This document shows, in pieces, positions 1-43,931 of a DNA stretch of 43,931 bases. The stretch is from a bacterium (GTDB lineage: Bacteria > UBP6 > UBA1177). The position numbers were made by a program, and so were the translations under genes. The DNA lies in NCBI GenBank assembly GCA_016290135.1, contig JAEESW010000019.1, forward strand, positions 1 through 43,931, in the 5' to 3' direction. Below the pieces are notes generated by a model. The model saw only the letters and a program-made list of their open reading frames with translations, searched no databases and was not told the origin of the DNA. The stretch's first letter is position 1; each line of letters opens with the position of its first letter.

Positions 1-794
1 TTTGCAATAGCCGCACGTTCTTCAAGCGGAAGAAAGATATCTTTGTTACGCGTCAGTTTCACTTCGATCCCTTCGTAGTTTTTCGAAAGTTTTTCTATTT
101 TTTTCGCAAGTCTGAAAACGACATCCTTTTCATAAAGTTTGCCTGATATCGCCCCCGGATCTTTGCCGCCGTGTCCCGGATCGATAACTATTATCTTTTT
201 CTTCTTAGCTTTGCTTTCCGTTTTAACAGTCTGCTTTTCAGCCACTTTTTTAGGCGCTGCCGCCTTTTCCGGCCCCTGTTTTGCCTTGTTCCCGACTGCT
301 GCGGGCGCCTTTTCAGGAGCCTTTTCGGCAACTTTTTCAGGAGTCCTTTCGCCGTAGTAGTCTATGACGATCCTCCACGGTTCTTCCATTTCGACCACGT
401 TGTAGCTTTCGACCTTTCCTGTTTCGATAACGATCCTTATGCCGTTCTCGCGCTTTCCGAGCCTGATCTTTTTCAGGAACGAATCATACTTCACATCCGG
501 CAGAACGAATCCGGAAGCGTCAACGCCGGCAAGATCGATGTATATCCTGTTCGTCGCGCCGTCTTTCAGCAGGTTGTATTTGTACGTCACTTTTTCGCTC
601 GGATAAAGCGCGACACGCACTGAACTTTCTCCCGGCCAGACCTTTATATCGTTGAGCTTTTTGACACTTTTTGAAGCATTTGAGAGATCAGAGATCAGCT
701 GGTCCAAAGAGTCCATGTCGGAATCGCTCAAAGAACTCTGGGCAAAAGCGGAAAAAAACAAAAAAAGAACGATGAAGAACAAACGGTGTTTCAT
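1..794 (-). CDS. N-acetylmuramoyl-L-alanine amidase with AMIN domain (3' end outside window)
   Basis: Zinc-dependent cell-wall amidase that cuts the bond between N-acetylmuramic acid and the stem peptide in the periplasm. The visible 264 codons begin with a signal peptide ending SAFAQS, then an AMIN-like beta domain (about residues 45-135) of the kind that targets such amidases to envelope sites. A low-complexity Ala/Pro/Lys/Glu linker (about 140-190) follows, then the start of an Amidase_3 domain with VIDPGHGGKDPGA, whose His is a zinc ligand, and a Glu in LYEKDVV that fits the second ligand. The frame runs off the left edge, so the remaining ligands and C-terminus are unseen. The ATG lies 3 nt after the stop of the barrel gene, so translation is probably coupled. 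The family is clear; AmiC versus LytC subtype is not. Confidence 0.9.
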   Translation of the reverse strand, partial: MKHRLFFIVLFLFFSAFAQSSLSDSDMDSLDQLISDLSNASKSVKKLNDIKVWPGESSVRVALYPSEKVTYKYNLLKDGATNRIYIDLAGVDASGFVLPDVKYDSFLKKIRLGKRENGIRIVIETGKVESYNVVEMEEPWRIVIDYYGERTPEKVAEKAPEKAPAAVGNKAKQGPEKAAAPKKVAEKQTVKTESKAKKKKIIVIDPGHGGKDPGAISGKLYEKDVVFRLAKKIEKLSKNYEGIEVKLTRNKDIFLPLEERAAIA

Positions 795-797
795 CGG

Positions 798-2201
798 TTA
801 GAACCTGACTCCTGCAAATCCGCCTATCGAGAAACAGTTGAAATAGCTGTAGGATCCGGCATAATCACGATCCTCGACGAGATACCATTTTGAAGCAGCG
901 CTGGCTCCGAGACTGAAATATCTGTTGAGATAATAGGTTATCGAAGCTCTGTAGTACGGTCTGTTCCTGAGCATCCTTCCCTCTTCGCCCAAAGACTGGA
1001 AGGTCATCAGGAAATCGATAGCCAGGGAATCGAAGAAGAACATGTCGGTAAAAATGTTTATTTGGTAGTTGTTGTATTTTTTCGCCTCATAGTTGTAGAG
1101 CTTGTTGTGCTCGAACGAACCTCCGATCGAGAAAGTTCCGGTTATGTCGAAAACAAGATCAAGGTAGTAACCGCCTGTCCAGTCCTTTCCTCTTCCGGCA
1201 TAACTCATGAGATACTGCGACTTTGTGGTGGGTGTAGCAAGGGTCGATCTGCCCTGACCTTTGTAATATTCCCTTTCGATATCGTAGAACGTGTTGAAAT
1301 ACGACGGGACATAGTCCGCCTCCATCGCCCTCGCCTCCCAGCGGCTCAGGATCTGGATGTCCGTGCTTCCCGGGAACATGAGTTTGTGCTTTGCACCGAA
1401 ATGCATTCCGAATCCTGCATCGACGATCTTGTTCATATCGGAATAGAGCGTCAGCTGATAGTATTTCATAGCAAAGAGACGGAAGGAGATATCGAATCCG
1501 AAGATCTGGAAGTTCGAATCGGTGATCTCGCGGCCGTAATCGTTGTCGGTCTTTCCCGTTATCTGGTCAGGTGAAAAAATGTCGGCGAAATATGATGCGC
1601 CGATCTCGAGGTTGTTGCCGTAACTCTCTTTCATAAAACTTATCGGCTTGACATAGATCCTTCCTCCGATGACATTGGGCGGAGTGACGTCATCCATGAA
1701 AAAATCGAGTCCGGCATAGTCCGTATTTATCTCAAGATTGACTCCGCGCTGAGGATGGTAAAGCCTGAGATCGCCGAAGTAAGCTCCGACGATCGAGCCG
1801 TTGCCGACATAGCGGTTTTTCTGCTCGCCGAAGTAGAAATAGAACATATCGCCTGAATGGCCGTAGTGAAAATAATTGAGAATGGAAACCCAGTCCCGCG
1901 CATCATCCCAGTCTTCTTTCGGGAAGATCTTTGCAGTCGTCGGGATATCGTCGTCATTTCTGAGGATGAATCTCACAGGCAGTCCGACACCGAAACCGAG
2001 GGATGAAAACTCGAAAGAACCGTATAGATCAAGTTCGAGGAGCAGTGAACTGCCCTGATAAGACGGGAACAGAGCACCTCCGAAGCTGATCCCCTTTCTG
2101 AATCTGCCGTAGGCCTCGTTCGGATCGAAATCGACCGCGGCCGCAGCTGAAAAAGATGCAAGGATCAGGAAAAACAAAAATATTCTCCGCATGTTTTTCA
2201 T
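798..2201 (-). CDS. Predicted outer-membrane beta-barrel protein
   Basis: No named family recognised. The 467-residue product has an N-terminal signal peptide (hydrophobic IFLFFLILASFSAAAA), then a long run of alternating aromatic/polar stretches without any helical membrane segment, and ends in GFAGVRF. A terminal Phe is the usual signal for assembly by the BAM complex, so an outer-membrane barrel is the best reading. An open frame extends upstream to a TTG at 2213, but the ATG at 2201 has GGAG eight bases before it and is preferred. The gene sits 16 bp after the diguanylate cyclase and 3 bp before the amidase, so all three are probably one transcript. The barrel could be a pore, an enzyme or an anchor; the sequence does not say. 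Confidence 0.75.
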   Translation of the reverse strand: MKNMRRIFLFFLILASFSAAAAVDFDPNEAYGRFRKGISFGGALFPSYQGSSLLLELDLYGSFEFSSLGFGVGLPVRFILRNDDDIPTTAKIFPKEDWDDARDWVSILNYFHYGHSGDMFYFYFGEQKNRYVGNGSIVGAYFGDLRLYHPQRGVNLEINTDYAGLDFFMDDVTPPNVIGGRIYVKPISFMKESYGNNLEIGASYFADIFSPDQITGKTDNDYGREITDSNFQIFGFDISFRLFAMKYYQLTLYSDMNKIVDAGFGMHFGAKHKLMFPGSTDIQILSRWEARAMEADYVPSYFNTFYDIEREYYKGQGRSTLATPTTKSQYLMSYAGRGKDWTGGYYLDLVFDITGTFSIGGSFEHNKLYNYEAKKYNNYQINIFTDMFFFDSLAIDFLMTFQSLGEEGRMLRNRPYYRASITYYLNRYFSLGASAASKWYLVEDRDYAGSYSYFNCFSIGGFAGVRF

Positions 2202-2217
2202 AATATTCTCCAATCCA

Positions 2218-5200
2218 TCAAATTTCGAACTCTGAAAAATTGTCGGGTTCTATCTTTTCAAAAGTGTAGAAACCGTTCACAGCGGCAAATTCGCTGCTGC
2301 TGAGCATACCGTTTATATCTTCGGGAGTATCCGGCACTTTGTCGCCCGGAACGATGAAGGTAGCCATATCGCGCCCCTGGTGTTTCGAATTGTAGAGCGC
2401 CAGATCCGCCAGCGTTATGATGTTCTCGAATGTCAGAAGTTTGGGTTCACCGGAAAAGAACGGCAGGAAAACGACACCCATAGACACCGTTATCCAAAGA
2501 GTCGTACCGCTCTGCAGATAAAAAGGATGCATCTCTATCGCCTTTCTCACTTTTCTTGCGACCTCGAACATTTTCTTGATCGGGATATTCTTCAGCACGA
2601 TAAGGAACTCTTCTCCGCCCCATCTGATAAGGATATCGTCGGCACGTACCGAATCCTGCATTATCTGGGCGACACCTTTCAGGACCATGTCTCCGGCATC
2701 GTGCCCGTAGAGGTCATTGACGCGCTTGAAGTGGTCGATATCCATCATCATGACACCATAGACAAGATCGTTTTTCTCGAACAGATTCCGGTTGTCCATA
2801 AGGTGTATCTTGCGGTCGCGCGACTCGATGAAACGCCTGATCTTGCGCTCTTCGACTTCAAACATGTAGCGCCTGTTCATAAGTCCTGTCAGCGGATCCT
2901 TCATAACAGCTTCCTTGAGCGTGTTGTTCTTCATCTGGAGCTCCGCAGTCTTTTCGTCGATAAGGCGGTTGATCTCGGCCTTCCGCGCCGCTTTGAGACG
3001 CTTGTTCATGAACACCGTGACCGCAACAAGGAGAATGAAAATGAACGGAACTGACACAACAAAACCCTGGCTCTGGTAAAATGCAGGTCTCATATTGAGG
3101 ACAAGCCTTTTTTCGCTGAATCTCGAAGGATCCCCGGCACGGTATGCGCGGACTGAAAACTCATGAAGACCATTCTGTATATTGCTCAGCGATACCGACC
3201 TTTCAGCCTTTTCTTTTCCGAGATGCTCTTTGTCGAAAAAGCGGTCAAAAACAATACCGCCGGCACCTGAAAAGAAAGGAGCGGAATAGGAGATCTTCAG
3301 ATTTTTCACCGAAGGAGGCAGTGTTATTTTGCCGGAATCATCAGGAAAATATTTTGTCCCGTCACTGTCTGTTACGCTTTCGATAGTGATCTCCGGAACG
3401 AAACTGAAGTCCTCTTTGAAATTCGTATCGAAAGCCGCGACCCCTTTCATCATCGGGACATAGAGGGCTCCACCGTACACAGCTGCATCCGAAGCCCTTC
3501 TTTCGGCACATTCGACCGAAGTCATACCGTCCTTTTTCCCGTAAACGACGACCGGTACTTCCGCACACTGACCGCTGACGAAACAGTCGGTATCTTTTCC
3601 TTTTACCGAAGCGATCCCTTCATTCGTCATGATCCAGAAATTGCCGTTTTCGTCTTCCGAGACCGAATGTACCGCCGCTTTGCCGTCGAGTCCTGACAGA
3701 GGGAATGTTATTGCGTCTTTCTCTACAGCTATGGTGATATAGTTGTCAAGAGTAACGATCCATATCCGCTGCCTTGAATCAACGAATCCTCTTTTCACAA
3801 AGACATCCTTTTTCCAAAGAGCCAGGGGGGTAAAAGCGTTGCTTTCTTCAAGTCTGAAGACACCGCTCCGCTTCGTAACGATGAAAATCTTTCCTTCATA
3901 GCCGATGATATCAACGATCTCCGCATCGGCATCCGGCAGCATGAGCCTTTCTGCGGTCTTGTCGTTTCTGAAAAGGAACAGGACACCGTTCATGGAAATG
4001 TCGTTCATCCAGACGTTTCCGTCGGCATCGCTGAAAAACACGTCCGATGAAACAGGGAAAAGATCGTCTTCACTCGTGTATATCTCTTTTACAGGCTTGA
4101 AAGTTTTGTCGGGCTGCATGATAAAAAGTCCGGACGACTTCGAAGAAGCCCAGAGATTATTTAGTTTATCGACAAAAATATTGTCGAAGACCGACTCGCT
4201 TACAAGTTTTTCTCCAAGCTCTCCAAGATCTCCGAATCCGAAGATCCCGTTTTTCGTATTGACAAAAACATCGTCCGAAGCCGCAGCGACGGAAACGCTT
4301 TCATCTTCGAAAGAGATCCCGTAGAAAGCACTTTTTCTGGCGATGCAGAAACCTTGCGTTGAAGTTCCGAACCAGACTTGCCCTTCATTGTCGCGTATCG
4401 AAGCAGTGACCGCTCCGCCGAAAGGCCACGACACGATCTCGTCATAAAAAAGACCCGACTTTTCCGTTCCGATCCAAATCCTGCCGGAATCAGCGGTTTC
4501 AAGCACTGTGACATCCGGCCACGGCACTTTTTCACCGGCGTATGAAATTGAAACTTCGCCGTTTTCGATGAGATAGTAACCGTTTCTGCCGCCGGCATAA
4601 ATACTGTTTTCAGCCTCTTCCGCAAAAGCGGAAATCGAATCTTCGAGATAGTCGATCTGAACGAATCTTTCGCTTTTCTCTTTCATGTAGTAGACGCCGT
4701 TTTCCGTTCCGAGCCACACTGTTCCGTTGCTGCTGATAAAAATTTTGTTGACGTTTTTCGTGCCGAGACGCGAATTTTCGGGAGTGAACCATTCTATAAA
4801 TCCTTTCGCAGAAGCAACGAAAACACCTTTTCCCGGGACCGCTCCGTAGACAAGAGCCCCGTTTTTGTCATAAGTTATTGATTTTACAGGAACATTACCC
4901 AATTTATCTATATTTTTGAAAGAAATCGCTTCGAACTTGTTCAAGTCAACAGTCCAAAGCCCCAGGTCCGTCGCGATATAACCAGTTCCGGTTCCGTCAG
5001 AAACGAAATCGTTTATCGTGTTCGTCGGGATGCCTTCAAGCCTGCCGCCTTCGGGAAGAACAAATCCGTTTCCGTCGAATCTTGAAATCGTGTTCCTTCC
5101 GACGACGAACATATATCCCTGAGCATTTTTGGAAAATGCGACCACCTGATTTTGAGGAAGACCTTGTGAAGAATCATAACAGTCGAAACAGTGACCGTAG

Positions 5201-5274
5201 ACACACGGCATCGTTTTTGCGGACACGGAAACAAAAAGAGCAAAAACAAATAAAAACCAAACAATTTTTTTCAT
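2218..5274 (-). CDS. Two-component-regulator-propeller diguanylate cyclase (membrane sensor, GGDEF)
   Basis: A 1018-residue sensor enzyme predicted to make cyclic di-GMP in the cytoplasm in response to a periplasmic signal. Order: signal peptide or anchor (1-20); periplasmic beta-propeller repeats of the Reg_prop type, with the typical opening SSQGLPQNQVV; a Y_Y_Y-like beta-sandwich (about 630-730); one membrane segment (about 737-756); a short coiled coil (757-791); and a GGDEF domain from KDPLTGLMNRR at 792. The active-site motif is GGEEF (886-890), the metal-binding MDIDHFK lies near 845, and RADD (877-880) five residues before GGEEF is an intact RxxD inhibitory site, so product feedback is expected. 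An in-frame TTG exists at 5280; the ATG at 5274 is the natural start. Output probably concerns the envelope, given the co-directional barrel and amidase downstream. Confidence 0.9.
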   Translation of the reverse strand: MKKIVWFLFVFALFVSVSAKTMPCVYGHCFDCYDSSQGLPQNQVVAFSKNAQGYMFVVGRNTISRFDGNGFVLPEGGRLEGIPTNTINDFVSDGTGTGYIATDLGLWTVDLNKFEAISFKNIDKLGNVPVKSITYDKNGALVYGAVPGKGVFVASAKGFIEWFTPENSRLGTKNVNKIFISSNGTVWLGTENGVYYMKEKSERFVQIDYLEDSISAFAEEAENSIYAGGRNGYYLIENGEVSISYAGEKVPWPDVTVLETADSGRIWIGTEKSGLFYDEIVSWPFGGAVTASIRDNEGQVWFGTSTQGFCIARKSAFYGISFEDESVSVAAASDDVFVNTKNGIFGFGDLGELGEKLVSESVFDNIFVDKLNNLWASSKSSGLFIMQPDKTFKPVKEIYTSEDDLFPVSSDVFFSDADGNVWMNDISMNGVLFLFRNDKTAERLMLPDADAEIVDIIGYEGKIFIVTKRSGVFRLEESNAFTPLALWKKDVFVKRGFVDSRQRIWIVTLDNYITIAVEKDAITFPLSGLDGKAAVHSVSEDENGNFWIMTNEGIASVKGKDTDCFVSGQCAEVPVVVYGKKDGMTSVECAERRASDAAVYGGALYVPMMKGVAAFDTNFKEDFSFVPEITIESVTDSDGTKYFPDDSGKITLPPSVKNLKISYSAPFFSGAGGIVFDRFFDKEHLGKEKAERSVSLSNIQNGLHEFSVRAYRAGDPSRFSEKRLVLNMRPAFYQSQGFVVSVPFIFILLVAVTVFMNKRLKAARKAEINRLIDEKTAELQMKNNTLKEAVMKDPLTGLMNRRYMFEVEERKIRRFIESRDRKIHLMDNRNLFEKNDLVYGVMMMDIDHFKRVNDLYGHDAGDMVLKGVAQIMQDSVRADDILIRWGGEEFLIVLKNIPIKKMFEVARKVRKAIEMHPFYLQSGTTLWITVSMGVVFLPFFSGEPKLLTFENIITLADLALYNSKHQGRDMATFIVPGDKVPDTPEDINGMLSSSEFAAVNGFYTFEKIEPDNFSEFEI

Positions 5275-5326
5275 TATCAAAATTCCAAAATCACACCGTT
5301 AGACAGCAAAACGTAAAAAACGGCGC

Positions 5327-5355
5327 AAAATAGCACACAATGAGAAATCTAACAA
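5327..5355 (-). promoter_or_regulatory. Candidate sigma70-type promoter for the GGDEF gene
   Basis: On the minus strand TTGTTA (5355-5350), a 17-bp spacer and TATTTT (5332-5327) lie 53 bp before the ATG. Both boxes match the bacterial consensus at four or five positions. In such AT-rich DNA chance matches are common. Confidence 0.4.
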
Positions 5356-5405
5356 GAAAAAACCACAAATAATAAATAAAAATTTTATTGGAAAAAGAAA
5401 AGAAT

Positions 5406-5482
5406 TGGTAGCGGGAGAGTGATTCGAACACTCGACCTGCGGGATATGAGTCCGCTGCTCTAGCCACCTGAGCTATCCCGCC
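5406..5482 (-). tRNA. tRNA with CAT anticodon (probably elongator Met)
   Basis: A complete cloverleaf reads on the minus strand: acceptor GGCGGGA/TCCCGCT (first pair G-U), D-stem GCTC/GAGC, T-arm GAGTG-TTCGAAT-CACTC, discriminator A and an encoded CCA (5408-5406). The anticodon CAT is at 5448-5446. The anticodon stem is GCGGA/CCCGC, with an A-C mismatch next to the loop. It lacks the initiator hallmarks (unpaired 1-72 and three G-C pairs flanking the loop). Elongator Met is favoured by overall resemblance; Ile2, where C34 is modified to lysidine, cannot be excluded from sequence alone. Confidence 0.92.
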
Positions 5483-5540
5483 ACACAGGACGGCGGGTAG
5501 TTTAGGAAAAAAAATTCGGAAGTCAAGTTTTTTTTAATCA

Positions 5541-5617
5541 ATGGTAACGTGACGCCGTAACGAAGTCACGCCGTGATGACGAAACATGACGACGAAACGA
5601 CGTAACGACGTTACGAT
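5541..5617. repeat. Intergenic ACG-rich low-complexity repeat with small hairpins
   Basis: The stretch is made of short variants of the words GTAACG, GTGACG, CACG and GACGAAAC. It contains inverted pairs CGTGAC (5548-5553)/GTCACG (5565-5570) and CGTAAC-gac-GTTACG (5601-5615). The second hairpin follows the pepT stop by two bases and could slow transcription, but there is no U-tract. A related word pattern occurs at 37831-37855 after another minus-strand gene. Confidence 0.5.
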
Positions 5618-6865
5618 TTATTTGATGTTCTCAACGATTTTTACAGTGACAGCCGATGCGAGCGCGATGTCTTCGAGAGCGACCCACTCTTTCTGAGAAT
5701 GGAAGTTTACGCCGCCTGCGAAGATGTTCGGACACGGAAGTCCCATGAAGGAAAGTCTTGCGCCGTCGGTTCCGCCGCGGATAGGTTCTACCTGCGGGGT
5801 CGCGCCGAGATCTTCTATCGCCTTTTTGACATATTCGTAAACCACCATGTTGTCCTTCATGACTTCGTACATGTTGAGGTAGCTTTCGGTGAAGACCGGT
5901 GTTACCTGGAGACGCGGCTCTTCAGCCTTGAGGACTTCGATGATGTTGAGGATGATCTTTTCTTCGCGTTCGATGTCTTCGCGAACGAAACTTCTGAGGA
6001 TCATGCTGATAGTGACTTCCTCGCTGCCGCCGCTGATGCCTACGATGTGGATGAAAGGCTCTCTGCCGCAGGTCCTTTCAGGCGACATCGTCTTCGGGAG
6101 CATATCGATGAATTTTCCTGCGTAACGGATCGCATTGACCATTTTGTCCTTTGCATATCCGGGGTGGATCGAAACGCCGCGCAGTGTAACTTTTGCCGAA
6201 AAAGCGTTGAAATTTTCGTAATTTACTTCGTAAGGAGCACCGCCGTCGAGCGTGTAAGCGAAGTCAGCGTCGACTTTCTGAAGGTTGATCTTGTCGACAC
6301 CGCGTCCGATCTCTTCGTCGGGCGTGAAGCAGATCCTGATCTCGGGGTGTTTGATCTCGGGGTGTTTGCCGAGATATTCGACCATCGACATGATCGCCGC
6401 AACGCCTGCTTTGTCGTCTGCACCGAGAAGCGTCGTGCCGTCGGAAGTGATGATCGTGTCGCCGATGCAGTCGGAAAGATGCTCGGTATCAGCCGGATCG
6501 ATGACCGTGCCGCCTTTAAGATTTAAGACCTTTCCATCGTATTTTTCGTGGATAACGGGCTGAACGCCTTCGCCTTTGCAGTCAAGAGCGACATCCATGT
6601 GAGCGATGAAAGCGACTTTTTTGGTAATTCCGCAGTTCGTAGCCATTTTTGCGTAGACATAGCCGTTCTCATCCATTTCGGCATTGTCAAGACCGAGCGA
6701 TTTAAGCTCTTCGACAAGCTTTCTGCCGAGATTTTTCTCTTTCGGAGAAGAAGGACAGGTCTCGCTCTCTTCTACTGACTGCGTATCCTCTTTAACGTAG
6801 TCAAGAAAACGGTTCAACAAATTGGTTTCACTGAGGATTTTTGTTGCCAGCTGATCTCTTTTCAT
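5618..6865 (-). CDS. pepT: Peptidase T (tripeptide aminopeptidase)
   Basis: M20-family dizinc exopeptidase that removes the N-terminal residue from tripeptides in the cytoplasm. The 415-residue length is normal for PepT. Metal-site motifs are all present: AFIAHMDVA (first His and Asp), LLGADDKAGVA (bridging Asp), TPDEEIGRG (catalytic Glu and metal Glu), TLDGG (Asp ligand) and the late His in GGVNFHSQKEW. GGTDGARLS near the C-terminus is also typical. The frame is open to a TTG at 6880 and an ATG at 6877, but the ATG at 6865 gives MKRDQLATK and has GGAG six bases upstream. The gene stands alone behind its own promoter. Confidence 0.95.
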   Translation of the reverse strand: MKRDQLATKILSETNLLNRFLDYVKEDTQSVEESETCPSSPKEKNLGRKLVEELKSLGLDNAEMDENGYVYAKMATNCGITKKVAFIAHMDVALDCKGEGVQPVIHEKYDGKVLNLKGGTVIDPADTEHLSDCIGDTIITSDGTTLLGADDKAGVAAIMSMVEYLGKHPEIKHPEIRICFTPDEEIGRGVDKINLQKVDADFAYTLDGGAPYEVNYENFNAFSAKVTLRGVSIHPGYAKDKMVNAIRYAGKFIDMLPKTMSPERTCGREPFIHIVGISGGSEEVTISMILRSFVREDIEREEKIILNIIEVLKAEEPRLQVTPVFTESYLNMYEVMKDNMVVYEYVKKAIEDLGATPQVEPIRGGTDGARLSFMGLPCPNIFAGGVNFHSQKEWVALEDIALASAVTVKIVENIK

Positions 6866-6901
6866 AACGGACTCCATCAAAGTTAATAAAAAAACCGCGG
6901 T

Positions 6902-6929
6902 ATTATAGCCTGATTTAATTTTTTAACAA
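6902..6929 (-). promoter_or_regulatory. Promoter of pepT
   Basis: Minus-strand TTGTTA (6929-6924), a 16-bp spacer and a perfect TATAAT (6907-6902) end 36 bp before the preferred ATG. This is one of the two best promoter matches in the window. The remaining DNA up to 7107 is AT-rich and carries no gene I can recognise. Confidence 0.6.
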
Positions 6930-7107
6930 AAAAACGGCGGCAAAATGTAAGCGCAGAGAGAGCGGATAAAGCTTCCGCAAAGAAGTCTGGAGGCTGCCCT
7001 GCGATAAAAAAACACTTTTTTTAAATTTTTTTTGATCTTGAGTCAGAAAAAACGGCACTTTATGCAACTAAATATCTGTTATTAACTTTTTTTGTTGAGG
7101 TCTTTCC

Positions 7108-8868
7108 ATGAAGAAGTCAGTGATTTCAATGTTTTTTGTTGTTTTGCTCCTTTTGGTGGCTGCTTGTGACGGCGGTGCTGCCAAAAATGCTGACGGCGCC
7201 ATCGGTGATGACGGCTATTACGAGTCCGGTGAAAACGGCGGTTACAACGACAATTATGACACTGGAGATTCAAATGCTCCTTATCCGGAAGATTCGACGG
7301 ATACCGGATCATCTTATGAACCGGGTGCCGATCCGGCAGAACCCGGTTATGAAGACTGGGAAAGCAGTGACAGTGAGATGTCAGGAGACGATATGCCGAC
7401 TGAACCGGCTGAAGAACCGGCGCCGGGAGATCTTATCGAAAACGAATGGGTCGAGACCGCTGCCGAAAACACTTCGACTTTTTCTATCGACGTCGATACG
7501 GCAAGCTACACTCTGATCAGAAACTACCTTATGAACTACAATCAGATGCCGCCTAAAGACAGAGTCAGGATCGAAGAGATGGTCAACTATTTCGACTACG
7601 ACTATCCGCAGCCTGAAGAAGGAAGACCGTTCTCGGTAACGATGGAAATGGCCGATTCCCCATGGAATAATGAGACGAAACTCGTTATGTTCGGACTTCA
7701 GGGAAAGCAGCTTGCGGCGAATGAGATCCCTGTACAGAACCTGGTTTTTCTTATCGATGTTTCAGGTTCGATGTACGGTGACGACAGACTCGGTCTCCTC
7801 AAAAAATCGTTCAAAAAACTCGTTGAAAAGCTCAATAAAGACGACAAAGTTTCGATCGTAACCTACGCAGGTAACGCAGGAGTCATTCTTGATTCCGTAA
7901 GCGGCGACAAAAAAGACGAGATAATTTCGGCGATAGAGAATCTCGAAGCCGGCGGTTCGACTGCAGGGGCGGCCGGGATCAAGACCGCTTATACACTTGC
8001 TGAAAAGAACTACAGCAAAGACGCAAACAACAGAATAATCCTTGCGACCGACGGCGACTTCAATGTCGGGATCTCCAGCACTTCGGAACTCGTTGCATAT
8101 ATTGAACAGGAGAGGAACAAAGGCATCTATCTCACGATCTTAGGCTTCGGAATGGGCAACTATCAGGATGACAGGATGGAACAGCTCTCCAATGCCGGCA
8201 ACGGGAACTACTTTTATATCGACAGTGAAAAAGAATCTGACAAGGTCTTCACGGTCAACCTTATGGGAACGATGTTCACGATCGCGAAAGACGTCAAGCT
8301 TCAGGTCGTTTTCAACCCTGCAAAGATCGCAAAATACCGCCTTATCGGCTACGAGAACCGCGTCATGGCAAATGAAGACTTCAACGATGATACGAAAGAC
8401 GCTGGCGAGATCGGTGCAGGTCACAGAGTAACGGCATTCTATGAAGTATTTCTGGCTGAAAAACCGGCTGAAACTCCGGAAACCCCCGAAACCGATCCTG
8501 AAGAAGGCGAAGGACCGTCAGAACCGGCTCCTGATGAAGAAGATCCGGCAACGGAACCTGAGACCGCATTCGGCGAAGACGATTTCATAGTTCTCAAAAT
8601 GCGCTACAAAGAACCCGACGAAGATATCAGCAAGTATATGGATACAGTCATGACTTCGGCAAATATCCTCGCTGAAATGAGCCAGAATATGGGTTTTGCT
8701 TCATCCGTAGCGGAGTTCGGAATGCTTCTCAGAGACTCGAAATTCAAGGCGGATTCAAGCTATGACGCGGTCCTTGACCGTGCAAAGGCGAATATCGGCA
8801 AAGACACGCTCGGTTTCCGCGGCGAATTCCTTGAACTCGTAGAAAGAGCAAAAGCTCTGAGCAAATAG
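7108..8868 (+). CDS. VWA-domain lipoprotein, YfbK-like
   Basis: A 586-residue lipoprotein: signal peptide with lipobox VAAC (Cys20), a long acidic Gly/Asp/Glu/Pro linker (21-115), then the YfbK-type layout. A leading VWA-associated domain begins STFSIDVDTASY (about 123-190). A von Willebrand A domain follows with the metal-ion-dependent adhesion motif DVSGSM (217-222), the STAG threonine loop and ATDGDFN. The C-terminal DUF3520-like region is interrupted by a second acidic Pro/Glu insert. Proteins of this type are surface or periplasmic and bind partners through a divalent metal; the ligand is unknown. Start ATG has GAGG eleven bases upstream. The next gene is another acidic-linker lipoprotein in the same direction, 81 bp on. 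Confidence 0.88.
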   Translation: MKKSVISMFFVVLLLLVAACDGGAAKNADGAIGDDGYYESGENGGYNDNYDTGDSNAPYPEDSTDTGSSYEPGADPAEPGYEDWESSDSEMSGDDMPTEPAEEPAPGDLIENEWVETAAENTSTFSIDVDTASYTLIRNYLMNYNQMPPKDRVRIEEMVNYFDYDYPQPEEGRPFSVTMEMADSPWNNETKLVMFGLQGKQLAANEIPVQNLVFLIDVSGSMYGDDRLGLLKKSFKKLVEKLNKDDKVSIVTYAGNAGVILDSVSGDKKDEIISAIENLEAGGSTAGAAGIKTAYTLAEKNYSKDANNRIILATDGDFNVGISSTSELVAYIEQERNKGIYLTILGFGMGNYQDDRMEQLSNAGNGNYFYIDSEKESDKVFTVNLMGTMFTIAKDVKLQVVFNPAKIAKYRLIGYENRVMANEDFNDDTKDAGEIGAGHRVTAFYEVFLAEKPAETPETPETDPEEGEGPSEPAPDEEDPATEPETAFGEDDFIVLKMRYKEPDEDISKYMDTVMTSANILAEMSQNMGFASSVAEFGMLLRDSKFKADSSYDAVLDRAKANIGKDTLGFRGEFLELVERAKALSK

Positions 8869-8949
8869 GTTCTCAGTCTCAAAATCAACTCTTGCTTTTA
8901 AAAATCACCTTATTAAAGTAGCTTCAGTTCACTGTTTATGGAGATTGAA

Positions 8950-10743
8950 ATGAAGAAGATCCTTTTTTTGGCAGTTCTCGCACTGATGTTCGCTGTTTCG
9001 TGCAGCAACGGTTCATCAAAAATAACTCCCAGCGGTCAGCACGACGACTCCGATCAGAGCGGGAGCAACGACGGAGACACAGAGATCCCTGACGGCGGAG
9101 ACACGGCAGACAGCGAATCTCCCGATGGAGACGACACGCCGGACACCGAACTTCCTGACGGCGGAGATTCGTCCGACACAGACTTGCCGGATAATGACAA
9201 GATAGTTGAAGACCTTGATTTTGAATCGGGTTTCATCGCCCTTGAAAGTGTCGAATTTTCGTTGAAATCGCGCGAAGACAAAACAGGAAAAGCGATGATG
9301 TGGTACAACTTCCAGCCGGCTGACGAAAATCCGGAGAAAAAACCGCTTTTCGTCCTTTACAACGGCGGTCCGGGCTCCTCTTCCGGTCTGGTGTTCCTCT
9401 ACAACACCGCAAAAAGGACAGCAGACCAGGCCTTTTCAGAAGAGGGTTTCGCTGAAAACGCATCAAGCTGGACGCAGTTCGGTAACCTGCTTTATGTCGA
9501 TGCGCGTCAGACAGGCTTTTCTTACGGTATAATCGACGATCCCGAGAACAGGATCAGCAGAAGCGGTTATTTTTCGACATCGAATTTCAGCGTTTTTGTG
9601 GATGCTGCCGACTTTATCCGCGTGATCCTGCGCTTTTTGAAGAGCCATCCTGCGCTTGAATCGAATCCCGTGATCCTTGCAGGCGAAAGTTACGGCGGAA
9701 CAAGATCAACGGCGGTACTCAACATCCTCCTCAATGTTGCCGACTATTCTGAAAACAACAGGCCTTTCTACGATGAAACTCTTTTCAAAGAGATCGCGGA
9801 ACACTTTAAGAAAATCGATCCTTCTTTAAGCGGAATGCCTTCAAAGGAGATCGTGGCGAAACAGTTCGGAAGACAGATCCTGATACAGCCTCTCGTTGCC
9901 GGACAGGAACAATTCGACGCCGAAGGCGAACTTCTCGAAAGAAGCGACAGTCCGCTTTACACAGTCCAGGAGGAGACCGGCAGAAAATATACGCCGTGCG
10001 GCAACTCATGGAACTGCAACAAGCACAACCGCGCGCTGCAGTATATACAGAACGCAGGCCGCGACATCTACGCATACCGCAAGCCTTACAACTGGCTTTT
10101 CGACTACACCGATGTCGGAACGGCAAAAATGCTCCAGATGCCGATGTTCCAGGAATTCATCCTCAACGATCCTAAAAAGATAAATGAACTTTACGCCGAA
10201 AACAGGACTGGTGCTTTCAGATACGGCAGCACAAGCGGATATTCAAGAAATATCGAGGAGTCTCCGTCTTTCCAGAACCTTCCGGAACTCGAAAAGATCA
10301 TCATGAGATCCCGAATGGAACAGCGCAGCGCAAAACCTCTTTCCAGCGGGAACCTTGAAAGCGTTTTCGGGACACTCCCCTCTTACGATGAATACTTTGT
10401 CGATCTCAATTACGATATAAACTCGACATTCTACAGCGCTTCGATAGATCCTTACGACACAGTCAACGGCGAAATGTTCCTCGAAAACATCAGAACGGTG
10501 AAGACTTTCATAACTCAGGCCGAAGAAGACATCATCATCTTCGCAAAAGGTATCCCCGAATCACTCAAAAGTTTCGACGGAGTTTCAGGCGTGACGCTTG
10601 AAGACGACTCTTTCACCGTCAACTTCTCAGACGGACAGTCAGTCCTTGTGACATTCCCGTTCTATCCGGAAAGTTCACACAGTGTTTCGGTCAATCAGCC
10701 TGAGAAATTTTTCAACGACGTCAAAAACTGGCTGGATCAGTAA
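8950..10743 (+). CDS. Serine carboxypeptidase (S10 family) lipoprotein
   Basis: A 597-residue predicted secreted exopeptidase. Signal peptide with lipobox AVSC (Cys18), then an Asp/Gly/Ser/Pro linker to about residue 85. The alpha/beta-hydrolase domain follows, with the S10 motifs NGGPGSSS (oxyanion region), VDARQTGFSYG (a variant of the DQPxGxGFS motif) and AGESYGG carrying the nucleophile Ser247. A late His in PESSHSVSV fits the third catalytic residue; the Asp is less certain. The open frame begins at an ATG at 8938, but that ATG overlaps the GGAG element six bases before the ATG at 8950, giving a lysine-rich signal start. S10 enzymes usually act at acid pH. In an anaerobe's envelope the role would be scavenging or protein trimming (inference). 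Confidence 0.85.
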   Translation: MKKILFLAVLALMFAVSCSNGSSKITPSGQHDDSDQSGSNDGDTEIPDGGDTADSESPDGDDTPDTELPDGGDSSDTDLPDNDKIVEDLDFESGFIALESVEFSLKSREDKTGKAMMWYNFQPADENPEKKPLFVLYNGGPGSSSGLVFLYNTAKRTADQAFSEEGFAENASSWTQFGNLLYVDARQTGFSYGIIDDPENRISRSGYFSTSNFSVFVDAADFIRVILRFLKSHPALESNPVILAGESYGGTRSTAVLNILLNVADYSENNRPFYDETLFKEIAEHFKKIDPSLSGMPSKEIVAKQFGRQILIQPLVAGQEQFDAEGELLERSDSPLYTVQEETGRKYTPCGNSWNCNKHNRALQYIQNAGRDIYAYRKPYNWLFDYTDVGTAKMLQMPMFQEFILNDPKKINELYAENRTGAFRYGSTSGYSRNIEESPSFQNLPELEKIIMRSRMEQRSAKPLSSGNLESVFGTLPSYDEYFVDLNYDINSTFYSASIDPYDTVNGEMFLENIRTVKTFITQAEEDIIIFAKGIPESLKSFDGVSGVTLEDDSFTVNFSDGQSVLVTFPFYPESSHSVSVNQPEKFFNDVKNWLDQ

Positions 10744-10749
10744 CAGGAT

Positions 10750-10850
10750 CTCCCTCAGAGGGAGTGCCCGCAGGGCGATTTAAAGACAAACACTCTCCGC
10801 AGTCGCTTCGCGCCAACTTCCCGAACTTAGGGGAGCAGTTTAAAAAGCGG
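10750..10850. repeat. Intergenic palindromic repeat unit between convergent genes
   Basis: This spacer between two convergent genes holds two tight hairpins, CTCCCT-cag-AGGGAG (10750-10764) and GCCC-gca-GGGC (10766-10776). Further on come GTCGCTTCGCGCC and the near-inverted CTTCCC/GGGGAG. The composition is unlike the flanking genes and resembles dispersed palindromic repeats seen in many bacterial genomes. It could act as a bidirectional terminator, though no long T-run follows. Confidence 0.5.
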
Positions 10851-10867
10851 CGGCAGAAAATTAAGAT

Positions 10868-11461
10868 CTATTTTCCAAAGTATCTTTCAAGAAGTCCTTT
10901 GAGAGCTTTGCCGTGACGTGCTTCGTCGCGTGCCATCTCGTGAACTGTGTCGTGGATCGCGTCAAGACCGTTCTGTTTAGCGCATTTTGCAAGTTCGACT
11001 TTGCCTTTAGTCGCGCCGAATTCGCAGTCTACACGCCATTTGAGGTTTGCTTTGGTCGAAGCCTTCATGTTGGGCTCAAGGGTCTCGCCAAGAAGTTCAG
11101 CGAATTTTGCCGCGTGTTCAGCTTCTTCGAAAGCAGCCTTTTCCCAGTAGAGACCGATCTCAGGATAACCTTCCCTGTGAGCGATCCTCGCCATGCAAAG
11201 ATACATTCCGACTTCGGAACATTCACCGGTGAAGTTTGCCTTGAGCTGCTCAAGGATGAATTTTTTGTCTTCTGCCGAAACGTTTTCGTTGTTCTCTACC
11301 GTCTTGCTGTAAACACCGAACTCGTGTTCAGCCGCAAGTGTAAGCTCGTCTTTGATCTCTTCGAACATTTTTGCCGGAGCTTTGCATACCGGGCAGTTTT
11401 CCGGAGCGTTCTCGCCTTCATAAACATAACCGCAAACTTTGCAAACGAATCTTTTTGTCAT
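10868..11461 (-). CDS. Rubredoxin-rubrerythrin fusion (reverse rubrerythrin type)
   Basis: A 197-residue non-haem iron protein that reduces hydrogen peroxide (or oxygen) in the cytoplasm of anaerobes. The N-terminal rubredoxin site has CKVC (7,10) and CPVC (23,26) for one Fe(SCys)4. The rubrerythrin four-helix domain follows with the diiron ligands in [15 protein letters not shown] and ARDEARHG. In classical rubrerythrin the rubredoxin is C-terminal; this domain order is that of reverse rubrerythrins. The open frame extends to 11506, but the ATG at 11461 has GGAGG six bases upstream. Divergent from the LRAT-like gene. Confidence 0.93.
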
Positions 11462-11547
11462 AACTTCCTCCTTAAAAAATCGATCAAGGGTCTTATCAAA
11501 AACCATTTCTTAATAAAACCTGTTCCCTATCAAGGCTTATTGCCATT

Positions 11548-11563
11548 TTGACGGAATTGTCAA
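11548..11563. promoter_or_regulatory. Inverted repeat in divergent promoter region (possible operator)
   Basis: TTGAC-ggaatt-GTCAA forms a perfect 5-bp-arm inverted repeat between the divergent rubrerythrin and LRAT genes. Each arm also resembles a -35 box: TTGACA (11563-11558) facing rubrerythrin and TTGACG (11548-11553) facing the other gene. The -10 boxes are weak on both sides. A regulator site shared by both genes is possible but unproven. Confidence 0.35.
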
Positions 11564-11618
11564 TTTTCATATTGATTTTTGCTGTCAGAAACTTATAAAT
11601 ACCGCTGCGGAGGAAAAA

Positions 11619-12152
11619 ATGACCGATTTAGTAGTGCATCACGAAAGCAGCAGTATCAAAAGGATCGTAAAAGACGATGAACTTCGGCCGGGCGATGTCG
11701 TCGGTGTCCACAGAATGCGGGGACTTTACGACCACTACGGCATATACACAGGAAACGGAGAAATGATCCACTACGCCGATCCGTCAGGCGATTTCGGAAC
11801 GAACATCATAGTCCACAGAACGACCCTTGAAAAATTCAAAGAGGATTCGGAATATATTTTTGTGATAGATTTCGACAAATACATCCAAAAGAACTCTGTG
11901 AAGATCACCGACATAATCACTCCGCTCGGGATCAACGTCGGTAACATCTTCAAACTTCTCCTCGGCAGCCACTACCACCTCTATTCACCCGAAGAGACTG
12001 TGCGGCGCGCCGAAGAACGTTTGGGAGAGAGGCATTACAACATCGCGACGAACAACTGCGAGCATTTCGCCATCTGGTGTAAAACAGGTGTCAGCGAATC
12101 GACACAAGTCGAAGATTTCCTTCAGAAAATCAGTAAGATCAAGATCCATTGA
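11619..12152 (+). CDS. LRAT-domain (NlpC/P60 superfamily) protein
   Basis: A 177-residue protein with the lecithin:retinol acyltransferase fold, a circularly permuted NlpC/P60 papain-like fold. Seen directly: ELRPGDVVGVHR, DHYGIYTGNGEMIHY with candidate catalytic His39 (and His51), and the signature NNCEHFAIW with the nucleophile Cys147. Members act as acyltransferases, phospholipases or thiol hydrolases; the bacterial substrate is unknown. No signal peptide, so probably cytoplasmic. A short hydrophobic stretch (about 98-116) could touch a membrane. The ATG has GGAGG at a normal distance. Divergent from rubrerythrin and convergent with tmk, 35 bp away, so likely monocistronic. Confidence 0.87.
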   Translation: MTDLVVHHESSSIKRIVKDDELRPGDVVGVHRMRGLYDHYGIYTGNGEMIHYADPSGDFGTNIIVHRTTLEKFKEDSEYIFVIDFDKYIQKNSVKITDIITPLGINVGNIFKLLLGSHYHLYSPEETVRRAEERLGERHYNIATNNCEHFAIWCKTGVSESTQVEDFLQKISKIKIH

Positions 12153-12187
12153 GAGCGTCCGGCCTCTTCTGCATAAAGGCGGCACGA

Positions 12188-12799
12188 CTATTTTTTATCA
12201 GCAAAAAGCGGTGCGAATTTTTTCTCGATATCGCCGTAGATTTCAGAAATTTCAAGATTGCCGTCAAGGTAGATGACTTTAAGATTGTCCTTGAACTCTT
12301 TGATGACTTCGCGGTAGTTCCTGTCAATCTGCTGCAGAAGTTCGCGTTTTTCGTAAATTTCGGTCGAAGTGCGGAACTTAGTCAGCCTTTCCACAGCCTT
12401 GTCGACTGAAACATCAACAAAAACAAGGACATCCGGCAATGTCGCAAAACGGTTTATCCCTTTCACCCATTCGTAGCTCACATTAAGAGACTGATAAGCG
12501 ATCGAACTGAAAAAGTATCTGTCGGTGATGACTGTCTGTTTTTTCCTGAGCGCAGGCCAGATCTCTTCACGCAGATGGTTTATCCTGTCGGCCGCAAAGG
12601 AAAGAGCGAGCATTTCGTGGATAAGCGGCGTGTCGCTGTTGGTTTCGCCGAGAAAATTGCGGACGATCCTGCCCGTCGCAAGCGATGTCGGCTCGGCAGT
12701 GAGGTATACAGCCTCGCCTTTTGTCTCCAGGAATCTTTTGAGTTCCCTGATAGTCGTGCTTTTGCCGCTTCCGTCGATCCCTTCAACTGCGATAAACAT
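12188..12799 (-). CDS. tmk: Thymidylate kinase
   Basis: Phosphorylates dTMP to dTDP with ATP in the cytoplasm, an essential step in dTTP synthesis. The 203-residue length is typical. P-loop EGIDGSGKST (6-15), the dTMP-binding EPTSLATGR region, the DRYFFSSIAYQ motif and a lid region with RLTKFR are visible. Its ATG shares one base with the TAA of the upstream lipoprotein gene (TAATG), so the two are translationally coupled. It is the last gene of a five-gene minus-strand run. Confidence 0.95.
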   Translation of the reverse strand: MFIAVEGIDGSGKSTTIRELKRFLETKGEAVYLTAEPTSLATGRIVRNFLGETNSDTPLIHEMLALSFAADRINHLREEIWPALRKKQTVITDRYFFSSIAYQSLNVSYEWVKGINRFATLPDVLVFVDVSVDKAVERLTKFRTSTEIYEKRELLQQIDRNYREVIKEFKDNLKVIYLDGNLEISEIYGDIEKKFAPLFADKK

Positions 12800-13425
12800 T
12801 ATTTTTCCTCCAGAGAGTAAATTTTCAAATCATCGAATTCGACATCCGATCTCCAGTTCGCGAAAGAGAGTTTTGAAAAGCCGTCACTAACTTTGAGAGG
12901 CGTTTCGTCGTTATATTCCAAAAAGAGTTCTCCGTTCACGAACCACTTGATCTTATCGGACGATCTTTCGACCCTCACTTTGTAGAGCCTCCCCTTTTCA
13001 AGACCTGCATCCCTCTTCTCGCTGCGCTTTTTTTCGTGTTCGTGGAGTCTGGAGATCACCGAGACACGGTTGTTCCATCCGCCTAAAATGAAGGTGTAGC
13101 CGTCACCGTGGTCGTGGATCTTTCCGTCGCCCCAGAGGTTGAACTTGACATCCACTGCGTCACTGTAGCTTTTCATCGTGAGTTCGACGACGGCGTTCTG
13201 CGGCAGATCGACCGATTTAAGGACAAGATTCCTGTTTTTCGCCGTTCTGCACCTGAGTCTGCCGTCAGAAATTTGCCAGTCACCGCCCTGAATCTCGTAG
13301 TTATCCCCTATTTCGGCGCGGTTGAAATCATCCTCGAAAATTTTAACGGTCCTTTTTTCAGAACTGCACGCAAAAGCAAAAATGAGAAGAAAAAGGAAAA
13401 CCAAGGTTTTGGAAAGAAGTTTCAT
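12799..13425 (-). CDS. Lipoprotein with concanavalin-like (DUF1080-type) domain
   Basis: A 208-residue lipoprotein, signal peptide with lipobox AFAC (Cys20). The body, starting at the FEDDFNRAEIGDNYEIQGG region and ending SDVEFDDLKIYSL, is an all-beta jelly-roll of the kind found in DUF1080 and other laminin/lectin-like domains that bind or sit beside carbohydrates. No catalytic residues can be assigned. Its ATG directly follows the stop codon of the DegT aminotransferase, and its stop overlaps tmk. The link to these housekeeping genes is probably only shared transcription. Confidence 0.72.
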   Translation of the reverse strand: MKLLSKTLVFLFLLIFAFACSSEKRTVKIFEDDFNRAEIGDNYEIQGGDWQISDGRLRCRTAKNRNLVLKSVDLPQNAVVELTMKSYSDAVDVKFNLWGDGKIHDHGDGYTFILGGWNNRVSVISRLHEHEKKRSEKRDAGLEKGRLYKVRVERSSDKIKWFVNGELFLEYNDETPLKVSDGFSKLSFANWRSDVEFDDLKIYSLEEK

Positions 13426-14529
13426 TTAGAAAAATTTCTTAATGTTTTCAATAATATAATATTGTTCTTCTTTCGTAATGAAAGCCGAGATCGGAAGACT
13501 TACGATCTCCTGGCTGACACGCTCCGAAACAGGGAAATCGCCAAGTTTGTAGCCCAGATTTTCGTAAGCCGCCTGAAGATGAAGCGGTTTCGGATAGTGT
13601 ATTGCCGTCGGAACACCTGCGTTTTTCAGGTGCTCGATGAATTTTTCGCGCTCTTTCACACGGATGGAGAACTGTGCGACGACTGAATTTCTGTCGCTTC
13701 TGACTTTCGGAAGAACTATTCCGTCTATCCCCGCAAGATTGTCGCAGTAGTATTTCGCAGCCGAAATCCTCTTTTCAAGCGCTTCGTCGAGATATTTCAT
13801 CTTCACATTGAGAACTGCCGCCTGAACTGAATCGAGCCTTCCGTTCACGCCGACATACTGGTGAAAGTATCTCGCCGTCTGGCCGTGGACGCGCAGGCTT
13901 GCGATCTTTGCAGCAAGAGCCTCGTCGTTCGTGAATACAGCGCCGCCGTCACCGTAGCAGCCGAGCGGTTTTGACGGAAAGAAGCTCGTGCAGCCGATCT
14001 TTGAAAGATTGCAGCTTTTTTTACCTTTATAAACTGCGCCGAAGCTCTGGCAGGCGTCTTCTATAACTGCGATCCCGTGTTTTTCTGCGATAGAATTGAT
14101 CTCATCCATATCGGCAGGCTGACCGTAGAGCGAAACCGGGATCATCGCCTTTGTTTTCGGCGTGATCTTAGCTTCGATCAGCTTTGGATCGATGTTGTAG
14201 GTCTCCTCGTCGATATCGACAAAGACAGGAGTCGCGCCGAGAAGTGAAATGACTTCAGCCGTAGCGATAAAAGTGAAAGGAGTCGTAATTACCTCATCCC
14301 CCGCGCCGATCCCCAGAGCCATGAGCGAGATCATAAGCGCGTCCGTTCCGCTGCCGCAGGTTATCGCAGCCTTTGAACCGGTGTAAGCCGCAAGTTTCGC
14401 TTCAAGTTCCTTTACCTGAGGCCCCATGATGAAAGTTGCGTTAGCGCACACTTCCTGCATCGCTGCGTCAAATTCTTCTTTATAAGCCGCATATTCAGCC
14501 TTTAAGTTCATAAATTCGATCTTCTGCAT
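13426..14529 (-). CDS. DegT/DnrJ/EryC1/StrS-family sugar aminotransferase
   Basis: PLP-dependent transaminase that puts an amino group on a nucleotide-bound keto-sugar for surface polysaccharide, usually from glutamate. The 367-residue length is standard. Motifs: GSGTDAL (phosphate loop), TPFTFIATAEV, IEDACQSFGA with the PLP-ring Asp, and FFPSKPLGCYGDGG with the Schiff-base Lys187. The whole protein resembles the WbpE/WlbC type acting on 3-keto sugars, but substrate cannot be fixed. The preceding gene's TAG forms part of its AGGAG ribosome-binding site. No other sugar-nucleotide genes lie beside it, which is unusual for this family. Confidence 0.9.
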   Translation of the reverse strand: MQKIEFMNLKAEYAAYKEEFDAAMQEVCANATFIMGPQVKELEAKLAAYTGSKAAITCGSGTDALMISLMALGIGAGDEVITTPFTFIATAEVISLLGATPVFVDIDEETYNIDPKLIEAKITPKTKAMIPVSLYGQPADMDEINSIAEKHGIAVIEDACQSFGAVYKGKKSCNLSKIGCTSFFPSKPLGCYGDGGAVFTNDEALAAKIASLRVHGQTARYFHQYVGVNGRLDSVQAAVLNVKMKYLDEALEKRISAAKYYCDNLAGIDGIVLPKVRSDRNSVVAQFSIRVKEREKFIEHLKNAGVPTAIHYPKPLHLQAAYENLGYKLGDFPVSERVSQEIVSLPISAFITKEEQYYIIENIKKFF

Positions 14530-14538
14530 AGAAATCTC

Positions 14539-16857
14539 CTAAAATTTTATTACCGTTACCGAATCGCCCCCCTCTTCATTGCTGCCTGGAGCGAATGTGA
14601 ATTTGTATTTTTTCTGCAAGTCCGGAAGGAAATCGCGGATGAACTTTTTAAGTTTTCCGCTTCCCTGACCGTGGATTATCGTAAGCGAGACAGCTCCGCC
14701 TCCGAAAGCGGTGTCGAGCGATTTTTCTATCTTTTCAGCCGCATCTTCGACAAACATCCCTCTGACATCACACATCTCGATATACTTCGATTCGACCGTG
14801 TTTTTCGATGCTTTAGTCTTCACTTCCTTCGAAAATTCAAGAACGAGAAGCCTTTCGACAGGCGTTGAGAGCTGTTTTCCGCTGCTTGTGTATTCGGCCT
14901 TGCTGCCTTTCACTTTCTGTAAAATTCCTTCAAGTTTCAAAAGTTTGTCGTAAACGACCGTTTTGCCCGGGATCACTTTGTCGAGACAGTCGGAAAGCTT
15001 TGTTCCTTCTTTTGTATCGAGTGCCACAGTCTGGCGGTCTATCGCGTCCTGAAGAGTCTCCTTCTCTTTTTTGAGAAGAACGACTTTCTGCGGGACATCC
15101 TTTTCTCCAACTTTTTCAACTTTCTTTTTCAATTCAGCCTCCTCCATCTCGACAAGTTTTTTAAGGCTTCTGAGGCGCGTCTCCTCGAACTGTTTTTCCT
15201 TCATTTCGAGCTTTCTGCGAAGCTCCGATATCTCGCGTTCCTCAGCTTTGATAGTAGCTTTCGCAGCTTCGACCTCTTCAGTCAGCTCTGCAAGCTGCTC
15301 CTCTTTTTTGTGAAGGCGGTTTATCAAAGGCTCGACCCCGCTTTCCTTCGCAAGAAGAAGTTTTTCGAGCTTTTCGACGAATTCCTGCGGAAAACCGATC
15401 TTGCGGACAAGAGAAAGGGCGTTGCTCGAACCCACGATGTTGTATGAAAACTTGTATGTCGGCTTGTCTTTTGCCTCGTCGAAACCCATCGCAACGGGAA
15501 TGAATTTCTTATTCTGCAGCGCAATCGATTTGACTTCGGCAAGGTGGCTCGTAACTACAGAGAAGCACCCTTTTTCAGCGACAAATTCAAGATAAGCCCC
15601 TGCGATAGCGCCGCCCTGAAGCGGATCCGTCCCCGTTCCGATCTCATCGATCAAAACCAGGTCACGGCTGTTCAGTTTTTCCGCAGTCGCGCTGAGAAGA
15701 CGCAGATGGCTCGAAAAACTCGATTCTCCGGCAAAAGCGTCCTGATTGTCGCCTAAAATGAGAAAAATATTCTCAAAAAACGGGAGTTTTGCCGAAGCCG
15801 CAGGAACAGGGAATCCCCGCACCGCAAGCTCGGCGATCGCAGCCACAGTCTTTATCGAAACAGTCTTTCCGCCTGCGTTGGGACCGCTTACGACCATGAT
15901 CTTCTCTTCATCGGAAAAGATGAAATCGTTTTTGACAAGATTTTCGCGACGGCTGAGGAATACCGGCGGGAACCAAGCCTGAGTAAGTTTCATCGAATCT
16001 TCGCTGAATTCAGGTATCGCGCAGCCGTTTTCCTTCATCCAGAAGTATTTCGTGAAGACATTTTCGATGTGGACCGCCCTTTCGATGCACTTTTCGACAT
16101 AGCTGTAATTTCTGAAAAGAAGTCCGCGGAGCTCTCTGAGGATCCTGATTATCTCCTCAAGTTCCCTCGCCGCGAGAAGCGAGAGCGAGTTGTTGTGCTC
16201 GATGAGCGGCATCGGCTCCAGAAACGCCGTCTGGCCTGTCCGGCTGTAGTTGTGGATCACCCCTTTCACAGTCCGCTTGAAAACCGATTTGAACGGAAGG
16301 ACATAACGGTCATCGCGGATCGTGAACCAGTCTTCCTGCAGAAAACCGCTGTATTCGGGCGAAGTCGTCATTTTTTTGATCTCGTCGCCGATATTTCTGT
16401 GCGTATCGGCAAGCTGCTTTCTGATTTTCGCAAGTTCGGGGCTCGCGTTCGAATTGATCTCCCCTTTTTCGTTCACGACCTGCTTTATCGTCATCTCCAG
16501 GCTGACATTGTATTCGAAATTTAGAAGCGAGTGTATTTTCGGCGTGAATCCCTGCCTTTTCAGCTCCTCGCCCGACCTTCTGACAACGCCGAGGAAATCG
16601 CCAATAGTCCTGTAATTCATCGCTTCAAGCGGCTCGTTCGCCTCGAACATTTCGGTAACTGTCTTCACGCTGTCCAAATTGAACGGAAAAAGGCTTCTGT
16701 AATCGTTAGAAAGCGCCGCGGCCTCGCGGATCAGCGCAAATTCATGCTCACATTCCTCAATTGAAAGCCTTTCCGCCTCGTGTAGAGAGCGTTTTCCGTA
16801 TTCAGAAAGAGATTTTTCACCTATCCAGTCGATTATCGAATTCCATTCAGCAAGCAT
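14539..16857 (-). CDS. mutS2: MutS2 (endonuclease MutS2 / ribosome-splitting factor)
   Basis: A 772-residue MutS-family ATPase without the N-terminal mismatch-recognition domains. The helical lever region (1-300) leads to the ATPase core with Walker A SGPNAGGKT (324-332), Walker B VLIDEIGTGTDP, and a following switch TSHLAEV. A long coiled coil (about 510-620) comes next, then a C-terminal Smr domain (about 690-772) with CDVRGMFVEDA and IIHGQGSGKLK. MutS2 proteins suppress recombination in some bacteria and act on collided ribosomes in others. Start ATG is preceded by a GGGGGA element. Third-to-last in orientation terms: Xaa-Pro aminopeptidase upstream (46 bp), DegT gene 9 bp downstream. Confidence 0.95.
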   Translation of the reverse strand: MLAEWNSIIDWIGEKSLSEYGKRSLHEAERLSIEECEHEFALIREAAALSNDYRSLFPFNLDSVKTVTEMFEANEPLEAMNYRTIGDFLGVVRRSGEELKRQGFTPKIHSLLNFEYNVSLEMTIKQVVNEKGEINSNASPELAKIRKQLADTHRNIGDEIKKMTTSPEYSGFLQEDWFTIRDDRYVLPFKSVFKRTVKGVIHNYSRTGQTAFLEPMPLIEHNNSLSLLAARELEEIIRILRELRGLLFRNYSYVEKCIERAVHIENVFTKYFWMKENGCAIPEFSEDSMKLTQAWFPPVFLSRRENLVKNDFIFSDEEKIMVVSGPNAGGKTVSIKTVAAIAELAVRGFPVPAASAKLPFFENIFLILGDNQDAFAGESSFSSHLRLLSATAEKLNSRDLVLIDEIGTGTDPLQGGAIAGAYLEFVAEKGCFSVVTSHLAEVKSIALQNKKFIPVAMGFDEAKDKPTYKFSYNIVGSSNALSLVRKIGFPQEFVEKLEKLLLAKESGVEPLINRLHKKEEQLAELTEEVEAAKATIKAEEREISELRRKLEMKEKQFEETRLRSLKKLVEMEEAELKKKVEKVGEKDVPQKVVLLKKEKETLQDAIDRQTVALDTKEGTKLSDCLDKVIPGKTVVYDKLLKLEGILQKVKGSKAEYTSSGKQLSTPVERLLVLEFSKEVKTKASKNTVESKYIEMCDVRGMFVEDAAEKIEKSLDTAFGGGAVSLTIIHGQGSGKLKKFIRDFLPDLQKKYKFTFAPGSNEEGGDSVTVIKF

Positions 16858-16903
16858 CCGTCCCCCGAAAATTCAGAATAAATTCTGGAATAAATATAAG
16901 ATC

Positions 16904-18682
16904 TTATATTGCAGCAGTCATTTTTTTGAGCCAAGTTTTCTCCTCTTTGCCAAGCATCGGAGACAAGGTCTTGAAGACAAGTTTGTGGTAGTCGTTGAGA
17001 TATTTTTTCTCTTCAGCAGTAAGGAGCGCCGGCTCTATCGCGCGGATGTCTATCGGACACATCGTGAGGTTCTCGAAACCGACGAACTGCCCCCATGCCG
17101 TCTTTGCCTTCGGGACTGAAAGGACGAGATTCTCGATCCTGATGCCGTATTTATCCTTCTCGTAGTAGCCGGGCTCATTCGAAATCACCATTCCGGGAAC
17201 GATCTTGACATCGATCTGGCGCGGAGAAATGCTCATCGGACCTTCATGAACGCTGAGGTAAGCGCCTACACCGTGGCCGGTTCCGTGGAGATAGTTCTTG
17301 CCGTCGTTCCAGAGCGCCTCTCTTGCAAAAGCGTCGATGTGGGAACCTGTCGTAAATCCCTGCGGGAACTGCGTCATAGCGATCCTGATGTGTCCTTTGA
17401 GGACATTCGTGAAATCTCTTTTCATATCTTTCGTAAGTTTTCCGAGAGCTATCGTTCTTGTGATGTCGGTCGTGCCGCAAAGATACTGCGCGCCGCTGTC
17501 AACAAGGTAAAGTCCTGCCGGCTTGAGTTCGCAGTCGGTCTCCGGAGTCGCACTGTAGTGGATTATCGCGCCGTGAGCACCGTAGCCCGAGATCGTGTCG
17601 AAACTAAGACCGACAAAGCCTTCGCCCTCTTTGCGGAAGGCCTCGAGCCTGTCGCTTGCCGAGATCTCGGTGATCTTCGTTTTGCCGATATTTTTGTCGA
17701 GCCAGTAGAGGAATCTGACCATAGCAACGCCGTCGATTATGTGCGCTTTCTTCATTCCTTCGATCTCTGTCGCGTTTTTGACACCTTTCATTATCTGCGA
17801 CATGTTGGCACCGAAAACGACTTCAGCTTCCTTGCAGTCGACTGCGTCAAGAAGGCTCTGCGAAGTGCGTGCTTTGTCGATGAAGATCTTTCCTTTGAGT
17901 CCTTTGATGAAAGCATAGATTTCTTCGTATTTGTGGATAGTCACGCCGTCTTTTGCGATAGAATCGGCATCCTTTTTAGAAAATTTGCCCTCTTTGACGA
18001 AAAGGTCGGCAGTTTTTTTGCCGATAACGCCGAAACCCATGACAACGGGGTTGCATTCGACATCATTTCCGCGGATGTTGAATATCCATGCAAGGTCGTC
18101 CAGAGACGCGAAAAGGTGGTAATCCACACCCTTCTTTTCCATCTCGTTTCTGATGTTTTCAAACTTCTCTTTTCTGCCGAGTCCTGCGTATTTTACAGGG
18201 TGGATGAAACCCTTTCCGCTCGGGAACGCAGGCCTGTCCTTCCAGATCTTGTCGATGAGGTCTTCGCTTGAAGCGACTTTGATCCCTTTCTGCGCGAAAG
18301 CACCTTTAAGGCTTTCGACAGAGTTTATCGACATTACTGACGCGTCAAAACTTACGATCTCTCCTTTTTTGAGCTCGCTGTTGATCCAGTCGGTATAGCT
18401 CGGGGTCTCAGGAAGACCGTCTTTGAAAAGAGTTATTGTGCTGCCTTCGAGCTGCGCTTCAGCCTGAACGAAGTATCTTCCGTCGGTCCAAAGTCCCGCT
18501 TTTTTCATCGTTACGACGACTGTTCCCGCAGAACCGGTGAATCCGCTTATCCATGCTCTCGCCTTCCAGCGGGGCGCGACATATTCGCTCTGGTGCGGGT
18601 CTGCACTCGGAATAATGTAAGCTGCGATGTTTTTCTTTTTCATCAAAGTCCTGAGTTCATTAAGTCTTGAAACGATTTGCAT
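16904..18682 (-). CDS. Xaa-Pro aminopeptidase (M24B, three-domain type)
   Basis: Cleaves N-terminal residues that precede proline; cytoplasmic (no signal peptide). At 592 residues it matches the long, three-domain XPNPEP1-like form rather than the roughly 440-residue E. coli PepP. Two creatinase-like N-terminal domains are followed by a pita-bread catalytic domain. Its dimetal ligands appear in VDSGAQYLCGTTDITRT (two Asp), GTGHGVGAYLSVHEGP (His), NEPGYYEKDKYGIRIEN (two Glu). The closing FENLTMCPID is typical of the long form. ATG at 18682 has AGGAGG seven bases upstream. It leads the downstream run of mutS2, degT, lipoprotein and tmk. Confidence 0.93.
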   Translation of the reverse strand: MQIVSRLNELRTLMKKKNIAAYIIPSADPHQSEYVAPRWKARAWISGFTGSAGTVVVTMKKAGLWTDGRYFVQAEAQLEGSTITLFKDGLPETPSYTDWINSELKKGEIVSFDASVMSINSVESLKGAFAQKGIKVASSEDLIDKIWKDRPAFPSGKGFIHPVKYAGLGRKEKFENIRNEMEKKGVDYHLFASLDDLAWIFNIRGNDVECNPVVMGFGVIGKKTADLFVKEGKFSKKDADSIAKDGVTIHKYEEIYAFIKGLKGKIFIDKARTSQSLLDAVDCKEAEVVFGANMSQIMKGVKNATEIEGMKKAHIIDGVAMVRFLYWLDKNIGKTKITEISASDRLEAFRKEGEGFVGLSFDTISGYGAHGAIIHYSATPETDCELKPAGLYLVDSGAQYLCGTTDITRTIALGKLTKDMKRDFTNVLKGHIRIAMTQFPQGFTTGSHIDAFAREALWNDGKNYLHGTGHGVGAYLSVHEGPMSISPRQIDVKIVPGMVISNEPGYYEKDKYGIRIENLVLSVPKAKTAWGQFVGFENLTMCPIDIRAIEPALLTAEEKKYLNDYHKLVFKTLSPMLGKEEKTWLKKMTAAI

Positions 18683-18823
18683 GACAACCTCCTAAAAATT
18701 GATATAAAAACCCGTTTTTTTTCAGTTTTCCGCCTTAAACAGGCGACAAAATGCGTGACAATATAATATCTTTTAAATTTTTGTGTAGTTTATTTGCGAA
18801 AATCGGGCGGAAAAAGCTGATCT

Positions 18824-20152
18824 TTATCTGCAGTCCGAGGAATAGGTTATATCCGTAGGAGTGCTCTCCATGCCGGCCTTGGATTCGTTGGTGTTTCCGC
18901 TGAAATCCCAGAAAGCGACAGTGTCATCATCAACTGAAAGTACGGCAGGCGTGAAATCCTCAGTATATTTTGCCGTATCTGAAATCTTGATCGAGTCGAT
19001 CAAACCTTTGAAGTAAATACCGCCGGAAAGATTTGCACCGATAACGAGAGCTTCGTTAAGAGTATTTATGGTCGGAGCAGCTGCGTAATCTTTTGAAGAG
19101 ACCTGATGTCCGTCCTGGAAGAGAACCAGTTTGTAGGTCGTGGTCTGCTGCCACTGGTTGCCGGAAACCACTTTAGTATTAACCAGAGCAATGTGCGACC
19201 AGCCGTAAGAATAAGTGGTATAGCTCGGACTCGGCTGGACGGTTCCTGTTTTTGTCTGATACTGCTGTTTGTAGGAATAACCTACATATCCCATCAAAGT
19301 GTAGTAATTAGTGTCGTTATATGTTCCGAGAAATTTGTAACCGGTAAGAAGGTAAGCCGGAGTGGAAGAAGTCGTTCCCTTCCTGACTATAGGAATGTTT
19401 GAATTCGTTATATCTTCCTCAGCCTGTTTGATCCATGCTTCGATCGTCCAAGTCTCGTACGCAAGGTTCAGCGCGTCATTGCTGTCAACTTCAACTCTCG
19501 ACGACTCTCCGTTGAAAACTGCCGAACAATAGTTCATCTGTGCCTGAGACTTGCATACGCCGTTTGCATAAACATAACCGGTCGTGCATTTGTACTGACA
19601 TGGCTGCGGTTCTCCGTCGCCGTACTGAGTTTCATAGACAGGTCCCGGAACCCATGTTTCGGTATCGACATCATAGTATACTTTGTAACTCGAATCTCCG
19701 TTCCATTCGGAATTTGCAGGTTTTGCAGCAGTATCACAATTCTCGATCCTATAGCAGCTTTGTGACGAAGCATCCCAAGTGGTTCCCGTTTCAGCGAGAC
19801 ATTTTTCCTCATCGGTAACAGTCGGATCGGTCGGATTCGTCGGGTCGTCTGTCGGGTTCGTCGGGTCGTCCGTCGGATTCGTCGGATCATCGGTCGGGTT
19901 CGTCGGATCATCGGTCGGGTTCGTCGGATCGTCCGTCGGGTTCGTCGGGTCGTCCGTCGGATTCGTCGGGTCGTCCGTCGGGTTCGTCGGGTCCGTGTCA
20001 TCGGCAACCGTGTCGTTGACATCCGAATCGTCAACTATTTCAGCGCTGCCGGAATCAGGTTCATCGACAGGAACGAGCCTTTTCGGATTTTCTTCGCATC
20101 CGATCAGGAAAAAGAATAAACAAACGATGATCAAAACTTTGAATAATTTCAT
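18824..20152 (-). CDS. LamG-type lipoprotein with DPTNPTD repeat stalk
   Basis: A 442-residue surface lipoprotein. Lipobox LIGC (Cys19); acidic linker; eight perfect 7-residue repeats DPTNPTD (54-109) forming an extended stalk. Then a Cys-rich segment (about 117-208), and a C-terminal LamG/concanavalin-like jelly-roll (209-442) opening NYCSAVFNGESSRVEV and closing YSSDCR. The terminal cysteines could pair. LamG domains bind carbohydrates or proteins; no enzyme residues seen. Its Cys-rich segment resembles the NAxW module of the lipoprotein at 30392. It follows its paralog by 20 bp, with its own AGGAGG site, so both are likely on one mRNA. Confidence 0.8.
   Translation of the reverse strand: MKLFKVLIIVCLFFFLIGCEENPKRLVPVDEPDSGSAEIVDDSDVNDTVADDTDPTNPTDDPTNPTDDPTNPTDDPTNPTDDPTNPTDDPTNPTDDPTNPTDDPTNPTDPTVTDEEKCLAETGTTWDASSQSCYRIENCDTAAKPANSEWNGDSSYKVYYDVDTETWVPGPVYETQYGDGEPQPCQYKCTTGYVYANGVCKSQAQMNYCSAVFNGESSRVEVDSNDALNLAYETWTIEAWIKQAEEDITNSNIPIVRKGTTSSTPAYLLTGYKFLGTYNDTNYYTLMGYVGYSYKQQYQTKTGTVQPSPSYTTYSYGWSHIALVNTKVVSGNQWQQTTTYKLVLFQDGHQVSSKDYAAAPTINTLNEALVIGANLSGGIYFKGLIDSIKISDTAKYTEDFTPAVLSVDDDTVAFWDFSGNTNESKAGMESTPTDITYSSDCR
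19826..19993 (-). repeat. Eight in-frame 21-bp tandem repeats (DPTNPTD)
   Basis: Eight consecutive 21-bp units encode DPTNPTD. Units differ only at a few synonymous third positions, which suggests recent expansion by slippage or recombination; copy number may vary between strains. Confidence 0.9.
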
Positions 20153-20172
20153 ATCCGCCTCCTAAAATTGAG

Positions 20173-21282
20173 CTAAAAAGCACAGTCCGTTGAATATGTT
20201 ATGTCAGTCGGAGTGCTGACCATATCATTTTCGTAGTCATTTGCATCGCCGCTGAAATCCCAGAAAGCGACCGTGTCACCGTCCACTGAAAGTTTTGCGG
20301 GCATGAAACTGCCGGTATATTTTGCAGTGTTCGAAATCTTTACAGAGTCGATAAGACCGCTGAAAGCTTTCGTTCCCGTTGAACCGATAAGAAGTACCTC
20401 GGTCGATGTCGAGATCGAAGGTGTCTGGTTCGAAGTGACGTTGCTCTCGTCGGAAGCCGCTTTCTGTCCGTTGATGTAAAGAGTGATGGTGGGTTTCTTC
20501 ATAACAAGCTGCGTGGTCATAGTCTGAACAAGAGCTATGTGGGTCCAGTCTCCCGAATTGACGGCCTTAGTGGTTTCAGCCGAAACTTCTGAAGAACTCA
20601 TCATTATCGAATAGGAAGCACTGCCTTTCATTGCGGTCGACGCGCTTCCCCAACTGCTTTTCTGATAGAAATCGGAAAGGAAGTATGTATAAGAGCTGCC
20701 GTTGCCTCCCCAGCCGCCGCTGCCTGCCGCTTTCTTTGCCACTATCGGAATCTCGTCGGTAGTCAGGTCGCCGGTCTGTTTGATCCACGCTTCGACAGTC
20801 CAAGTCTCAGAACTGAGATTCAGAGCGTCGTTGTGAGCGACTTCTATTTTGGAAGAATCACCGTTGAAAACCGCAGAGCAGTATGCAGGTTCAGTCGGGT
20901 TCGTAGGTTCTGTCGGGTCAGTCGGATTCGTAGGATCATCAGGATTCGTCGGATCGTCCGGATTCGTCGGTTCATCAGGATTCGTAGGATCGTCCGGATT
21001 CGTCGGTTCATCAGGATTCGTAGGATCGTCCGGATTCGTAGGATCGTCCGGATTTGCAGGATCGTCCGGATTCGTCGGATCGTCCGGATTCGTCGGATCT
21101 GTCGGGTTCGTCGGATCAGTCGGATTTGCAGGATCATCTGTCGGATCCGTCGGATCGGTCGGATCTGTGGTATCGGTGTTGTCACCGGATTCATCAATAG
21201 GAACAAGTCTTTTCGGGCTTTCCTCACAGGCAATCACAAAAAAGAACAAGCAAACAAGCGCTGAAATTTTAAAAATTTTCAT
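20173..21282 (-). CDS. LamG-type lipoprotein with PTNPDD repeat stalk (paralog of 18824-20152)
   Basis: A 369-residue lipoprotein with lipobox VIAC (Cys19) and the same ESPKRLVPIDE start as its neighbour. The stalk (about 40-132) is built from degenerate 3- and 6-residue units (DPT, DPTNPD, EPTNPD). It leads directly into a LamG-like domain (135-369) opening YCSAVFNGDSSKIEV and ending STDCAF. The Cys-rich segment of the neighbour is absent. It has the stronger promoter of the pair and is the first gene transcribed. Function unknown; surface binding through the LamG domain is inference. Confidence 0.8.
   Translation of the reverse strand: MKIFKISALVCLFFFVIACEESPKRLVPIDESGDNTDTTDPTDPTDPTDDPANPTDPTNPTDPTNPDDPTNPDDPANPDDPTNPDDPTNPDEPTNPDDPTNPDEPTNPDDPTNPDDPTNPTDPTEPTNPTEPAYCSAVFNGDSSKIEVAHNDALNLSSETWTVEAWIKQTGDLTTDEIPIVAKKAAGSGGWGGNGSSYTYFLSDFYQKSSWGSASTAMKGSASYSIMMSSSEVSAETTKAVNSGDWTHIALVQTMTTQLVMKKPTITLYINGQKAASDESNVTSNQTPSISTSTEVLLIGSTGTKAFSGLIDSVKISNTAKYTGSFMPAKLSVDGDTVAFWDFSGDANDYENDMVSTPTDITYSTDCAF
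20887..21165 (-). repeat. Degenerate in-frame 9/18-bp repeats (DPT, DPTNPD)
   Basis: Repeats encode short Asp-Pro-Thr and Asp-Pro-Thr-Asn-Pro-Asp units with occasional Ala or Glu substitutions. They are less uniform than the neighbouring gene's array, so probably older. Confidence 0.85.
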
Positions 21283-21317
21283 ATCTGCCTCCCTGATAAA
21301 AAACTCTTAAACGCATT

Positions 21318-21345
21318 ATTATAGGATTTTAAAAAAAATTGTAAA
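21318..21345 (-). promoter_or_regulatory. Promoter of the LamG lipoprotein pair
   Basis: TTTACA (21345-21340), 16-bp A/T spacer and a perfect TATAAT (21323-21318) on the minus strand, 35 bp before the ATG at 21282. Confidence 0.6.
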
Positions 21346-21404
21346 GTAGTTTTTTTCCCTGTATAAGTCGCAGTTTTTTAGGTTTTTGCGGAAGTGAGGT
21401 TTTT

Positions 21405-21971
21405 ATGGCATCGAAAGTGATAAAAAACAGCTACTGGGTGATCCCTGGCGAGATCATGGCAGGCCCGTTCCCCGGAAGTTACGAGGATTTCAACGCAAAA
21501 CTGCGTCTCCGCTCCCTGTTTGACGAAGGGATCCGCGCATTCATAAACCTTCAGGAAGAGGGCGAAATGGCGAGGAGCGACAAAGGCTACAACGAAAATT
21601 ACGGCGATATTTTCAGAATATTTCTTAAAAACAGCGGGCAGCAGGAAATTGAAGGAGGTCTCATCAGACGCTTTTCGATCCCTGACAAGACAGTGCCGAG
21701 CGCTGAACTGATGAAGGATATCCTCGACGAGATCGATGCTCTGCATGCAAAAAGGATCCCGATATACATCCACTGCTGGGGCGGACTGGGAAGAACTGCG
21801 ACGGTCGTCGGCTGCTGGATGATGCGCCACGGGATGGCGGACCGCGGATCTGTGATCGACGAGATATTCACTCTGCGCAGCATAGGCGTAGATCCGGCTT
21901 ATCTTGCCTACAAATCGCCGGAAACCGACGAACAGGAACGTTTTGTCCTTTCATGGAAAAAGGGGGAATAG
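21405..21971 (+). CDS. Dual-specificity/tyrosine-type protein phosphatase
   Basis: A 188-residue cysteine phosphatase. The CX5R active-site loop is HCWGGLGRT, with nucleophile Cys124 and phosphate-binding Arg130. Asp94 in SIPDKTVPS is placed to be the general acid. No signal peptide, so cytoplasmic. The substrate could be phosphotyrosine protein, phosphoinositide-like or nucleotide; sequence does not decide. The AGG ribosome-binding site is modest. Its stop is 2 nt before the YggS start, so it heads a three-gene run with yggS and tgt. Confidence 0.85.
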   Translation: MASKVIKNSYWVIPGEIMAGPFPGSYEDFNAKLRLRSLFDEGIRAFINLQEEGEMARSDKGYNENYGDIFRIFLKNSGQQEIEGGLIRRFSIPDKTVPSAELMKDILDEIDALHAKRIPIYIHCWGGLGRTATVVGCWMMRHGMADRGSVIDEIFTLRSIGVDPAYLAYKSPETDEQERFVLSWKKGE

Positions 21972-21973
21972 TC

Positions 21974-22684
21974 ATGGAAGAAAAGATAGAACTCGTGAAA
22001 AAAGTGTATGCGGCGATCCATTCGGCCGCAGAGATCGCAGGGCGCGACAGCCGCGAAGTGCGTTTGGTCGCAGTCTCGAAAACGAAACCCGTTGAAGACA
22101 TCATCGCATTTCACCGTGTCGGGCTGCGTGAGTTCGGAGAGAACTATGTGCAGGAATTTGTTGACAAATTCGAACAGCTCAGAGATCACGGCTTGATTTG
22201 GCACTTCATCGGACATCTGCAGAAAAACAAGGTGAAATACATCGTTGACAAAGCCTTCCTCATCCACACGGTCGATTCGTTCGAACTTGCCGAAGAGATC
22301 GAGAAACAGGCTGAAAAGAAGGAGATCCCGCAAGTCAGGATCCTGCTTCAGGTAAATGTCGGAAGAGAGGAGCAGAAAGGCGGCTGCGACCCGGATGAAG
22401 TCTGCGATTTATACAATAAAATCAAGGAATTGAAACGCTTAAAAGTCTGCGGGCTCATGAGTATTCCGCCGTTCATTGAAGCAGAAAAACTCCGTCCTTT
22501 CCACAGAAAACTTTTCGATCTTCGTGCTGAAGTCATCGAAAAATGCGGTGCCGACCCCGAAATTTTCAAGGAACTTTCGATGGGAATGTCGGAAGACTTC
22601 GACGTCGCGATAGAAGAAGGAGCGACGATAGTGAGACTCGGCACGATACTTTTCGGAGCAAGAGAAAAGAAGGTAACGCAATGA
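21974..22684 (+). CDS. yggS: YggS/PROSC-family pyridoxal phosphate homeostasis protein
   Basis: A 236-residue single-domain PLP-binding protein that buffers the free cofactor and affects amino-acid pools; no enzyme activity is known for the family. The PLP Lys36 lies in LVAVSKTKP. GENYVQEF, WHFIGHLQKNK, LQVNVGRE, GLMSIPP and the phosphate-binding SMGMSEDFDVAIEEGATIVRLG region (seen in pieces along the C-terminal half) complete the pattern. The frame opens at an ATG at 21953 inside the upstream gene, but the ATG at 21974, after GGGGGA, matches family length. Overlaps tgt by four bases (ATGA). Confidence 0.93.
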   Translation: MEEKIELVKKVYAAIHSAAEIAGRDSREVRLVAVSKTKPVEDIIAFHRVGLREFGENYVQEFVDKFEQLRDHGLIWHFIGHLQKNKVKYIVDKAFLIHTVDSFELAEEIEKQAEKKEIPQVRILLQVNVGREEQKGGCDPDEVCDLYNKIKELKRLKVCGLMSIPPFIEAEKLRPFHRKLFDLRAEVIEKCGADPEIFKELSMGMSEDFDVAIEEGATIVRLGTILFGAREKKVTQ

Positions 22685-23781
22685 TTTCATTCAAGGTTTT
22701 AAAAGAGTGCGGCAAGGCGCGACGCGGCGTCATCACGACTCCGCACGGAGAGATCCAGACTCCGATCTTCATGCCGGTCGGAACTCAGGGAACAGTAAAG
22801 GCTGTCCTTCCCGAACAGCTTGAAAACTTGGGCGCGCAGATAATTTTAGGCAACACCTACCACCTTTTTCTGCGTCCCGGGCACCAGCTTATAAAAGAGA
22901 CTTTCGGCTCGCTCCACAACATGATGAAATGGGATCATCCGATACTCACCGACAGCGGCGGATTCCAGGTCTTCAGCCTTGGTCCGCTTCGTAAGATCAA
23001 GGAGGAAGGTGTTTATTTCAGCAGCCATCTCGACGGCTCGAAACGCTTTATTTCGCCTGAAATCTCGATTGAGATCCAGGAAGCGCTTGGCAGCGACATA
23101 ATGATGGCTTTCGACGAATGTCCGGCTCTCCCCTGCTCCCGCGAATACATGATCGACTCGATGGAACGCACGACCCGCTGGGCACAGCGCTGTTTAGAGG
23201 CGAGAAAAAGCAGCAACGCCCTTTTCGGAATAACTCAGGGCGGGACCGACATCGAACTTAGAATCAGGCACCTTGAAGAGATGACAGCCCTCCCGTTCGA
23301 CGGATTTTCTATCGGCGGTTTAAGCGTCGGAGAGGAAAAAGAGGAGATGTACAAGACTCTTGAAGCCGTTCCGCACCTGCTTCCTGCCGACAAACCGCGT
23401 TACCTCATGGGTGTCGGCACTCCGAGAGACATCATCAAAGGAATTCTGGAAGGCGTTGACATGTTCGACTGCGTAATGCCTACAAGAAACGCGAGAAACG
23501 GTCAGCTCTTTACATGGAACGGTACAATGAACATCAAACGTGCAGAATTCGAGCGCGACACGAGACCGGTCGACGAACACTGCGGCTGCTACACCTGCCG
23601 CAACTTCAGCCGCGCATACCTGCGTCACCTCTACAAAGCGGGCGAATACCTCTCCCCGATCCTCAATTCGATCCACAACCTTCACTTCTATCTTGACCTT
23701 GCCGCAGAGGCGAGAAAACGGATCGAAGAAGGGACTATCGCAGAATTTTATTCAGAAATTTCAAAAGTTTACGAAAGATAG
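22681..23781 (+). CDS. tgt: tRNA-guanine transglycosylase
   Basis: Swaps guanine-34 for preQ1 in tRNAs with GUN anticodons during queuosine synthesis. 366 residues, close to the usual 375. Visible: substrate-recognition TDSGGFQVFSL with general-base Asp91, the GGLSVGE loop, FDCVMPTRNARNG with the nucleophile Asp, and the zinc site CGCYTCRNF plus a downstream His (SIHNLHFY). A longer open frame begins at 22543, but the ATG at 22681 overlapping the yggS stop is the real start by homology and coupling. preQ1 must be made or imported by genes elsewhere. Confidence 0.97.
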   Translation: MISFKVLKECGKARRGVITTPHGEIQTPIFMPVGTQGTVKAVLPEQLENLGAQIILGNTYHLFLRPGHQLIKETFGSLHNMMKWDHPILTDSGGFQVFSLGPLRKIKEEGVYFSSHLDGSKRFISPEISIEIQEALGSDIMMAFDECPALPCSREYMIDSMERTTRWAQRCLEARKSSNALFGITQGGTDIELRIRHLEEMTALPFDGFSIGGLSVGEEKEEMYKTLEAVPHLLPADKPRYLMGVGTPRDIIKGILEGVDMFDCVMPTRNARNGQLFTWNGTMNIKRAEFERDTRPVDEHCGCYTCRNFSRAYLRHLYKAGEYLSPILNSIHNLHFYLDLAAEARKRIEEGTIAEFYSEISKVYER

Positions 23782-23838
23782 CGTCGAAAGATCAAAAAAG
23801 TTGCGGTATGGACTGATCAAAAATACCGGATTTTCATT

Positions 23839-26655
23839 TTACCCTGCTTCCGCAACCTGAAGGCATGCATTATCTGTCCAGGAATATTCATCCTCACATT
23901 CACACTTATATCCTTCCTGCGACAGCGGGATGCACATTCCGGTCGAATTTTCCACTGCAGCACACGGATCTCCTGCACACGGGCTCGGTTCGCTTGAAAC
24001 GCAGCGGACACCCGCATTATAGAAAGAATCAGTATCCAAGGAAGCGAAGTCGGCGTTAGAAAAGTTCAGAGCATTCGTCTCCCCGTTTTCGACCCATAAG
24101 TATCCGGTATCACCAAAAACCGAATATCTGCCGTCCATAGTCATCTTGCACGGAGCATCTTCACAGTTGATGACAAGCGTCTGAAGCTCCGTTACTGACG
24201 GCAGTCTCCAGTATTTATCGGAACCTTCATTTAAAGACACGCAATAAGACTCCGCCTCCGAATAAGTCACATTCATAGAAATATCTGACCATGAAAGCCC
24301 TGTCTGCGGATCATTGTAGGGCGTTTCCTCACTGCTCAGGCTCTCGTCGAGAACACACCTGACGACAGTCGAAAAAACATAGCCGACCGAAGAAGAGTCC
24401 TCTTCATAAATACTGAGTTCTGAGAATCCTGATTTATCTTCATAAGGATCTATCACCCATACTGTGTCATAAACATGATCGTCGTTTTCAACTATGTCTC
24501 CGGATACGAGCATTTCGTAGTCTAAGAACTTCGATTCGAACACATAGTCCTCGTCGAAGCTGCATTTCGTCTCTTCGTAACAGCTTCTGTCGAGGCAACT
24601 TGCTGTAGTTACGCCGCATTCTCCGCCGACTTTGAGCTTGTCCTCTTTCATCAAAGTCCTGAGCTCGTCAACAGTCGGAAGTCTCCACTTGTTTTTGCCG
24701 TGCATAACCGCGTTAGTGCATGCTTCGGCGGCCGCAGTTCCGTACCATTCGTAATATCCGGTTTCTTCATCAGGTTCCATGATCACCATTGACCACACTA
24801 TTCCGTTTGCAGTGTCTCTGCACGGAGTGTAGCCTATCTTTTCGTCACATTCGGGAATGCCGTCAGCCGGAGCAGCATCAAGGTCGCTTCTCACGCAGCG
24901 GACTGAATAAAACTTTTCTTCCTCGCTGGAGAGACTGCTGAGTGTGCCGTCATTCATTGATACCGACCACTGATAGGTCCAGTAACCGACTTCAGGGAAA
25001 CCGAGGGAAGATGTCGAAACTACGAACTGCTCCGCCTCCATTCCAGGGAATGAAGATACTAAGCCTGTGCCGGCTTTAGAATAGTCGGCAAGCGTCATGA
25101 GTTCGTTCCTGTTGGGAAGTCTCCAGTCTTCATATCCTGCATATTCAAGATTTTCGCAGTATTCAAGAGCCTCTTTCCAGCTCTTTCCGCTGACAGAACC
25201 TTTCTGCCAGAGAAGATTAGTCGAGTGATCGAAAACGACTTTTTCACTCCCTTCACCACTCTCCTCATACACATTTTCACCGACTTTTCCGTATTCTTCG
25301 CCGCGGACACAGATATAGTTGACATTACTATAGTATGAACTCATTTCTTCTGCCAGAGTTAAATCTCCGTTCTGAGCCGAGTAATAGTAATTGGTCTCTC
25401 CCCCAACGGCCAGAAAAAACCCTCCGTGATCCTGCAAGTAGGTCTGCGGAAAGACATTGCTGTTTGTCAAAACGCTTTTATTGTGGACGGCAAGTGTATT
25501 AAGTTCTTTCGGGGTCGGGAATCTCCAGTCGTCGTATCCGTCATAGTCCAGTTCCGTGCAGAAAGTGTGCTCCTCAGTTTCGGTGTAGTCAACAGTTACA
25601 TCCGCAAAGAGCCATGTGAGTCCTGTGATATTGTCCTGCATTTCGTCTTCCTCGAGAGGAAACGTCTTAAAACTGCGCGGAACGCACGATCTTCTGATGG
25701 CATACTGAGCATCCTGACCGTAAAACTCTTCACCTTCCCCGGGACATTCGATGACTTTGCTGTTGTCGTTGACACAGAATGTAAAGCCTGTGCAGGGAAC
25801 CAGAGAATAAACTTTTTCGGGCTCGGGAACAATATCTTCATCAGCCGGTTCCGTCGGATCGTTATCATCATCAGGTTCTGCCGGTTCATCGTCATCAGGT
25901 TCTGCCGGTTCGTCATCGTCTGTTTCGGCGACAGGTTCGTCATCGTCGGGTTCGACATATTCTTTCGGAGTAAGCATAATGAAAGTGTATGCCGTGAAAT
26001 GGCCTGTCGTCATCATGATCGGGTCTCCTGCAGCACTCATCATTATCGGGTCTCCTGCCGCATTCGTCATGATCGGATCTCCTGCCGATGCAAGCATGAT
26101 CGGATCTCCTGCCGCTGCAAGCATTATCGGGTCTCCACCGGCACTCATCATAATCGGGTCACCGCCTGCGTTCAACATGATAGGATCGCCGCCTGCCGTC
26201 GTCATAAGCGGAGCACCATCCTCGTCTTTGCTCTGAAGAAGAAGCGCATAAGCACCGTGCTCGTCGTAGCTCCACTCGCCTTTTGACTCGTTGTAAACAG
26301 CTGCTGAGACGATTTTATTATCTACATCGATCTCGCTTGCCATCGTAATAATGACAGGCTTCTTGAAAACCGTGCCTGAGGGTTCGAATTCGATGACTTT
26401 TGTTATGACGTCAACATCATCGGTTCCCTTGTAACCTTCGGATTCATAAACAGTCATCGTAATCGTCGTGTCTTCATCAAGTGCGCCGGCAGGGATCTCG
26501 ACCGAAGTCTTTCCGTCGGAACTTTCGACAGTTCCGCCTTCCTCAGCCGTGATCTTCTTGGAAACACGCTCTTCGTAGTCGTGCGATTTCTTCTTGCTGC
26601 ACGAAACAGCGAAAACCGCGACAAAAATTAGAACCAGAATCAAAAACCTTTTCAT
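23839..26655 (-). CDS. Modular surface lipoprotein: ZU5-like domain with GDPIM repeats, GQD module, four DUF1566 domains, EGF-like tail
   Basis: A 938-residue lipoprotein. Lipobox AVSC (Cys19). ZU5/IPAGAL-like domain (about 36-225) with SVEIPAGALDEDTTITM and EFEPSGTVFKKPVIIT; its last hairpin is interrupted by seven GDPIM repeats (155-214) before TTGHFTAYTF. Acidic Pro/Asp/Glu linker (231-280). Four-Cys GQD module (288-324). Four DUF1566 (Lcl C-terminal-like) domains at about 340-452, 474-592, 610-770 and 778-886, each with a variant of DWRLPTxxEL and a closing RCV. EGF-like module (893-931). Strong GGAGG site before ATG. Lies 93 bp downstream of its larger paralog. Role unknown; extracellular display and binding are inference. 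Confidence 0.8.
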   Translation of the reverse strand: MKRFLILVLIFVAVFAVSCSKKKSHDYEERVSKKITAEEGGTVESSDGKTSVEIPAGALDEDTTITMTVYESEGYKGTDDVDVITKVIEFEPSGTVFKKPVIITMASEIDVDNKIVSAAVYNESKGEWSYDEHGAYALLLQSKDEDGAPLMTTAGGDPIMLNAGGDPIMMSAGGDPIMLAAAGDPIMLASAGDPIMTNAAGDPIMMSAAGDPIMMTTGHFTAYTFIMLTPKEYVEPDDDEPVAETDDDEPAEPDDDEPAEPDDDNDPTEPADEDIVPEPEKVYSLVPCTGFTFCVNDNSKVIECPGEGEEFYGQDAQYAIRRSCVPRSFKTFPLEEDEMQDNITGLTWLFADVTVDYTETEEHTFCTELDYDGYDDWRFPTPKELNTLAVHNKSVLTNSNVFPQTYLQDHGGFFLAVGGETNYYYSAQNGDLTLAEEMSSYYSNVNYICVRGEEYGKVGENVYEESGEGSEKVVFDHSTNLLWQKGSVSGKSWKEALEYCENLEYAGYEDWRLPNRNELMTLADYSKAGTGLVSSFPGMEAEQFVVSTSSLGFPEVGYWTYQWSVSMNDGTLSSLSSEEEKFYSVRCVRSDLDAAPADGIPECDEKIGYTPCRDTANGIVWSMVIMEPDEETGYYEWYGTAAAEACTNAVMHGKNKWRLPTVDELRTLMKEDKLKVGGECGVTTASCLDRSCYEETKCSFDEDYVFESKFLDYEMLVSGDIVENDDHVYDTVWVIDPYEDKSGFSELSIYEEDSSSVGYVFSTVVRCVLDESLSSEETPYNDPQTGLSWSDISMNVTYSEAESYCVSLNEGSDKYWRLPSVTELQTLVINCEDAPCKMTMDGRYSVFGDTGYLWVENGETNALNFSNADFASLDTDSFYNAGVRCVSSEPSPCAGDPCAAVENSTGMCIPLSQEGYKCECEDEYSWTDNACLQVAEAG
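26014..26193 (-). repeat. In-frame array of seven (A/G)GDPIM repeats
   Basis: Seven units of 8-9 residues share the core GDPIM, with variable two- to four-residue linkers such as LNA, MSA, TNA. Codons for the same residues differ between units (for example ATA or ATC, GGA or GGG context), so the array is not a fresh slippage product. Confidence 0.9.
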
Positions 26656-26675
26656 GGGGCCCCTCCTTATTTTGG

Positions 26676-26697
26676 GAGACGTGTCAGGTCACGTCTC
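26676..26697. promoter_or_regulatory. Strong hairpin between the two GDPIM lipoprotein genes
   Basis: GAGACGTG-tcaggt-CACGTCTC is a perfect 8-bp-stem inverted repeat, 21 bp upstream of the ATG at 26655. There is no U-run after it, so it is more likely an mRNA processing/stability element or operator than an intrinsic terminator. The spacer also has TTGACA-like DNA on the plus strand only. Confidence 0.5.
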
Positions 26698-26748
26698 TAC
26701 GATTTCGCATTTCAACGCCGCCGATTCCTTGACACCCTAAATTTCCTG

Positions 26749-29700
26749 CTAATTCGACGGTAAAACCTGCGAATCCTTCCTGACACAGCGGAAATCTCGT
26801 ATGTAGTCTTTCTCGGCGTAGCCTACACTTCCGGTTTCAAAACTTACGACCCAGGTATCATGGTCGGGATCTTCGTCACGGAGAGAAGAAGACCAGAACA
26901 TGCCGTTGTCGCCGAGCTTGCTGTAAAAACCTTTTTTGTTGCCCTCAGATTCGCATTCGCAGTCTTCAGAACTCAAAAGAGTGCCTGCCAAACTATCCGG
27001 ATCTGATATCGGGCATGCTCCGTTTGCCTGTGCGCCTTCGCAGTTTTGTATCAGCGTTCTCAGTTCATCGATGGTCGGAAGTCTCCAGTCATCGTAACCG
27101 CCTTCTTCAAGTTCGTCGCAGTATGAAACGGCATCGCTCCATTCGTCAAAAGAGAGCACAGACCAGGTCAGGTGAGTTTCCGGATCAGTGTATGTATCCA
27201 TGATAACACAGTTCATGTCGACCCAGGAGAACCTGCTCGAGACCCAACTATAGTTTTCTTCACACACACAGGAATATTCCTCGGCAGATTCCGGAACACA
27301 TCCGGTTGCATGAGAATCATCGGCACAAGGATTTGCATCGCACGGGTTCAAACATTTTTCGCCGTCCCAGAAATAGTTTTCCACGCATCCGCAGTGATAT
27401 ATTTCAGAAGAATCAGCAAAACACCCGGCTGAGTGCTGGACACCGGCGCACGGATCGTTTTTGCACGGTCCGGAACCTTCCGAAACGCAGCGGATCCTTT
27501 CTGCAGAATCTTTCCCGCCGGTGCGAACAATTCTCGAAAAATCAATAGCAAAATAAGATTCATCCCCGTAGTATTCACTCGACAGCAAAGTGGAAATATC
27601 TCCGAGGACAGAATATTTTCCGTTTATGTCGACCGGGCATCCGTCTTCTTCTCCGCAGTCGTTTCGGACAAGTGTCCTGAGTTCATCCACTGTCGGAAGT
27701 CTCCACCAGTGTTCGTGATCTCTCTGGGAAAGTTCTTTGCAGTAGTATTTTCCGCTGTAGACCCAGATCCAGTCAGGTGAAATGTCAGACCAGAGGAGAT
27801 CTGTTTCGGGGTCAAGCCATGGGGTTTTCTTGTAATCCGGCAGAGTTTCGTCAAGAACGCATCTCTGGACAAGTTCCGAAACGGAAATACTGTAATCAGT
27901 CTCATTCAAGGATCCTTCTTTTACATTTACAGCCCACAGATTCCAAATACGATCACCGTACAAGGTGCCCGAATACATAATTCCGTAATCGTAAAGAAGC
28001 GTCTGCGAACTATCGTCGCCTGTGCAGTCATCTTCACTGAAGCAGGATTCTTCAGAACATTCCGTCGTTACACCGCAGGTTCCGCCTGTTTTAAGTTTGT
28101 CTGTAGTGACAATCGAGCGGATTTCGTCTATTGTGGGCATCCTCCATTTATTTGAACCGCTTTCGTTCAGATAACGGCACATTTCCGGAAGTACGGAAAC
28201 ACCGATTGTAGAATCAGACTCCCAATAATAGAAGTACGGATAACCTGCAAAAATTTCTGGATACAGCACTGACGACCAGATCGTTCCGTTCGCATCTCTG
28301 CAAGGTCCTGTACCGGTTTCGTCGCAATCGGGGATTTCTGTCTTTTCAGTGAGATCGCTCCTTACGCAACGGACTGAACCAGGCTCCCAGTAATCACCCT
28401 TGCCCATCAGCAACACGTGACCGTACGGCTCTATAGACCATACCGGATCATATTGTGTTGCTGTCGTAGTCGAACTCCACAAGAAAAACTCTTCCCTCTT
28501 AAATCCCGGGAACGATGAAACGACCTCTTCGTCTGCTTTTGAATAGTCGATAAGCGTCACCAGTTCGTTTTTATTGGGAAGCCTCCAGTCGTCAAACCCT
28601 GCATATTCAAGGTTTTCGCAGTATGCAAGAGCCTCCTTCCAGGTTTCTTTCTTAACAAAATTTTTCTGCCAAAGCAGATTGGTGCTTGAATCAAAAACTG
28701 TTCCATCACCGTTTTCTATGTAGTTTTCCGGATTTATTTTTCCGTATTCATCGCCGCTCACACAAATAAGTAAAGCCTCTATGTATCCGAAGTAGCTTAC
28801 TCTGCCAATATAAGGAAAGTACTGGTAAGATTCAATTGAAGTATGCGCCGCGACTTCGTCCTCGCTGCCCTCTTCAACTCCCTGCATCCAGTAGATATAA
28901 TAAGGATCTGATGCAGCACCGTAAATCCTTCCGTGATCAGCAAGTGTCAGAATTTCTTTCGGAGTCGGAAGACGCCAGTCGTCGATCCCGCCGTAAGAAA
29001 TACTGCAGCCATTCTGCAATTCGGCAAAAGTGCCATATGAACCGGTGAACCACCAGGTCAAACCGGTCGCATTGTCCTTGATAAAAGTATTTTCGGCATC
29101 GTCAGGGTTGGGAATGTCGGTGTAGCTGTGATGCGCCACACACCCTTTTCTCGCCGCATACTGCGCATCCTGACCGTAAAAATCTTCTCCCTCTTTCGGG
29201 CATAAAATCTGCTGTTTTTCCTCATCGTTTATACAGATTGCCGAATTTGTGCACAAAACTTTAGAATAAACAAGTTCAGGTTCGGGAATGATAATGTCTT
29301 CGTCTTCCGTTTCATCGGGAATTTCGTCATCATCAGATTCCGTGTCACCGTCAGGTTCAGCTGTTTCGGTATCGCCGTCATCAATTGGCTCGTCGTCATC
29401 AGGTTCTGTCGTATCTGTATCGCCGTCATCGGCCGGTTCAGCAGCTTCGCCTTTTCTCGGATCAAATGCGATCAAGGTAAAAGTAGTGAAGTGACCAGTC
29501 GTCATCATTATCGGGTCTCCGGCCGCCGCCTTCATGATGGGATCTCCGGCAGCCGAAGTCATGATCGGATCTCCCGCAGCATTCGTCATTATCGGGTCTC
29601 CTGCTGCATCCTTCGATACAAGCATGATCGGATCTCCCGCCGCACTCATCATTATCGGGTCCCCGGCTGCATTCGTCATTATCGGATCACCGCCGGCATT

Positions 29701-30219
29701 CGTCATCATTATCGGGTCTCCACCGGCCGTCGTCAGATTTCCGTTATCGAGAACGACATCTTTGCCGTCGGTCGTCTGCATGATCGGATCGCCGCCGTCT
29801 TCTTTGTCGAGGATCAGATAGAATCCCTGACTGTAGCTCCATTTCTTTTCTGATTCGTTGTATACCGCAGCGGAGATCGTCTTTTTTTCGATCTTTTCGT
29901 CAGCCGCTATCGTTATTATTACAGGCTTTTTGAAGATGGTTCCGGAGGGCTCGAATTCAACTACCTTGCTCACGATCTTTCCGTTTTCATCGGAATATCC
30001 TTCCGCGTCGTACACCGTCATCGTGATCGTCGTATCCCCCTCCAGTGCGCCGGCAGGAACTTCCACCGATGTCTTTCCGTCGGAACTTTCTACCGTTCCG
30101 CCCTCTTCCGCCTTGATCTCTTTCGAGACACGCTCCTCATAGTCGTGCGACTTCTTTTTGCTGCACGAAACAGCAAAAACCGCGGCAAAAACCATAATCA
30201 GGCAAAAAACACGTTTCAT
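26749..30219 (-). CDS. Modular surface lipoprotein, larger paralog: ZU5-like, GDPIM repeats, GQD module, five DUF1566 domains, EGF-like modules
   Basis: An 1156-residue lipoprotein, near-identical to its neighbour over the first 70 residues (lipobox AVSC, Cys19; SHDYEERVSK). ZU5-like domain (36-250) carries nine GDPIM units (142-239), one of them separated by a GKDVVLDNG insert. Acidic linker (258-312). GQD module (323-360). DUF1566 domains at about 380-490, 508-625, 645-800 and 810-925. Two EGF-like modules (about 930-1010) with NDPCAGVQHSAGC and NPCADDSHATGC follow, then a fifth DUF1566 (about 1040-1150). Compared with the neighbour it has gained one DUF1566 and one EGF unit. Divergent from the plus-strand lipoprotein at 30392. 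Function unknown. Confidence 0.8.
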   Translation of the reverse strand: MKRVFCLIMVFAAVFAVSCSKKKSHDYEERVSKEIKAEEGGTVESSDGKTSVEVPAGALEGDTTITMTVYDAEGYSDENGKIVSKVVEFEPSGTIFKKPVIITIAADEKIEKKTISAAVYNESEKKWSYSQGFYLILDKEDGGDPIMQTTDGKDVVLDNGNLTTAGGDPIMMTNAGGDPIMTNAAGDPIMMSAAGDPIMLVSKDAAGDPIMTNAAGDPIMTSAAGDPIMKAAAGDPIMMTTGHFTTFTLIAFDPRKGEAAEPADDGDTDTTEPDDDEPIDDGDTETAEPDGDTESDDDEIPDETEDEDIIIPEPELVYSKVLCTNSAICINDEEKQQILCPKEGEDFYGQDAQYAARKGCVAHHSYTDIPNPDDAENTFIKDNATGLTWWFTGSYGTFAELQNGCSISYGGIDDWRLPTPKEILTLADHGRIYGAASDPYYIYWMQGVEEGSEDEVAAHTSIESYQYFPYIGRVSYFGYIEALLICVSGDEYGKINPENYIENGDGTVFDSSTNLLWQKNFVKKETWKEALAYCENLEYAGFDDWRLPNKNELVTLIDYSKADEEVVSSFPGFKREEFFLWSSTTTATQYDPVWSIEPYGHVLLMGKGDYWEPGSVRCVRSDLTEKTEIPDCDETGTGPCRDANGTIWSSVLYPEIFAGYPYFYYWESDSTIGVSVLPEMCRYLNESGSNKWRMPTIDEIRSIVTTDKLKTGGTCGVTTECSEESCFSEDDCTGDDSSQTLLYDYGIMYSGTLYGDRIWNLWAVNVKEGSLNETDYSISVSELVQRCVLDETLPDYKKTPWLDPETDLLWSDISPDWIWVYSGKYYCKELSQRDHEHWWRLPTVDELRTLVRNDCGEEDGCPVDINGKYSVLGDISTLLSSEYYGDESYFAIDFSRIVRTGGKDSAERIRCVSEGSGPCKNDPCAGVQHSAGCFADSSEIYHCGCVENYFWDGEKCLNPCDANPCADDSHATGCVPESAEEYSCVCEENYSWVSSRFSWVDMNCVIMDTYTDPETHLTWSVLSFDEWSDAVSYCDELEEGGYDDWRLPTIDELRTLIQNCEGAQANGACPISDPDSLAGTLLSSEDCECESEGNKKGFYSKLGDNGMFWSSSLRDEDPDHDTWVVSFETGSVGYAEKDYIRDFRCVRKDSQVLPSN
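29503..29796 (-). repeat. In-frame array of nine GDPIM repeats
   Basis: Nine GDPIM cores spread over residues 142-239; most units are AAGDPIM plus TN, MS, TS or KA. One unit has the longer linker LVSKD and the first is split off by about 20 residues. It is the same array type as at 26014-26193, with different copy number. Confidence 0.9.
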
Positions 30220-30324
30220 GAGCCTCTCCTTTTTATAAAAACCTCATCAATTATTAAAATTTCATATAAAAAAACAAGAAAAATCCGGCATTTTCTCCAT
30301 TTCACACCCGACAGCAGAAAAAAT

Positions 30325-30353
30325 TTGACCATGACTTAAATGTGATAAATTAT
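30325..30353 (+). promoter_or_regulatory. Candidate promoter for the plus-strand EGF/DUF1566 lipoprotein
   Basis: TTGACC (30325-30330), 17-bp spacer and AATTAT (30348-30353), 38 bp before the ATG at 30392. The -35 with its A-rich flank (AAAAAATTTGACCAT) recurs exactly before iorA. Confidence 0.4.
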
Positions 30354-30391
30354 TAAGAGGTCGTTTCTATTTTATTATTAGAGGTGCGATT

Positions 30392-33232
30392 ATGAAAAAA
30401 GTCTGTCTGCTTTTTATTTTATGTTCACTTTTCATCATGACAAATTCCGGCTGTTCCCAAAAACATGTATCCGATAACCCCGATGAATCTTTAAATGACA
30501 ACGACACCGTTGATGACGATATTTCAGACAACGGTACCCCTGATCCAGAGAGTGATGAAGATGAAATTTCAGCCACGGATGACGACTACGACACCGTTGA
30601 CACCAATGATCCCTGCAAAAAAAATCCGTGCGCACATCTTTCCGGATCCACCGGCGAATGTTTCCCTGACGGCGACTCATATTACTGCGGATGCAGCACC
30701 AACTACACTTGGGAAGACGACCGCTGCAAAGGAGACACCAGAATCGTGGACTGCGAGAATCTTCCCGAAAACGCTCACTGGAGCACAGCTTCGACCGTAG
30801 AACAGACCTGGGACTGGCATGGCTGGAGACCGTCAAACGAAGGCAGCTATGTTTACACTCCAAAATCGGAAGACTGTCTTTTTACATGTGACGACGGTTA
30901 CTTCTGGAACGATTCAAAATGCGTAAACCCGTGCAAACCGGATCCTTGCGCTGGAATTGAGCACTCATCAGGACGCTGCTTCTCTGTCGGAGTAGATATG
31001 TACACCTGTGAATGCGATGAAAACTATTACTGGTGGGGCAAAAAACGCGGCTGCACTACACAAAAACCGGGATTTGGCAACATCTGCACCGGGCAGAGCC
31101 TCTGCTACGACGATTCCGGAACAATTGACTGCCCGGCATTAGGTGAAAGCTTTTTCGGTCAGGATCCTCAGTATGCCGGCATCGGCACCTGCTCTCCGAT
31201 AGATCTGAAAATAGACTACACTGTTCCAGAAGAACCTGTTGTGGTAAGCGCGAACACGAACCTCATCTGGCAGGGCTTAACTTCAGAGGAAGGCTCGCAG
31301 GAAGAGGCTCTTGATTACTGCGAAAACCTCGTTTACGCAGGTTACGACGACTGGCGGCTCCCTTCAATTCAGGAATTGATTTCAATTATGACCAGCAACG
31401 AATACTTCCTATATCACTACCCCTTTTATTTTCCGAATCTGTTTGAGGGCACAACTTATGCGTGGTCTTCAACGATCTATCCCTCCGACACAAAAGTTGC
31501 GTGGCAGTCAAGTTTAAGAGCCAACTATACAGACGCTCTCGATGCAATATACACATCTCTTTTCTGGTGTGTCCGCGGCGAAGGGCTGCCTTCCTCAGAA
31601 TTCGAAACATCCGAAATCAACGGGGAGAAAGTCGTGACAGACAAAACGACCGGACTGATGTGGCAGAACACTTTCACTATGAAACAGGGATGGGGACATG
31701 CTTTGGCGTACTGCGAAAAACTGAATTACGCCGGTTTCAGCGACTGGAGACTTCCAAACAGAAACGAACTCGCCTCGCTTATCGACTACAGCATAAAAGA
31801 ACCTGCGTCAAATCTGCCGTTCATGCTTGAAAACTATTCTGAACCTTTCTCCAAATTCGACTCATTCTTTTCATCCACACTTTCCATCAACGCTATAGGC
31901 GGAAACCACTTCGGGACGAATTATGCCTCCGAAGTCGATTTTTCCATAGGGTATATCGGTCATATCATGAAAGAATATTCACACCTCGACAATTATGTCA
32001 CCTGTGTCCGCTCCGAAATCTGCCCTGAAGCATACTTCCTACGCGGTCTTGAGTGTCTTGAAGATCCCTGCAGTGAAGAACTTTGCGAAATAGAGAATTC
32101 GACAGGTCTCTGCATTCCCGAAACAGAAACTGAACATGAATGCGAGTGTCTTGAAGGCTTTTTCTGGGACGGTTCAAAGTGCATGAACCCGTGCGATGAC
32201 GACCCGTGCGCGGGAATAGCACATTCCGATCAAACGACATGTCATGCACTGAGTTCTGATATTTACTACTGCGGCTGCCTTGACGGATACACCTGGAACA
32301 ACGGAAAATGCGACACTTTCGCAACCGGAACTCTGACACTCGGGAATATCTGCACCGGACAGAAAAAATGTTACGACAGCGAAGGAGAGATAAACTGTCC
32401 GGCTGAAAACAATGATTTTTACGGTCAGGACGCACAGTATGCGGGAAAGACATGCTCGGAGCAGAATTTTACTGTCAAAAAGGTCGCAAACCAGAATATT
32501 GTGGTCGATAACAACACCGGGCTTGAGTGGCAGCAGGATATCCATCCGATTGATTTCACATGGAACGAGGCATGGATCTACTGCGACGAACTTGAGTATG
32601 CAGGCAAAAACGACTGGCGTCTTCCGGCACCTCATGAGATCATGACGATACACGAATATGAAAACTCTATATCTTCCACCGGCATTTCTTTATCAAGCTA
32701 CTTGCTATGGACATCTGTAACAGACATGAAAGATCCGGAAAAAGCTTTGACTTTCGACTCCAGAGACGGGTTTCCGAGGTACTATGCCTATAAAAGTAAC
32801 ATTTATGACACTGTATGCGTCCGCGGCAGAAAACTTCCTCTTGCGAAACTGACATCATCAACAATAAACGGAGACACAGTTATCACGGATTCGACAACAG
32901 GACATATATGGCAGCCCCTCATCACATCCAACACAAAGATCGACAACTGGGCTAAGGCTCTTGCACTCTGCGAAGACTTGACTTATGCGGGTCACGATGA
33001 CTGGAGACTGCCGAACAAGAATGAACTTTCATCGCTCGTCTATTTTGGCGAATACTCCCCTGTTTCGGAATTTTTCTATTTTAAGAACGAATTTATCTCA
33101 TCAACAACAGATAATTTTGGTCGATCCTATGCCGTTAAAATAAATCTTAACGGAGAAATATATTCCGGAAGGAAAGAGTGTTCGGACTGCGCCGCAAACT
33201 TAGCCTACAGCGTTATCTGCATAAGAAACTGA
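30392..33232 (+). CDS. Modular surface lipoprotein: duplicated EGF-like / GQD / double-DUF1566 block
   Basis: A 946-residue lipoprotein, lipobox NSGC (Cys21), acidic Asp/Glu/Thr linker (24-73). First block: EGF-like (75-112), a Cys module with CENLPENAHW (121-177), EGF-like (178-221), GQD four-Cys module (230-267), two DUF1566 domains (about 283-395 and 412-542). Second block: EGF-like units (555-598 and 600-640), GQD module (652-688), two DUF1566 domains (about 703-830 and 838-946). The two halves are an internal duplication. It lacks the ZU5 and GDPIM parts of its divergent neighbours. GAGGTG precedes the ATG. Very rich in Cys, so it should depend on periplasmic disulfide formation. Function unknown. 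Confidence 0.8.
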   Translation: MKKVCLLFILCSLFIMTNSGCSQKHVSDNPDESLNDNDTVDDDISDNGTPDPESDEDEISATDDDYDTVDTNDPCKKNPCAHLSGSTGECFPDGDSYYCGCSTNYTWEDDRCKGDTRIVDCENLPENAHWSTASTVEQTWDWHGWRPSNEGSYVYTPKSEDCLFTCDDGYFWNDSKCVNPCKPDPCAGIEHSSGRCFSVGVDMYTCECDENYYWWGKKRGCTTQKPGFGNICTGQSLCYDDSGTIDCPALGESFFGQDPQYAGIGTCSPIDLKIDYTVPEEPVVVSANTNLIWQGLTSEEGSQEEALDYCENLVYAGYDDWRLPSIQELISIMTSNEYFLYHYPFYFPNLFEGTTYAWSSTIYPSDTKVAWQSSLRANYTDALDAIYTSLFWCVRGEGLPSSEFETSEINGEKVVTDKTTGLMWQNTFTMKQGWGHALAYCEKLNYAGFSDWRLPNRNELASLIDYSIKEPASNLPFMLENYSEPFSKFDSFFSSTLSINAIGGNHFGTNYASEVDFSIGYIGHIMKEYSHLDNYVTCVRSEICPEAYFLRGLECLEDPCSEELCEIENSTGLCIPETETEHECECLEGFFWDGSKCMNPCDDDPCAGIAHSDQTTCHALSSDIYYCGCLDGYTWNNGKCDTFATGTLTLGNICTGQKKCYDSEGEINCPAENNDFYGQDAQYAGKTCSEQNFTVKKVANQNIVVDNNTGLEWQQDIHPIDFTWNEAWIYCDELEYAGKNDWRLPAPHEIMTIHEYENSISSTGISLSSYLLWTSVTDMKDPEKALTFDSRDGFPRYYAYKSNIYDTVCVRGRKLPLAKLTSSTINGDTVITDSTTGHIWQPLITSNTKIDNWAKALALCEDLTYAGHDDWRLPNKNELSSLVYFGEYSPVSEFFYFKNEFISSTTDNFGRSYAVKINLNGEIYSGRKECSDCAANLAYSVICIRN

Positions 33233-33239
33233 AAAAAAT

Positions 33240-33268
33240 TTGACCATTGCTATTTCAAAATGTTAGAG
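33240..33268 (+). promoter_or_regulatory. Candidate promoter of iorAB
   Basis: TTGACC (33240-33245), 17-bp spacer and TTAGAG (33263-33268), starting only 7 bp after the lipoprotein stop and 62 bp before iorA. The -10 is poor; the -35 and its flank copy the one at 30318-30332. Confidence 0.3.
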
Positions 33269-33330
33269 TGCCCCGCGTTTTTAAGCTGATTTAAGTTTTT
33301 GGCTTATTTTTTGATATTCTGGAGGTTATC

Positions 33331-34935
33331 GTGACTAAGAAGAAAATGATGATTTTAGGCGATGAAGCTATCGCCCAGGCGGCACTTGATGCCGGTATTT
33401 CCGGATTTTACGCTTATCCCGGAACCCCTTCCACAGAAATTATGGAGTATGCTCAGGCTTCCAAAGCCGCGGCTGAAAGAAACGTCCACAGAACGTGGTC
33501 GGCAAATGAAAAGACCGCAGTCGAGGGCGCACTCGGAATGAGCTATGCAGGCAAAAGAAGCATGGCTATGATGAAGCATGTCGGCCTCAACGTCGCAATG
33601 GATCCTTTCGTAAACTCAGGCGTAACAGGCGCAAACGGCGGCTGCATCGTAACGGTCGCTGACGATCCGAGCATGCACTCGTCTCAGGACGAGCAGGATT
33701 CGAGGATCCTCGCGAAATTCGCTCTTCTTCCGATATTCGAACCTTCGAACCAGCAGGAAGCTTACGACATGGTCTTCGACGGCTACGAACTTTCCGAAAA
33801 ATACAAAACTCCGGTCCTTATGCGTGTCACGACACGTCTTTCGCACTCCCGTTCCGGCGTTGAACTCAGAGATCCGATCGCTCCGAACGAGCTCAAGCTT
33901 CCGGAAAACAAACGCCAGTTCGTCCTTCTTCCGGCACTTGCTAAAAAGAGCTACAGAAGGACTCTTGAAAACCAGAAAAAGTTCATGGAAGAGTCTGAGA
34001 ACTCCAAATGGAACGCATACATCGACGCTGCCGACAAGTCGCTCGGCATCATCGCATGCGGACTTGCTTTCAACTACCTCATGGAAAATTTCGACGGCGT
34101 ATGTCCTTATCCGGTAGTCAAAGTCTGCCAGTATCCGGCTCCGAAAAAACTCATCGCGCGTCTCGCTTCGGAATGTGAGAAAGTCCTCGTTCTCGAAGAA
34201 GGCATGCCGATGGTCGAAGAAGCTCTCCGCGGCCTTCTCGACAAGGACGTCAAAGTTCTCGGCAGAATGTCAGGCGAACTTCCGCGTGACGGCGAACTCA
34301 ACCCGAACCTCATCGCAGCTGCTCTCGGCCTTAAAGAAACGATCGGAAAAGATGTTCCCGCTCTCGTTGCAGGAAGACCTCCGAAACTCTGCCCCGGCTG
34401 CAGCCACGCTGACTTCTACGCGGCTTACGTCGAAGCGGTCAAGGACAAATACGGCGACGGTCACCTTTTCGGAGATATCGGCTGCTACACGCTCGGCGCA
34501 CTTCCGCCTTTCCAGGCTGTAAACAGCTGCGTCGACATGGGAGCAAGCATCACGATGGCAAAAGGTGCTGCTGACGCAGGAATGTTCCCGGCTTGCGCTG
34601 TGATCGGCGACTCGACCTTCACCCACAGCGGCATGACGGGTCTTCTCGATGCAGTCATCGACAAGGCCAACATCGTAGTTTTCATCAGCGACAACTCGAC
34701 CACCGGTATGACGGGCGGCCAGAAATCGCACGCTGAAGGAAGACTTTACCAGATAGTAAAAGGCTTGGGCGTTGACGAAAACCACATCCGCGTAGTCGTT
34801 CCGAACAAGGCAAACCACGAGGAAATGGTCAAAGTCATCACCGAAGAGATCGAATACAACGGCGTTTCTGTCATCATTCCGCAGAGAGAATGCATGCAGA
34901 CTTTAAGAAGAAAAACCAAAGCGGCAAAGAAGTAA
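33331..34935 (+). CDS. iorA: Indolepyruvate ferredoxin oxidoreductase, alpha subunit, without ferredoxin domain
   Basis: With IorB it oxidatively decarboxylates aryl pyruvates (from Trp, Phe, Tyr) to aryl-CoA, reducing ferredoxin; a cytoplasmic anaerobic pathway. The N-terminal pyrimidine-binding domain shows FYAYPGTPSTEI and the conserved SANEKTAVEGALG. The C-terminal TPP domain shows LCPGCSHADFY, GDIGCYTLG and GDSTFTHSGMTGL...NSTTGMTGGQ. At 534 residues it stops at the point where most IorA proteins continue into a 2x[4Fe-4S] ferredoxin domain, ending RECMQTLRRKTKAAKK. It starts with GTG, with GGAGG five bases upstream. iorB follows after 12 bp. Confidence 0.93.
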   Translation: MTKKKMMILGDEAIAQAALDAGISGFYAYPGTPSTEIMEYAQASKAAAERNVHRTWSANEKTAVEGALGMSYAGKRSMAMMKHVGLNVAMDPFVNSGVTGANGGCIVTVADDPSMHSSQDEQDSRILAKFALLPIFEPSNQQEAYDMVFDGYELSEKYKTPVLMRVTTRLSHSRSGVELRDPIAPNELKLPENKRQFVLLPALAKKSYRRTLENQKKFMEESENSKWNAYIDAADKSLGIIACGLAFNYLMENFDGVCPYPVVKVCQYPAPKKLIARLASECEKVLVLEEGMPMVEEALRGLLDKDVKVLGRMSGELPRDGELNPNLIAAALGLKETIGKDVPALVAGRPPKLCPGCSHADFYAAYVEAVKDKYGDGHLFGDIGCYTLGALPPFQAVNSCVDMGASITMAKGAADAGMFPACAVIGDSTFTHSGMTGLLDAVIDKANIVVFISDNSTTGMTGGQKSHAEGRLYQIVKGLGVDENHIRVVVPNKANHEEMVKVITEEIEYNGVSVIIPQRECMQTLRRKTKAAKK

Positions 34936-34947
34936 GGAGGTGCTCTT

Positions 34948-35538
34948 ATGAAATGTGATATGATTCTTGCAGGTGTAGGCGGTCAGGGCATTCTTTCGAT
35001 CGCACAGATCTTCGGTTATGCCGCAGTTGAAAGCGGTCTTTACCTCAAACAGGCCGAAGTCCACGGCATGAGCCAGCGCGGCGGCGACGTTCAGAGCCAC
35101 TTCAGAATTTCCGACAAACCGATCTGGAGCGACCTCGTTCCGATGGGAAAAGCAGACATCATCATCAGCGTAGAACCGATGGAATCGCTCCGCTACCTTC
35201 CGTGGCTTAACCCGGAAACAGGCTGGATCGTAACAAACACGAATCCTTTCATCAATATCGACAACTATCCGAATGTCGACGAACTTATGGCTGAGCTCAA
35301 AAAACAGCCCCGCTGCATCGCGATAGACGGCGACGGAATCGCAAAGGAAGTCAACAACGCACGCGGCATGAACATGGTCATCGCAGGCGCTGCAAGCCTT
35401 TTCACCGGTCTTGACATCAACATCATCAGAAAAGGTGTCGAAGTCATTTTCGGAAGCAAAGGCGAAGAAATAGTCAAAGCAAACCTCGCAGCTATCAATG
35501 CAGGCTGGGAATTTGCAGAGAAAAATTCGAAAAAATAG
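34948..35538 (+). CDS. iorB: Indolepyruvate ferredoxin oxidoreductase, beta subunit
   Basis: The gamma-type catalytic partner of IorA (196 residues, standard length). Visible: LAGVGGQGILS near the N-terminus, KQAEVHGMSQRGGDVQSH, the motif at the subunit interface, and GAASLFTGLDI. AGGAGGTG lies just before the ATG and 12 bp separate it from iorA, so the two should be made in equal amounts. Neither subunit carries cysteine motifs for iron-sulfur clusters, so a free ferredoxin or a separate small subunit must take the electrons. Confidence 0.95.
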   Translation: MKCDMILAGVGGQGILSIAQIFGYAAVESGLYLKQAEVHGMSQRGGDVQSHFRISDKPIWSDLVPMGKADIIISVEPMESLRYLPWLNPETGWIVTNTNPFINIDNYPNVDELMAELKKQPRCIAIDGDGIAKEVNNARGMNMVIAGAASLFTGLDINIIRKGVEVIFGSKGEEIVKANLAAINAGWEFAEKNSKK

Positions 35539-35550
35539 TTTTTCACATCA

Positions 35551-36228
35551 ATGATCGACCTTCATTCACATCTTCTTCCGGGGCTGGACGACGGCCCCGA
35601 AGAAGTTTCTGAGACCCTTGAAATAATTAAAGGGATGTCATCTCTTGGCTACATCGAGATAGTCCCCACCCCGCACAAGTTCCACTCTCTTTTCAACCCC
35701 GATCCGAATATCGTCATGGGGAGGATCGCCGCTCTCAAAAAGACGATGGTGAGGCGTTTCAGCTTCGAATATATGTGCAATATCCCGAAAATAAAGGAAC
35801 TTTCCGATCACCGTGAGTTTTCACGCACAAGCAACGGTTACAAAGTGATAATGGTCGAATTCTCACCGTTTGTCGGCAAAAGCGAGATCGAGAGATCTGT
35901 TTTTTCCCTTAACGCATCCGGTTTCATCCCGCTTCTGGCACATATCGAAAGATACCTGAAAGACGACGAATTCTGGCTTGAACTGAAGAAAAAATACAAA
36001 GTTTTTTTCCAGTCATCTGTCAGAACTTTGGCGAAAGCCTCATTCCACCCCAAGAAAAAGCAGGTCATCCGCTTTCTCGAAAAAGGAATCATCGACAATC
36101 TCGGGACTGACCTTCACCGCGCGTCGCAGCTTGAAAGCGTCGACAAAGGGCTCACTTTCCTCAGAAACAACTTCGCCGGATACGGAAAGGATCTGTTTTC
36201 CGACAAATTCCTGTTTGAAAATTCTTAG
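35551..36228 (+). CDS. PHP-domain protein, CpsB/CapC-type tyrosine phosphatase
   Basis: A 225-residue metal-dependent phosphatase of the PHP fold. Proteins of this group dephosphorylate the tyrosine kinase that controls capsule or exopolysaccharide export. Metal ligands are visible in order: DLHSHLLPGLDDG, PTPHKF, a Glu in VEFSP, LAHIERY and GTDLHR. It begins 12 bp after iorB but has no clear ribosome-binding site, so it may depend on coupling. No partner kinase lies in the window. The glycosyltransferase downstream (58 bp) fits a surface-polysaccharide role. Confidence 0.85.
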   Translation: MIDLHSHLLPGLDDGPEEVSETLEIIKGMSSLGYIEIVPTPHKFHSLFNPDPNIVMGRIAALKKTMVRRFSFEYMCNIPKIKELSDHREFSRTSNGYKVIMVEFSPFVGKSEIERSVFSLNASGFIPLLAHIERYLKDDEFWLELKKKYKVFFQSSVRTLAKASFHPKKKQVIRFLEKGIIDNLGTDLHRASQLESVDKGLTFLRNNFAGYGKDLFSDKFLFENS

Positions 36229-36286
36229 GATTTGCAATCGCCGGAATAAAAAGTAAACTCGCGGTCAGTTTTTACGCGGAGGCGCA

Positions 36287-37798
36287 ATGTTTTGGGACAA
36301 TATCAATAAAAAATTTAAAAATCTGCCCTTTGATCCTGTATATCTCCTTATGATTTTCTCTCTCATATTCAGGATGATCAACTTCATGGGAATAGCACAG
36401 GGAGACGACTTTCCTTACAGTTCCCTGGCAAACAGATTCGCAAACGGCAACTTTACCGCAAACTTCATTTTCGATGTCCGCTGGGTCGTTTTCGCTCCCG
36501 CCGCACTTCTTTACAAAATCTTCGGCATAAACGACTACACATCGCTGATCCCGACATTCGTTTACAGCGTTTCAAGCGTCTGGTTTGCCTATAAGATCGT
36601 AGAGGCGGAGACCGACAGAGCCACGGCTGTCATCACGACTTTGTTCTACACGACATATCCGATAGTCGTCATTTTCGCGAACTTTCTCCAGGTCGCGGCT
36701 CCGCTTGAATTTTTCACGCTCCTCACCGTTTATTCATTTCAAAGAGGGGCAAAGACCGAAAAGACAGGCTGGTTCATACTCGGCGGATTCGCAATAGGCT
36801 GGATCTTTTTCGCAAGAACGACAGGGCTTTTTATCGCGCTCTTAGTCTCGATTTACGTGTGGTATAAAAAAGGATTCAACAAAAAGACGATCCTCTGGGT
36901 CGGCTGCGCCGCGCTTGTTTCTCTCGTTCCGGCAATATTCCAGGGTCTCGTCTATCTCAAAGTCCACAACAACTTTTTTCACGTTTTCGATCTCAGCAAA
37001 AAAGTTGTCGAATATCAGAACAGAATGACAGATGTCGATCCGAAAGACCTCTTTTTCTACATAAGGACCGTTTTCACTTCCGGCAACTTCGCCCGCTGGA
37101 GAACATTCGGATTCGGCGGATACTTCACCGCTATAGCACTTCTTGCATGCATCGTGAAGATGTGCCTGAAAAAACAGGGAAAAGAAGTCTTGTTTTTCAT
37201 CTGGTTCCTCTCCTACTTTCTTTTCATGTCGTTCGCACCGACAAGTCTGTCGCCCTACACGACACTCATCAGAAACAACCGCTACACCATAATTTTCGTC
37301 CTTCCGCTCTGCACGATCTGCGCGATACTTCTTACAGATCTCGCAAAGACCGGAAAAAAGACCGTGGCAGTTCTGGCTTCCGCCTTATTTCTGACGATCT
37401 TCATAAGCAACATCTACTACTCTCTTGACAACAGCGCCTTCTACAAAAGAGTGCGCGGCGAGCAGAAAGAATCGATGTCCGTTCTCCTTTCGAACTATCC
37501 GGACACAACGATATACCTTGCCGACAGGAACATTGACTATCGCATAAACTACTATTCCGGCTACACGAACCGCAACTATAAATTCATCACTTCACTCAAA
37601 CAGATCAAAAAACCGGGCGTCTTCCTCATTCTCCACAAAATGAATTCAAGCGCCTCGCGTTTCAAAATATCCAGAGAAGAACTGGCGAAGATCAGAAGGA
37701 AACCGCCCAAAGGGATGACATTGAAACACAAAACTCCCTATTTCAACATCTACGAAGTCGATCCTGAGGTTTTGAAACAGAATCCCGATCTGAAATGA
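36287..37798 (+). CDS. GT-C-fold membrane glycosyltransferase (ArnT/PMT-like)
   Basis: A 503-residue integral membrane protein with about ten to eleven hydrophobic helices, the first at about 18-37, and a soluble C-terminal tail (about 385-503). The acidic pair in AQGDDFPYSS after the first helix matches the catalytic Asp position of GT-C enzymes such as ArnT and PMT, which use lipid-linked sugars outside the inner membrane. Donor and acceptor are unknown; lipid A, protein or polysaccharide are all possible. GGAGG lies seven bases before the ATG. Possibly co-transcribed with the PHP phosphatase. Converges with the S41 protease gene. Confidence 0.82.
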   Translation: MFWDNINKKFKNLPFDPVYLLMIFSLIFRMINFMGIAQGDDFPYSSLANRFANGNFTANFIFDVRWVVFAPAALLYKIFGINDYTSLIPTFVYSVSSVWFAYKIVEAETDRATAVITTLFYTTYPIVVIFANFLQVAAPLEFFTLLTVYSFQRGAKTEKTGWFILGGFAIGWIFFARTTGLFIALLVSIYVWYKKGFNKKTILWVGCAALVSLVPAIFQGLVYLKVHNNFFHVFDLSKKVVEYQNRMTDVDPKDLFFYIRTVFTSGNFARWRTFGFGGYFTAIALLACIVKMCLKKQGKEVLFFIWFLSYFLFMSFAPTSLSPYTTLIRNNRYTIIFVLPLCTICAILLTDLAKTGKKTVAVLASALFLTIFISNIYYSLDNSAFYKRVRGEQKESMSVLLSNYPDTTIYLADRNIDYRINYYSGYTNRNYKFITSLKQIKKPGVFLILHKMNSSASRFKISREELAKIRRKPPKGMTLKHKTPYFNIYEVDPEVLKQNPDLK

Positions 37799-37808
37799 TC
37801 TTTTTCTC

Positions 37809-37874
37809 TGCCGCGCTGTCGTTAATTACATCATAACGTTATCACGATATCACGAATAAAAATAGAGCGCGGCA
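37809..37874. terminator. Long-loop inverted repeat between convergent genes
   Basis: TGCCGCGCT (37809-37817) pairs perfectly with AGCGCGGCA (37866-37874) around a 48-bp AT-rich loop containing ATAACGTTAT and two ATCACGA/ATCACG words. It ends where the S41 gene's stop begins. Position suits a bidirectional terminator, but the loop is long and there is no clean U-tract. Confidence 0.35.
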
Positions 37875-39224
37875 CTAAAAACTGTAATCGATCTTTCCCA
37901 TTCCCTTGAGTTCGAGCGGAATGAGTTCTTCAATGGGTCTTCTCTTCTGCAGGCTCTTCACAGCCGCATCCGACGGGCACTTTCCGCTTGAAAGACGGTA
38001 AAGCGAAACAGCGAGCTCCCCTTCCCTTTCGTCTCCGAAATCGTGCTTGAAGTCGTCTTCAGCAGAGCAGTCGGCTTCCATCCCCAGAAAGAAATCACCG
38101 TAATCCTGCGAATTGGCGTATTTGAACGTGATCGGGACGATCGTCTGGTCGCAGATATCCCTTGAATTCATCCCGACAGGTTTTCCGTAAGTCGTTTCGC
38201 CGATAAGAGCGACTTCTTTGACATAAGGAGTTATCGAATTTATCACCATTTCTGAAGCGCTTGCCGTGCCTGACGAGACAATGACCGCGACTTTTTCCAT
38301 TCCCGAAAGTGAATTTTTAAGCACGTTGCCTTTATATGAGGTGTTCTGCTCAGGATGCTTATTGTTGTAGAGCAGTTTTATAACATCCTCACCTTTCGCC
38401 TTCTCTCCCACAATAAGGTTGACGAGCTGGTGCGCGATCTTCACGAGTCCGCCGCCGTTGTAGCGCAGATCAAGGACAAGCTGCTCGATGTTCTCCTCTT
38501 TAAAGTGGGCGAAAACTTCGTTCAGCTCATCCTCAGAAGAGTTTATGAAGGATTTGAAGTGAAGGTATCCCGTCTTCACGCCGTCATTTTCCAGAACTTT
38601 GTATGCAAGCACCGATTTTCCGATGTAGTCGTCAAGAATTACCGTCGTTTCAAGCTCCTCACCCTCCTCAAGGACCTTGAAAACAACAGCCTCGCCTTTA
38701 TTTTCGGCATTATAGACATTGTTCCAGTCGGTCTTTTCCTCAAAACCGGCTTCCCCGCGGTGTTCTTTGTTGTAAGTTCCGTTCTCGTCCAGTTCTTCGA
38801 CAGTCACGCCGTTCAGGGCAAGGATCTGCTGACCGCGTTTGAGCCCCGCAACGCCGGCCGGACTTTCAGGATAGACAAGCGAGATAAAAACGCGGCTGTT
38901 TTCGTCACGCATCATCGACATACCCATACCGTAACGCTTTCCGGCATAGTAATCATCGTGTTCGGTCTTTTTGACCGAGTATGAAAAGCGGTCGATGAGC
39001 TTGTCGCCTTCGCGGTATTTTACGGCCGCGATCATTTTGTCGAGTGACTCGAAACCGGCCGGATCCACCACGGGAAGGTGCTCATACCACAGATACCACT
39101 CCTTGAGATATGCGAAAGCGTGTCTGTTCACACTCTCCTGAGAACAATCAGGCGCAACACTGTTCTCGCACGCTGTCAAAAGGAAAAAAGAAACCAAAAA
39201 AAGAAAAAGCGATGTTTTTTTCAT
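37875..39224 (-). CDS. S41-family (C-terminal-processing-type) protease lipoprotein with PDZ domain
   Basis: A 449-residue lipoprotein, lipobox LTAC (Cys19). After an N-terminal helical part (about 25-95) comes a PDZ-like domain (about 110-210: VYPESPAGVAGLKRGQQILALNG) and the tail-specific-protease domain. Its catalytic Ser lies in SSGTASASEM and the Lys in TTYGKPVGM. LDLRYNGGG is the usual oxyanion-side loop. Such proteases trim envelope proteins from their C-terminus. The strong AGGAGGTG site contains the stop codon of fabF, 10 bp upstream, so it is probably read from the fab promoter. The pairing with fatty-acid genes is unusual and may only reflect transcription. Confidence 0.9.
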   Translation of the reverse strand: MKKTSLFLFLVSFFLLTACENSVAPDCSQESVNRHAFAYLKEWYLWYEHLPVVDPAGFESLDKMIAAVKYREGDKLIDRFSYSVKKTEHDDYYAGKRYGMGMSMMRDENSRVFISLVYPESPAGVAGLKRGQQILALNGVTVEELDENGTYNKEHRGEAGFEEKTDWNNVYNAENKGEAVVFKVLEEGEELETTVILDDYIGKSVLAYKVLENDGVKTGYLHFKSFINSSEDELNEVFAHFKEENIEQLVLDLRYNGGGLVKIAHQLVNLIVGEKAKGEDVIKLLYNNKHPEQNTSYKGNVLKNSLSGMEKVAVIVSSGTASASEMVINSITPYVKEVALIGETTYGKPVGMNSRDICDQTIVPITFKYANSQDYGDFFLGMEADCSAEDDFKHDFGDEREGELAVSLYRLSSGKCPSDAAVKSLQKRRPIEELIPLELKGMGKIDYSF

Positions 39225-39234
39225 ATTGCACCTC

Positions 39235-40476
39235 CTAACTTCTTAAAGATCTAAATATCAAAACGGAATTTTGTCCGCCGAAGCCGAATGAATCGGTCAT
39301 GACGTATTTCAACGCGGCTTTGCGCGCAACGTTCGGAACATAGTCAAGATCACATTCCGGATCGGGCGAATCAAGGTTTATCGTCGGCGGTATCAGCCCG
39401 CTCATCATCGAAGAAACAGCCGCAACAGCCTCAAGCGCCGCAGCAGCGCCGAGAGCGTGACCGAGCATAGACTTTATTGAATTTACCGGGATTTTGTAAG
39501 CGTGCTCCCAGAAAACAGACTTTAAAGCCTTTGTTTCTGTCGGATCGTTCGCAACTGTTCCGGTTCCGTGGGCGGTAACAGCACTGATCTTGTCGGGCGT
39601 TATCCCGGCATCTGCCAAAGCAGCTCTCATCGCGCTTGCAGCTCCCAAGCCGTCAGGATCGGGCGAAGTTATGTGAAATGCGTCCGCCGAACTTCCGGCA
39701 CCTGCGATCTCTGCATAAATAGCGGCTTTTCTAGCCTTTGCATGCTCGAAACTTTCAAGAACGAGTATTCCTGCACCCTCACCCAGAACGAATCCGTCGC
39801 GCTCTTTGTCAAAAGGCCGAGACGCTTTTTCAGGCTCGCCGTTGCGCTTTGAAAGGGCGTTCATCGAGGAAAACGCCGCTAAAATCAGTGGATTTACCGG
39901 AGCTTCGCTTCCGCCGCAGATCATAAGGTCTGCCTTTCCGCTTTGTATCATCCTGAAAGCCGCAGCTATTGCGTGGGAAGATGAGGCGCATGCCGTGCAG
40001 AGAGTTTCGTTGGGGCCGCGAAGACCGAAAAGTATCGCAAGATTTCCAGCCGCCATGTTCGGGATCATCATCGGGACGCACATCGGCGAAACTCTCTTTG
40101 CACCGCGTTCAAGCAGGTTTTTGTGCTGCTCAAGAGTTGTCGCTATCCCGCCGAAACCGCTTCCTAAAACTATTCCGAAGCGGCTTTTATCTGTTTTTTC
40201 AAGATCGAGACCCGAATCAATAAGCGCATCTTTTGCGGCGACTGCGGCAAACTGCGTAAATCTGTCCATCCTGCGCGTCTCGCTTTTCGGAAAATAGGGA
40301 TCGGGGTCGAAATCTTTTATTTCAGCCGCTATTTTCGTTTTAAATTCCGATGTGTCGAATGAAGAAACAAGAGAGACTGCCGATCTTCCGGCTGACAGAG
40401 CGTCAAAAAGCGCGTGCCGCCCGATTCCGAAAGGGGTTACGCATCCAAGACCGGTGACAGCGACTCTTTTAAGCAT
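39235..40476 (-). CDS. fabF: 3-oxoacyl-ACP synthase II
   Basis: Condenses acyl-ACP with malonyl-ACP during fatty-acid elongation in the cytoplasm. 413 residues, normal length. Catalytic triad Cys163 in CTACASSSHAI, His303 in TAHGTGTVANDPTE and His340 in KSMLGHALGA, plus the C-terminal FGFGGQN. The ATG is only 3 bp after the acpP stop and its own ribosome-binding site is weak, so translation is likely coupled to acpP. Cys-His-His order excludes the FabH type. Confidence 0.96.
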   Translation of the reverse strand: MLKRVAVTGLGCVTPFGIGRHALFDALSAGRSAVSLVSSFDTSEFKTKIAAEIKDFDPDPYFPKSETRRMDRFTQFAAVAAKDALIDSGLDLEKTDKSRFGIVLGSGFGGIATTLEQHKNLLERGAKRVSPMCVPMMIPNMAAGNLAILFGLRGPNETLCTACASSSHAIAAAFRMIQSGKADLMICGGSEAPVNPLILAAFSSMNALSKRNGEPEKASRPFDKERDGFVLGEGAGILVLESFEHAKARKAAIYAEIAGAGSSADAFHITSPDPDGLGAASAMRAALADAGITPDKISAVTAHGTGTVANDPTETKALKSVFWEHAYKIPVNSIKSMLGHALGAAAALEAVAAVSSMMSGLIPPTINLDSPDPECDLDYVPNVARKAALKYVMTDSFGFGGQNSVLIFRSLRS

Positions 40477-40479
40477 GAA

Positions 40480-40713
40480 CTAAGACTCTTTTACCGATTT
40501 GATATAGTTCGCGAGATCGCCTAAGTTATGGAAATCAGGGAGTTTTTCATCAGGGATCTCGATCTCGAAGGCATCTTCGATCTTCATTATTATCTCAACG
40601 ACATCCAGCGAATCGATCTTCATTTCCTTAAGTGATGATGCCGGAGTTATTTCGATACTTTCATCAAGAGCGAGATGATGTCTTACGATGTCGGCGATTT
40701 TTTCGAAATACAT
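40480..40713 (-). CDS. acpP: Acyl carrier protein
   Basis: The 77-residue acidic carrier that holds growing acyl chains on a 4'-phosphopantetheine arm attached to Ser35 in the motif DSLD (34-37). Helical pattern and acidic surface (KIEDAFEIEIPDEKL) are typical. It lies between fabD and fabF, with 9 and 3 bp gaps, the common arrangement minus fabG. Confidence 0.96.
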   Translation of the reverse strand: MYFEKIADIVRHHLALDESIEITPASSLKEMKIDSLDVVEIIMKIEDAFEIEIPDEKLPDFHNLGDLANYIKSVKES

Positions 40714-40722
40714 GACTTTCTC

Positions 40723-41667
40723 CTAAAATTTCAAGTTATTAAAAGTTTCCATATTTTCAACGTTCTGGATCCTGACTTCTTTTTCCATCGCGGCTGCGGT
40801 CTTTCGGATGAGTCCTGAAAGCGATGTTCCGGGGCCGATCTCAACAAAATCGGTGACTCCGTTCTCAAGCATGAAATCGACTGACGGTTTCCAGAGGACC
40901 GTGCTGTAAAACTGTTTTACGAGCGCCGGCTTTATTTCCGTTTTATCAGTGTAAGGCAGACCCGTAACGTTTGACAGAACAGGCTGATCCATCGGCGAGA
41001 CCTCAACATTTCTGATAACTTCAGCAAATTTTTCTGAAGCGTCTTTAAGCATCGAAGTGTGGAAAGGAGCGCTCACGGGAAGGAAGACCGCTCGGACTCT
41101 CGTTTTTGAATTTTTCTTTATAAATTCTACAGCCGCTTGTACTGCTTCAGTGTTTCCCGAAACTACGACCTGCGCCGGAGAATTGAAATTTGAGATCTCT
41201 ACTACTCCAAGGTCTTTGATTTCTTTAATAAATCCGGCAACTTCATCGTAGGTCAGACCGACTATCGGAGCCATGGCACCGACACCTGCCGGGACTGCCT
41301 CCTGCATGATCTTCCCGCGCTCTTTCGCCAGAGCGACCGCATCTGCAAAATTCAAAGCTCCGGCATGAACGAGCGCCGTGTATTCACCAAGACTTAGCCC
41401 CGCCGTAAAATCGCTGCCTATGCCGAATTCCTGCTTTACGACTTCGAGGATCGCCTTTGAAACCGTAAGTATCGCCGGCTGGGTCACTTCTGTCTGCATA
41501 AGTTCCTCGTCAGTTCCTTCAGTCACAGTTTTCAGCAGATCGAAACCGAGCCGTGCCGAAGCCTCTTCGAAAACTTCGGAAAAAACTTTGAAATTATTTA
41601 CGAATTCCCGCCCCATTCCGGCATACTGCGCACCCTGGCCGGGAAAAACAAAAGCTGTTTTAGACAT
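40723..41667 (-). CDS. fabD: Malonyl-CoA:ACP transacylase
   Basis: Transfers malonyl from CoA to ACP. 314 residues. FPGQGAQYAGMG at the start, nucleophile Ser92 in GLSLGEYTAL, the substrate-binding Arg (KERGKIMQ), and catalytic His in SAPFHTSML. First gene of fabD-acpP-fabF-S41. fabG, fabH and fabZ are not in the window. TTGAGGTG lies just before the ATG. Confidence 0.96.
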   Translation of the reverse strand: MSKTAFVFPGQGAQYAGMGREFVNNFKVFSEVFEEASARLGFDLLKTVTEGTDEELMQTEVTQPAILTVSKAILEVVKQEFGIGSDFTAGLSLGEYTALVHAGALNFADAVALAKERGKIMQEAVPAGVGAMAPIVGLTYDEVAGFIKEIKDLGVVEISNFNSPAQVVVSGNTEAVQAAVEFIKKNSKTRVRAVFLPVSAPFHTSMLKDASEKFAEVIRNVEVSPMDQPVLSNVTGLPYTDKTEIKPALVKQFYSTVLWKPSVDFMLENGVTDFVEIGPGTSLSGLIRKTAAAMEKEVRIQNVENMETFNNLKF

Positions 41668-41697
41668 ATCACCTCAAAAAACCGCGTTCGGCACTTT

Positions 41698-41725
41698 TTT
41701 ATTAAAAATCGTGTGCTTTTGTCAA
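41698..41725 (-). promoter_or_regulatory. Candidate promoter of the fabD operon
   Basis: A perfect TTGACA (41725-41720), 16-bp spacer and a poorer AATAAA (41703-41698) on the minus strand, 30 bp before fabD. No FapR- or FabR-like palindrome is evident. Confidence 0.45.
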
Positions 41726-41797
41726 GAATTTGCCGCTATACGGCGGAGTTATTTTGTTGCGGAGATGGATCGAGCAGTGAAGTCCCAAAAAACAGAG

Positions 41798-41823
41798 TAA
41801 TTTTAAGGAAAATCAAGAAAAAG
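41798..41823. repeat. 26-bp direct repeat A, copy 1
   Basis: Identical over 26 bp to 43037-43062, TAATTTTAAGG followed by an A-rich tail. The two copies flank the lipoprotein gene at 41890-43005. Confidence 0.9.
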
Positions 41824-41838
41824 TCAAAGACTTAAAAT

Positions 41839-41888
41839 CACGAAAAAGCAATTTCAGATGCTTAATCCGGAACGCACTCTTTGCCGTT
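41839..41888 (-). pseudogene. Fossil 3' end of an EGF-like lipoprotein gene (direct repeat B, copy 1)
   Basis: Directly after the stop of the lipoprotein gene at 41890, the minus strand reads an orphan gene tail: the codons for NGKECVPD and TAA (41888-41862) plus about 23 bp of trailer. The same tail and trailer, about 90 percent identical by eye, end the next gene at 43588-43638. This is a remnant of a second gene copy, left by unequal recombination or a local duplication. Confidence 0.75.
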
Positions 41889-41889
41889 T

Positions 41890-43005
41890 CTACGGTTTTT
41901 TGACGCATTTGGTCCCGTTCCACTCATGGTCGTCTTCAAGACATCTTGTGCAGCGGACATTTTTCGGAGTGCCGTCAGCACAGACGGTTTCGATTGCCCC
42001 GCTAATGAAGTTTACCGCCCAGAAGCATGATGATTCAGAATTGTATGTCGATTTTGACAAAAACTGCTGGTAGTCACCTATTATGCTGTATTTGCCGCTG
42101 TTGTCAGGGCTGCAGCCTTTGCAGTTTTCAGCATAACAGCTTTCTTCAATGCACTCATCACTGACTTCGCATGTTCCCCCTGTTTCTGTGTCCGGACAGT
42201 TCCGGATCAGTGTCCGAAGCTGATCGATCGAAGGAGTTTCCCAGTTGGAGAAATGCCCTTCGGAGAAGTTGCCGCATTGTTTCAGCATTCCGTAGTCAGA
42301 TATTTTTGTCGACCAGAGAAGTCCAGTTGAGGAATCCTTGCACGGAACAGAATCTCCGGGACTGCATTCGTTAAGTTCAACGCACTCTACTCCGTTCCAA
42401 CGGAATCCGTCTTTACAGACACAGGTATATTTTTTTCCCGATTTGGGGATACATTCTTTTAAAGTCTCCGGATTTCCGCACGGATTGGATTCGTACTTGT
42501 TCGGGAGACACGGGTTGACGCACTCGTTGCAGTACAGCAAGTCGCTACATGAGACCCAGAAATAATTTTTCTCGCATTCACAGACATAACGTCCGTCTTT
42601 TTTTTCACAAACGCCTGTCGAATGTTCCTTGTCATCGCACGGATTGGGATCGCACAGATCAATGCATTTCAATTCCTCATCTTCCCAGACGAATCCATAT
42701 TCGCATTCGCACTCGTATTCATTGTAGCCCGACGCTGTGCAGACGCCTGTCGAACCGGAGATGCTGCAGGGGTCGCCTTCACACGGATCTACGCATTTTT
42801 TTTCGGCTTTGCGCGGATCCCAGAAATAATTTTCCTCGCATTCGCAGATATAATATTGGCCACCCCAGCCGTCTTCTTCGCAGACTCCTGTTGAATGTTC
42901 CTTAACTTCACAAGGATTAGGTTCGCAGCCTTTTTTGTCATTTTTCTGGCAGCCGAAAACCGAAAAAATCAAAATCAGTGCAAAAAGAAGGAAATATTTT
43001 TTCAT
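41890..43005 (-). CDS. EGF-like/DUF1566 lipoprotein
   Basis: A 371-residue lipoprotein with lipobox VFGC (Cys19 region). Four Cys-rich EGF-like modules of about 40-50 residues follow, each with the pattern PC-x-NPC, STGVC, YxCxCxxxYxW and a closing Cys. One DUF1566-like domain (about 225-350) has the variant NWETPSIDQLRTLI in place of DWRLPTxxEL, ending VRCTRC, and a last WNGTKCVKKP. An open frame extends to a TTG at 43026; the ATG at 43005 has GGAG eight bases upstream. It is a small relative of the proteins at 23839-33232. Function unknown; extracellular binding is inference. Confidence 0.8.
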   Translation of the reverse strand: MKKYFLLFALILIFSVFGCQKNDKKGCEPNPCEVKEHSTGVCEEDGWGGQYYICECEENYFWDPRKAEKKCVDPCEGDPCSISGSTGVCTASGYNEYECECEYGFVWEDEELKCIDLCDPNPCDDKEHSTGVCEKKDGRYVCECEKNYFWVSCSDLLYCNECVNPCLPNKYESNPCGNPETLKECIPKSGKKYTCVCKDGFRWNGVECVELNECSPGDSVPCKDSSTGLLWSTKISDYGMLKQCGNFSEGHFSNWETPSIDQLRTLIRNCPDTETGGTCEVSDECIEESCYAENCKGCSPDNSGKYSIIGDYQQFLSKSTYNSESSCFWAVNFISGAIETVCADGTPKNVRCTRCLEDDHEWNGTKCVKKP

Positions 43006-43036
43006 TTCGCGGTCTCCGTCAATCAAAAAAATCGAA

Positions 43037-43062
43037 TAATTTTAAGGAAAATCAAGAAAAAG
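43037..43062. repeat. 26-bp direct repeat A, copy 2
   Basis: Exact second copy of 41798-41823. It lies 32 bp upstream of the ATG at 43005. Confidence 0.9.
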
Positions 43063-43281
43063 GCAACTACAACAACATCGTCATGTAAAACGAACATTTC
43101 TGCACTTAGCCAAAATATCCAGTTGTTTTCGTCACTTAAACTGAGCACATTTTAATCCCCGCAAATTTTTTTGGCGATTTTATGTAATCCCCCGAAATTT
43201 TACGTGTAGACGCACCGAAAGTTTATAGGGTTATAACCCGATCAAATTACAAAAAAACAAGGGATAAAAAATCAAGAAAAT

Positions 43282-43367
43282 TACCGCAAAAAGTTGAAGT
43301 AAAATACCGCAAAAAGCTGAAGTAAAACACCGCAAAAAGTTGAAGTAGAATACCGCAAATAATAGAA
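43282..43367. repeat. 23-bp tandem repeat, 3.7 copies (iteron-like)
   Basis: Three full 23-bp units start at 43282, 43305 and 43328 with consensus TACCGCAAAAAGTTGAAGTA plus three A-rich bases. A partial fourth at 43351 decays after TACCGCAAA. Units differ at one or two positions. Stops in all readings make it non-coding. Period and spacing resemble protein-binding iterons, but no replication gene is present. Confidence 0.85.
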
Positions 43368-43388
43368 CTTTACAAAACAAGCAAGTGA

Positions 43389-43550
43389 AATTATTGCATT
43401 AAAAAAGATTTGATAAAAGAGCGGAATAAAGAGGAAAAGCAGGTTCCCATCAGACTTCCCGATCTGAAATTAGTGATTACAGGAACAAAATACGGCTACA
43501 GAAGAGAAGACGGAGTTTTTGTTATTCCGGCAGGTTGTCTGAAAGATTAA
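43389..43550 (+). pseudogene. Fragment resembling the C-terminus of an AAA/DUF4143-type ATPase
   Basis: An open plus-strand frame of 53 codons ending TAA, without a start codon or ribosome-binding site. It ends KYGYRREDGVFVIPAGCLKD, the kind of tail I recall from DUF4143/archaeal-type ATPases (often orphan genes spread horizontally). Upstream all frames are broken. The rest of such a gene (P-loop, about 350 residues) is missing. The family call is by recall of the tail only. Confidence 0.45.
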
Positions 43551-43587
43551 AAATCACGAAAAAGCAAGTTCAAAAGTGTCAATTTTG

Positions 43588-43638
43588 CACGAAAAAAGCA
43601 GGTTTGGATGCTTAATCCGGAACACACTCTTTGCCGTT
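43588..43638 (-). repeat. Direct repeat B, copy 2 (gene tail plus trailer)
   Basis: Matches 41839-41888. It covers the last codons (NGKECVPD, stop) of the partial gene below and the trailer with CACGAAAAAAGCA. A further partial copy of the trailer, CACGAAAAAGCAAGTT, sits at 43556-43571. Confidence 0.85.
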
Positions 43639-43931
43639 CCAGGAATAGTTCAGCTGACAATTGCATCTATAAGTTTCAGGTGTGATCGGGAAACAGTAAT
43701 CAAGAGCGTTCGGGACTCCTATGCATGTATCATCTTTGCACGGAGTCTCTGCACAGACTTGCTCTGCCTCATACCAGAAATACCCTTCATCACAAAAACA
43801 GTAATATTCTTCCTCTCTTTCTGCCCAACAGCCAAGAGTGTGCGGAATTTCTTTGCAAGGGTCTGAGTTGCACGGATTTTCAACACATTTTTTGCCATCC
43901 CACATATATCCGTGTTCGATACATCTCGTGA
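43612..43931 (-). CDS. EGF-like lipoprotein or surface protein (5' end outside window)
   Basis: The last 105 codons of a gene that enters from the right edge. Three Cys-rich units are visible: an incomplete first (RCIEHGYMWDGKKCVENPC), then NSDPCKEIPHTLGCWA...YYCFCDEGYFW and CKDDTCIGVPNALDYCF...YRCNCQLNYSWNGKEC, ending VPD. These are the same module type as in the gene at 41890, so the two are tandem relatives. N-terminal lipobox and any DUF1566 domain cannot be seen. Confidence 0.75.
   Translation of the reverse strand, partial: TRCIEHGYMWDGKKCVENPCNSDPCKEIPHTLGCWAEREEEYYCFCDEGYFWYEAEQVCAETPCKDDTCIGVPNALDYCFPITPETYRCNCQLNYSWNGKECVPD

Follow-up and report, generated by a model that had tools for sequence, protein, structure and literature searches.

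The window, i.e., the whole stretch of 43,931 nucleotides that was analysed, belongs to a 98% complete MAG of 2.47 Mb from the bacterial lineage UBP6. It encodes a lipoprotein of 938 residues and a longer paralog of the same architecture, both of which carry tandem arrays of the pentapeptide GDPIM. The features of the two genes are as follows.

23839..26655, minus strand: open reading frame of the 938-aa lipoprotein (ORF, Pfam domains)
26599..26655, minus strand: lipoprotein signal peptide with lipobox, MKRFLILVLIFVAVFAVSC, read from the sequence
26335..26547, minus strand: ZU5 domain core, residues 37-107 (Pfam PF00791, AlphaFold2, Foldseek)
about 26203..26217, minus strand: degenerate unit GAPLM, read from the sequence
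26014..26190, minus strand: seven perfect GDPIM units with a 9-residue period
25993..26001, minus strand: HF/T motif directly after the array, at the position that the HF/S autocleavage motif has in PIDD
25810..25962, minus strand: acidic linker, EPDDDEPAEPDDD..., read from the sequence
24889..25239, minus strand: best of four Lcl_C (DUF1566-like) domains, residues 473-589 (Pfam PF07603)
26749..30219, minus strand: paralog, a 1156-aa lipoprotein of the same architecture with five Lcl_C stretches (ORF, Pfam)
29506..29793, minus strand: paralog array of nine GDPIM units (GDPIM-coding 15-mer pattern)
29485..29493, minus strand: HF/T motif after the paralog array (sequence and alignment)

From its N-terminus, the 938-residue protein consists of the signal peptide with lipobox, the ZU5 domain, the GDPIM array, the acidic linker, the Lcl_C region (four stretches in Pfam, 4.4e-54) and a weakly recognised C-terminal EGF-like stretch. 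The seven units lie between EWSYDEHGAYALLL and TTGHFTAYTF, where an earlier, sequence-only reading had placed them, and the residue preceding the motif (position -1) is G in three units and A in four. GAPLM precedes the first perfect unit by one 9-residue period. That the paralog shares the repeat at a different copy number was also borne out, with nine units against seven and 16 in the window. The tandem GDPIM DNA pattern was matched 6 times in the window, compared with 0.00 times in 100 shuffles of it.

The ZU5 host domain and the HF/[ST] motif

The host domain of the window array, described in the sequence-only reading as ZU5-like, is a genuine ZU5 domain. PF00791 scored 25.2 and 26.3 bits in the two window proteins, above the cut-off of 21. 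Structure prediction, which had been proposed as a check, modelled the ZU5 part well (AlphaFold2 with 31 aligned relatives, pLDDT mostly 72-89) and gave the window array a pLDDT of about 30. The modelled domain matched ankyrin ZU5 (3f59, 3kbu), 3ud2 and UNC5b (3g5b) in Foldseek with a probability of 1.00 and a TM score by target of about 0.5 over about 105 columns (single-domain entries). The array is inserted, as suspected, into the last loop of the ZU5 domain, just before the last strand. As an observation on gene organization, five paralogous ZU5-GDPIM lipoproteins follow one another in a row on a 24.5-kb contig (L031, G000:C61, 1-16000).

Immediately after the array, H and F are invariant and are followed by S or T in 31 of 31 aligned domains, a count that refers to array-bearing ZU5 domains, array-free bacterial ones being too few to judge its generality. 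PIDD undergoes autocleavage at HF/S, immediately after its ZU5 domains, and CARD8 and NLRP1 at SF/S (PMC3210808). The HF/S or SF/S motif that marks autoproteolytic ZU5 domains of the PIDD and NLRP1/CARD8 type is found in the array ZU5 domains as well, in the form HF/[ST]. The window domain shares its fold with the ZU5 domains of ankyrin, UNC5 and PIDD, and the HF/S site of PIDD is placed like the HF/[ST] motif of the window. Unlike these animal counterparts, it belongs to an exported bacterial lipoprotein, bears an inserted array and is accompanied by no detected UPA or death domain. HF/[ST] resembles the PIDD site in sequence and position only, and the ZU5 domain may be a candidate for self-cleavage. 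If cleavage took place as in PIDD, the lipid-anchored part would end in the array as its C-terminal tail, and the ZU5 array proteins may be a bacterial instance of the HF/S autoproteolysis that animal PIDD and NLRP1 undergo.

G013, a genome from the same genus in which GDPIM units are absent, has a ZU5 protein with HLG at the position of HF/[ST]. In the ZU5 protein at L212 (G013:C47), the place of the array is taken by a long loop in which Gly-turn segments repeat loosely.

Distribution and protein settings of the arrays

The GDPIM-coding 15-mer GGNGAYCCNATHATG was matched 111 times in the source genome, and a control pattern not at all. Counting the units protein by protein gives the same figure, 111, in 15 exported proteins; the first 100 matches are located individually, and the assignment of the remaining 11 rests on the equality of the counts. 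Arrays were present in 24 of the 28 UBP6 genomes examined, the exceptions being G013 and three genomes placed only to the phylum UBP6. Among the matches listed, the array contigs are from UBP6 (UBA1177, UBA1209), mostly from rumen. We know of no cultured member of UBP6.

Outside UBP6, 9 of 139 genomes from the same family as a Sphaerochaetaceae MAG carried arrays; in a sample of the spirochaete phylum they occurred in 1 of 393 genomes, which was the query genome itself. In the order Bacteroidales, an array was detected in 1 of 393 genomes; a Bacteroidales lipoprotein (L109) has two units and another Bacteroidales locus (L154), which may be a chance match, three. Pattern matches at L156 (Acidobacteriota) and L171 (recorded as Bacillota), which consist of two or three direct 6-residue repeats, were set aside as chance, and none of 399 sampled genomes from the phylum of L171 had an array. 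Viral contigs held no relative of the window protein; four viral pattern matches were likewise attributed to chance, with no ORF holding two units. Phages and plasmids each gave two weak matches, all to virion, peroxidase or calcium-binding proteins and with identities under 50%.

The sequence-only reading had described the array as an insertion in a ZU5-like domain. This holds for the window proteins and does not hold in general: with at least six unrelated settings, and two phyla besides UBP6, arrays are not tied to ZU5. In UBP6, they are found in the last loop of ZU5; in one or two hairpins of giant lipoproteins of roughly 2700-3500 aa; in a coiled-coil exported protein (L039, L062, L104, L105); just before an alpha-amylase domain (L096); in an MG2/MG3 macroglobulin-like lipoprotein (L078); and in a right-handed beta-helix lipoprotein (L134). 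In some relatives of the giant lipoproteins, GDPIM units separate TVRAKLVY from ISEDS, while the source genome has only a short turn there; in genome G013, the giant array proteins had no match. The array proteins of Sphaerochaetaceae are small (109-131 aa) and consist of a signal sequence followed by the array, most of them ending exactly in AAGDPIM. Their genes have no conserved neighbour beyond close relatives. A lipobox-like N-terminus was recognised by pattern in 83 of 96 array ORFs and by eye in most of the other 13, while L039 has an ordinary signal peptide. Judged by these N-termini, almost all complete array proteins are predicted lipoproteins.

Constraint, coordination and spacing of the units

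Redundant repeats usually drift. In 102 distinct UBP6 arrays, 740 units are perfect and 13 deviate by one residue, ten of them at I, three at M and none at G, D or P (n=753 perfect or one-off units). Neighbouring units nevertheless show 46% synonymous difference at the four degenerate codons. In the orthologs of a C28-type gene from eight species, the motif shows 313 synonymous (31.9%) and 0 of 980 amino-acid differences, a zero that is unaffected by the non-independence of the pairwise comparisons. The same orthologs have 32.5% synonymous and 2.5% amino-acid differences in the spacers, and 19.7% and 9.4%, respectively, in the ZU5 part; the array is therefore the most constrained of the parts compared. 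Codon comparisons of this kind indicate that selection acts on the peptide, and the strong purifying selection agrees with the earlier suggestion that the repeat is functional. The idea of an expanding element found no support. Paralogs differ in copy number, but it is stable between orthologs: each of the eight species has seven units, and the spacers hardly vary.

The residue at -1 is specific to the genome. In a red deer MAG, S occupies this position in 42 of 44 units from six proteins, and in JAGOEX in 10 of 10 units. SW_4_4 has Q in 10 of 10 units from two proteins, and JAGAAT has L or M in 39 of 43 units from six proteins. Most other genomes have A or G, and UBA1209 has a mixture of G, M, L and A. 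The class of the residue matches the genome majority in 105 of 108 proteins, compared with a mean of 87.4 and a maximum of 93 in 20,000 permutations that ignore kinship. The Ser codons at -1 (TCA/TCG/TCC) mirror the Ala codons (GCA/GCG/GCC), which argues for change unit by unit rather than for copying of DNA. We regard such coordination across unrelated proteins as the strongest pointer to a specific reader, or else to mutual contact between arrays.

Regarding spacing, a 9-residue period accounts for 446 of 629 cases. Other arrays have a period of 6 residues, (AGDPIM)n, or of 10-13 residues, and multiples of three make up 64 of the 89 spacings other than 6 and 9. This preference, together with the conserved spacers, hints at a regular structure and not a loose string. 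For a Sphaerochaetaceae array, the top AlphaFold2 model has beta strands every 9 residues (mean pLDDT 69), and the other four models reach a pLDDT of 53-58. Foldseek returned no match at E below 0.065 for the spirochaete model, whose agreement is low. The metal- or ligand-binding spine of the sequence-only reading found no backing: there was no evidence for metal, AlphaFold2 gives the window array no structure, and simple metal chelation would not predict that G, P, I and M are so strictly conserved.

Candidate functions of the repeat

At slightly less than an even chance, the reading we favour is that xGDPIM is a short linear tag that exported proteins carry in many copies and that a cognate factor of the same cell recognises in trans. 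It rests on three observations, namely the conservation of the unit at the protein level far beyond that of the host domains, its portability between proteins and the coordinated -1 residue of each genome. The lack of structure in the window array beside a well-modelled ZU5 domain also speaks for it. From these observations we infer a reader and a purpose in anchoring or clustering. The array would serve as a flexible, surface-exposed multivalent ligand, and the reader, a binding protein or an enzyme, would touch the -1 residue together with G-D-P-I-M, so that an altered pocket in the partner would impose the same change on most of the genome's units. For the ZU5 proteins, the likely role of the array would be to anchor or cluster the Lcl_C-bearing lipoproteins via many weak contacts. 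Against the tag, a multivalent ligand would not usually keep every one of 111 redundant units under such strong constraint. The conserved spacers, the multiples-of-three spacing, the beta-strand model of the spirochaete array and the mixed -1 residues of UBA1209 are further points against it.

The main rival of the tag is a self-assembling structural repeat, which on the whole we regard as unlikely, if clearly the most serious of the alternatives. Here, each unit of about nine residues would form a turn (AAGDP) and a short strand (IMxx), and units would stack across proteins into a sheet or solenoid; ladders of identical residues would have to match across proteins, which would account for the genome-wide agreement at -1. 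The dominance of the 9-residue period, the favoured multiples of three, the strands in the top Sphaerochaetaceae model and the conservation of spacers between orthologs are all in keeping with it, as is the ZU5 loop of G013, which has lost GDPIM and still keeps loosely repeated Gly-turn, beta-like segments. However, a single solenoid would hardly accommodate arrays with spacings of 6 or of 10-13 residues, AlphaFold2 shows no structure for the window array, and only one of the five spirochaete models is moderately confident, with no structural match at the E-value given above.

Decidedly less probable is a multicopy precursor of secreted peptides, with xGDPIM hexapeptides set free by proteolysis to act as signals specific to each species. 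In yeast, the alpha-factor precursors contain the pheromone unit in repeated copies, and the likeness lies in a repeated identical peptide within an exported precursor and in species-specific, coordinated substitution. The identical units on exported proteins that such a precursor calls for are indeed present, all units of a genome having the same strictly conserved core with diverse codons and one residue varying between species in a coordinated way; moreover, the small exported proteins of spirochaetes are almost only array, several ending exactly in AAGDPIM. In contrast to the alpha-factor precursors, large folded lipoproteins hold most arrays within their loops, and cutting there would break them. 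The spacers are conserved as well, the 6-residue arrays lack any spacer, and no uniform processing site stood out.

A divergent RTX-type calcium-binding nonapeptide (beta-roll) is very improbable. The period of nine, the G-D pair and the following hydrophobic residue (I/L) are common to both, and weak phmmer similarity to the RTX chains of adenylate cyclase and hemolysin (E 0.16-0.37) was the only kind of match that a sequence search of the PDB yielded. Nevertheless, membership fails, because every GDPIM unit has Pro where GGxGxDxUx has its calcium-binding Asp (position 6) and the arrays gave no Pfam match to HemolysinCabind (PF00353) at E up to 10. In addition, the GG pair is usually missing, spacings of 6 and 10 residues also occur, of which the former misfits a beta-roll, and calcium would not explain the genome-specific -1 residue.

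Least credible of all is an element at the DNA level, i.e., a minisatellite, a selfish repeat or a DNA/RNA signal (internal Shine-Dalgarno sequence and ATG, GGAGAYCCGATMATG) read in frame by chance: a mild codon preference (CCG 81% vs 50%, GGA 51% vs 32% background) and, for half of the source-genome units, a GGAG some 8 nt ahead of ATG stand against 28 distinct 15-mers among 111 units, the limited use of GGA in the S genome (9 of 44 units) and the L/M genome (5 of 43), genome occurrences equal in number to the units in the GDPIM frame, and 32% synonymous versus zero amino-acid change in orthologs, and these codon data refute it as the main explanation and lead to the rejection of an internal translation start as well.

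Returning to the tag, a broader version of it is held with a little more reserve. UBP6 would possess a protein-tag system in which xGDPIM arrays in the loops of unrelated exported proteins are recognised by one co-evolving reader, whose specificity for x would have shifted several times, dragging nearly all copies along; a few rumen spirochaetes, and perhaps Bacteroidales, would carry the peptide, possibly joining or mimicking the system. More than a hundred copies per genome with G, D and P unchanged, codons near saturation and a -1 residue that moves in step predict a specific recogniser. If true, this bears on the organization of surface proteins in rumen bacteria and on the occurrence of the same peptide in spirochaetes of the same habitat. 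To our knowledge, no bacterial system combines an array of one exact pentapeptide across unrelated exported proteins with a neighbour residue coordinated genome-wide. The sequence-only reading knew of no described repeat of this sequence, and the motif had no match in Pfam, NCBIfam, the PDB or the literature, where the string GDPIM appears in unrelated uses only. Considering this absence from the libraries searched and the proposed mechanism, the arrays would be categorically new.

Two further known families gave weak matches. The PGDYG protein family (PF14083) recurred as a weak match to arrays over about 27 profile positions only, its best score of 21.6 bits falling below the gathering cut-off of 27 bits. 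A spirochaete array weakly matched E. coli YdhT (PRK09946) in NCBIfam (E 4.7e-4) with 19.8 bits, far from the equivalog cut-off of 300; YdhT differs in its core, GxxxRI, and has no recognisable signal peptide. The ydhT gene of E. coli K-12 (L248:4751-5560) itself encodes short GxxxRIxSxG-like repeats of about 10 residues.

The window holds other repeats. Near the contig end, the 23-bp sequence AAGTAAAATACCGCAAAAAGTTG is directly repeated in tandem (3.7 copies, 43274-43359) without spacers, and hence is not CRISPR-like. Two adjoining lipoproteins (18824-20152 and 20173-21282) contain long DPTNPTD/PTNPDDP repeats (19830-19993 and 20923-21156), apparently followed in both by a LamG/concanavalin-like domain.
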